From positions 1 through 37,952 of IMG/VR virus record IMGVR_UViG_3300046461_000020: a stretch of DNA of 37,952 nt; one strand, written 5' to 3'. Within the stretch, counting starts at the first letter, position 1, and each line of letters begins with the position of its first letter. Origin of the DNA: a virus. Below, one piece after another: positions 1 to 37,952 of this stretch. The translations under genes and the position numbers were made by a program. A model generated the notes under the pieces. It did no database searches. It was not told the origin of the DNA and was given only the letters and a program-made list of their open reading frames with translations.

Positions 1-11
1 TTAGTATTCAC

Positions 12-40
12 TTGACCCACCGTTTAGCAAGTACTAAACT
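12..40 (+). promoter_or_regulatory. Predicted early rightward promoter PR
   Basis: The -35 box TTGACC (12-17) is separated by 17 bp from the -10 box TAAACT (35-40). The predicted start lies near 47, and the Cro-like gene begins at 75. A perfect palindromic operator (22-39) covers the spacer and -10 box. The leftward promoter at 37093-37121 has the same architecture and shares the bases around the -35 box. Predicted from sequence only. Confidence 0.7.
22..39. promoter_or_regulatory. Operator overlapping PR
   Basis: The sequence GTTTAG-CAAGTA-CTAAAC has perfect 6-bp inverted arms separated by 6 bp. It covers the PR spacer and -10 box and, on the other strand, the possible -35 of the repressor promoter. 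The same site appears at 37847-37864 in the duplicated end. It is the best match to the operator consensus in this genome and probably binds repressor, Cro-like protein or both. Confidence 0.7.
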
Positions 41-74
41 GCCTCTAAATCAACCTTCCCCAAGGTGAGGCACT

Positions 75-314
75 GTGGATCTCAAGACATACATCAACAG
101 CGAGCGCGGCACGGCCACGAAACTGGCTGCAGCTATCGGCGTATCGCTTTCCTACCTGTCGCAGATGAGTGACGGTACGTCGGCCGTCAGTCCAAAGCGC
201 TGTGTCGCCATCGAAGAAGCCACGGAAGGATGCGTGACCCGCAAGGATCTGCGTCCTGACGACTGGTCGGACATCTGGCCCGAGCTTCGTTCGGAACAAC
301 CAGCCGCCGCCTGA
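75..314 (+). CDS. Cro/YdaS-like helix-turn-helix regulator
   Basis: A 79-aa protein, probably the Cro counterpart of the leftward repressor. A helix-turn-helix covers about residues 10-48 (KLAAAIGVSLSYLSQMSDG followed by SPKRCVAIEEAT). The C-terminal TRKDLRPDDWSDIWPEL is typical of YdaS/Cro-like phage regulators. The start is GTG, chosen because AAGGTGAGG (62-70) is well placed before it and it is the first start after PR. It should repress PR and PL by binding the GTTTAG-N6-CTAAAC operators. Family assignment is from sequence pattern, and the role is from position opposite the repressor. Confidence 0.85.
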   Translation: MDLKTYINSERGTATKLAAAIGVSLSYLSQMSDGTSAVSPKRCVAIEEATEGCVTRKDLRPDDWSDIWPELRSEQPAAA

Positions 315-394
315 ATCCCCGCAAGCGGTTGCTGTGGAACCAATTATTGAGTTCCTCGCCGCACTGCACAACCATTGAAAATTAGGTACGCCTT

Positions 395-856
395 ATGGGC
401 CTGAGAAAAGCCTACCAGTCGATGATCCGCGCCTTCAACGGTGGTGCGCCGGCAATGGCGGGAGCGCTCGGTATATCCGAAGCGTCGCTACAGAACCGGA
501 TCTACGAAGTGAAGGGCCAGGCGATTCAGACTGAAATGGCCCTCGCCATGCAGCGCCTGTCCGGCACGACGTTCTTTGCGGAAGCCATCGCTGAACAGTC
601 GGGCGGCATGTTCGTGTCTCTGCCCGAAGTCGACGACAACTGCGACAACGAGGAACTGCTCGCCAAGTTCACGCAGATCCTTTCCGACCTCGGCGAGCTG
701 GCTAAGACCCATACCGCGGCCATCGCAGACGGCATCGTCAACGACCGCGAGAAGCACGACCTCGAACAGGTCGCAGCAGCCGCGCACCGGCACATCCAGG
801 AGTTGCTGACGCTGACCTTCCGCATCTATTGCCCCAAGGGCGCGGTGGAGAAGTGA
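395..856 (+). CDS. YmfL/CII-like phage regulatory protein
   Basis: A 153-aa protein, second in the PR operon, where lambdoid phages encode CII. The N-terminal part (about residues 8-60) is helical and fits the YmfL/CII (CP76-like) regulators: FNGGAPAMAGALGISEASLQNRIYEVKG is a helix-turn-helix region. An acidic helical C-terminal half (about 75-140) could mediate oligomerisation. It probably acts in the lysis-lysogeny decision or early transcription. The 80-bp gap before it has no other ORF. No TTGC-N6-TTGC CII site was found nearby, so a CII-type mechanism is not shown. Confidence 0.7.
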   Translation: MGLRKAYQSMIRAFNGGAPAMAGALGISEASLQNRIYEVKGQAIQTEMALAMQRLSGTTFFAEAIAEQSGGMFVSLPEVDDNCDNEELLAKFTQILSDLGELAKTHTAAIADGIVNDREKHDLEQVAAAAHRHIQELLTLTFRIYCPKGAVEK

Positions 857-857
857 C

Positions 858-1580
858 ATGAACTTCTACAAGCGTCACATCGGCGACTACCTGAAGGACA
901 CAGCGCACCTGTCACTGCTCGAGCACGGCGTATACACGCGCCTTCTCGATGTCTATTACACGCGTGAGTCTGGCATCCCTGACGCGCAGGCAGCACGCCT
1001 GATCGGAGCCCGGAGCAAGGACGAATGCGCAGCGCTGAAGGTGGTGCTTGGCGAATTTTTCGAGCTTTACGAAGGTATGTGGGTACAGCACCGCTGCGAA
1101 CGTGAAATCGAAGACGCATCCGCACAAGCGAAGGCAAACCGGGAGAACGGGAAAAAGGGTGGTCGCCCTAAGAAAAATGAAAACCCGAACGAAACCGAAG
1201 TTGAAACCGAATCAAAACCGAACGGAAACCCATTGGGTTCTGATTCGCTAAGCGAAAAAAACCTTAGCCAGACTCCAGACTCCAGACTCCATAAAAACAC
1301 TACGCGCGTACCGCGCTTCGATGCGCAAGCGCATCTTGAATCGATGGGTGTCGAGTCGGTTGTTGCTCGAGACTGGCTTGCGCTCCGGAAAGGCAAGCGG
1401 CTTACCCCGACCGAGACTGCATTCGACGGTGTAAAGGCTGAGGCAGACAAGGCAGGCCTGGACATGAATGACGTCATCCGTACCTGTTGCACGCGCGGTT
1501 GGGCTGGTTTCAAAGCTGAGTGGCTCGAGCGTCCGGTCGGTCGTATGAACGGCCACTCCGACAACAATCCGTTCGCATGA
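858..1580 (+). CDS. DUF1376/YdaU-type replication protein
   Basis: A 240-aa protein in the position of lambda O. The N-terminal DUF1376 domain (about 1-95) opens with MNFYKRHIGDYLKDTAHLS and contains the family's EHGVYTRLLDVYY pattern. It is linked by a charged low-complexity stretch (about 95-150, rich in K, N, E, P, T) to a C-terminal domain (about 155-240). In this family the C-terminal part is thought to help load the helicase, here probably the protein at 2091-3047. The linker DNA carries short repeats and AT-rich sequence and may be the origin. The gene follows its upstream neighbour after one base. Confidence 0.75.
   Translation: MNFYKRHIGDYLKDTAHLSLLEHGVYTRLLDVYYTRESGIPDAQAARLIGARSKDECAALKVVLGEFFELYEGMWVQHRCEREIEDASAQAKANRENGKKGGRPKKNENPNETEVETESKPNGNPLGSDSLSEKNLSQTPDSRLHKNTTRVPRFDAQAHLESMGVESVVARDWLALRKGKRLTPTETAFDGVKAEADKAGLDMNDVIRTCCTRGWAGFKAEWLERPVGRMNGHSDNNPFA
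1192..1290. other. Candidate replication origin inside the DUF1376 gene
   Basis: Three copies of AAACCGAA start at 1192, 1204 and 1215, about one helical turn apart, and a degenerate copy lies just before them. They are followed by the perfect inverted repeat TTCGCT-A-AGCGAA (1244-1256), a run of A, and GCTAAG/CTTAGC arms (1247-1252 and 1263-1268). A tandem (AGACTCC)x3 then covers 1270-1290. The stretch is A-rich compared with its surroundings. Iterons inside the initiator gene are the lambda arrangement, so this is the best origin candidate. It could instead be only low-complexity linker coding sequence. Confidence 0.4.
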
Positions 1581-1584
1581 CGCC

Positions 1585-2100
1585 ATGACTCCGATCCCCC
1601 GCAACTGCGAGCAGCTCATTGCCATGCGTAAAGCCAAGAGTGTTCCTGCGCTTCCGGTGCTGATCTCGCTTGTCGGGCCGCTGGAGTTCACGAATCTCAC
1701 GCTGCTGGCAAATGCGGGCACGCGGTACGAATGGCGCGCCGTATCGGCTTTGGATCTCGAAGTTTTTGCTTCGGTTGCAACACCCTTTCGCCAACTGATT
1801 GAGGTCCTGGTGGACGTCGCTGCCGCGGTGCCCAAGCGCCTGATCCTGACGTTTATCGAAGGACCGCGTATCGACTGCGGAGAAATGCGCACCATCACCG
1901 ATTTCGCATTGTTCGACTGGTTTCCGATGGTCGTCATGCCGGTGCGTGCTGCACCTGAACGCCACATCAAGGCCTGGAACGACGGGAAAGCGCTCGAGCG
2001 GAAATTATGGGCCGAACTCGGGAAAAGCATTCCCATTCCCTACGACAACGCAATGGGTCTGGTTGTCCAGATCGCAAAGGAGAATCAGCAATGCGGGTGA
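1585..2100 (+). CDS. Hypothetical protein between replication genes
   Basis: A 171-aa protein that I do not recognise. It has no membrane segment or clear catalytic motif. The middle (about 25-110) alternates hydrophobic strands and helices, suggesting a compact alpha/beta fold. Near the C-terminus lies a Trp- and Lys-rich stretch (IKAWNDGKALERKLWAELGK). It lies between the DUF1376 gene and the helicase gene, and its stop overlaps the helicase start by 10 bases. A role in replication, such as helicase loading, is possible from position only. Confidence 0.65.
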   Translation: MTPIPRNCEQLIAMRKAKSVPALPVLISLVGPLEFTNLTLLANAGTRYEWRAVSALDLEVFASVATPFRQLIEVLVDVAAAVPKRLILTFIEGPRIDCGEMRTITDFALFDWFPMVVMPVRAAPERHIKAWNDGKALERKLWAELGKSIPIPYDNAMGLVVQIAKENQQCG

Positions 2101-3047
2101 TCCCAGACAACATCAACTGGGCCGAATACGCCAAGGATGAGAACGACGGCCGCGCCGATGTGCGCAAGGCCTCCGAGTTCTTCGACAAGGTGAAGGCCGC
2201 ATTCCACGGAGGCGAGGAATCCGTGACTGGGCTTACGACGCCGTGGCCAAGCGTTGGCGATGACATCAGGTTCCGACCCGGCGAAGTAACGCTGTGGGCC
2301 GGCGTGAATGGACATGGGAAGTCCGGCGTGCTCGGTCAGGTGGTGCTCGGATTTATGGCTCAAGGCGATCGCGTATGCGTTGCTTCGATGGAAATGCCGG
2401 CTGACAAAACGCTGAAGCGGATGTCAAGTCAAGCAGCCGGGCATGCTCGACCTGGAATGCAATACCTCGACTCGTTTGCAGTGTGGACCGATGACCGCCT
2501 ATGGATCTACAACCACATTGGCACTGTGCAGCGCGATCGAATGATGTCTGTATCGCGCTATTGCAACCAGGAATTGAAGGTCGGTCACATAGTGATCGAC
2601 AGCCTCATGAAGTGCGGCATCGCGCCAGACGATTATGCCGGCCAGAAGGCCTTCGTAGATTCGCTGTGCTCGCTCGCTCGAGATACCGGTCTGCACATTC
2701 ACCTGGTGCACCACATCCGCAAAGGCGAGAAGGAAACCAACGCGCCCGACAAGTTCGACATCAAGGGCGCCGGTGAGATCACCGATCTGGTGGACAACGT
2801 TCTGATCGTGCACCGCAACAAGCGCAAGGAAGAAGCGTTGGCCTCCGAGCTGAAGCCGGGCGAGCGCGAGAAGTTCGAAGCCCAGTCCGACACGCTGCTG
2901 ATCTGCGCGAAACAGCGTCATCACACTTGGGAAGGGAAGGTGAAGCTGTGGTTCGACAAGGGAAGCCTGCAATTCACGGATCAGCGCGATTCATTGCTGC
3001 ATCTCGATCTCGAGAAAAATCAGTGGAGAGCGGTATGGAGCCGTTGA
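2091..3047 (+). CDS. DnaB-like replicative helicase (RecA-fold ATPase)
   Basis: A 318-aa protein with one RecA-fold helicase core. Walker A is GVNGHGKS (71-78), Walker B is HIVIDS with Asp170, and a DnaB-type motif IKGAGEITDLVDNVLIVHR lies at about 224-242. It lacks the N-terminal DnaB domain and any primase domain. It probably unwinds DNA at the phage fork and may recruit host primase. I chose ATG 2091, preceded by AAAGGAGA, rather than the upstream in-frame ATG at 2007, which lies well inside the preceding gene. The reading frame overlaps the end of that gene by 10 bases, indicating translational coupling. Confidence 0.85.
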   Translation: MRVIPDNINWAEYAKDENDGRADVRKASEFFDKVKAAFHGGEESVTGLTTPWPSVGDDIRFRPGEVTLWAGVNGHGKSGVLGQVVLGFMAQGDRVCVASMEMPADKTLKRMSSQAAGHARPGMQYLDSFAVWTDDRLWIYNHIGTVQRDRMMSVSRYCNQELKVGHIVIDSLMKCGIAPDDYAGQKAFVDSLCSLARDTGLHIHLVHHIRKGEKETNAPDKFDIKGAGEITDLVDNVLIVHRNKRKEEALASELKPGEREKFEAQSDTLLICAKQRHHTWEGKVKLWFDKGSLQFTDQRDSLLHLDLEKNQWRAVWSR

Positions 3048-3099
3048 CCGCCACCACTACGCCCGCGCGCGAGGTTTCTGCAGGCCCTAAGGAGCAGAC

Positions 3100-3588
3100 A
3101 TGCTGATCGCAATCGACCCAGGTATCCGCGGCGCTATCGCCTTCTTCGGCCCCGGCGACCGCATCGCAGTCCACGACATGCCGACGCGCGCCAAGCCGGG
3201 CAACACGAAGATCCGCAACGAGATCGACCCGAAGGCATTGCAGGCGCTGCTACGCCGCTTTGCGCCGGCCGATGAAAAGGGCCTCGTGGTCATGGAGAAC
3301 CTCAACACGTTCGCCGGCGGCAGCGTTCAGACGATGGGCTCGCTTGAGGCGACGAAAGCCGTCATCTGCACCGTGTGTGAGTTGAGCGGCTTCGACATGG
3401 CGTTCGTCTCGCCGAAGACATGGCAGGGCTTCTACGGCATCAAGCGCACGACGGCGAGCGACACCAAGACGCAGAGCCTGAAGCTTGCGCGCGAGCTGTT
3501 CGGCATGGAGTACTGCCCGCTGCAGAAGCACGACGGCCGGGCTGACGCGCTGCTGATCGGGCGCTATGGGCAGAGGCACTTCGCATGA
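3100..3588 (+). CDS. RuvC-like Holliday junction resolvase
   Basis: A 162-aa RNase H-fold nuclease. The first strand carries IDPG with Asp6. The second acidic position is Glu66 in VVMENL. The C-terminal helix carries KHDGRADALLIGRYG with His144, Asp145 and Asp149. This set matches the RuvC active site. It would resolve branched intermediates of replication and recombination, possibly before packaging. AAGGAGCAGA lies just before ATG 3100. The next gene overlaps by four bases (ATGA). Confidence 0.85.
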   Translation: MLIAIDPGIRGAIAFFGPGDRIAVHDMPTRAKPGNTKIRNEIDPKALQALLRRFAPADEKGLVVMENLNTFAGGSVQTMGSLEATKAVICTVCELSGFDMAFVSPKTWQGFYGIKRTTASDTKTQSLKLARELFGMEYCPLQKHDGRADALLIGRYGQRHFA

Positions 3589-3854
3589 TTTCTTTCTCTC
3601 AACCGAGCCGCCCGGATCGCTGCGAGCTATGCCATTGGGTCGCTACAGAGACGCGCTACCTACCTCCTCCGCCCGGGAGCATCCGGACATGGAATCCCAC
3701 GAGTAGCTGTAGCTACGCTCCGTCAACGGAATCGACTTCGGTGCTTGTCTGTAAGCGTATGCCGCCGTCCGCGAATGAAGAGGGGCGCGGCGTATCACCG
3801 AGTGTTTGGGCGGGCGATTACTGCGGCGAGTTCAAGGAAAAGGAGTGCGCCTGA
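3585..3854 (+). CDS. Small Cys-containing phage protein, possible zinc ribbon
   Basis: An 89-aa protein with CELC at residues 13-16, a further VCKRMPPS segment and a C-terminal WAGDYCGEFK. This layout (a CxxC, then CxR-P-P, then W-x-x-CGEF) recurs in small phage proteins that probably bind one zinc ion. The function is unknown. It is ATGA-coupled to the resolvase gene and TGATG-coupled to the next gene. The N-terminal region is Pro/Ser-rich and probably disordered. Confidence 0.6.
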   Translation: MISFSQPSRPDRCELCHWVATETRYLPPPPGSIRTWNPTSSCSYAPSTESTSVLVCKRMPPSANEEGRGVSPSVWAGDYCGEFKEKECA

Positions 3855-4096
3855 TGGCCTCAATCCTCCAGCTCGCCGGCATGCTCCCGCGCGACCCGCA
3901 GTTCCGCGAATGGGCCGCCTCGCACGCCGAGGTCGAGCCGCTCACGGTCGACGAAGCAGCAGAGTTCATCCGCGTCGTCTGCCAGATCACATCGCGCCGC
4001 GCGCTTGCGACCGACAAGGATGCAGAGGCGCGGTTTCATCAGTTCCTGCGCAAACCCTACGCCGCATGGCGTGCTCAACACTTGGAGGCGGCATGA
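3854..4096 (+). CDS. Small hypothetical early protein
   Basis: An 80-aa, probably all-helical protein with the pattern FREWAASH...VDEAAEFIRVVCQITSRRALATDKDAEARFHQFLRKPYAAW, reminiscent of small replication-region proteins of other phages whose role is unknown. I chose ATG 3854, whose A is the last base of the preceding TGA and which follows AAGGAGTG (3839-3846). A longer in-frame version from 3806 would have a weaker start. The next gene overlaps by four bases. Confidence 0.7.
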   Translation: MASILQLAGMLPRDPQFREWAASHAEVEPLTVDEAAEFIRVVCQITSRRALATDKDAEARFHQFLRKPYAAWRAQHLEAA

Positions 4097-4314
4097 GAAG
4101 CTTTCCCATCCTTTCTATCGGCGCAGCACTGGGCGCTTCGATGATGCGCATGCGTCCGCTTGGCTTCGGTCGGGCTCGTGTGCGCTCGTCGAAATATCAG
4201 CCGCACCAGGGCGCCAAAGAGCGCGAGCGCGCGCGGCGCTGCTACATGGTCGGCGGAATCATGCATCAGATGAGCAAGCGGCAGTACGAAGCCTACTTCC
4301 GCGAGGTCGCCTGA
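4093..4314 (+). CDS. Small basic hypothetical protein
   Basis: A 73-aa, Arg/Lys- and Met-rich protein that I do not recognise. A short hydrophobic N-terminus (FPILSIGAALGASMM) is followed by a basic stretch (RARVRSSKYQPHQGAKERERARRCYM) and a short helix (MSKRQYEAYFREV). It is accepted because it has a GGAGG site, starts by ATGA overlap with the previous gene and fits the gapless operon. The basic middle could bind nucleic acid. Confidence 0.55.
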   Translation: MRSFPILSIGAALGASMMRMRPLGFGRARVRSSKYQPHQGAKERERARRCYMVGGIMHQMSKRQYEAYFREVA

Positions 4315-4316
4315 TC

Positions 4317-4505
4317 ATGTGCGCCGCCAACCCCACCGAATCCCTCGCCATCGCCCGCGCTCGCCTGACGCCCGAGCAGTGGGCGAAGTTTGAGGCGGAT
4401 TTTGGGCACTTCTGCGATTACAGCGGATTCAACGAGGACCCATTCAACCGAAATTTCGGATGGGCTTGGGCCAAGTGGGCCTATCTCTGCGGGAAGGGGC
4501 TGTGA
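4317..4505 (+). CDS. Small hypothetical early protein
   Basis: A 62-aa acidic and aromatic protein. LTPEQWAKFEADFGHFCDYSGF resembles short helix-loop proteins of phage early operons, and it ends WAKWAYLCGKGL. No function is assigned. ATG 4317 is two bases after the preceding stop, and the TGA at 4503-4505 is joined to the next ATG as TGATG. Longer upstream extensions in this frame overlap two other genes and are rejected. Confidence 0.6.
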   Translation: MCAANPTESLAIARARLTPEQWAKFEADFGHFCDYSGFNEDPFNRNFGWAWAKWAYLCGKGL

Positions 4506-4702
4506 TGCCGCTGCCGACATTCAAACCCATGAACGGTCGCCCGGATCGGATGCGCCTGAACTGCGAGACACCCGAAGCGCAGTCAGTGAGCGGCACGCGC
4601 GGCGGTAAAGCCAAGCTCGATGCAAACCAGATCGAGGCGTTGTGGGATGAGGTTCAGGCTCACCGCGCAGCGACGTTCAAATGGATTCAGGAGGAAGCAT
4701 GA
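4505..4702 (+). CDS. Small hypothetical early protein
   Basis: A 65-aa protein without recognised domains. The first 35 residues are polar. The last 25 (AKLDANQIEALWDEVQAHRAATFKWI) should form a helix. It is coupled to both neighbours, with TGATG upstream and ATGA downstream. Its reality rests mainly on this tight packing. Confidence 0.55.
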   Translation: MPLPTFKPMNGRPDRMRLNCETPEAQSVSGTRGGKAKLDANQIEALWDEVQAHRAATFKWIQEEA

Positions 4703-5016
4703 AGCTCTGCAAGGACTGCAAGCACTACGCATCTCCGACTCATCCGCTCTCGCAGATGACTGGCGCGCCTTACTACGCACATCCGATGTGCTCCCATCCC
4801 CTAGCGGAACGCAGCGTGGTAGATGGGACACTCCAGACGGCTTGCATCATCGCACGCGGAGCAGGCCAAGCAACGGATCGTTCCGTTTGCTGGCCCGATG
4901 CGAAGTTGTTCGAAGAAGCGCCGCCGCCTGAGCCGCCACCTGAGCCGAAGCCCGCGCCTGTGTACGCCATTCCGGTCGAGCAAAGCACGTCGTTCTGGCG
5001 CCGTATCTTCGGCTGA
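4699..5016 (+). CDS. Small zinc-ribbon-like protein with Pro-rich tail
   Basis: A 105-aa protein. The N-terminus has KDCKHYA with Cys4 and Cys7, then PMCSHP (Cys31) and further Cys at about 49 and 64, the pattern of a phage zinc ribbon. Residues about 75-90 are Pro/Glu repeats (PPPEPPPEPKPAP), followed by a short hydrophobic end (FWRRIFG). A GGAGG site precedes ATG 4699, which overlaps the previous stop. Function unknown. Confidence 0.6.
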   Translation: MKLCKDCKHYASPTHPLSQMTGAPYYAHPMCSHPLAERSVVDGTLQTACIIARGAGQATDRSVCWPDAKLFEEAPPPEPPPEPKPAPVYAIPVEQSTSFWRRIFG

Positions 5017-5086
5017 GCACCACGCCACGCCGACGCGAACTCGGCCGCTGGACCCTGCGCTACGGGCACGAACAACGGGGATTGAC

Positions 5087-5491
5087 ATGGATCGAATCGA
5101 CGAACTGCTGTTGGACTGGTACGAGTGGCAGGCAGGCTACACGCCGAACCTCGGCCATGGTGGCGCTGACCCTGCCTGCCGCGACTTCCGCATCAGTCGT
5201 CAATGGATGGATTACGACGACCTCGACGCCGAAGTCGAAATGAACCTGCGCGCGTCGGTCGGCAAGGTGATTGAGCCGATGATCCTCAAGCTCGACATGC
5301 GCAGCCGCCTGGCGATCAACACGGCAATGCGCAACTTCGGCGCTGGTGCATCGGTCTGGGTCAACCCGCGGCACGCCGAGACCCAGGACGAGGACTACGA
5401 GCGCGCCAAGGCGATTCTGTGCCCGCAGATGGTTTTAGCAGGATTGCTCGAACGTAGCTCTTGTAAACCCGTTGAAGTTATGGCAGATTAG
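5087..5491 (+). CDS. Last gene of the early right operon; candidate late regulator
   Basis: A 134-aa helical protein opening MDRIDELLLDWYEWQAGY. It contains CRDFRISRQWMDYDDLDAEVEMNLR, a pattern I associate with prophage proteins of beta-proteobacteria that close the early operon. It lies 70 bp after its neighbour and directly before a terminator and the late leader, the place held by antiterminator Q in lambda or gene 23 in P22. A late antiterminator or activator role is inference from position. No zinc finger is visible. The start ATG 5087 has only weak Shine-Dalgarno pairing (ACGGGGA). Confidence 0.6.
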   Translation: MDRIDELLLDWYEWQAGYTPNLGHGGADPACRDFRISRQWMDYDDLDAEVEMNLRASVGKVIEPMILKLDMRSRLAINTAMRNFGAGASVWVNPRHAETQDEDYERAKAILCPQMVLAGLLERSSCKPVEVMAD

Positions 5492-5525
5492 CGCCCGTGG
5501 GGGATAGTTGCCTCCAAAATTTCCC

Positions 5526-5558
5526 AAGCCCCACCCGGTTCGCCGCGCGGGGCTTTTT
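5526..5558 (+). terminator. Intrinsic terminator after early operon
   Basis: AAGCCCC (5526-5532) pairs perfectly with GGGGCTT (5549-5555) around a 16-nt loop and is followed by a T run to 5558. It ends the early right operon or, by analogy with lambda tR', blocks late transcription until antitermination. Confidence 0.85.
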
Positions 5559-5596
5559 GCTTTCACGCATGGCGATTGATGAGCTTCGTGCTCCAG

Positions 5597-5705
5597 TCCC
5601 AAGAGACCGGTATCCATAGCTTGGGAGGCTAGACCGGTATCAGTCGCCAGTCGTGAGAGCGAAGATTGACCTCCTACGTGGCGGCGCAGATTCAAAATCT
5701 GCCGC
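5597..5705 (+). other. Structured non-coding late leader
   Basis: The gene-free stretch 5492-5845 holds, after the terminator, a hairpin TCCCAAG/CTTGGGA (5597-5603 and 5620-5626). Its loop contains AGACCGGTATC, and a second copy of that 11-mer follows at 5631-5641. A second strong hairpin, GCAGATT-CAA-AATCTGC, lies at 5686-5702. No credible ORF covers this part. It may be a cis-acting antitermination RNA (put- or qut-like), a packaging site or a small RNA. All three are inference. Confidence 0.45.
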
Positions 5706-5845
5706 TCTTTCCTATCAACCGCCTTCCGCAAGCGCATGAGTGCGATAACCGGCGCAGCTTCGGGGTTCGTGGAAGGTCGGTCTCCGCTGGCTTGCCAGAA
5801 CTCTACCGACCGGCTGCCGAAGCACCCTCAACTCTGGAGCACACC

Positions 5846-6235
5846 ATGAGCGATCCGATCGCACAAGCAGCAGAAGCACTGAGCGCAGCGCCTGTCACGG
5901 GCAACGTGCTGGTCAACGAAACGCCGGTTGTCGCCGCGCCGGTTGTGGAGGCTGGCACGGCCGATATGGGGGAGTCGCAGACATCATCGCAAGCGCCTGC
6001 ATCGCCCCAACCCTCATCTTCGGAGCCCCAATCGTTGGTGTCGGCGTCGGAGCAATCGGCTGCTGCATCTGGCTCGCTGGCCACTGCGCAGGATTCTGGT
6101 GAACTCCCGCGCGAATCGCACCTGATGCTGCTCGAAGCGAAGTTCGCCAATGCGCTCGCGAAGCTGCGCAACGCAGAGCGCGTGTCCGTTGACGAACTCG
6201 AAGCGATCTACGTGCACATCAAGGCGGTCATCTAA
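5846..6235 (+). CDS. Hypothetical protein before terminase
   Basis: A 129-aa acidic protein. Residues about 1-95 are Ala/Ser/Val/Glu-rich and probably disordered. The C-terminal 40 residues form an amphipathic helical region (LMLLEAKFANALAKLRNAER...LEAIYVHIKAVI). It is the first gene of the late region, three bases before the small terminase gene. I chose ATG 5846, preceded by CTGGAG, because an extension to 5666 would translate the structured leader. Function unknown. Confidence 0.6.
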   Translation: MSDPIAQAAEALSAAPVTGNVLVNETPVVAAPVVEAGTADMGESQTSSQAPASPQPSSSEPQSLVSASEQSAAASGSLATAQDSGELPRESHLMLLEAKFANALAKLRNAERVSVDELEAIYVHIKAVI

Positions 6236-6238
6236 GCC

Positions 6239-6610
6239 ATGGCCCGTCCGTCGAAGTACAAGCCCGAGTACGCCGAACTGGCGATGAACTATTGCCTGCT
6301 CGGGGCGACGGACGCTGAAGTCGCCGCATTCCTCGGTGTTGGCCTGAGGACGGTCGGAGACTGGAAGCTCGCCCACGAGGACTTCGCCGAGGCGATGAGC
6401 ACCGGCAAGGACAAGGCAGACGCGAAGGTCGTCGGCGCACTCTACAAGAACGCGACCGGCGGCAACGTCACCGCACAGATCTTCTGGCTTAAGAACCGCC
6501 GGAAAGAGGACTGGCGGGACAAGATCGACCATGAGGTTGGCGGCAAGGACGGCGCGCCGATCCAGTACCAGGCAGTCGAGCGCAAGATCATCGATCCGAA
6601 AGCGCAATGA
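6239..6610 (+). CDS. Terminase small subunit
   Basis: A 123-aa DNA-packaging recognition protein. The N-terminal segment KYKPEYAELAMNYCLLGATDAEVAAFLGVGLRTVGDWKLAHEDF is a typical small-terminase helix-turn-helix. NVTAQIFWLKNRRKEDWRDK is the common C-terminal motif of this family. It recognises the packaging initiation site and regulates the large subunit, whose gene overlaps it by four bases (ATGA). In headful phages the pac site often lies within this gene. No site could be identified by eye. Confidence 0.9.
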   Translation: MARPSKYKPEYAELAMNYCLLGATDAEVAAFLGVGLRTVGDWKLAHEDFAEAMSTGKDKADAKVVGALYKNATGGNVTAQIFWLKNRRKEDWRDKIDHEVGGKDGAPIQYQAVERKIIDPKAQ

Positions 6611-7842
6611 CCACGCTGACGATCGAGACGCCGCGGGTGTATCTCCCGCTGCTTCAGCCTGCGCGCTACAAGGGCGCCTACGGTGGCCGGGGGTCAGGCA
6701 AGTCTCACTTCTTCGCCGAGCTGCTGGTCGAGGAGTGCATCCGGCAGCGCACCGACGCGGTATGCCTGCGCGAGATCCAGAAGTCGCTCAAGTTCTCGGT
6801 GAAGAAGCTCATCGAGAGCAAGATCGAGAGCCTGAACGCGGGCTATTACTTCGACGTGCTCGACTCGCAGATCAACTCGAAGCAGGGCGGCGTCATCATC
6901 TTTCAGGGCATGCAGGACCACACGAGCGATTCCATCAAGTCGCTTGAGGGTTTCCGCATTGCGTGGTTCGAAGAGGCGCAGTCTGCGAGTCAGCGCAGCC
7001 TTGATCTGCTTCGCCCGACGATTCGCGCGCCCGGCAGTGAGCTGTGGTTCGGCTGGAATCCGCGCTTCGCGACCGATCCGATTGACGTGCTGCTGCGCGG
7101 CGAGAATCCGCCGCCCGGCGCTCAGGTCGTCGAAGCCAACTTCAGCGACAACCCCTGGTTCCCGCAAGAGCTTGTCGACGAAATGGAGTACGACAAGAAG
7201 CGTGACCCGGACAAATACGCGCACATCTGGCTAGGCGCATACCAGCAGAACAGTTCCGCGCGCGTGTTCAAGAACTGGAGCGTCGAAGAATTCGAGCGGC
7301 CGGCGGGCACGATTCACCGTCTCGGCGCTGACTGGGGATTCTCGGTCGATCCGTCGGTGCTGATCCGCTGCGACATCGAAGGCAACCGCCTGTATGTCGA
7401 TTACGAGGCCTACATGGTGGGCTGCGAGATCGTGAACCTGCCTGAGCTGTTCATGAGCGTGCCGGACGCCGAGAAGTGGCCGATCACGGCTGACTCTGCC
7501 CGGCCCGAGACAATCAGCCACATGCAGAAGAACGGTTTCCCGAAGATCCGCCCCGCCATCAAAGGCGCGAAATCTTTGGAAGAAGGCGTGGAATTCCTGA
7601 AGTCGTTCGATATCGTCGTTCATCCGCGCTGCAAGCATCTGATCGACGAGCTCACGCTCTACAAATACAAGGAAGACCCGCTGACAGGGGCGATCCTGCC
7701 AATTCTCGAAGACAAGGACAACCACGTGATCGACGCGCTGCGCTATGCCTGCGAGGGCGCCCGACGTGCTGGGAAGGCTCCGAAGCCGAGCAAACCTGTA
7801 ATCCGCCGCACCGTGCATGGTGCTGGCGCCTGGATGGGCTGA
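6607..7842 (+). CDS. Terminase large subunit
   Basis: A 411-aa packaging motor of the PBSX/Terminase_3 type. The N-terminal ATPase has Walker A GGRGSGKS (26-33) and Walker B IAWFEEA with the catalytic Glu at about 122-123. The C-terminal RNase H-like nuclease has Asp242 (GADWG), Asp296 (ITADSARPE) and Asp376 (HVIDALRYA). It translocates DNA into the prohead through the portal encoded next and cuts the concatemer. Length is normal and all catalytic positions are present. Confidence 0.95.
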   Translation: MTTLTIETPRVYLPLLQPARYKGAYGGRGSGKSHFFAELLVEECIRQRTDAVCLREIQKSLKFSVKKLIESKIESLNAGYYFDVLDSQINSKQGGVIIFQGMQDHTSDSIKSLEGFRIAWFEEAQSASQRSLDLLRPTIRAPGSELWFGWNPRFATDPIDVLLRGENPPPGAQVVEANFSDNPWFPQELVDEMEYDKKRDPDKYAHIWLGAYQQNSSARVFKNWSVEEFERPAGTIHRLGADWGFSVDPSVLIRCDIEGNRLYVDYEAYMVGCEIVNLPELFMSVPDAEKWPITADSARPETISHMQKNGFPKIRPAIKGAKSLEEGVEFLKSFDIVVHPRCKHLIDELTLYKYKEDPLTGAILPILEDKDNHVIDALRYACEGARRAGKAPKPSKPVIRRTVHGAGAWMG

Positions 7843-7845
7843 TCA

Positions 7846-10029
7846 ATGGCACGCAAACGCAAACTCGACGCTGAATCATCGGGCCTTGACCCGATCGTCA
7901 AGGAAGCCAAGGAGCGTTTCGCCCGTTGCGAGGATGCCGAGTCGTCTTTCCGCAAGCTGTTCGTCGAGGACATGAAGTTTGCCAACGGCGACCCGGACAA
8001 CAACTGGCAGTGGCCCGACCAGATCCGCCAGTCGCGCGACGGCGACAATCGCCCGTGCCTGACGATCAACAAGGTGCGCCAGCACAACCTCCAGATCATC
8101 AACGACGCGAAGCAGAACAAGCCGAGTATCAAGACGCTGCCGATTGACGGCCAGGCCGATATCCAGATCGCCAAGATTCTCGACGGCATCATGCGGCACA
8201 TCGAGTACAACTCGCATGCGGAGATCGCTTACGACACGGCGACAGAGTTTGCGGTGCAAGCCGGGCTCGGTTACTGGCGCGTGATCACCGACTACGCGCA
8301 CGACGGCTCGTTCGAACAGGAAATCTTCATCCGGCGCGTGAAAGATCCGCTGAGCGTGTACCTCGACCCGGACATCCAGTCAGCCGATGGCGCAGACGCC
8401 AAGTTCGGCTTCGTGTTCGAGGACGTGCCGAAGGAAGAGTACGAGGCGATGTATCCGGAAGAGGATCCGGCGAGCGTCACATTCCCGATGGAAGCGACCG
8501 GCGATCCGTGGCTCGACAAGAACCACGTGCGCGTGTGCGAATACTTCTACCGCGCCGAGAAGAAGGACATGCTGGTCAATCATCCGGCCAAGGGCCCGAT
8601 GAAGCTGTCCGAGGTGGAAGACGAGAAAGAGCGCAAGGCGCTGCTCGAAGACGAAAGCGTGAAGAAGCGCGAGGTCAGCGAGCCGCATTTCAAGTGGTGC
8701 AAGATTGCCGGCGACAAGATCATCGACCGCAAGGAATGGCCGGGCCGCTATCTGCCGATCGTGCGCGTGGTGGGCGAGGAAATCGTCATCAACGGCAAGG
8801 TCGAGCGCAAGGGCCACACGCGCAACATGAAAGACGGCCAGCGCATGTACAACTACATGACGTCGGCCAACGTCGAATACATCGCGTTGCAGACCAAGAC
8901 GCCGTATGTCGCGCCTGTCGAAGCCATCGAAGGCTATGAGGACGAGTGGGCGAACGCGAACAAGGACAACAAGGCGTATCTGCCCTACAACGGCGTCGAT
9001 GCCGATGGTCGGGAGATTCCGCGTCCGCAGCGCGAGCAGCCGCCTGTAGGCGCTTCCGCGTACCTGCAAGCCATGCAAACGGCCCAGCAGGAACTCATGA
9101 TGACCTCGGGCCAGTATCAGGAGCAGTTTGGCGCGCCGTCGAACGCTGATGCTGGCGTCGCCATTGCAGCGCGTCAGCGGCAGGGCGACAAGGCGACGTA
9201 TCACTTTATCGACAACGTGGCGCGCGCGATCCGCTACACCGGCCGCATCATGGTTGACCTGATCCCGAAGGTGTACGACACCGAGCGCGTGGTTCGCATT
9301 GTCGGCGAGGACGGTAGCGAAGATTTCGCGCAGATCAATCCTCAGCAGCCGCACGCCGTAGGCGATCAGCAGGGCAACGCGCAGCAGGCGCCGGCCGATA
9401 ACTCGAAGCTGAGCGCCGCGCAGGCTGCGCAACTGATCTACAACCCAGGCATTGGCCGCTATGACGTGACGGTAGAGGTCGGGCCGAACTACGAGACGCG
9501 CCGTCAAGAGGCGTTCCATGCGCTCACGCAGATCATGTCGCAGGATCAAGACCTGATGAAGGTCGCGGGCGATCTGCTGTTCAAGGCCGCGGACTTCCCG
9601 ATGGCTGATGAAGTTGCAGAGCGTCTGCACCGCACGATCCCGCCGCAGATCCTTGGCGAAGGCCCGACGCCGGCAGAAGCCGACATGCACCAGAAAATGC
9701 AGCAGATGGAGCAGATGATCAACCATCTGTCGCAGGCGCTGCAGGACGCGCGCAGCACGCAGGGCCATGAAGAGGCGCATCTGAACATCGACGCCTACAA
9801 GGCGGAAACCGACCGCCTGAAGGCCATCGCGCCCGACATGGCGCCGGAACTCATTGCAGCGATCGCCGCGCACCTGGTAGCAGAGACGCTGCGCACCGGT
9901 GACCCGAGCCAGATTCAGCCGATGCCGAGCGGTGCGCCGCCCGACCCATCGCAGCAGCAACAGCAGTCCCAACCGAACCCGCCGAGCGCGGGTTTTTCTT
10001 TGCCCGCTCAACCTCAACAGGGGGCCTAA
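7846..10029 (+). CDS. P22-type portal protein
   Basis: A 727-aa protein, almost the same length as P22 gp1 (725 aa). The N-terminal region, with FVEDMKFANGDPDNNWQWP, RPCLTINKV and QHNLQIINDAKQNKPSI, fits the P22-like portal family. It forms the dodecameric ring for DNA passage and the platform for the tail. The C-terminal 130 residues are Gln/Ala/Pro-rich and helical, consistent with the barrel of P22-type portals followed by a flexible tail. The last 20 codons contain a terminator-like hairpin. It begins three bases after the terminase stop. Confidence 0.93.
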   Translation: MARKRKLDAESSGLDPIVKEAKERFARCEDAESSFRKLFVEDMKFANGDPDNNWQWPDQIRQSRDGDNRPCLTINKVRQHNLQIINDAKQNKPSIKTLPIDGQADIQIAKILDGIMRHIEYNSHAEIAYDTATEFAVQAGLGYWRVITDYAHDGSFEQEIFIRRVKDPLSVYLDPDIQSADGADAKFGFVFEDVPKEEYEAMYPEEDPASVTFPMEATGDPWLDKNHVRVCEYFYRAEKKDMLVNHPAKGPMKLSEVEDEKERKALLEDESVKKREVSEPHFKWCKIAGDKIIDRKEWPGRYLPIVRVVGEEIVINGKVERKGHTRNMKDGQRMYNYMTSANVEYIALQTKTPYVAPVEAIEGYEDEWANANKDNKAYLPYNGVDADGREIPRPQREQPPVGASAYLQAMQTAQQELMMTSGQYQEQFGAPSNADAGVAIAARQRQGDKATYHFIDNVARAIRYTGRIMVDLIPKVYDTERVVRIVGEDGSEDFAQINPQQPHAVGDQQGNAQQAPADNSKLSAAQAAQLIYNPGIGRYDVTVEVGPNYETRRQEAFHALTQIMSQDQDLMKVAGDLLFKAADFPMADEVAERLHRTIPPQILGEGPTPAEADMHQKMQQMEQMINHLSQALQDARSTQGHEEAHLNIDAYKAETDRLKAIAPDMAPELIAAIAAHLVAETLRTGDPSQIQPMPSGAPPDPSQQQQQSQPNPPSAGFSLPAQPQQGA
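9976..9997 (+). terminator. Terminator-like hairpin inside the portal gene end
   Basis: AACCCGC (9976-9982), loop CGAGC, then GCGGGTT (9988-9994) and T residues to 9997 form a perfect 7-bp stem with a short U tract. It lies about 30 bases before the portal stop codon, within sense codons. It may reduce transcription into the following genes. Confidence 0.6.
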
Positions 10030-10338
10030 ATGGCCGGTTACACAGGAATTCTTCAGGACCTCGGCAGCACGACGCCGATCGTTGGCATGTATCGCATCCT
10101 TCAGACGCTGGCGCCCGCATCGGTGGCTGCCAATACCAGCGCTGAGCAGACATTCACCGTGCCCGGCCTTGCCGTGGGCGACTCCATCGACGTGAACAAG
10201 GCATCGCATCAGGTCGGACTGTCGATTGGCAATGTGCGCGTCTCCGCGGCGAACACGCTGGCGATCCAGTACGTGAATACGACTGCCGGCGCCATCGTGC
10301 CAGCGACCGAGCAATACATCATCGGCGGTCAGCGCTAA
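10030..10338 (+). CDS. Small beta-rich virion-type protein
   Basis: A 102-aa protein. The core (about 30-100) is a string of short beta strands: EQTFTVPGLAVGDSIDVNKASHQVGLSIGNVRVSAANTLAIQYVNTTAG. This pattern recurs in small proteins of phage structural operons. A capsid decoration or connector-associated role is possible but not shown. It follows the portal stop directly and has terminator-like hairpins both before (9976) and after it (10362), so its expression may be set separately from the scaffold and coat. Confidence 0.6.
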   Translation: MAGYTGILQDLGSTTPIVGMYRILQTLAPASVAANTSAEQTFTVPGLAVGDSIDVNKASHQVGLSIGNVRVSAANTLAIQYVNTTAGAIVPATEQYIIGGQR

Positions 10339-10361
10339 GACCCAGCAGCACAGCTTTCCAG

Positions 10362-10395
10362 AAGGCCCGTTTCCAGCAATGGAGCGGGCCTTTTT
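10362..10395 (+). terminator. Intrinsic terminator before scaffold gene
   Basis: AAGGCCCG (10362-10369) pairs perfectly with CGGGCCTT (10385-10392) across a 15-nt loop, with T residues to 10395. It lies between two head genes of one operon, so full termination would silence the coat gene. Readthrough, antitermination or a downstream promoter must operate. Confidence 0.8.
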
Positions 10396-10444
10396 GCATT
10401 CCGTACCGGTGCGGCATCACCGGGCTCAATCCTTGGACACGTCC

Positions 10445-11176
10445 ATGCAAACCGAAGAGAACGCTTCAACCGAAGTAGAGAACGTCACGCCTACGGCCTC
10501 CACGGAACAGGCGCAACAGCCCGCTGAAGTCAGCACGGAACCGGGCGCCGGGCAAACCGCAGAGCAGATCGAGCAGCAGGCGCAGCAGGAAAAGCCGAAG
10601 AACGATTGGGTTCAACGCCGCATCGACCAGCTCACGCGGGAGAAACACGAGGAAAGACGACAGCGCGAAGAACTCGAAGCGCGGCTGCGGCAGTACCAGC
10701 AGCCGGCCGAAAGCCAGTCTCAACCGAAGCAGATGACCGCCGACGAGATTCGGGCCGAAGCAAGGCGCCTCATCCAGCAGGAAAAGTTTGATGAGGCCTG
10801 CAACAAGGTGTTCGACGCCGGCAAGGGCGAGTTCGGTAACGAGTGGGATTCGTCGCTGCGCACGTTCCAGATGCTCGGCGGCGCATCGCCCGAGTTTCTC
10901 GAAGCCGTCACGGCGATGGATGCCGGCCACAAGGTGCTGCACCACTTGGGCCAGAACCCGGAAGTCGCTGAACGCCTGCTGTCCCTTCCTCCGTTGCGCA
11001 TGGCGCTTGAACTGGCCCGTCTCGAATCGACGGTCGGTCAGGCGAAACCCAAACCCGTTTCCAACGCCCCCGCACCGATCAATCCGATTGGCGGACGGTC
11101 GTCGCCTGTCGAGCCAGAGGAATTCGCCTCGGCCGCAGAGCAGATCGCGTGGTGGAAGAAACACGGCTCCAAATGA
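10445..11176 (+). CDS. Scaffolding protein (P22 gp8-like)
   Basis: A 243-aa, highly charged, Gln/Glu-rich protein directly before the coat gene. The first 60 residues are acidic and disordered. Residues about 60-150 are coiled-coil-like (WVQRRIDQLTREKHEERRQREELEARLRQY). The C-terminal part is helical with a Pro hinge before FASAAEQIAWWKKHGSK, a short basic end like the coat-binding end of P22 scaffold. It templates prohead assembly and leaves before DNA packaging. I chose ATG 10445 because the upstream in-frame start at 10379 lies in the terminator. Confidence 0.85.
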   Translation: MQTEENASTEVENVTPTASTEQAQQPAEVSTEPGAGQTAEQIEQQAQQEKPKNDWVQRRIDQLTREKHEERRQREELEARLRQYQQPAESQSQPKQMTADEIRAEARRLIQQEKFDEACNKVFDAGKGEFGNEWDSSLRTFQMLGGASPEFLEAVTAMDAGHKVLHHLGQNPEVAERLLSLPPLRMALELARLESTVGQAKPKPVSNAPAPINPIGGRSSPVEPEEFASAAEQIAWWKKHGSK

Positions 11177-11185
11177 GGCTGAAAA

Positions 11186-12388
11186 ATGGCAAACACTCTT
11201 CTTAATACCAGCAAGATCCTCGACAAGTCGCTGATGATCCTTGAAAACAACCTGGCCTTCTCGGGCCGGGTGAACAAGGAATACAGCGACGAGTTCGCCG
11301 TCAAGGGCGCAAAGGTCGGCTCGACCGTGAACGTGCGTAAGCCGGTTCGCTTCGTCGGTTCGACCGGCCCCGCTCTGAACCTCGAAAACGTGGTGGAAAC
11401 CGTCGTGCCGGTCACGCTCGACACGCAGTTCCACGTCGACTTCACGTTCTCGTCGCAGGAACTGACGTTGAACATCGACGACTTCGCAGAGCGCTATCTG
11501 GCCCCGGCGATGGCGACTATCGCCAACAAGATCGACTTCGACGGCCTCGGTCTGTACACGTCGGTCGCGAATCAGGTCGGCACCGCCGGCACCACGCCGA
11601 GCGACATCGCCACGCTGCTCGCTGCTGGCACGCGTCTCGATCAGGAAGCGACGCCGCGCGACGGTCAGCGCGCGGTCGTGTGGGACCCGGCTGCAAACGG
11701 CTCGATGGTCAAGGCCGCTGCCGGCCTGTTCAACGCACCGCGCCCGATCAGCGACCAGTACGAAAGCGGCATCTTCGTTCCGGCGCTGGGCTTCGACATC
11801 GGCATGGACCAGAACATCCGCCAGGCGACCGCAGGAACGCGCACCAACGGCACGGTGTCGGGTGCAGGCCAAACGGGTAGCACGCTGCTCGTGACCGGCC
11901 TGGGCGCAGGCGGCACCGTCGCCGCGGGCGATACGTTCACCATCGCTGGTGTGTTCGCAGTCAACCCGCAATCGCGCCAGTCGACGCGCGTGCTGCGCCA
12001 GTTCACCGTGACCGCTCCGGCGACGGCTGACGGTTCGGGCAATGCAACGCTGTCGATCTTCCCGGCGATCAATACCGCGGCGTCGAACCAGCAGTACCAG
12101 ACGGTATCGGCCGGCCCGGCGAACGCTGCTGTCGTCACGTGGGACGTTGCCGCGGGCACGCAGTACACCGTGAACCTGGCGTACCACAAGAACGCCTTCA
12201 CGCTCGCGACGGCTGACCTGCAGATGCCGGAAGGCGTGGACTTCGCCGGCCGCCGCAACCACAAGGGCATCTCCATGCGGATCGTTCGCCAGTACGCGAT
12301 CGGTACCGACACGTTCCCGTGCCGTATCGATGTGCTGTATGGCTGGCGTCCGATTTACCAAGAGCTTGCCTGCCGCATCGCCGGCTAA
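11186..12388 (+). CDS. Major capsid (coat) protein, P22 gp5-like
   Basis: A 400-aa protein (P22 coat is 430). It starts MANTLLNTSKILDKSLMILENNLAFSGRVNKEYSDEF, characteristic of the P22 coat family. An HK97-like core should be interrupted by a beta-rich insertion in the middle (about 210-310, Gly/Thr/Ala-rich strands), the place of the P22 I-domain. It ends with YGWRPIYQELACRIAG. It builds the icosahedral shell with the scaffold encoded just upstream. A stable 13-bp hairpin follows the stop. Confidence 0.92.
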   Translation: MANTLLNTSKILDKSLMILENNLAFSGRVNKEYSDEFAVKGAKVGSTVNVRKPVRFVGSTGPALNLENVVETVVPVTLDTQFHVDFTFSSQELTLNIDDFAERYLAPAMATIANKIDFDGLGLYTSVANQVGTAGTTPSDIATLLAAGTRLDQEATPRDGQRAVVWDPAANGSMVKAAAGLFNAPRPISDQYESGIFVPALGFDIGMDQNIRQATAGTRTNGTVSGAGQTGSTLLVTGLGAGGTVAAGDTFTIAGVFAVNPQSRQSTRVLRQFTVTAPATADGSGNATLSIFPAINTAASNQQYQTVSAGPANAAVVTWDVAAGTQYTVNLAYHKNAFTLATADLQMPEGVDFAGRRNHKGISMRIVRQYAIGTDTFPCRIDVLYGWRPIYQELACRIAG

Positions 12389-12395
12389 TTGATCG

Positions 12396-12428
12396 GGGGC
12401 CGTCATGTTCGGATCAACATGCGGCCCC
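12396..12428 (+). other. Long hairpin after coat gene, no U tract
   Basis: GGGGCCG (12396-12402), a bulged T, CATGTT (12404-12409), loop CGGATC, AACATG (12416-12421) and CGGCCCC (12422-12428) form a nearly perfect 13-bp stem. No T run follows, so it is not a standard terminator on this strand. It may stabilise the coat mRNA, guide RNase cleavage or attenuate the downstream genes. Confidence 0.7.
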
Positions 12429-12449
12429 TGCATCCTTCTGGAGTGGCTC

Positions 12450-12797
12450 ATGCCATACACATATGTTGAGTTCCCGAAGTGGACGCGCAAAGGCAAGGAA
12501 GAGCGCCTTGTGCATTCCCGCGAGGAACTCGAAGCGCTCGGCGAAGGCTGGTCGGACTATAAGCATGTCCCGCCCAAAGTGCATGTCGATTCCGAAACGT
12601 TCCAGCATTACCCGAAGTGGGTCGGCGACAAGCTCGTGAATAGCGCTGAAGAAGAGGCGGCATTGGCACCCGTTGAGCCCGAGCCGGAACAGAGCGACGA
12701 GCGCGAGGCGCTGATCCAGATCGCCGCAGAGAAGGGCGTCCAGATCGACAAGCGTTGGGGAGCTGAAAAGATCCGCGCGGCGCTGGAGTCGGCATGA
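12450..12797 (+). CDS. Head-region protein with HeH/LEM-like C-terminus
   Basis: A 115-aa protein. Residues about 1-70 include MPYTYVEFPKWTRKGKEERLVHSREEL and a second PKW motif (HYPKWVGDKLVNS), an internal similarity. The C-terminal REALIQIAAEKGVQIDKRWGAEKIRAALE matches the short HeH/LEM-like helical motif seen in phage head-tail region proteins. The exact role is unknown. ATG 12450 has a GGAGTGG site. The longer frame from 12405 would start inside the hairpin. The next gene overlaps by four bases. Confidence 0.65.
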   Translation: MPYTYVEFPKWTRKGKEERLVHSREELEALGEGWSDYKHVPPKVHVDSETFQHYPKWVGDKLVNSAEEEAALAPVEPEPEQSDEREALIQIAAEKGVQIDKRWGAEKIRAALESA

Positions 12798-13513
12798 CGA
12801 CCGGAACCGATCTGATCACGCTGGCGCTGAAGGATATCGGCGCGCTCGGTATCGGCCAGTCCGTGTCTGCCGAAGATACGGCCGACGCGCTGGCGACGCT
12901 GAACATGATGCTCGGCCAATGGGATGCGGAGCGGTTGAGCGTCTATCACCTGGTCGACACCGCGCATCAGGCGAACGGGTCGGTTTCCTATACCGTCGGC
13001 ATCGGCGGCGACTTCAATGTCACACGCCCGATCAAGATCAACGCGGCCTATGCGCGCCTGCAAAGCAGTGGCGCGGGCAGCGCGGTCGACTACCGCATCA
13101 CCATGATCGACGCGCGCGAGGACTATTCGCGCATCAGCCTCAAGACGCTCTCGTCGTTCCCGGAATACGCTTTCTACGACTCGGCATATCCGCTGGGCAG
13201 CCTGTACCTCTATCCGGTGCCGAACAGCAGCTATGAGCTGCATATCGTGACTATGGAGACGTTGCCGCAGCTTGCGACCGCCGGGACATCTGTCAACCTG
13301 CCGCCGCCATATCTCGCGGCGCTGCGCTACAACCTCGCGATCTACCTGTGTCCGTCCTATCAGCTTGAGCCGACGCCTTCACTGGTGCGACTCGCGATGA
13401 ACGCCAAGCGGGTGATCAAGCGCATGAACACACAGATTCCGTCTTTGACGATGCCGCGCGGTCTGATGACGAAATCGCGCTACAACATCTACAGCGACAA
13501 CTCGAGCAACTGA
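12794..13513 (+). CDS. Head completion / tail accessory protein (P22 gp4-like)
   Basis: A 239-aa protein that should bind under the portal after packaging and open the tail assembly. The N-terminal ALKDIGALGIGQSVSAEDTADALATLNMMLGQWDAERL is the helical motif of the gp4-like connector family, and residues about 60-165 are beta-rich. It is longer than P22 gp4 (166 aa). P22 gp4 also has muramidase activity, which I cannot recognise here. It is ATGA-coupled upstream and TGATG-coupled to the gp10-like gene. Confidence 0.8.
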   Translation: MTTGTDLITLALKDIGALGIGQSVSAEDTADALATLNMMLGQWDAERLSVYHLVDTAHQANGSVSYTVGIGGDFNVTRPIKINAAYARLQSSGAGSAVDYRITMIDAREDYSRISLKTLSSFPEYAFYDSAYPLGSLYLYPVPNSSYELHIVTMETLPQLATAGTSVNLPPPYLAALRYNLAIYLCPSYQLEPTPSLVRLAMNAKRVIKRMNTQIPSLTMPRGLMTKSRYNIYSDNSSN

Positions 13514-14937
13514 TGCGAGTCCCGCTCACAACCGGCGCGTACCAGACGCGCAGCGTGATCGCCGAAGCTCAGCGCTGCGTGAACCTGTATGCCGAAGCGA
13601 ACCCGCAGGACGCGCCGTGTCCGTTCACCTACTATCCGACGCCGGGCCTGACGCTCGTCTCGACGCCGCCGGTTGCGGGCGAGTCGCGCGGCATCTACAC
13701 GGCGAGCAATGGCAAGCGCTATGAGGTCGTGGGCGCCAATGTGTATTCGGTGACATCGGCGAACGTCTACACCCAGATCGGCGTGCTCACGTCGTCCGCC
13801 GGTCCGGTTTCGATGGTAGACAACGGGACGGACCTGTTCATTGTCGACGGCACCGTGAGCGGCTTCACGGTAAAGCTCGCGACGAATGTCATGACGGCTG
13901 TCAGTGACCCCGCATTCTATGGGGCGGATAAGGTCGATCTGGTCGACGGTTACTTTCTGTTCAACCGGCCGGGCACGCCTCAGTTCTATATCTCGCTCTT
14001 CGACAGCGTTGCGTTCGATTCTCTCGACATTGCGTCCAAATCGACCTATTCGGACAACCTTGTCACGTTGGCGGTGATGCACCGTGAGGTGTGGCTGTTC
14101 GGCGAGCTGACGACTGAGGTCTGGTACAACACCGGCGCAACTGACTTCACGTTCGGCCGCATGCCGGGCGTGTTCATCGAGCACGGGTGCGCAGCGAAAC
14201 ATTCAGTCGCAAAGATCGATCTGGCGCTGTTCTGGCTTGGGCGCGATCTCCAAGGGCAGAACGTCGTATTCGCCGGCCGCAACTATATGGCTGAGCGTAT
14301 CTCGACGCATTCGATCGAACAGGCGCTGGCAGGATACTCGCGCGTCGACGATGCAATCGGCTTTTCGTATCAGCAGGGCGGCCACGCCTTCTATGTGCTG
14401 ACGTTCCCGACGGCGAATGCCACGTGGTGCTTTGACGTGGTGACCGGTCAATGGGCAGAGCGCGGCTTTCTCGAAGCCGATGGCACGTTCAGCCGGCATC
14501 GCATGAACTGCCATTCGTTCAACGGCGGCCGGAATCTCGTCGGCGACTGGCAGACGGGCATGGTCTACATGCTCGACCAGAACAACTACACGGACAACGG
14601 CGCCACGATTGAATACGTGCGCGCGTTCCCGCATATCCTCGGCGCCGACGGTAACCGCGTGATGTTCCGCCAGTTCATCGCCGACATGGAAGTCGGTAAT
14701 GGGCTGCCCGATGACTCTGCCGAGCCAGAAATCCGGTTGCGTTGGAGCGATGACCGCGGGCGTAGCTGGGGCAACTATGTGCAGGGCTCGCTAGGGAAGG
14801 TCGGGGAATACCTGACCTCCATCCAGTTCCAGCGGCTCGGCTACGCGCGCGATCGCGTGTTCGAACTGTCGTGGTCGGCGCCGGTGAAGACCGCATTGAA
14901 TGGCGCATGGGTGGACGTGTCGAGGGCGCGCACGTGA
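13513..14937 (+). CDS. Packaged-DNA stabilisation / tail hub protein (P22 gp10-like)
   Basis: A 474-aa protein, close to P22 gp10 (472 aa). It has the repeated beta pattern of this family, for example RCVNLYAEANPQDAPCPFTYYPTPGLTLVS at the start, GRMPGVFIEHGCAAKHSVAKID in the middle and SDDRGRSWGNYVQGSLGKVGEY near the end. It attaches below gp4 to close the head and hold the tailspikes. It starts by TGATG overlap with the gp4-like gene, and its TGA overlaps the next GTG start. Confidence 0.88.
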   Translation: MRVPLTTGAYQTRSVIAEAQRCVNLYAEANPQDAPCPFTYYPTPGLTLVSTPPVAGESRGIYTASNGKRYEVVGANVYSVTSANVYTQIGVLTSSAGPVSMVDNGTDLFIVDGTVSGFTVKLATNVMTAVSDPAFYGADKVDLVDGYFLFNRPGTPQFYISLFDSVAFDSLDIASKSTYSDNLVTLAVMHREVWLFGELTTEVWYNTGATDFTFGRMPGVFIEHGCAAKHSVAKIDLALFWLGRDLQGQNVVFAGRNYMAERISTHSIEQALAGYSRVDDAIGFSYQQGGHAFYVLTFPTANATWCFDVVTGQWAERGFLEADGTFSRHRMNCHSFNGGRNLVGDWQTGMVYMLDQNNYTDNGATIEYVRAFPHILGADGNRVMFRQFIADMEVGNGLPDDSAEPEIRLRWSDDRGRSWGNYVQGSLGKVGEYLTSIQFQRLGYARDRVFELSWSAPVKTALNGAWVDVSRART

Positions 14938-15437
14938 GCAACGCCACGAACAGCAATATCCCGAATCCGGGAGTGCCGTTTCTCGACTCGACCGGGCGCA
15001 TCACACAGGTCTGGTGGGCGTTCCTGCTGGCGATTTTCCAGCGCACTGGCGGATCAGGATCACCGAGCCCCACGCCGCAAATCGACTATGCGCCGCTGAT
15101 CGATGCACAGGTGCCTTATCCGCTGTTCCCGCCGTCTCAGGATGCACCCGCCGCGGTGGCATGGCAGCCGTCTCTTGCGGATCTCGTGCCAGAACCGGTC
15201 TCAGTGCCAGTTTTCGCCGTCGATCCAATCGAGGACATTTTCACGGCGGGCACGGGCTTTAATCCGGGCACCACGACAACCCTGACGCTCTCGAAGGTCT
15301 ACACGTCGGCCGCCGCAGTGCTCGTGCACTTCGACGGCACATTTCAGGCGACGGACCAGTACAGCGTGTCAGGCAACACGATCACCTTCACGTCAGCCAT
15401 TCCGGTCGGCGTGTCCAAAGTCTATGCGCGAGGCTAA
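14934..15437 (+). CDS. Tail adaptor-like protein sharing a domain with the tailspike
   Basis: A 167-aa protein with GTG start 14934 overlapping the previous stop (GTGA). The N-terminal part has FLDSTGRITQVWWAFLLAIFQRTGG, a motif common at the N-termini of small phage tail proteins. The middle is Pro-rich. Residues about 103-167 (NPGTTTTLTLSKVY...DQYSVSGNTITFTSAIPVG) match residues about 100-165 of the tailspike at 22030-24189. It occupies the place of the P22 tail needle gene but does not look like a trimeric coiled-coil needle. A role linking tail and spike is inferred. Confidence 0.65.
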   Translation: MSNATNSNIPNPGVPFLDSTGRITQVWWAFLLAIFQRTGGSGSPSPTPQIDYAPLIDAQVPYPLFPPSQDAPAAVAWQPSLADLVPEPVSVPVFAVDPIEDIFTAGTGFNPGTTTTLTLSKVYTSAAAVLVHFDGTFQATDQYSVSGNTITFTSAIPVGVSKVYARG

Positions 15438-15440
15438 AGC

Positions 15441-15773
15441 ATGACGACGAAATATCGCGAAATGGTGGCGGCCCAGACTCTTACGGGCAGCGCTGTTTCC
15501 TACTACACGACGCCTGTCGGCACATATGGCGCAATCCACGCGGGCAGCATCTGCAATCCGACGGGTGCCGTGGTGACGGTGAACGTCTACAAGGTCCCGA
15601 CTGCTGGTTCCGCTGGCGCCCCGACGAAGATCGCGAGCAAGGCTGTCGGCGCGGGCGCGACCATCGCTGTCCCGGAAATTGTGAACCACAAACTTGAGCC
15701 CGGCACGCAGCTTTATGCCGATGGCCTCGCCTGCACGCTGAATATCAGCGGTATCGAATACGTGCCGAGCTAA
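15441..15773 (+). CDS. Small beta-rich tail-region protein
   Basis: A 110-aa protein, almost entirely short strands: GTYGAIHAGSICNPTGAVVTVNVYKVP, then KLEPGTQLYADGLACTLNISGIEYVPS. This resembles small beta-sandwich proteins found next to phage tail genes. No catalytic residues are evident. It lies three bases after the adaptor-like gene and abuts the dioxygenase gene. A virion role is likely but unproven. Confidence 0.6.
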   Translation: MTTKYREMVAAQTLTGSAVSYYTTPVGTYGAIHAGSICNPTGAVVTVNVYKVPTAGSAGAPTKIASKAVGAGATIAVPEIVNHKLEPGTQLYADGLACTLNISGIEYVPS

Positions 15774-16355
15774 ATGAAAAATTTCCACTTCCTCGCAAAC
15801 GGCGTTGATGTCAATCCGCTGATGCTCGCGATCCGCCGCCGGCCCGACCTCTGGAAAGAGGACACGTTTCTTCGCCACTATCCGCAAGGGCCGTTTGGCG
15901 AGACCGAGACGATCATGCTGCGCTTCCCGGAGAAGGTCGAAGGGCTCACCGAAGAACAGATCGATCTCTACAAGCAGAACCAGCTCCCCGGCTACGACCA
16001 GTACGAAGCGATCGACTATCCGTCTTACAAGGTGCTGCACGAAGCGCGCCCGCTGGTCATGAATCTGATGGCGCGCGTCGGCGGTGAGCGGCTTGGCCGG
16101 GTGATGATCAACAAGATTTGCCCCGGCGGCCGGATCTTCGCGCACGCCGACACACCCGAGCAGACGCGCTATTACACGCGCTTTCATATCGTGCTGCATG
16201 GGCTTCCTGGCGCAGTCCTGAAGGCTGGCGATGAGCAGATCAACATGCTCACCGGCGAATGCTTCTGGTTCGACAACAGTCAGGTTCATGAGGTCGTCAA
16301 CAACAGCGCCGACGAGCGTGTCTCGATGGTCGTCGATATCAGGACCTCGCGATGA
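15774..16355 (+). CDS. Aspartyl/asparaginyl beta-hydroxylase-like 2OG-Fe(II) dioxygenase
   Basis: A 193-aa protein with the double-stranded beta-helix signature. The iron ligands would be His124 and Asp126 (IFAHADTPEQTRYYTRFHIVL) and His172 (SQVHEVVNNS), and Arg182 (ERVSMVVDI) should bind 2-oxoglutarate. The family hydroxylates Asp or Asn side chains or related substrates using oxygen and 2-oxoglutarate. The substrate here is unknown. It sits among virion genes and is ATGA-coupled to a GNAT acetyltransferase, so modification of a virion or ejected protein is one possibility. All key residues are present, so activity is plausible. Confidence 0.8.
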   Translation: MKNFHFLANGVDVNPLMLAIRRRPDLWKEDTFLRHYPQGPFGETETIMLRFPEKVEGLTEEQIDLYKQNQLPGYDQYEAIDYPSYKVLHEARPLVMNLMARVGGERLGRVMINKICPGGRIFAHADTPEQTRYYTRFHIVLHGLPGAVLKAGDEQINMLTGECFWFDNSQVHEVVNNSADERVSMVVDIRTSR

Positions 16356-16810
16356 TCACGTTCACCATTGAGCCGTTCTCGGGCGTCTATGCCGAACTGC
16401 TGCCGCTGCTGCGCCAGCACTATGGCGAAATCTCGACCCATAAGGATCATGGCGTGCCGCTCGATCCGGTCGTTGAGGTCTATCGCGCGCGTGAACTCGA
16501 CGGCTCTCTGCTGATGGTCATCGGCCGCGAGCGCGGCGAGATCGTCGCTTACTTCGTGTGCTTCATCGCGCCGGGGCTGCATTACCGCGACTGCCTGACG
16601 TGCTCGCCTGACATTTTCTTCGTGCGCGAGGACAAGCGGACGGGGCTCGCTGGCGTGCGCATGTTCCGGTTCGTCGAAAAAGAACTGAAGCGCCGCGGCG
16701 TCAGGCGGTGGGCTGTTGGCAGCAAGGTTCAGCACGACGCGTCTGCGTTGTTCAAGTTTCTCGACTTCGAACCTGTCGAGACGACCTACGAAAAGTGGCT
16801 GGGGGAATAA
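16352..16810 (+). CDS. GNAT-family N-acetyltransferase
   Basis: A 152-aa protein with GNAT features: a central strand DGSLLMVIGRERGEIVAYFVCFIAP, the CoA-loop region VREDKRTGLAGVRMFRFVEKELKRRGVRRWAVG and the late strand/helix ALFKFLDFEPVETTYEKWL. The canonical Q/RxxGxG/A loop is degenerate (RTGLAG). The substrate is unknown. Translation is coupled to the dioxygenase gene by ATGA overlap, so both products are probably made in fixed proportion. Related acetyltransferases are common beside ejection-protein genes of podoviruses. Confidence 0.8.
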   Translation: MITFTIEPFSGVYAELLPLLRQHYGEISTHKDHGVPLDPVVEVYRARELDGSLLMVIGRERGEIVAYFVCFIAPGLHYRDCLTCSPDIFFVREDKRTGLAGVRMFRFVEKELKRRGVRRWAVGSKVQHDASALFKFLDFEPVETTYEKWLGE

Positions 16811-16813
16811 ATC

Positions 16814-17569
16814 ATGGTCGCAGCAGCAGTAGCCGGCGCGGCAATCGTCGGGGGCGTGGCTTCGAGCGCTATGAGCTCTAGCGCCTCCAGAAGTGCCGCT
16901 AATACACAGGCGCAGGCGGCCGAAGATGCCGCTCACCTTCAGAACGATCAGTACAACCAGACACAGGCCAATCTCAAGCCCTACATGGACTTGGGGCAGA
17001 GCTACATCAATCCGCTCAAGGATGCGCTATCGAATCCGATGCTGACGCAGCAGTTCGCTGCGCCAACAGAGCAGCAGGCGCAGGCGACGCCTGGCTATCA
17101 GTTCACGCTCAATCAGGGGCTGAAGTCGGTTCAGAACAGCGCAGCGGCGCGTGGCCTCGGCGTATCTGGTGCTGCCATGAAGGGGGCCGCGTCCTATACG
17201 ACCGGCCTCGCAGATTCTACCTACAACGACGTATTCAATCGCGCATTGCAGACGTTCAATACGAACTACAGCAGCGCGGCGAACAACGTGAACCGGCTGA
17301 CGAACATCGTCGGCAGCGGTCAGAATGCGGCGGCCACGAATGGCTCTCTCGGCGCGCAGGCGGTCGGGAATATCGGCAACACACTGACCAGTGGCGCGAA
17401 TGCATCGGCAGCCGGAACCATCGGGGCAGCTAACGCGCTGTCTAATGGCCTGAATGGCATCACCAATGGCGCCACGAGTTATGCGCTGCTGTCGAACAAT
17501 GCAGGGGCCGCGGCGCCGTCTAGCGCGTCAATGGCGGCCGGCAGCAATGGCTACGGCTTCACGGTCTAA
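16814..17569 (+). CDS. DNA ejection protein (P22 gp7-like position)
   Basis: A 251-aa, Ala/Ser/Asn/Gln-rich protein. The N-terminal segment VAAAVAGAAIVGGVASSAMSSSASRSAANTQ is Gly/Ala-rich and could insert in a membrane. The middle contains LKPYMDLGQSYINPLKDAL and TPGYQFTLNQGLKSVQNSAAARGLGVSGAAMKGAASYTTGLA, a pattern typical of injected proteins of podoviruses. The size is close to P22 gp7 (229 aa). It is expected to leave the capsid with the DNA and help build a conduit through the envelope. Confidence 0.75.
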   Translation: MVAAAVAGAAIVGGVASSAMSSSASRSAANTQAQAAEDAAHLQNDQYNQTQANLKPYMDLGQSYINPLKDALSNPMLTQQFAAPTEQQAQATPGYQFTLNQGLKSVQNSAAARGLGVSGAAMKGAASYTTGLADSTYNDVFNRALQTFNTNYSSAANNVNRLTNIVGSGQNAAATNGSLGAQAVGNIGNTLTSGANASAAGTIGAANALSNGLNGITNGATSYALLSNNAGAAAPSSASMAAGSNGYGFTV

Positions 17570-17578
17570 GGAACACAC

Positions 17579-19072
17579 ATGCCACTCGATCCTAGCATCG
17601 CATTGAACGCCAATGCTCCGAAGCCCGCCAACCCGTTGCAAGAGGCTTTGTCGATCGCGCAGTTTCGCGCACTGAACGCGAGCGGCCAGGCACAACAGCA
17701 GCAGCTTGCGTCTAACCGCGCGACTTCGGCTGCCTACCAGCAGGCCACCGATCCGACGACCGGCCAGGTGGACAACAACAAGCTCGTCGGCATCCTCAGC
17801 CAGGACCCTTCCGCCGCCTACAACCTGCCGCAGGTTATCCAGGGCATCAATGCGCAGAAGCAGCAGCAACAGACGCTGCAAACTGGCCAGCTTGACCAGT
17901 CGATCAAGGCGCAAAGCGGTCTGCGGCAGGGGCTCGGCAGTCTGCTGACGAAGCCTGACCTGTCACCGCAGGACGTGCAGGGCTTCGCCACGACGCAACT
18001 GCAGGCCGGCGCGATCACGCCTCAGGTGTATCAGGCGGAAATGCAGTCGATGCCGCAGGATCCGCAGCAGCTTCGCCAATGGGTGTCCCAACATTACATG
18101 TCCGCGCTCAGCGGCGAGACGCAACTGCACGCGATGCTGCCGCAGTACGCGCAGATCAACACTGGCCCGGCGACGGTCGCAGTCAACCAGAACCCGCTCG
18201 CATTGAGCGGTGGCGTCGGCACGGTCGGCTACACGGTGAATAACGGGCTGTCGCCCACTGAAGCCGCCGCGCAAGTACCAGTCGTCAATGCAGACGGCAC
18301 GCCCGGCACGCGCAGCAAGGCAAGCGTGCTTCAGGAGCAGGGATTGGGCGGGCTGCTCCCCCAAGGAGCGCAGGGAAGCGCCATTGGCACCGGGCGATAT
18401 GGCTCGTCGAACAATGGTGTCGTCGCAACCGGGCCTGCTGCCGGCGTGGTCGACGCGACCCAGAAGGCGAACGCAGCCGGCGGCGACATGCTCGCGGCAG
18501 ACCAGCAATCGAATGCACAGTCTGGAACGCGCATCAACATGCTCCAGAGCGCACAGCAGGCGCTCGCCAACTCGACCACCGGTAACGGCGCAGACAAGCT
18601 CAACGCGATCAAGAGTCTGCTCGTGACTGCCGGCATCGCGCCGCAAGCGACCGTCGACAGCGTCAAGAACTTCGACGAGGCCAACAAGTACCTCACGCAG
18701 TATGCGCAGCAAAAAGCGGCCGGCCTCGGCAGCGGGACCGATGCGCAACTGTCTGCGGCGATCTCGGGCAACGGCAATACGCATATCTCGAATCTGGCCG
18801 CGCAGGACGTGGTCAAGGTCAATATCGGGCTTGAGCGCATGGAGCAGGCGCGCATGCAGGCCTGGCAGAATTCCGGGCTGCCGCCTTCAGACTATGCCAA
18901 GTGGAAATCGCAGTTCGGCTCGACGCTCGATCCGCGCGTGTTTGTCGCCGATCAGATGGACCCGGCTAAGGTCAAATCGATGTACGACAAGATGCCACCG
19001 AACCAGCAGGCCCAGTTCCGCACGCAATATAACTGGGCGGTCCAGAAGGGCTATGTGACAGGGCCGCAATGA
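17579..19072 (+). CDS. Internal virion / ejection protein (P22 gp20-like position)
   Basis: A 497-aa, Gln/Ala-rich protein (P22 gp20 is 471). The first 130 residues are helical and Gln-rich (NASGQAQQQQLASNRATSAAYQQATD). The middle is Gly/Thr/Val-rich, and the C-terminal 120 residues are helical, with a QNSGLPPSDYAKWKSQFGSTLDPRVF segment. No enzyme motif is seen. It lies between the gp7-like and transglycosylase genes, the order of the three P22 ejection proteins. AAGGAA precedes ATG 17579. Confidence 0.75.
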   Translation: MPLDPSIALNANAPKPANPLQEALSIAQFRALNASGQAQQQQLASNRATSAAYQQATDPTTGQVDNNKLVGILSQDPSAAYNLPQVIQGINAQKQQQQTLQTGQLDQSIKAQSGLRQGLGSLLTKPDLSPQDVQGFATTQLQAGAITPQVYQAEMQSMPQDPQQLRQWVSQHYMSALSGETQLHAMLPQYAQINTGPATVAVNQNPLALSGGVGTVGYTVNNGLSPTEAAAQVPVVNADGTPGTRSKASVLQEQGLGGLLPQGAQGSAIGTGRYGSSNNGVVATGPAAGVVDATQKANAAGGDMLAADQQSNAQSGTRINMLQSAQQALANSTTGNGADKLNAIKSLLVTAGIAPQATVDSVKNFDEANKYLTQYAQQKAAGLGSGTDAQLSAAISGNGNTHISNLAAQDVVKVNIGLERMEQARMQAWQNSGLPPSDYAKWKSQFGSTLDPRVFVADQMDPAKVKSMYDKMPPNQQAQFRTQYNWAVQKGYVTGPQ

Positions 19073-21798
19073 TGGCTGATTACAGCGACCTCTTCGAAGC
19101 GGCCGGCAAGCAGTTCAACGTCGATCCGCGCCTGTTGCGCGCGGTGATGACGCCGGAAAGCTCGGGCAATCCCAATGCGGTTTCGCCCAAGGGTGCGACC
19201 GGTCTCATGCAACTGATGCCGGCCACCGCGAAGGAAATGGGCGTCACTGATCCGACCAACCCGCAGCAGAGCATCTTCGGCGGTGCGCGCTATCTGGCGC
19301 AGCAGCTCGACAAGTACAAAGACCCGGCACTGGCGCTGGCTGCCTATAACGCCGGTCCGGGCAACGTCAACAAGTACGGCGGCATCCCTCCTTTCCCTGA
19401 GACCCAGGCGTATGTAAAGAAGGTGGCCGCCGCGTATCAGGCGCAACCACAGTCACAAGGTCAGAACATGCCGCAACAACTGCCAGGCCTGCCGCCGACT
19501 GCCTCGGATGCCTCCACCGCTGGCGGCGATCCGTTTTCCGCATTGCTCGCGAAGGCCGGTCCGTCGTCTTCACCTGCACAAGGCACTGCGTCCGCAGCGG
19601 CTGGCGATCCGTTCGCCGCGCTGATGGCAAAGGCGGCTGAACCTGTAAAGGCAGCAGCGCAGCCTACAAGCCCCGCACAGGGCTCCGCGCCCGTCACGGT
19701 AGGCAATGTGTTGGGCGCCGCACTGGAGCCGCTTGCGACGGCTGCAACGGGCGCTATCGCCGCGCCTGTCAGCACCATTGCGCGCGTCGGCGCTGCGGCT
19801 CTCCCTGGCGTCTCATTCGACCGCGCGAAGCAGATCGGTGAGAGTGTTCGGGATGCGCTGACCTATCACCCACAGACGGCCGGCGGGCAGCAAGCCAACG
19901 CGGACATCGCGCGGGTCGCAAGCAACGCGCTCAGCCCGATTGCCAATAGCGCGCCGGTTCAGGCGCTGACGAACGGCTATCAGCAGAACTTCGTCCAGAA
20001 CCAGTCGCCGCTGATGGGGACGATCAATGATGTCATCCCGAGTGCTACGGCGCAGATCGTCGCGCCCGAACTCGCCGGCCGCGTGAATGGGCTCGTCAAG
20101 TCTATTGGCCGCGCCGATGTGCCGGCGCCGACGCCGGGCAGTGTCGAGCTTGCGAACCGCGGCGTTGGTCCGGTTCCGCAGGGACTTCAGCCGGCGCCGG
20201 TAGGGCAGATACCTGTCGCGCCGGCCGCTAACGATCTGTCGGCGATTCTCAAGACAGAGCAGCCAGCCGTCGCGCCTCAGCCTGCCGCGACAATCGCGCG
20301 CGCACCGGCGGCGAATGATGCCGTTGGGATCAACCGTGCGGCGATCAATGATGCGAGCGGCGGCCGGCCTGACCTACCGCCGGCGCCGTCGACGCAGATT
20401 GTACCGGCCAGCGCCGCGGCGAATGATGCAAGCAAGGCTGCGCCGGCCGCCGCGCCCGCCGCGCCCGCTGCGCCCGCTGAAGTGCCGAAGTTCGACGACT
20501 CGGCGCCGTCGACCGTCAAGGCATCGCTCGCGCCTGACCAGCAGCAAAAGAATCTGGACCTGATGCGCGAAGTCGGTCTGACCGAGACGCGCCCGAGCGC
20601 GATTTCAGGCGACAAGTTCTCAGCCGGCAATGAGTACCAGCTTGCCAAGAGCGACACGCCGCAGGGCGAAGTGCTGCGCGCGCAGTTCGACAAGGAGCGG
20701 ACCGCACTCGATAACTACCTGCAGCAGATCGCGCAGGATACCGGCGCGCGCGCGGCGTCGCCAGAAGAAGCAGGGCAGATCATCCGCCAGCCGCTACGCG
20801 ACCTGAACGACTACTACGACAACGCGGTGAGCGGCGTCTATCAGGCGGCGGACCAGCGCGCGGGAGGTATTGCCGGGATCGATGCGGACTCGTTCAAGTC
20901 GATGATGGATACCCGTTCGAACTTCGCCGGCAAGTCGGAAAACGGCGCGCTCGGCCGCGGCATCAATGCGTACCTGAAAGAGCAGGGCATCCGCAATGCA
21001 GATGGCACGTTCAACCCGATGACGGCGAAGCAGGCCGAGGGTGTGCGCCAGTACATCAACAGCCAGTGGTCGCCGCAGAATTCCGGGCTCATCGGCAAGA
21101 TCAAGGAATCGCTCGATACCGATGTCGCGAAGTCCGCGGGTGACGACGTGTATGCGCAGGCGCGCGCGCTGCATGCGGAGCGCAAGAACGTGCTCGACAA
21201 CCCGAAAGGGATTTCCTCACTGCTCAACGAGGAAGGGCCGAACGGCATCAATCAGGCCGTGCCCGACGAGAAGATCGGCCAGAAACTAACCTCCATGCCG
21301 GTCGGCCAGCTTCGGCATATCGTCGAGACGCTGAAGAACGTGCCGGAACCATTGCGGCCGGGCGCGCAGCAGGCGTTGGCGGAAATGAAGGGCGTCTTTG
21401 CAGATGCGGTCAGCAATGCCGGCCAGGGTGCGGAATGGAATGCGGCCAAGGTCACGAAGCAGCTCAACGCGCAGCGCTCGCGAATGGGCCTGCTGTTTGA
21501 CGACGCGGAAATGAGCCGGTTTCGCACGCTGAACGATGCGGGGCACGTTTTGCAGAAGCCGACAGCCTATCCGGGCGCCGCGGTGCAGGGTCACAACCTG
21601 CTGCAAAAGGCGGTCATTCTCGGGCCGGCGGCGGCGACTGCGGGTGCCATGTCCGCGCTGTTCGGCCCGCTTGGCGCTGCTGCGGCGGGACCGGCTGGCA
21701 CGGTCCTGACGAGGAAAGCGACCGAGTTTGTCAACCGGCGCGCGGCCAACAAGCTAGCGGAATCGCTGTCCAACCCACGCGTCGACTGGCCGAAGTAA
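19069..21798 (+). CDS. Ejection protein with lytic transglycosylase domain (P22 gp16-like position)
   Basis: A 909-aa protein. Residues about 5-125 form an SLT lysozyme-fold domain: Glu30 in MTPESSGNPNAVSPKG is the catalytic acid, followed by ATGLMQLMPATA and LAAYNAGPGNVNKYGG. A long Ala/Pro/Gln-rich linker (about 125-480) leads to a helical domain (about 490-830) and a hydrophobic Gly/Ala segment near 845-885 (AAATAGAMSALFGPLGAAAAGPAG) that may enter a membrane. It probably makes a local opening in peptidoglycan during DNA ejection. It is longer than P22 gp16 (609 aa). The start may be either of two adjacent ATGs (19069 or 19072). Confidence 0.88.
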   Translation: MMADYSDLFEAAGKQFNVDPRLLRAVMTPESSGNPNAVSPKGATGLMQLMPATAKEMGVTDPTNPQQSIFGGARYLAQQLDKYKDPALALAAYNAGPGNVNKYGGIPPFPETQAYVKKVAAAYQAQPQSQGQNMPQQLPGLPPTASDASTAGGDPFSALLAKAGPSSSPAQGTASAAAGDPFAALMAKAAEPVKAAAQPTSPAQGSAPVTVGNVLGAALEPLATAATGAIAAPVSTIARVGAAALPGVSFDRAKQIGESVRDALTYHPQTAGGQQANADIARVASNALSPIANSAPVQALTNGYQQNFVQNQSPLMGTINDVIPSATAQIVAPELAGRVNGLVKSIGRADVPAPTPGSVELANRGVGPVPQGLQPAPVGQIPVAPAANDLSAILKTEQPAVAPQPAATIARAPAANDAVGINRAAINDASGGRPDLPPAPSTQIVPASAAANDASKAAPAAAPAAPAAPAEVPKFDDSAPSTVKASLAPDQQQKNLDLMREVGLTETRPSAISGDKFSAGNEYQLAKSDTPQGEVLRAQFDKERTALDNYLQQIAQDTGARAASPEEAGQIIRQPLRDLNDYYDNAVSGVYQAADQRAGGIAGIDADSFKSMMDTRSNFAGKSENGALGRGINAYLKEQGIRNADGTFNPMTAKQAEGVRQYINSQWSPQNSGLIGKIKESLDTDVAKSAGDDVYAQARALHAERKNVLDNPKGISSLLNEEGPNGINQAVPDEKIGQKLTSMPVGQLRHIVETLKNVPEPLRPGAQQALAEMKGVFADAVSNAGQGAEWNAAKVTKQLNAQRSRMGLLFDDAEMSRFRTLNDAGHVLQKPTAYPGAAVQGHNLLQKAVILGPAAATAGAMSALFGPLGAAAAGPAGTVLTRKATEFVNRRAANKLAESLSNPRVDWPK

Positions 21799-21951
21799 TG
21801 GGAACACGAACCGGATCAGCCAGTGCGTTTGATGGCGCGGCTGCCACACGGCAGCAGTTTTCAGCTTCTTCTCATCGATCTCGAAAGGCGTGCCGCGCTT
21901 TCTGCCGAACACGGCGATAACCCGGCCGTGGATGTCTAGCACTTCAAACAT
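21754..21951 (-). CDS. Small leftward gene in the immI-like position
   Basis: A possible 65-aa protein, MFEVLDIHGRVIAVFGRKRG at the start and then EIDEKKLKTAAVW and a more basic, hydrophobic end. It reads against its neighbours and overlaps the end of the ejection gene by 45 bp. ATG 21951 has GGGGA six bases upstream, and a perfect TATAAT lies on this strand at 21987-21992, without a clear -35. P22 carries its immI genes between gene 16 and the tailspike gene, and this gene lies in the same interval. I do not recognise the protein, and chance coding is possible. Confidence 0.45.
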   Translation of the reverse strand: MFEVLDIHGRVIAVFGRKRGTPFEIDEKKLKTAAVWQPRHQTHWLIRFVFPLLRPVDAWVGQRFR

Positions 21952-21961
21952 GTAGTTCCCC

Positions 21962-21985
21962 AAGCCCTCCCTGTGAGGGCTTTTT
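21962..21985 (+). terminator. Intrinsic terminator after ejection genes
   Basis: AAGCCCTC (21962-21969) pairs perfectly with GAGGGCTT (21975-21982) around a 5-nt loop, followed by T to 21985. It is the first of two tandem hairpins before the tailspike gene. Confidence 0.8.
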
Positions 21986-21991
21986 CATTAT

Positions 21992-22014
21992 AGGCCGCCG
22001 ATGAGCGGCCTTTT
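21992..22014 (+). terminator. Second tandem terminator before tailspike
   Basis: AGGCCGC (21992-21998) pairs perfectly with GCGGCCT (22005-22011), followed by TTT and a further T-rich stretch. It overlaps the predicted -10 of the leftward small gene. Together with the first hairpin it separates the tailspike gene from the operon upstream. Confidence 0.7.
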
Positions 22015-22029
22015 GCTTTTGAGGCCCAC

Positions 22030-24189
22030 ATGCAGCTAATTCCAAATGCGAAGCAGCAGTTCATAGACCAGAACGGGCTTCCCCTCGCCAGCGGCACAGT
22101 CGGCTTCTATTTTCCCGGCACGCTGAACCCGAAGCCCACGTATCAGGACGCGGCCGGCACCATCGCGAACACGAATCCGGTGACGCTCGACAGCCGCGGG
22201 CAGGCGTTGATCTGGGGCTCGGGCGTGTACCGCCAGATCGTCAAGGACGGTTCTGGCGTGACCATCTGGGATCAGGTTACAGAGGACTCGAATGCCGGGC
22301 TGACCGGCAATATCACTGATGCGAAGTTCGTCAGCGGGGTTGACTTCATGCCCGGCACAACGACGCAACTGACGCTACCTGTCGCGCCGGCCAGCGCCGC
22401 AAACATGTGGGCATTCTTCGACGCCGGGTATCAGGCCGACGATCAGTATTCGGTCAACGGCACGACTCTTACTTTCAACAGCCCGATCCCGGTTGGTGTG
22501 CAGGAGGTCAATGTCAAGATCGGCACGACCATTGCCATCGGCACACCAGGCTCGGGCACGGTCACCGACGCATCCGTTGCGAGCGGCACGAAGCTCTCCA
22601 ACCGGCTGAAAGACTTCTACGATCTGCGCGACTTCGGCGCCAAGTGCGACGGCACCACCGACGATACGACCGCAGTGCAGTTCGCAATCACGGCGGTCGG
22701 AAGTATCGGTTGCTCGCTGATTATTCCGGGGCCGACGCTGATTTCGGGCGCACTGACCTTCAGCCCCAACACGCAGCTTTTCCCGCTCAACGGGGGCTAT
22801 CTCATCGGCAAGGCCGGGACTGAGCTGGTGCAACTTCAATCGGCGCCGCTGGCAGGCCCGGTCAAGCTGCTGGTGAACATGGCCGCGCGCGCGACGAACG
22901 GCATGACGGTTTATCCGGAGTGGTTCGGGGCGGCGGCTGATGGCGTGACAGATGACTCAAAGGCCATTCAGAGAGCAATCGACTTTCTGCAAAACACTGG
23001 CGGTATCGTCCAGTTTGAGGCTCGGACGTACATCATCGGGACTCTCGTGCAGATCGGGAACGGGGTCGGTGGCACCGGGCAAAACACTGTCCTGCAAGGC
23101 AAAGGGCGCCATTCCACAGTTATCAAAACGACTGGCGCAACTCAGTCCGCAATACAGGTCATTGGAGACCACACCTCCACTTTGCAGGGCTGCGCGATCC
23201 GCAATCTGTCGATCGATAAAACTGTCACTTCGACAGGAGGCGTTGGTATCACTGCGCAATACACCGCGATTCTTGAAATCTCGGATGTTCAGATCAATAA
23301 CCATCTGCTCGGCGTCAGCCTGCTCGGTGCCGGCAACACGATGTGCAGTCTGGTGATTGTCACGTTCAGTGGTTCGACTCCGAATTTCAGGGGTTTCGAC
23401 ATCAACGGAGGCGGATCGAATGTCGGAGGTAGCAAGTCCAGCATCTTCAGGGACTGCTATGTAGAAGGCATCAATTACAGCGGCGCGAACGGGATCGGAT
23501 TCCTCGCGTACGGGGCATACGTTTCCGATTTGGTCTTTTACGGATGCGCGACAGGGTCACTCACAATCGGCTTCGAATTCGACATGACGACCTCGGCCAA
23601 TACCGGCAATGAGGACGTGCAACTGATCAACTGTGTTGCGGACGGATGCCTTACATATGGCGTCTTTGTTAATGGCGCGGGAGGGTCTGGATCGGCCGAC
23701 TCCATGTTGACGATCCTCGGTGGATGGTTCGACATGGGAAATGTGCTGACCCAAGTGAATCTGATCTATCTGAATGGTTGCCAGGGCGTTGTTATCGAAG
23801 GTGCGCAGATCTATAACGCGCCGGCAGAACCGAATTCCTATGGTGTGTACATGCAGAACTGCCAGGGGTGCACCATCCTCGGCAACACCTTCCGCGAACT
23901 GAAATACAGCGTGTATTCGACCGGCGGTCGAAACAACATGGTGAAGGGCAACAATATTTTCAATGCAGCCGCGACGCCGGGCACACAGCAGGCAGTCATG
24001 CTCGGCGAATCCTACAGCTCTATCCAGGGCAATACGTTCCGAGGCTATGCGACGAATGGGGCGGTGATCGATGGTGCATCGATCTCGTGCAGCATGGTCG
24101 ACAACATCGCTGACCCAGCGAACATCACAACCCGATACACGAATAGCGCAGGCGGGACTTCCTTCACCGCAAACAATATCGGCGCCTGA
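22030..24189 (+). CDS. Tailspike, beta-helix receptor-binding protein
   Basis: A 719-aa protein. The N-terminal 90 residues (IPNAKQQFIDQNGLPLASGTV...YRQIVKDGSGVTIWDQ) resemble virion-binding heads of podoviral tailspikes. Residues about 100-165 repeat the domain of the adaptor-like protein at 14934-15437. A pectate-lyase-type motif DFGAKCDGTTDDTTAVQ occurs at about 201-217, and a second WFGAAADGVTDDSKAIQ at about 299-315, followed by a long right-handed beta-helix. It probably binds and may cleave host O-antigen or capsule. Catalytic residues cannot be assigned by eye. The C-terminus ends shortly after the helix without an obvious extra domain. Confidence 0.88.
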   Translation: MQLIPNAKQQFIDQNGLPLASGTVGFYFPGTLNPKPTYQDAAGTIANTNPVTLDSRGQALIWGSGVYRQIVKDGSGVTIWDQVTEDSNAGLTGNITDAKFVSGVDFMPGTTTQLTLPVAPASAANMWAFFDAGYQADDQYSVNGTTLTFNSPIPVGVQEVNVKIGTTIAIGTPGSGTVTDASVASGTKLSNRLKDFYDLRDFGAKCDGTTDDTTAVQFAITAVGSIGCSLIIPGPTLISGALTFSPNTQLFPLNGGYLIGKAGTELVQLQSAPLAGPVKLLVNMAARATNGMTVYPEWFGAAADGVTDDSKAIQRAIDFLQNTGGIVQFEARTYIIGTLVQIGNGVGGTGQNTVLQGKGRHSTVIKTTGATQSAIQVIGDHTSTLQGCAIRNLSIDKTVTSTGGVGITAQYTAILEISDVQINNHLLGVSLLGAGNTMCSLVIVTFSGSTPNFRGFDINGGGSNVGGSKSSIFRDCYVEGINYSGANGIGFLAYGAYVSDLVFYGCATGSLTIGFEFDMTTSANTGNEDVQLINCVADGCLTYGVFVNGAGGSGSADSMLTILGGWFDMGNVLTQVNLIYLNGCQGVVIEGAQIYNAPAEPNSYGVYMQNCQGCTILGNTFRELKYSVYSTGGRNNMVKGNNIFNAAATPGTQQAVMLGESYSSIQGNTFRGYATNGAVIDGASISCSMVDNIADPANITTRYTNSAGGTSFTANNIGA

Positions 24190-24217
24190 CAGCCTGAACG
24201 AAACGGGGATTTCACTC

Positions 24218-24397
24218 ATGGAACACTACAAAGAAGCCGCCATTGCCGCGGCCAAAGCATCGCCGGCATGGCTCGGGGTCTATATCACGCACGCGGCAGA
24301 AAACATCACCGTCTCGGGCCTTGCTGCGATTGCGGCGACGATTTACAGCGTAGTCCAGACATACATCTCGATCCAGAGATACAGGAGCGGAAAGTGA
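24218..24397 (+). CDS. Small holin-like membrane protein
   Basis: A 59-aa protein with one clear membrane segment at about 29-50 (NITVSGLAAIAATIYSVVQTY) and a weaker hydrophobic segment near 7-25. It has a short basic end. Its size, topology and place directly before the endolysin (GTG/TGA overlap) fit a small holin or pinholin. ATG 24218 was chosen over upstream starts that lie inside the tailspike gene. Confidence 0.7.
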   Translation: MEHYKEAAIAAAKASPAWLGVYITHAAENITVSGLAAIAATIYSVVQTYISIQRYRSGK

Positions 24398-24876
24398 GCG
24401 CATTCGACGATGCATTTGCCGCGCTGCTCGGCAATGAGGGCGGCTACTCATTCAATCCAGCAGATCCAGGCGGCGAGACCATGTGGGGCGTCACCGCACG
24501 TGTCGCGCGCGCCTGGGGATACACCGGCGACATGAAAGACTTGCCGCTCGATACCGCCAAGGCCATCGCGAAGAAGTTCTATTGGGACCCGTACCAGTGC
24601 GACCAGTTCGATCCGCGTATCGGCTTCCAGGTGTTCGACGCGGCATACAACGGCGGCCGGCCCGCGCAGTGGTTGCAGCAGGCGGTCGGCGTTGCCGCTG
24701 ACGGCGTAATCGGCTCTATCACCATCGCCGCGGTGCGCGCGGCCGATCCGATGAAGGTCATCATGCGCTTCGACGCTTATCGGCTGCAATACCTCGGCAA
24801 CCTTTCCACGTGGCCCACATTCGGTCACGGCTGGGCCAACCGCATCGCAAACAACCTGATTCGGGGTGCGTCATGA
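24394..24876 (+). CDS. Endolysin, GH108 N-acetylmuramidase
   Basis: A 160-aa peptidoglycan hydrolase. The motif NEGGYSFNPADPGGETMWGVT holds the family catalytic glutamate, Glu15. The later segment FDAAYNGGRPAQWLQQAVGVAADGVIGSITIAAV is the C-terminal peptidoglycan-binding half typical of GH108 proteins. There is no signal peptide, so holin-dependent release is expected. The GTG start (24394) overlaps the holin-like stop and has AGGAGCGG in front. The next gene overlaps by four bases. Confidence 0.9.
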   Translation: MSAFDDAFAALLGNEGGYSFNPADPGGETMWGVTARVARAWGYTGDMKDLPLDTAKAIAKKFYWDPYQCDQFDPRIGFQVFDAAYNGGRPAQWLQQAVGVAADGVIGSITIAAVRAADPMKVIMRFDAYRLQYLGNLSTWPTFGHGWANRIANNLIRGAS

Positions 24877-25436
24877 GTGCATGGGATTCAGCATTGAACG
24901 TCGTCAAGACGCTCGCACCGACGATAGCGACTGCATTGGGCGGACCGCTTGCCGGCGGCGCAGTAATGGCGCTCGAAAGCGTATTCGGCATCACCGCCAA
25001 GCCCGACGCGTCGACCGATGACCGGCAAACCGCGATTGCCGCAGCGATCAGCGGCGCGACGCCCGAGCAGCTCGCAGCCATGCGCGCGAAGGATCAGGAC
25101 TATGCGCTGGCAATGGCACAGGCTGGGTTCAAGAACACCGAGACGCTTGCGAGTCTCAGCGTTCAGGATCGTGCAAGCGCCCGCGCCATGCAGATCAGCA
25201 CCAAGAGCCTGACGGCGCCGTTCCTCGCCTTATTCGTGACACTCGGATTCTTCGGCGTTCTGGCCGTGATGATGTTCGTCCCGCTGCCGGCAGCTACGCA
25301 CGATGCGCTGATGCTGATGCTAGGTTCGCTCGGCACGGCATGGATCAGCGTCATTGCGTACTACTTTGGCTCAAGCGCGTCGAGCGATAGGAAAACCGAA
25401 CTGCTCGCGCAGTCGACACCGGGTAGCACGCAATGA
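24873..25436 (+). CDS. 3-TM holin family protein
   Basis: A 187-aa protein with an amphipathic Gly/Ala N-terminus (TALGGPLAGGAVMALESVFG), a charged middle, and two strong membrane segments at about 113-132 and 140-163. It ends with AYYFGSSASSDRKTELL, the typical C-terminus of the GTA-type 3-TM holin family. It is ATGA-coupled to the endolysin. With the small protein at 24218 it could form a holin/antiholin pair. Which of the two times lysis is not clear. Confidence 0.75.
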   Translation: MSAWDSALNVVKTLAPTIATALGGPLAGGAVMALESVFGITAKPDASTDDRQTAIAAAISGATPEQLAAMRAKDQDYALAMAQAGFKNTETLASLSVQDRASARAMQISTKSLTAPFLALFVTLGFFGVLAVMMFVPLPAATHDALMLMLGSLGTAWISVIAYYFGSSASSDRKTELLAQSTPGSTQ

Positions 25437-25669
25437 AACTCATCGGAAATTACCTGCTGAACATCCTGAAATGGCTCGACATTGGCGTGAACGTCATTGT
25501 CCTGTTCGGCGCAAGCAACGAGACGATTAGCGAGCGCTCGGCCAAGGCGCGCAACGCGGGGCGCAAGTGGGGCTGTTTGCTCTGCGGCCTGCTCGATCGG
25601 GTGAATCCGGGCCACTGCGACAACGCTTTGAAATCCACCATCGGCGATGACGCCATCATCAAGGACTGA
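25433..25669 (+). CDS. Small conserved lysis-cassette protein
   Basis: A 78-aa protein with a hydrophobic N-terminus (IGNYLLNILKWLDIGVNVIVLFG) and the motif NETISERSAKARNAGRKWGCLLCGLLDRVNPGHC, which recurs in small proteins next to phage lysis genes. The cysteines (CLLC and GHC) may bind a metal or form disulfides. It is ATGA-coupled to the 3-TM holin gene. No typical spanin pair (Rz/Rz1) is visible in this cassette, so a part in outer-membrane disruption is possible but unsupported. Confidence 0.7.
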   Translation: MKLIGNYLLNILKWLDIGVNVIVLFGASNETISERSAKARNAGRKWGCLLCGLLDRVNPGHCDNALKSTIGDDAIIKD

Positions 25670-25672
25670 ACC

Positions 25673-26578
25673 ATGAAACGAATCCTTTGCGCGGCGCTCG
25701 CCGCATTCACCTCGCTCGCGTTCGGCGCGACTCTCACGCCGGTTCAGCTTCTCAACCCGGTCGGATCATCTTCGGGACAAGTTATCGTTTCTACCGGGTC
25801 ATCCACGGCCCCCGGATGGGCTAATGTGCCTGCTACTGCGCTTAGCGGTATCACGCCGGTAGCGAATGGAGGAACCGGGCTTGCCGCGCTGACGCAATAC
25901 AACGTGATGGCCGGGAACGGGACTTCGGCGGTCTCGCTAATCGGACCCGGAGCATCTGGAACAATTTTCGTGTCGAACGGGGCAGCCAGCTATCCATCGT
26001 TCCAGACGGTCGCGTCATTGTCGCTTGCTCTCACGACAGGCAACTTGTCGCAATTCGCCGCGACCACGAGCGCGCAGCTTGCAGGCGTGCTTTCTGATGA
26101 GACGGGCACCGGTTCGGCGGTGTTCGGTACGTCGCCGAATATCACGACACCAAACCTTGTTGGCGTGACAAACGCAAGTAGCGCCGCCGCGGGCTCGGTG
26201 GGAGAGTATGCCGCGAATGCAACGTCTGGGACATCCATAACGAGCGGCGTGACCATCAATGCCACAAGCATTAGTCTTGCGCCGGGGGATTGGGATTGCC
26301 GCGCGCAGGCGGTCTTTCTGCCGGCAGCGAGCACGGTAATAGCGAATCTGGCAGCTGGTATAACGACGACATCCGCAACCCTGCCGACTTCTCCCGATAC
26401 TTCGTATATCGGCACGACGATGACGGCTGGGGCGAACGGCACCACGACGGTCAACCCGCTTACGAAGCGGCTCAATGTTTCGTCGACAACAACCGTCTAC
26501 CTTGTTGCATTCGCCCAGAGCGTGACGACCAGCACGGCCAGCGTCAACGGGTATATTCAGTGCCGGCGGATACGCTAA
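25673..26578 (+). CDS. Fibre-like protein with Sec signal peptide
   Basis: A 301-aa protein. The first 19 residues (KR, then a hydrophobic ILCAALAAFTSLAF, then a GA cleavage site) form a signal peptide. The rest has tail-fibre-type low-complexity motifs: PVANGGTGLAALTQYNVMAGNGTSAVSLIGPG and LAGVLSDETGTGSAVFGTSPNITTP. The last 100 residues are beta-rich and end NGYIQCRRIR. Fibre repeats are usual in cytoplasmically assembled tail proteins, which have no signal peptide, so the combination is odd. It may be exported to the periplasm or cell surface. It starts three bases after its neighbour. Confidence 0.75.
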   Translation: MKRILCAALAAFTSLAFGATLTPVQLLNPVGSSSGQVIVSTGSSTAPGWANVPATALSGITPVANGGTGLAALTQYNVMAGNGTSAVSLIGPGASGTIFVSNGAASYPSFQTVASLSLALTTGNLSQFAATTSAQLAGVLSDETGTGSAVFGTSPNITTPNLVGVTNASSAAAGSVGEYAANATSGTSITSGVTINATSISLAPGDWDCRAQAVFLPAASTVIANLAAGITTTSATLPTSPDTSYIGTTMTAGANGTTTVNPLTKRLNVSSTTTVYLVAFAQSVTTSTASVNGYIQCRRIR

Positions 26579-27779
26579 CCCGAATATTCCGAGTGAGCAG
26601 CTTGCGCATGAACCGGCGCGCGGGCTGCTCGAAATAGCGGTGCGTACCGAGCGATATCACTATGACGGCACAGAGGATGATGGCCGTTCTGCCCATGAAG
26701 ATCGCAATGTTCTCCGGTGTGGCGGGAACGAAATCGCCCGGCGCCATCTTCTCGATCACAATGACGTGTAGCAAGTACATCGAATAGCTCGCTTCGCCAA
26801 GCGCGACGAGCGGCCCATAGCATAGAGGCTTCACTCCGTACCGCGCGCAGCAGAAGATCACCGCTGCGATTGCCGGTAATAGCCCGATCATCCCCAAGAT
26901 TTCAGCCAAACGCGGCGTGCCGAGTTCGTTGCGAGTCACGAACAGCACAATGTCGAGGACGGCCAGGGCCAGCACGAACCGCGCAATACGCCGTTCAACC
27001 ACGCTCACACCGTGCCGTACGAGCGTCACATGCGCCTGCGCGAGCGCGCATCCAGTCAGGAATTCAAGCACGCGCGGATATGGCGCAACGTAGTTGAACC
27101 AGTCCGAGAACTGCGTCTTCGGCGCGCCCTTCGGGTTCTCGACGACGCCAATAAGCGAGCCGACGTGATCGATTAATGGGGCGTGCTGCTTGAGCCACGA
27201 CAGCACGACGGCCGCAACGGCACCTATGACAATCGCGTTGATGACAGCGGAGCGGGGAACACGCACGCGCAGCATCGCCAGGCAGATAACCGGATACGTC
27301 AGATACAGGAAGAATTCTGTGCTGATTGACCACGCGACGTAGGTGTAATGGAATGCGAAGGTGATCGGGTGTTCGCCTATAAAACCGTATACCCAGCTTT
27401 GCACGCCGGCCAGCAGGTAGGCGAGCGCTTCCATATATTCGAGTCGGTATGAGTCAGGCGCATACAGGAAGAAATTCCCGCCTATGACATCGAACGCAGC
27501 CAGCGCGAAGAATAGCGGATACAGGCGGCTGAACCGGGCGACAGCGAACTCGTACACCCCGCGTGTCGACGACATCATCCCCGAATAGTTGTAATGGATA
27601 ATGAAGCCGCTGAGCACGAAGAACAGCGACATGCCGAGGAACGCCAGTTGGTGAAACGGATCGGCGAATGGGACGCCGGGATTCAGCTTGAAGATCACCG
27701 GCCACAGGTGATCGAAAACGATGGAGGCAGCAGCGAGAAATCTGAGCCCCGTCAGCGCCGGTATCTCCTGGTTTTTCAT
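26544..27779 (-). CDS. Acyltransferase family 3 (O-antigen acetylase-like)
   Basis: A 411-aa integral membrane protein with about ten hydrophobic segments. The start has ALTGLRFLAAASIVFDHLWP with the family's conserved Arg13 and His24. A GMSLFFVLSGFIIHYNY segment is also typical. Such enzymes transfer acetyl groups from acetyl-CoA to O-antigen or other envelope sugars, so serotype conversion by the prophage is likely. I chose ATG 27779 with GAGGA upstream. The track's longer TTG start is less likely. Its 3' end overlaps the fibre-like gene tail-to-tail by 35 bp, and it lies next to attP as cargo. Confidence 0.9.
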   Translation of the reverse strand: MKNQEIPALTGLRFLAAASIVFDHLWPVIFKLNPGVPFADPFHQLAFLGMSLFFVLSGFIIHYNYSGMMSSTRGVYEFAVARFSRLYPLFFALAAFDVIGGNFFLYAPDSYRLEYMEALAYLLAGVQSWVYGFIGEHPITFAFHYTYVAWSISTEFFLYLTYPVICLAMLRVRVPRSAVINAIVIGAVAAVVLSWLKQHAPLIDHVGSLIGVVENPKGAPKTQFSDWFNYVAPYPRVLEFLTGCALAQAHVTLVRHGVSVVERRIARFVLALAVLDIVLFVTRNELGTPRLAEILGMIGLLPAIAAVIFCCARYGVKPLCYGPLVALGEASYSMYLLHVIVIEKMAPGDFVPATPENIAIFMGRTAIILCAVIVISLGTHRYFEQPARRFMRKLLTRNIRVSVSAGTEYTR

Positions 27780-27862
27780 TGTGGTAATTCCTCGGAACAA
27801 TCTGTAATTGTTGCGCGGAGTTTACAACAAACCGAAAAATCCCATAGCGATAGAATCCCCGC

Positions 27863-28090
27863 ATGGACGACGACACCGAAAACGCCACCGAATACATGCG
27901 CGAGCGGGCCGCGATCATGGAGATTGATGGCGGCCTCAAACGGTACGAAGCCGAGTTCTACGCGGTCGTGGCGACCTGGCGATTCTGCCAGCGTACCGGG
28001 GTGAAGGAGCCGATCGCGCTGAACTACCGTTACCACAGCCGCCAGTTCACTGGTGACGAGGCGAGGGAGCCCGGCGAGAAGACGGAATAA
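27863..28090 (+). CDS. Small hypothetical protein near attP
   Basis: A 75-aa charged protein, divergent from the acyltransferase gene. It has a helical middle (EIDGGLKRYEAEFYAVVATWRFCQRTG) and a polar end. I do not recognise it. No Shine-Dalgarno is visible. A TAGAAT box ends seven bases before the ATG, so the transcript might start at or near the start codon. It is the last gene before the integration site region. Confidence 0.5.
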   Translation: MDDDTENATEYMRERAAIMEIDGGLKRYEAEFYAVVATWRFCQRTGVKEPIALNYRYHSRQFTGDEAREPGEKTE

Positions 28091-28102
28091 ACGCCTTCGC
28101 GG

Positions 28103-28310
28103 TTTCTAATATTTCCCATACACTTCCCGCAAAACCGCGCCAGAGCTTGCCTGTTCTTTGTGCAAAATATTAGAAACGATACGAAGCTTTCCCTTACTGG
28201 GCGTGGGTTTGATGCCGATTTATTATCCTGAAGGGCTATCAGCAACAATTGTCTGCAAGCCCCGCCCAGTAAGGACTTTCTAATATTTTCTGGCGTCTTT
28301 CTAATATTTT
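28103..28310. other. Probable attP region with integrase arm-type repeats
   Basis: The gene-free stretch 28091-28313 carries four copies of TTTCTAATATTT. They lie at 28103-28114 (+), 28165-28176 (inverted), 28277-28288 (+) and 28298-28309 (+). The last two are 21 bp apart, two helical turns, inside the repeat CTTTCTAATATTTTC. They lie directly behind the integrase gene. AT-rich repeats of this kind in this place are typical arm-type integrase or excisionase sites. The crossover core could not be chosen without the host attB. Confidence 0.7.
28192..28274. repeat. 12-bp inverted repeat in attP region
   Basis: CCTTACTGGGCG (28192-28203) and CGCCCAGTAAGG (28263-28274) are exact inverted copies 59 bp apart, between the second and third arm-type repeats. 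They could flank the crossover core or form a stem in a transcript. Between them lies the short palindrome ACAATTGT. Confidence 0.7.
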
Positions 28311-28313
28311 CCG

Positions 28314-29372
28314 CTACGCCGACTTCGGAATTGCCAACCGGACGTTGCTGATCGGCACCGTCCGATCCTTGAAATAGATCTCGGTCGTTGACTTGTCGGC
28401 ATGCGCCGCGGCGATCATCAGAGCGTCGATATCGTAGCCGGCCTTCTTGGCATCCGTCAGCGATTTGGCCCGGATGTCCTTGATCGTATAACCGTACTTT
28501 TCCAGTTTTGCCCGGTTGCATGCCTCTCGCCAGACCTTCAGTGCTGAGGTGTCGCGCCATGCTTTGCCGTCTCGCGAATGGATGACAAACGGCCCTTTGA
28601 TCTTCCCGCTGGTGCGCGCCATTTCCAGCACGGCATCGATATCTGGCGTGATCGGCCAGTCGACTCTGGCCCCGCTCGAATCGCGTGTCTTGGAGGGGTG
28701 GAAGTGGATCACTCCGTTGTCGCGGTCGACCCAGTTGCTTTTCTCGTCCTCCCGCTTCCACCGCAATGCACGGATCTCTGTCGAGCGCTGCGCCGTCAGA
28801 TAGCACAGATCGACCAGGCACAGGATCATCGGATTGCGCTCCAGCTCGGCGCGGATCATCGCGAAATGCTCGTCCGTAATGTAGACGTCGCGCGGCTTGG
28901 GTATGCGAATACGGATGCCATTGCAGGGGTTTTCGCCGGGATAGTACCGCTGCTCCCGACACCACTGGAAAAAGCCGGTCAGGAAGGCGCGCATCGTGCG
29001 CTGCATGTTGATCTTCTCGCCCCAGTTCGAGCGCAGAAATTCAACGACGAACGCGTTATCGACCTGATCGATATTGACGTCCGCAAAACCGGTCTTGACG
29101 TAGTTCCCATATAGCGGCCACGCGCGCTCACGGTGCTCGGACCTTTTCTCGCGCACGTATTCGTCGACAAGGTGAGGCACATTGCCGATGCCGCTCAGCG
29201 ATTCACGCTTGCGCTTTTCAGCCGCAAGGCGCTCAAGCATTTTTAGCTCACCATCCTCGACGCGGCACAGTTTGATCCAGCTTCCAGCTTTCGGAAACCA
29301 GTAGTAGCTGCCACTTTTCTGATAGACCCGGTTCGGCAAGCCGTCGGGTATGGTGCGTCGACGCGCATTCAT
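28314..29372 (-). CDS. int: Tyrosine-type integrase
   Basis: A 352-aa tyrosine recombinase. The N-terminal 60 residues form a small arm-binding-type domain and about 65-155 a SAM-like core-binding domain. The catalytic domain has Arg196 (TAQRSTEI), Lys228 (SKTR), Arg301 (KDIRAKSLTD), His324 (AAAHADKSTTEIY) and Tyr333. The usual box II His is Lys298, a variant seen in other phage integrases. It integrates the phage at the host attB using the attP just downstream. It starts by ATGA overlap with the DUF4224 gene. Confidence 0.93.
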   Translation of the reverse strand: MNARRRTIPDGLPNRVYQKSGSYYWFPKAGSWIKLCRVEDGELKMLERLAAEKRKRESLSGIGNVPHLVDEYVREKRSEHRERAWPLYGNYVKTGFADVNIDQVDNAFVVEFLRSNWGEKINMQRTMRAFLTGFFQWCREQRYYPGENPCNGIRIRIPKPRDVYITDEHFAMIRAELERNPMILCLVDLCYLTAQRSTEIRALRWKREDEKSNWVDRDNGVIHFHPSKTRDSSGARVDWPITPDIDAVLEMARTSGKIKGPFVIHSRDGKAWRDTSALKVWREACNRAKLEKYGYTIKDIRAKSLTDAKKAGYDIDALMIAAAHADKSTTEIYFKDRTVPISNVRLAIPKSA

Positions 29373-29614
29373 TTGATTGCCCGCAAGGTAACCGGCCGCA
29401 GAGCCGGGCGTTCTTCTTTTATTGGAGTGCTGTGCAGCCCGGCGCGCTTGGCTTGAAGCGCCTCAAAGGTAGCCCAGGTAACGACCGGGCTACCATCCCC
29501 GCAGCGCACGACGTTGATGCCGAACTGTTCGCGGAACCATTCTACCTGCTTGGTGTAGCGCTTCTTGCCGGTCACCCGCTCTAGTTCGGCGGCGGTCATC
29601 AATCGGTCGCTCAT
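29369..29614 (-). CDS. DUF4224 protein, candidate excisionase
   Basis: An 81-aa protein with LMTAAELERVTGKKRYTKQVEWFREQFGINVVRCGDGSPVVTWATFEAL, the pattern of DUF4224 proteins found beside integrases. A small winged-helix-like DNA-binding fold is expected. Its place directly before int and translational coupling suggest a recombination directionality factor that bends attP. GGAGAG lies before ATG 29614. No experimental support can be given. Confidence 0.7.
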   Translation of the reverse strand: MSDRLMTAAELERVTGKKRYTKQVEWFREQFGINVVRCGDGSPVVTWATFEALQAKRAGLHSTPIKEERPALRPVTLRAIK

Positions 29615-30033
29615 GCTGCTCTCCGCTCATATTCCCCAAATAGCGCCGCGACCAGCGGGTCACGAAACGCCGGCCGTGCCAGTTCTTTCCTGATCCGCTC
29701 GCGCCGTTCGGCGTCTGCTTTTTCCATCTTCGTCTTGGCGTGCCGCGCCTTGTATGCTCGGTTCTTCGCTCGCCGTTCCTCGGCAGTCTGGTTAGGTGGC
29801 TTGGGCGCGTCGATACCCGGGCCAAAGATGAACCGGGCGACGTACCGATAGCTCCGACCCTCCAGCTTCCATCCCTTGATGTGCACGTTGCCCTCAGTCT
29901 GAAGCACGTCTAGCACGTCTCTGACACATGGCTGGGATATTCCGGAAGCAACGGATATCTCCGGGATGGTCATTGCGCGCCGCTTGATTACGGCGCTGAC
30001 GTGGGCGATGTTTTCTGCGCGTGGTTTGCTCAT
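29611..30033 (-). CDS. Winged-helix DNA-binding protein
   Basis: A 140-aa protein. The N-terminal 70 residues (IAHVSAVIKRRAMTIPEISVASGISQPCVRDVLDVLQTEGNVHIKGWKLEGRSYRYVARFI) form a helix-turn-helix with wing. A basic, coiled tail (RRAKNRAYKARHAKTKMEKADAERRERIRKEL) and a conserved-looking RDPLVAALFGEYE end follow. ATG 30033 has GGGAGAG upstream. Earlier in-frame starts lie in the upstream gene. It is probably a transcription regulator or accessory factor of unknown target, coupled to its neighbours by ATGA at both ends. Confidence 0.65.
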   Translation of the reverse strand: MSKPRAENIAHVSAVIKRRAMTIPEISVASGISQPCVRDVLDVLQTEGNVHIKGWKLEGRSYRYVARFIFGPGIDAPKPPNQTAEERRAKNRAYKARHAKTKMEKADAERRERIRKELARPAFRDPLVAALFGEYERRAA

Positions 30034-30590
30034 TGCTGCTCTCCCGCTTTCTGTGACAGTGCGGCCGGCGGTGATGGTAGTGGCCGCCAGTGCGACGCGC
30101 GGTGGCCGACTCCTGGCGTCGAAAAGCCATAATTCTCGTGATAGGTTCCACCTAGAACGTGTCCATTGAGATACCAATTGGGCGATTCCTGGTCGGCCTT
30201 CACAACGAATGCAACGATTTGATCGTTCTCCGGCATCCGTTCATCGACGCTGATCCACGCATCCCGCCCGTCTCCATTCTCAAGAGCGGCGGTGGGAGCG
30301 GTGTAGAGGGGAATCCACCCGCTTGTCTCAGGCTCGCTGTCGGTCAATTCGGTAATGTCCGTGCTGCGCATCCACGCCACCGGCTCCGCTGCCACCTTTT
30401 CGGCGGTGAGAGCGGCGCGGCCAGTTACTCGCAAGAATTCATCCCACAGCGATCGAGCAGAATCCTTGCCGGTGCGCTCAAAACCAAAGCGGCCGTCCGC
30501 ATCCCACCACGCCTCAAACGCTTCCCGCTCCCCAATCGCCCTATTGGCGGCGTCCTCACCGCTCGGCGAAGTGTGATTTGTCGTGTTCAT
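30030..30590 (-). CDS. DUF551-domain protein
   Basis: A 186-aa protein. The C-terminal third has AWISVDERMPENDQIVAFVV and ends with ASHWRPLPSPPA, the two hallmarks of DUF551. The N-terminal half has an EREAFEAWWDADGRFGFERTGKDSARSLWDEFL helix pattern common in similar phage proteins, and a short linker with EPVAWM. Function unknown. It is ATGA-coupled at both ends. Confidence 0.75.
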   Translation of the reverse strand: MNTTNHTSPSGEDAANRAIGEREAFEAWWDADGRFGFERTGKDSARSLWDEFLRVTGRAALTAEKVAAEPVAWMRSTDITELTDSEPETSGWIPLYTAPTAALENGDGRDAWISVDERMPENDQIVAFVVKADQESPNWYLNGHVLGGTYHENYGFSTPGVGHRASHWRPLPSPPAALSQKAGEQQ

Positions 30591-30940
30591 TTGCTGTCCT
30601 TTGCGCGGGCGGCGAAATTGGCGATAGCAACGGCGTGCTCGACATATTCAACGGGCAGGTCGATACCGTGCGCGTCGCAGATTGACACCACGTCGTCGTA
30701 AGTCACCGCCTCGTCTGCTTGCTCGGCGTCACCGCACGATTGCGCGGGAGCTGTGGGGGCTGCGGCGCGTGCATATTCGTCCAGCAGAAAAGTAGCGTTG
30801 CTTAGGATCATCACCCGGTCTGCGACCGATACGGGCGTATTTGCATCATTCATCCGGCACAAGGCCGCGCGAAATTCCTTGAACGTTGCGCGCTCATCAG
30901 TCATAGCCTCTCCGGCGATCTTGGTAGTGGTGGTATTCAT
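30587..30940 (-). CDS. Hypothetical early-left protein
   Basis: A 117-aa acidic, helical protein (RATFKEFRAALCRMNDANTPVSVADRVMILSNATFLLDEYARAA, then EAVTYDDVVSICDAHGIDLPVEYVEHAVAIANFAARA). I do not recognise it. ATG 30940 overlaps the upstream stop by four bases. An internal ATG (30904) is an alternative start. Confidence 0.6.
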   Translation of the reverse strand: MNTTTTKIAGEAMTDERATFKEFRAALCRMNDANTPVSVADRVMILSNATFLLDEYARAAAPTAPAQSCGDAEQADEAVTYDDVVSICDAHGIDLPVEYVEHAVAIANFAARAKDSK

Positions 30941-31347
30941 CGGGCGGCCTTTGCATCCGGTTCGTCATACACGCAACTCAGTTCCCAATCGCCAACAATG
31001 GGTTGCATGCGTTCTCGAAGGCGATCATCGGCGGCCATTGAAGCAATTGCCCATCCGGCGCACAGATCAGTCGGAACGCCCTGGTCGTCAAATTCCTGAT
31101 GGCAGTGAAACGGTGTGCCATCAACAACACATTTCAGCGCATCCATTACTGTCGGCAGGCAACCGTTTGGAACTGTCCCTGCAGCGAACGCACAGCTCTT
31201 GCAGCGTGATTTGTGGTTCGGGAATTTCGCCCGCGCTTCCAATTCGGCCTTATCGGTGAGCCTGGCGAGTTGTTCGCCTAGCATGCGACCTTCTGGGCTC
31301 GGTCGATTCGGCACCAAGCTCGGCGCTGCGTCTGTATCGGTATTCAT
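30937..31347 (-). CDS. Cysteine-rich hypothetical protein
   Basis: A 136-aa protein with Cys49 and Cys52 (RCKSCAF), Cys63 (PNGCLPT), Cys73, Cys82 and Cys96 (DLCAGWAIA), a layout that could bind one or two metal ions. The last 40 residues are charged and helical. AAGGA precedes ATG 31347. The motif G-T-x-P-N-G-C and the DALKCVVDGTPFHCH segment recur in phage proteins that I know only as hypothetical. Confidence 0.6.
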   Translation of the reverse strand: MNTDTDAAPSLVPNRPSPEGRMLGEQLARLTDKAELEARAKFPNHKSRCKSCAFAAGTVPNGCLPTVMDALKCVVDGTPFHCHQEFDDQGVPTDLCAGWAIASMAADDRLRERMQPIVGDWELSCVYDEPDAKAAR

Positions 31348-31368
31348 GTCGGGTTCCTTGCGGGTGGG

Positions 31369-32394
31369 TCAGGCGAACTCAAAGCCACGCTCGCGGATCC
31401 GATCGCGTTGCAGGGCTTCGTATGCCGGGTTCAATTCGCATCCGATGAACTGTCGGCCGAGCCGCGCGGCGACCTGCCCGGTGGTGCCGCTACCGAAAAA
31501 CGGATCGAACACAACGTCGCCGGCCCGCGAGCCCGCAAGCACGCATGGTTCGACGAGTGCTTCGGGGAAGGTGGCGAAGTGGGCGCCCGGGTATGCTTCA
31601 GTTGCGATCGTCCAGACGCTTCGGCGGTTCGCCGTCGAAAGATCGACCTCGCCGTCTGCGCGCGTCTTCTGAGCATAGGCAAGCAGTCCTGCCTTCGTTC
31701 TGTGTCGCTCGTCGCCGTCGGCGTATGCAACGGCGCCCTTCGGCGGGTTTACGTTGCCGGCCGTCTTGTACTTGTCGCGCGCTTTGAAGTTCATCGTGTC
31801 GAAAGACTGGATCTTCGTCTCGAGACTGGCAGGCACACGGATCGACGCCATATCGCAGTAGTAGCTCGAGCTCTTCGTGAGCAGGAAGATGTACTCGTGC
31901 GCCTTGGTGCAACGGTCCTGTACTGATTCCGGCATCGGGTTCGGCTTGTGCCATACGATGTCCTGCCGGAGATACCAGCCGGCGTCTTGCAGTGCGAACG
32001 CGAGGCGCCACGGCTGGCCCATCAAGTCTTTGGCCTTCAGACCGGTATAGCGCTTGGCGCGGCCGATCCCGCTGTCTCCATGAAGCGCTGCCACGTGCTT
32101 TCCGCCAGTTGATCCGCCCCATTTGCTGTCGTTCGCGTACGCGTCGCCCATATTCACCCATGCGGTACCGTCGTCGGCGAGCAGCTCGCGGCACAGTTCA
32201 AATACGCCCGTAAGCGTGTCGATGAATTCGCGCAGCGTCGGCTCGTGCCCGATCTGGCCGTCGACGCCATAGTCGCGCAAGCCCCAATACGGCGGCGATG
32301 TGACGATCGTCTGCACCTTTACGCCGTCGGCGATCATCGCGCGCATGGTGTCGCGGCAATCACCGAAGTGGCATTGATCGATCCAGTTGCTCAT
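31369..32394 (-). CDS. DNA methyltransferase, SPPY type
   Basis: A 341-aa amino-methyltransferase. The catalytic motif TSPPYWGLRDYG has SPPY at 33-36. The SAM-binding motif DPFFGSGTTG (297-306) follows at the C-terminal end, the beta-class order. An IVWHKPNPMPESVQDRCTKAHEYIFLLTKS segment fits N4-cytosine or N6-adenine enzymes. It modifies DNA on an amino group, probably to protect phage DNA from host restriction. No restriction gene is nearby, so it is an orphan. GAGGG precedes ATG 32394. The recognition site cannot be inferred. Confidence 0.9.
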   Translation of the reverse strand: MSNWIDQCHFGDCRDTMRAMIADGVKVQTIVTSPPYWGLRDYGVDGQIGHEPTLREFIDTLTGVFELCRELLADDGTAWVNMGDAYANDSKWGGSTGGKHVAALHGDSGIGRAKRYTGLKAKDLMGQPWRLAFALQDAGWYLRQDIVWHKPNPMPESVQDRCTKAHEYIFLLTKSSSYYCDMASIRVPASLETKIQSFDTMNFKARDKYKTAGNVNPPKGAVAYADGDERHRTKAGLLAYAQKTRADGEVDLSTANRRSVWTIATEAYPGAHFATFPEALVEPCVLAGSRAGDVVFDPFFGSGTTGQVAARLGRQFIGCELNPAYEALQRDRIRERGFEFA

Positions 32395-32459
32395 ATTCCC
32401 TCGCCGGCATAGCCGAACAGTTGTAAAAAACGGGCGCTGACCTAGCCGCCCTAAGCACG

Positions 32460-32476
32460 CCGCGCTGTCTGCGCGG
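32460..32476. other. Hairpin in the gap before the methyltransferase gene
   Basis: CCGCGC (32460-32465) and GCGCGG (32471-32476) form a perfect 6-bp stem with a 5-nt loop in the 90-bp gap 32395-32484. Neither strand has a U tract behind it. It may be a weak terminator, an mRNA processing site or a stop-like attenuator between recombination and methylation genes. Confidence 0.4.
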
Positions 32477-32484
32477 TTCGGGGG

Positions 32485-33072
32485 TTACTGGATGCGCGTC
32501 TCGTCCTGCGCGAGGTCGCTGCCTTCGAACGGATCACGCTCGTCATCCGTCTCGTCCGGATGCCCATCAAACAGCGTTGGCATGTGGTCCGGCGGCGTAA
32601 GGTCGATGAAGATTTCCTGCTGCAGGCGCGTCGCGACCTTGCCGTGATCGATCTCATCTTTCGGATGCGCGGTGACCTTGAAAGCGACACCGACAGATCC
32701 GCCTTCCTGCGCTACGAAGCGGATATCCTTCAGGCCGCATTCCGTGAGCAGCACGTCATCGGCGCCCGTTGCCCCGATGCGGATGCGCAGCATGAATCCT
32801 GCGTACTTGCGGTCCCAAGCCAAATTCCTCATGAACGGAAAGCGCAGCTCGGTCAGTTCGTTGTCGTCGTATTCGAGCGGCAGACCGCCGGGCGTCGGTT
32901 GCGGCTTGCGATAGAGCATCGGACGCAGCGCGCCGTCGAACTGGTCGAGGATCGAGCCCGAGCCGACGAGATAGAGGCCGATGGAAAGGGCTGGGATTCT
33001 GTCCTTGCCGTGCTTCTCCGACACGTTGGTCACGGAACTTATCTTGCAGAGCTGGTTGCTAACGGTGAACAT
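32485..33072 (-). CDS. Hypothetical protein behind recT
   Basis: A 195-aa protein with a beta-rich core (about 1-150: CKISSVTNVSEKHGKDRIPALSIGLYLVGSG, later FMLRIRIGATGADDVLLTECGLKDIRFVAQEGG) and an acidic end (DDERDPFEGSDLAQDE). I do not recognise a family by name. A beta-rich domain with a strongly acidic C-terminus recalls single-strand-binding proteins. Its place after an ExoVIII-like and RecT gene makes a recombination partner plausible. GGAG precedes ATG 33072. Confidence 0.65.
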   Translation of the reverse strand: MFTVSNQLCKISSVTNVSEKHGKDRIPALSIGLYLVGSGSILDQFDGALRPMLYRKPQPTPGGLPLEYDDNELTELRFPFMRNLAWDRKYAGFMLRIRIGATGADDVLLTECGLKDIRFVAQEGGSVGVAFKVTAHPKDEIDHGKVATRLQQEIFIDLTPPDHMPTLFDGHPDETDDERDPFEGSDLAQDETRIQ

Positions 33073-33095
33073 GGTTTCTCCGGGGTGAGGAAGGG

Positions 33096-34088
33096 TTAGG
33101 CGCCGTTGATCACGTCGCGGCGGTCGTCGATCGCCTGCTTGAACTTCACGTATTCGGCTTCAGGAAGGCCGCGCCCGCTATCAAGAACCATGTCCAGCGT
33201 GTCGATATCGTTCGCCTTGTCGACCTGGCTGAGCAGCGTCACATAATCGAGCGTCGATGCCTGCTGCTGCGCACGCTGGTCGCTGATCTCACCAGTGGAT
33301 TGATCGACATAACCGTCGTCTACAGTCGTGAACTGTCCATCGATGACCGCACCGTTGTCCTGCGGCAGACCCATTTCCGCGCGCTCGTCGAGACCCACAG
33401 CGGTCTGAATCTCGATGCTCACCGGCAGGAACTTGAACAGGCGCCGCACGACCGTCTTGAGCGCCATGGCCTGATAGTCGGTCTTCCATGGGCCGCCGTT
33501 ACCGGCCTTGCTGCGGCCCCGGATAGCTTCCACTTCGGCCCGGCTCATGACGTCGAACTGAATGCCGCCATCCTTCAGCTTTGCCACTGCGTAGACGAAC
33601 TGGAGCTTGTCGCCCTGCGTCCGGTTCGGGTTATTCCAGTCCGGCTCATGTTCGATGTGCGGATCGAGACCAAGACGGCATTCGAACTTGTCACCTTCAT
33701 AGACGGCGCGCGCATCAATGCTCACGATCTGGCCGGAGCGTCGGGCGAGATCGATCATGCCGCGGTAGCCGATGATCAGTTGCACGTCCTTACCGTAGGG
33801 CAGCAGATAGGCGTGCCCGAGCGCATTGCCCGGTTCAAGCCCGAGCTGCGCGCACTGAATGACGGCACCGAAGAACGAGACGGGTGTGCATTCGGCCAGT
33901 TTCGGCACCTTGCGGATCTCGGTCGTGACGATGCGCGCGAGGCGTTCAGGCGTCATGTGGCGCGGCAAAGCGGCTTTGATCTGCGCCTGCATGCTTGGGC
34001 TTGCGAGCATGTGTGCGACCTTGTCGACGGGGGTCTTCGCGACTTCGCCGTTGCGGACATTCGAAAGGCTGGTGGTGGTCTGTGCCAC
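33096..34088 (-). CDS. recT: RecT-family single-strand annealing protein
   Basis: A 330-aa protein with clear RecT motifs: LARIVTTEIRKVPKLAECTPVSFFGAVIQCAQLGLEPGNALGHAYLLPYG and VQLIIGYRGMIDLARRSGQI, then EAIRGRSKAG and YQAMALKTVVRRLFKFLPVS. It anneals complementary single strands made by the nuclease encoded next to it. The start is GTG 34088 with GAGGA upstream. A nearer ATG is out of frame. The C-terminal 80 residues are acidic and specific to this phage. Confidence 0.92.
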   Translation of the reverse strand: MAQTTTSLSNVRNGEVAKTPVDKVAHMLASPSMQAQIKAALPRHMTPERLARIVTTEIRKVPKLAECTPVSFFGAVIQCAQLGLEPGNALGHAYLLPYGKDVQLIIGYRGMIDLARRSGQIVSIDARAVYEGDKFECRLGLDPHIEHEPDWNNPNRTQGDKLQFVYAVAKLKDGGIQFDVMSRAEVEAIRGRSKAGNGGPWKTDYQAMALKTVVRRLFKFLPVSIEIQTAVGLDERAEMGLPQDNGAVIDGQFTTVDDGYVDQSTGEISDQRAQQQASTLDYVTLLSQVDKANDIDTLDMVLDSGRGLPEAEYVKFKQAIDDRRDVINGA

Positions 34089-34092
34089 GGTG

Positions 34093-34905
34093 TCATTCCT
34101 CGGAAATTAAGGCCCACTGCGGGAGCCGGATCACATCAATGCCCGTCGAATACCCGGGCCACGTGTTGGTGCGCTCGCACTCGGCATACGTGCGCAGGTT
34201 CTTGCGGTACTTCTGGCGGCCGGCTTCAAGGCTTTCCTCGTCGAGCATGAAAGCGTTGGCGGCGTAGGGGTATTCGGTTTCCACAGCGACGAACACGAAG
34301 CCGAGAACGCGCCGGCCGCTGGCTGCTGAATATCCGTCGCTGTAGAACGCTGCCTGGACGTCGTAGCGCTTCCGTGCGACCTGCTTCCGGAACTCGTGCG
34401 GGCTCGCGCTCGAATAGGTCTTCAGATCGAGCAAAATCACACCCGCTTCGCCGCAGTCGTTCACCCAGTCAGGCCGGCAGCGGCACTTGACGCCCGTTTC
34501 TTCGTCAGTCCAGAAGGCCGACACTTCAGCCTTCCCATTAGCCAGCGCTTCGCCGATCTCCGGCAGCGCGCGCACCGATACCGCCTGGCGAATTGCCGCC
34601 TCGTACTGGTCGTTCTGGATCGCCACACGGTTCGGATTCGCTTCGACGAACTCTTTCCAGACCTTCGTATTGCGATTGACCGACGGACCGACGACATAGC
34701 GCGACTCGAATTCATCCGGCTCCAGCACGGCGCAATGCGCCAGATTCCCTTCAAGCTGCCCGGACTTGGTCACGGGCGCCGGCCGGTTCGGATCGCGGTG
34801 CCGCGCATAGAAGATCGCCGGCGACAGGTCGAGCGTGTCGAGTTGCGACTTCGATACCTCTGGCATCGCGTGGTACTCATCGATGTTCAGGTAGTTGTGG
34901 ATCAC
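34093..34905 (-). CDS. Exonuclease VIII/RecE-like nuclease
   Basis: A 270-aa PD-(D/E)XK nuclease. The N-terminal motif GNLAHCAVLEPDEFESRYV has His57. The active site continues with Asp146 (CRPDWV), Asp160-Leu-Lys162 (LLDLKTYSS) and Tyr181/Gln184 (KRYDVQAAFY). It digests linear double-stranded DNA from one strand for RecT-mediated recombination. I chose GTG 34905 (GGAG six bases upstream, GTGA overlap with the tiny membrane gene). The longer track ORF begins in unrelated codons of two upstream genes. Confidence 0.88.
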   Translation of the reverse strand: MIHNYLNIDEYHAMPEVSKSQLDTLDLSPAIFYARHRDPNRPAPVTKSGQLEGNLAHCAVLEPDEFESRYVVGPSVNRNTKVWKEFVEANPNRVAIQNDQYEAAIRQAVSVRALPEIGEALANGKAEVSAFWTDEETGVKCRCRPDWVNDCGEAGVILLDLKTYSSASPHEFRKQVARKRYDVQAAFYSDGYSAASGRRVLGFVFVAVETEYPYAANAFMLDEESLEAGRQKYRKNLRTYAECERTNTWPGYSTGIDVIRLPQWALISEE

Positions 34906-35009
34906 ATCAAACTCCGTTGAGCCGCAAGAATCACGAACGCGGCGAGCGTCCCGAGAATCACGGCGAGGACAGGGCGCGCGTCGAGGTAGGCAGAGAAGCG
35001 GCGGATCAT
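34902..35009 (-). CDS. Tiny single-TM membrane protein (35 aa)
   Basis: A 35-aa protein, MIRRFSAYLDARP then a hydrophobic stretch VLAVILGTLAAFVILAA and QRSLM. GGAGTG lies five to six bases before ATG 35009. The ATG overlaps the upstream stop (ATGA), and the TGA overlaps the GTG start of the nuclease gene. Such coupling on both sides makes it very likely to be translated. It is too short for the usual size filter. Function unknown. Confidence 0.7.
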   Translation of the reverse strand: MIRRFSAYLDARPVLAVILGTLAAFVILAAQRSLM

Positions 35010-35431
35010 TGCGGCACTCCAAGGCGCGTCAGCGTCTCGAACAACTCATCGGCGTCCTTGAATACAGAGCGAGCGTCTTCCCTCGTTGCCATATCGAGGT
35101 AGTGATAGTCGTACAGGTGGTTGTAATCGCAGCCAACCTGCACCGACACGACGTTGCTCTCGTTATCGCGGTGATATCCGAGGTACGAACAGCCGCCGTG
35201 CCAGTCGAAGAAATTCGAAGCGTCCTGCCACATCGAATTGCCTTCGAATTTCGAGAACTGCGGATGCTTCGGGTAAATGAAGGCATAGAGGCACCATTTG
35301 TGCTCGACACGCCCCGTCTTGACGAACTCGCCATCCCTCACATCGAATCCTTCATCGGAGTGCCGACTGACCTTCACGAGGAAGTTCTGACCGCGCTTGG
35401 TCCATTCGTCTTTGTGTCTCCAGTCGCTCAC
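35006..35431 (-). CDS. Hypothetical aromatic-rich early-left protein
   Basis: A 141-aa protein rich in aromatic residues and His: WCLYAFIYPKHPQFSKFEGNSMWQDASNFFDWHGGCSYLGYHRDNESNVVSVQVGCDYNHLYDYHYLDM. Such sequences occur as hypothetical proteins in several phages. Function unknown. The start is GTG 35431, overlapping the previous TGA (GTGA). Confidence 0.65.
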   Translation of the reverse strand: MSDWRHKDEWTKRGQNFLVKVSRHSDEGFDVRDGEFVKTGRVEHKWCLYAFIYPKHPQFSKFEGNSMWQDASNFFDWHGGCSYLGYHRDNESNVVSVQVGCDYNHLYDYHYLDMATREDARSVFKDADELFETLTRLGVPQ

Positions 35432-35664
35432 CGCACACCCCCAACCGTCGGGCAGTGGTGGAAATGCTTCGCGATGTGCTTCGGCACGAACAGGCTTCCG
35501 ATCGTCACGCGAGGCTCAACACCGCGGCGCGCAAGCGCAGCCTTTGCAGCCCTCTGGCGCCGCTCAGTGCGAGCACACAGCGCCTGGTATTCCGAGTCCA
35601 TCAGCTCGGCGCGTGAGAGCTTTACGCCGGTGCGCACGTGGCGCAGGTCGAGGTTCTTAACCAT
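35428..35664 (-). CDS. Small basic helical protein
   Basis: A 78-aa protein with a helical basic middle (LSRAELMDSEYQALCARTERRQRAAKAALARRG) and a C-terminal segment with PKHIAKHFHHCPTVGG. GGAGG lies six bases before ATG 35664. It overlaps the upstream membrane gene by eight bases. Function unknown. Confidence 0.6.
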   Translation of the reverse strand: MVKNLDLRHVRTGVKLSRAELMDSEYQALCARTERRQRAAKAALARRGVEPRVTIGSLFVPKHIAKHFHHCPTVGGVR

Positions 35665-35845
35665 GTAAGCCTCCGAAGATCGAAAGAAAGCGCTCGCCGA
35701 AAAACACGAGCATCAGCAGCGCGAAGAAAAAGAAGCCGGCGACGAAGCACTGCGCGCCGATGATCACGTCAGCGTCGACCAGGTCAGCCAGCGTCGGCTG
35801 ATCGCGCCGGTCGCGGTACTGGCGACGGCGGTAGAGGGTCGTCAT
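35657..35845 (-). CDS. Small membrane protein (62 aa)
   Basis: A 62-aa protein. A basic N-terminus (YRRRQYRDRRDQP) is followed by one strong membrane segment at about 33-50 (CFVAGFFFFALLMLVFFG) and a short end. The topology should be N-inside. ATG 35845 was chosen because it overlaps the stop of the preceding tiny gene (TGATG). A longer ORF from 35875 would read through that gene. Confidence 0.65.
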   Translation of the reverse strand: MTTLYRRRQYRDRRDQPTLADLVDADVIIGAQCFVAGFFFFALLMLVFFGERFLSIFGGLHG

Positions 35846-35925
35846 CACGCTGCACCCCGCACAAACGCGCAGCACACGAGTGCGAGGACGCCCCAGAGCA
35901 GGAAGAGGATGGCGATGCCGCTCAT
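35845..35925 (-). CDS. Tiny single-TM membrane protein (26 aa)
   Basis: A 26-aa protein, MSGIAILFLLWGVLALVCCAFVRG and AA, nearly all of it a membrane helix. GGGAG lies six bases before ATG 35925. The ATG overlaps the previous stop (ATGA), and its TGA is joined to the next ATG (TGATG). The arrangement is the same as for the 35-aa gene at 34902. Function unknown. The small size leaves some doubt. Confidence 0.6.
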   Translation of the reverse strand: MSGIAILFLLWGVLALVCCAFVRGAA

Positions 35926-36431
35926 GATTGGCTCCCGGTGGCTTTGGCGATTGCGGCGCGACGGATACGTTCGATCTCGCGCGGATCGGACAAATGCGGC
36001 GTCTTTCCCCATGAGCAGCAGTTAAGCCACCAGCTATTCAGATGCTGAGGTGATCCACTGACAATGACTCCCCCGTCACGACCGGACTGGACTGCGTGCA
36101 ATCTCGGTTTCTTTCCACAGTAGATGCATTCGCAATGGTCTAGCCCTTCGATTCCTATCAGACGTTGGTCGTAACTTTTGACGTCGCTGTGAGACTCTGT
36201 CGGGCGCCACTGAAGGCCAAGCGGGACATGCACGCGGTAGCCGTCCCAGTAATCGAATACGGGTGAAATGATGTCCTTGTAACCGGCTCCGCGCTTTCGC
36301 ATATGGGCCGCGATAATCACTACCGCGCCCGATACTGCGACGCTCGGCACGCGCCATTCGAATACGCCTTCTGACACCGGCTTTTCGGTGGCGTAATCGA
36401 TCCATGCCGCCGCGTCTTTGATCTCGCTCAT
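35922..36431 (-). CDS. Zinc-finger-like hypothetical protein
   Basis: A 169-aa protein. The N-terminal half (about 15-80) has a beta pattern including GVFEWRVPSVAVSGAVVIIAAHMRKRG and WDGYRVHVPLGLQWRP. The C-terminal half has Cys100, Cys102 and Cys105 (HCECIYCGKKP) and Cys138/Cys139 (WWLNCCSWGKTPHLSD), which could form a zinc ribbon resembling that of restriction-alleviation (Lar-like) proteins. That match is weak. ATG 36431 is ATGA-coupled to the upstream gene. Confidence 0.6.
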   Translation of the reverse strand: MSEIKDAAAWIDYATEKPVSEGVFEWRVPSVAVSGAVVIIAAHMRKRGAGYKDIISPVFDYWDGYRVHVPLGLQWRPTESHSDVKSYDQRLIGIEGLDHCECIYCGKKPRLHAVQSGRDGGVIVSGSPQHLNSWWLNCCSWGKTPHLSDPREIERIRRAAIAKATGSQS

Positions 36432-36625
36432 TGCAGTGCTCCCGTAATTTGTGCGTTCTGAAGCTCTGACATGTGCATCGCCGCACGCAGATCCGCAGCC
36501 GACTTGATGCACTGCGCGGCAAGAAAACCTGCAACCTGATCGTCAATCGGCGCCTTCAGCAGGTGGTCGGCCGTCACGTTCAGAACGCTCATGGCTTCGA
36601 TGATCTTTTCGAGGCGGACTTCCAT
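36428..36625 (-). CDS. Small helical early-left protein
   Basis: A 65-aa protein (MEVRLEKIIEAMSVLNVTADHLL and then DDQVAGFLAAQCIKSAADLRAAMHMSELQN). It should be all helical. The TGATG junction with the upstream gene fixes ATG 36625, and the downstream junction is ATGA. I do not recognise it. Confidence 0.6.
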   Translation of the reverse strand: MEVRLEKIIEAMSVLNVTADHLLKAPIDDQVAGFLAAQCIKSAADLRAAMHMSELQNAQITGALQ

Positions 36626-36924
36626 CACACACCTCCTGCAAGGCGGCGCTTCACGATCTGCTCTTTCACCTGGTCGAGCAGGCAGTAAAGCGTGTGCACG
36701 TCCGCGTTGCTGCCGCGCGCCAGCGCTTGCATAAACGCTTCCTTCTGCGGTCCGGTCATTTCGACGCACTCTTCGAGCAGGTCGTCAAAGCTGACTTCGC
36801 GCTCGATGCGCTCGCGGCGGTCGTAGGCGATCAGGGCTGAGCGATCGAGCGCATCAAGCTCGCGGTCGAACATCCAGTCGCCGTACTTCATGGTCTTGTT
36901 GATGACTAGCGGAATCGCGCTCAT
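36625..36924 (-). CDS. Hypothetical early-left protein
   Basis: A 99-aa acidic protein with ALDRSALIAYDRRERIEREVSFDDLLEECVEMTGPQKEAFMQALARGSNADVHTLYCLLDQVKEQIVKRRLAGG. It should be helical. It begins three bases after the stop of the 42-aa gene. Function unknown. Confidence 0.6.
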   Translation of the reverse strand: MSAIPLVINKTMKYGDWMFDRELDALDRSALIAYDRRERIEREVSFDDLLEECVEMTGPQKEAFMQALARGSNADVHTLYCLLDQVKEQIVKRRLAGGV

Positions 36925-36927
36925 GGC

Positions 36928-37056
36928 TCAGCCCCAGCAGATGTCGTCGTAGAAAATCGTCGTGAAGTAGCAGTGCACCAGGTGACCGTTGCGGCACCGG
37001 TAGTCAGAGCTGTGCAGAACGCCGTGGCGCAAATTTACGTAGCTGTGGGTTTGCAT
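36928..37056 (-). CDS. First gene of the early left operon (42 aa)
   Basis: A 42-aa His/Cys/Tyr-rich protein. MQTHSYVNLRHGVLHSSDYR is followed by CRNGHLVHCYFTTIFYDDIC and WG, so the spacing of Cys and His could bind a metal. GAGGTGA lies five bases before ATG 37056. It is the first ORF behind PL, about 30 bases after the predicted transcription start, and is too short for the usual size filter. In lambda this place holds N, but the protein does not look like an Arg-rich antiterminator. Confidence 0.6.
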   Translation of the reverse strand: MQTHSYVNLRHGVLHSSDYRCRNGHLVHCYFTTIFYDDICWG

Positions 37057-37092
37057 TTCGGTCACCTCATGTGTGGTGTTGCTGTGAGGTGA

Positions 37093-37121
37093 AGATTAGC
37101 AATCACTAAACCGTGAGTCAA
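37093..37121 (-). promoter_or_regulatory. Predicted early leftward promoter PL
   Basis: On this strand TTGACT (37116-37121) is separated by 17 bp from TAATCT (37093-37098), with a TGC extended -10 in front. The sequence around the -35 (CTTGACTCACGGTTTAG) closely matches PR (CTTGACCCACCGTTTAG). Operators cover the -10 and the -35 box. The first ORF starts at 37056. Confidence 0.65.
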
Positions 37122-37134
37122 GTAAAGACTAAAC
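37094..37134. promoter_or_regulatory. Operator pair at PL
   Basis: Two sites match the GTTTAG-N6-CTAAAC pattern. GATTAG-CAATCA-CTAAAC (37094-37111) has one mismatch and overlaps the -10. GTCAAG-TAAAGA-CTAAAC (37117-37134) has two mismatches and overlaps the -35. Each keeps the perfect CTAAAC half-site and the 6-bp spacer, and their centres are 23 bp apart. Confidence 0.6.
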
Positions 37135-37152
37135 TTTTATTTGTAACAAGGC

Positions 37153-37174
37153 TAGCCCCGACGATGCGGGGCTA
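37153..37174. terminator. Stable hairpin, possible terminator of the repressor operon
   Basis: TAGCCCCG (37153-37160) pairs perfectly with CGGGGCTA (37167-37174) with loop ACGATG. On the minus strand it is followed only by GCCTTGTTAC, so the U tract is weak. It lies after the repressor and 59-aa genes and just before PL, so it may insulate PL from leftward readthrough. Confidence 0.55.
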
Positions 37175-37200
37175 AGTGACGGCTAAGCGCGGAGGGTGAA

Positions 37201-37380
37201 TCAGTGGCAGTGGGACGTGATGACGCGAACGGCCATCAGCAGGTGATGCGCAATTTCATTCAGCAAGTCTTCGGTCTCTTCGCGGCTGGGAGGCAGTTTA
37301 AGTTTGTGGCCGACGCTCTTGCGTGATCTGTAGGAGTCGAGGTCTATGACTTCGTCACTTTTTTCGGCGCTTGATTGCAT
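37201..37380 (-). CDS. Small gene behind the repressor (59 aa)
   Basis: A 59-aa protein, charged at first (MQSSAEKSDEVIDLDSYRSR), then with an amphipathic helix (REETEDLLNEIAHHLLMAVRVIT) and a His/Cys end (SHCH). AGAGG lies nine bases before ATG 37380. It overlaps the repressor end by 26 bases and is cotranscribed with it, so it should be expressed in lysogens. It is shorter than the usual size filter. A partner or antagonist of the repressor, or an exclusion protein, is possible. Confidence 0.55.
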   Translation of the reverse strand: MQSSAEKSDEVIDLDSYRSRKSVGHKLKLPPSREETEDLLNEIAHHLLMAVRVITSHCH

Positions 37381-37801
37381 GTGAGGGATCCTCTCGTATT
37401 GCAGCGCTGAGCTGCTGCTCGGCTAACCGGAATTCATCTATCCCGGATGAACCATTGTGAGGGACCGGTAAGGAGTTCGCAATCTGCAGAATTCCCGTGA
37501 TCATCGGAAACATTTTTCGGGCCGGATCGCTAATGGCGTCCAGACGGGTGATCCACTGAATGAGGTTCAAAGCGTCGGCGGTAAGAGGCACTTTTTGGCT
37601 TGTATTCGACGAATCGATGCCTTCGTCAGAATCCAAAAAACCACTGCCCATTCCATAGTCGGCCTCAAGCCGACGAGCTAGCCGCTCGCCAAACGAACCC
37701 CCGGCCTTGATTTGTGAGAACAGGCTTTTGTCCTTCGCAGGAGCTGAGTGTGTTTCAAGCCAGCGCTGAAGGTTAGCGCGGCGGATGTCTTGAATGTCCA
37801 T
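37355..37801 (-). CDS. Prophage repressor (CI-like, short form)
   Basis: A 148-aa protein. The N-terminal 60 residues (IRRANLQRWLETHSAPAKDKSLFSQIKAGGSFGERLARRLEADYGMGSGFLD) fit the helix-turn-helix domain of CI-like repressors. The C-terminal part is helical and lacks a visible LexA-type peptidase: there is no Ala-Gly cleavage site with Ser and Lys catalytic residues. It should bind GTTTAG-N6-CTAAAC operators to hold PR and PL closed. RecA-stimulated self-cleavage seems unlikely. The start ATG 37801 follows an operator by eight bases and has little Shine-Dalgarno. Confidence 0.8.
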   Translation of the reverse strand: MDIQDIRRANLQRWLETHSAPAKDKSLFSQIKAGGSFGERLARRLEADYGMGSGFLDSDEGIDSSNTSQKVPLTADALNLIQWITRLDAISDPARKMFPMITGILQIANSLPVPHNGSSGIDEFRLAEQQLSAAIREDPSHAIKRRKK

Positions 37802-37808
37802 GGCGCAA

Positions 37809-37826
37809 GTTTAGTTTCTTCTAAAT
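37809..37826. promoter_or_regulatory. Operator next to the repressor start codon
   Basis: GTTTAG-TTTCTT-CTAAAT has one mismatch to the consensus. It lies between the possible repressor promoter and its ATG (37801), so a bound protein would block repressor transcription. This could give negative autoregulation or Cro action. Confidence 0.6.
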
Positions 37827-37855
37827 TAGTATTCACTTGACCCACCGTTTAGCAA
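37826..37855 (-). promoter_or_regulatory. Possible repressor maintenance promoter
   Basis: On this strand TTGCTA (37850-37855) and TACTAA (37826-37831) are 18 bp apart. The predicted start is near 37820, 20 bases before the repressor ATG. The -35 lies in the PR operator, as in lambda PRM. The match to consensus is poor. Confidence 0.35.
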
Positions 37856-37952
37856 GTACTAAACTGCCTCTAAATCAACCTTCCCCAAGGTGAGGCACTG
37901 TGGATCTCAAGACATACATCAACAGCGAGCGCGGCACGGCCACGAAACTGGC
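37826..37952. repeat. Terminal direct repeat, right copy
   Basis: Identical to positions 1-127. It contains the PR promoter, the perfect operator (37847-37864) and the first 53 bases of the Cro-like gene. Joining the ends restores a continuous repressor-operator-Cro region. Confidence 0.95.

Follow-up and report, generated by a model that had tools for sequence, protein, structure and literature searches.

The key question raised by this locus is whether a repressor gene and a divergent gene for a YdaS-type Cro form a genetic switch around one shared operator, GTTTAG-N6-CTAAAC. The locus lies on a virus contig from IMG/VR, the whole 37,952 nucleotides of which are referred to here as the window. 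Bases 1–127 of the window were found by sequence comparison to be identical to bases 37826–37952, so the window represents a circularised genome of ~37,825 bp that was cut within the early control (PR) region; the PR features are consequently duplicated, and the site at 22–39 is the same as that at 37847–37864. The phage is temperate and organised like lambda. Behind PR lie, rightward, the genes for the YdaS-type Cro, a CP76-type CII, a DUF1376 replication protein and a DnaB-like helicase, followed later by terminase and portal, while the genes behind PL are given in Table 1 together with the elements of the control region. Among named genomes, those of Burkholderia, Massilia and Caballeronia have the closest repressor domains, so the host is probably a member of the Burkholderiales, a beta-proteobacterium.

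Table 1. Features of the control region and neighbouring genes, in window coordinates
Feature	Position	Strand	Evidence or remark
YdaS-type Cro, 79 aa, GTG start	75..314	+	PF15943, E = 2e-15; PDB Cro 8co2/8c7k, E ~1e-19
CP76-type CII	395..856	+	PF06892, E = 4e-16; phrog_101
Integrase	28314-29372	-	behind PL
DNA methyltransferase	31369-32394	-	behind PL
RecT	33096-34088	-	behind PL
Exonuclease VIII (RecE-like)	34093-35022	-	behind PL
PL promoter CTTGACTCACGGTTTAG: TTGACT 37121-37116, 17-bp spacer, TAATCT 37098-37093	37093..37121	-	conserved in relatives
OL1, operator over PL spacer and −10	37094..37111		1 mismatch; matrix score 25.4, genome best
OL2, GTTTAG-N6-CTTGAC (minus strand) over PL −35	37117..37134		2 mismatches; matrix score 14.7, fourth best
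p59, conserved 59-aa ORF overlapping repressor end by 26 bp	37201..37380	-	homologues in L011-L017, L027, L159-L178
Repressor, 148 aa, PaaR2-type DNA-binding domain, without S24 peptidase	37355..37801	-	profile and fold match
PRM promoter GTGAAT-17-TAAACT	37808..37836	-	TAAACT-N6-ATG invariant in Burkholderiales-type loci
OR3, operator GTTTAGTTTCTTCTAAAT over PRM −10	37809..37826		1 mismatch; matrix score 22.7, third best
OR2, weak operator AATTAGTATTCACTTGAC, AATTAG-N6-CTTGAC, over PR −35 and PRM −35	37824..37841		matrix score 12.6, fifth best
PR promoter CTTGACCCACCGTTTAG: TTGACC 37837-37842, 17-bp spacer, TAAACT 37860-37865	37837..37865	+	TTGAC and TAAACT region conserved
OR1, perfect operator GTTTAGCAAGTACTAAAC over PR spacer and −10	37847..37864 (= 22-39)		matrix score 24.8, second best

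An earlier sequence-only reading had proposed the switch, and all of the sequences it listed lie where it placed them, including the PR and PL promoters with their 17-bp spacers. It had also called for a search for the operator elsewhere in the genome. The circular genome contains five exact copies of GTTTAG, all of which fall in 178 bp of control DNA at PR or PL, an arrangement with a naive probability of ~2e-12. A search with the bare operator pattern and up to 3 mismatches gave 7 matches where 4.8 were expected, a count reached by 18 of 100 shuffles and not above chance. The sites were therefore tested by location and against relatives, a set of about 60 loci that come mostly from beta- and gamma-proteobacteria.

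For this comparison we used a symmetric weight matrix derived from sites flanking the PR −35 in 50 other loci, excluding the window itself and the loci nearly identical to it; the training sites were the best palindrome match at three permitted offsets, and the matrix is somewhat shaped by that choice. Scanning the genome with the matrix placed the five operators of Table 1 on top, with the sixth site scoring 7.1; in each of 60 simulated genomes the fifth-ranked site scored 7.7 or less. The top five were unchanged when the matrix was derived from enterobacterial loci alone or from loci with S24 repressors alone. The matrix consensus GTTTAGTAATTACTAAAC also agrees with the GTTTAGTAA inverted repeats that lie under the DNase I footprints of PaaR2 and YdaS (PMC8630535). 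The four operators with 6-bp spacers named in the sequence-only reading are thus all present, but the full number is five, OR2 having been missed.

All five sites overlap promoter elements. OL2 is an imperfect palindrome with a left arm, GTCAAG, that is the complement of the PL −35, and the overlap of OR2 with the PR −35 mirrors this arrangement. Both sites are weak and overlap −35 hexamers, and part of their conservation is promoter conservation. This could be extended to the whole set: a −10 lies inside OR1, OL1 and OR3 and a −35 inside OR2 and OL2, the loose pattern is found at chance level, and the conserved blocks might be mainly promoter elements that resemble operators since TAAACT is part of GTTTAG-N6-CTAAAC, with no dedicated operator set at all. 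We consider this very unlikely, because the conserved GTTTAG left arms of OR1 and of both PL sites fall in spacers or upstream of the −35, where no promoter element is expected, and because YdaS loci with other repressors have promoters there without these repeats.

Across 17 aligned Burkholderiales-type loci, conservation of at least 80% was found at 37 of 51 operator positions as against 3 of 24 other positions. The OR2-type site is conserved among Burkholderiales-type loci, OL1 is conserved at the PL of relatives, the OL2-type element also occurs in many relatives and in E. coli O157:H7, and most relatives have a second operator cluster downstream of the repressor. A blastn search of the control region against phage records gave no match. 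The best-studied relative is located in a cryptic prophage (PMC8630535), which raises the possibility that the control region is a decayed remnant of a defective phage and no longer a working switch; with a genome that closes on itself, terminase, portal, integrase and replication genes in place, and the same operators retained by several close relatives, this is hardly credible.

The promoter of the repressor gene is best placed with its −10 at 37808–37813, six bases ahead of the repressor ATG (37801), and the repressor mRNA is predicted from the sequence to be leaderless. The −35 of this promoter, GTGAAT, is a poor match. With PRM placed in this way, OR3 covers the PRM −10, OR2 the back-to-back −35s and OR1 the PR −10. 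The sequence-only reading had the perfect site covering PR and a possible repressor −35; it does cover the PR spacer and −10, but a repressor −35 within it was rejected, as there is no conserved −10 at the proper distance and the Burkholderiales-type relatives all have TAAACT-N6-ATG. Similarly, the stretch CTTGAC(C/T)CAC(C/G)GTTTAG described as shared by PR and PL is present in both, but the CAC(C/G) between the −35 and GTTTAG is not conserved in relatives. A second layout is seen in most enterobacterial loci: the PRM −10 reads CAAAAT or GATAAT, and OR3 takes up the PRM spacer. In several relatives (L015, L016, L102–L105, L107 and L115) the cro ATG is just 6–7 bases past the PR −10, so that cro also may be leaderless there; the cro of the window has a leader and a GTG start.

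The protein that would read these sites from the lysogenic side is a PaaR2-type repressor. Its first 60 residues match the solved N-terminal domain of PaaR2 (7nkv/8c3k) with a profile E of 5e-28, and the best Foldseek matches of a modest-confidence repressor model were 8c3k, 7nkv and 8c3l, with 8c3k giving a TM of 0.87 by target length and an E of only 2.8e-3. Both structure models, one of them made from an alignment without annotated public records, have low confidence beyond the DNA-binding domain (pTM 0.36–0.37), and the C-terminal fold supports no claim. A literature search found no paper naming PDB 7nkv, 8c3k or 8c3l. Neither the repressor nor p59 matched any Pfam family, and hence no S24 peptidase match was found in the repressor; the “short CI-like repressor” of the earlier reading is right in kind, and its “YdaS-like Cro” is borne out by the Pfam match. 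The Cro also matches phage Cro structures that have been solved.

Residues on both proteins go with the operator. Within the repressor alignment S26, S29 and Q30 are invariant. Residues S24, S26, S29 and Q30 of the Cro helix are identical in all 39 of the 39 Cros paired with PaaR2-type repressors, while the YdaS proteins of other loci have S26 in 7 of 56 cases and Q30 in 25 of 56. When YdaS loci were found via Cro, two or more sites were present at 12 of 22 loci with a PaaR2-like domain (E ≤ 1e-3) and at 1 of 58 others (Fisher p = 1.2e-7), although the relatives cannot be counted as independent, since six of those 12 are near-copies of the window locus. The 12 site-bearing PaaR2-like loci all score >100 bits, as against ≤33 for the ten that lack sites, a split that was noticed afterwards. 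The operators are kept with short repressors (36 of 37) and with repressors carrying an S24-type motif (23 of 24), and S24-type repressors do occur among relatives with these operators, Pfam confirming S24 in four. Across these sequences the operator follows the repressor N-terminal domain and the Cro recognition helix, not the repressor C-terminal domain.

It could still be that only the repressor reads GTTTAG and that YdaS binds elsewhere or acts otherwise, which would make this an autoregulated circuit of one protein in place of a double-negative switch of the Cro type. YdaS was once classed as a toxin, its Pfam family is still named “YdaS toxin” and overproduced Rac YdaS is toxic (PMC5700373). 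However, the YdaS of CP-933P, a cryptic prophage of E. coli O157:H7, protects the same repeats in footprints and acts as a repressor of both PRM and PR (PMC8630535), and the recognition helix of YdaS proteins is associated with the type of operator. At one locus, L031 (3900–4070), the repressor has a different DNA-binding domain (S24 type), yet the GTTTAG operators are retained along with the Cro helix of the GTTTAG type; this suggests direct reading of the site by Cro. We therefore regard a circuit run by the repressor alone as improbable.

The region is very probably an immunity region of the PaaR2–YdaS type, in which the repressor and a YdaS-type Cro would read a shared 18-bp operator at PR, PRM and PL; the divergent switch with paired PR and PL operators put forward in the sequence-only reading is supported by the sequence and by the relatives. 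In CP-933P both the repressor and Cro bind the control region, with Cro occupying the PRM side first, and low repressor activates PRM while repressing PR and PL (PMC8630535). Bistability was demonstrated for that PaaR2/YdaS switch, which has the same operator half-site, with single cells adopting two heritable states (PMC8630535). The arrangement of the window is compatible with each of these steps. By analogy we infer binding, binding order, autoactivation and bistability in the present phage. A repressor dimer and Cro would each recognise GTTTAG-N6-CTAAAC; in lysogeny the repressor would fill the PR- and PL-side sites, closing both promoters, and would probably activate the weak promoter of its own leaderless message. 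During lytic growth, Cro would bind first on the PRM side, at OR3, shutting off the repressor, and would next damp PR and PL. SOS cleavage is unlikely because the repressor has no S24 domain; PaaR2, also without this domain, is unresponsive to mitomycin C (PMC8630535).

The 59-aa reading frame at the end of the repressor gene, p59, follows a different part of the protein. The p59 relatives that were found all neighbour repressors carrying this non-peptidase C-terminal domain, including some with other N-terminal domains, and they overlap the repressor by 11–38 bp wherever the repressor could be read. PHROGs gave nothing useful for p59. A natural domain swap separates the two associations: in L169 and L170 the repressors are almost the same in the C-terminal domain and unrelated in the N-terminal one, L170 combining a PaaR2-type domain with GTTTAG sites and L169 another helix-turn-helix domain with TTAGG-type repeats. 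The type of operator is therefore tied to the N-terminal domain, and p59 to the C-terminal domain. The same pairing was noted for L169/L171 versus L170/L013.

That p59 is a repressor partner or an antirepressor is a guess. A wider reading, which we offer tentatively and think rather doubtful, is that the repressor consists of two modules. One, a portable specificity cassette common to many phages of beta- and gamma-proteobacteria, would comprise the N-terminal domain, the operators with GTTTAG and the Cro helix; the other, replacing SOS cleavage, would comprise the non-peptidase C-terminal domain and p59, with p59 as a dedicated partner controlling repressor assembly or release. If this were true, cross-immunity would be predicted between otherwise unrelated phages.

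With this analysis, a switch studied experimentally in a single cryptic prophage of E. coli becomes part of a family conserved in beta- and gamma-proteobacteria. Particular residues of the proteins are paired with particular DNA sites in this family, which would allow immunity groups to be predicted from sequence. It also raises the question of how phages with the same operators but a non-cleavable repressor are induced, for which p59 is a concrete candidate. A literature search on YdaS operators in Burkholderia prophages found no papers. The new details are the Burkholderiales-type PRM layout, the conserved, overlapping p59 gene accompanying the non-peptidase C-terminal domain, and the fifth operator.

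On the comparison of sequences, the switch of the window belongs to the PaaR2–YdaS kind that has already been demonstrated, and it is real and not surprising. The E. coli O157:H7 locus, with PaaR2, RelB-like, ParE-like, YdaS and YdaT, has sites of this kind at both PR and PL. CP-933P and the window each have a short non-S24 repressor with matching DNA-binding domain and a YdaS-type Cro; inverted repeats of 18 bp that carry the GTTTAG half-site lie over PR, PRM and PL, and GTTTAG-N6-CTTGAC stands beside a full repeat at PL. In both the repressor ATG is at the expected PRM start: the mapped PRM start of CP-933P is the PaaR2 start codon, giving a leaderless message (PMC8630535), and the same is predicted here. 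The differences are that CII is of the CP76 type here and YdaT in CP-933P, that paaA2-parE2 is absent and a p59 gene follows the repressor instead, that the repressor has 148 aa and not 123 aa, that OR3 occupies the PRM spacer in E. coli and the PRM −10 here, and that the host is here probably a beta-proteobacterium. Given the CP76-type CII and the missing paaA2-parE2, the region is no copy of CP-933P. The RacR-YdaS-YdaT region of the Rac prophage of E. coli K-12 likewise has divergent genes for its repressor and a YdaS-type Cro, separated by a gap that contains several repeats, but these are GCCTAA/TTAGGC variants and those of the window are GTTTAG/CTAAAC (PMC5700373). The layout is also that of lambda CI-Cro, with divergent PR and PRM and a second operator cluster at PL; shared operators for repressor and Cro and a leaderless repressor mRNA are further likenesses, both predicted in the window. 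It differs from lambda in the repressor, which has no S24 peptidase domain, in the operator sequence and Cro family, and in the unequal spacing of the operators (15 and 23 bp).
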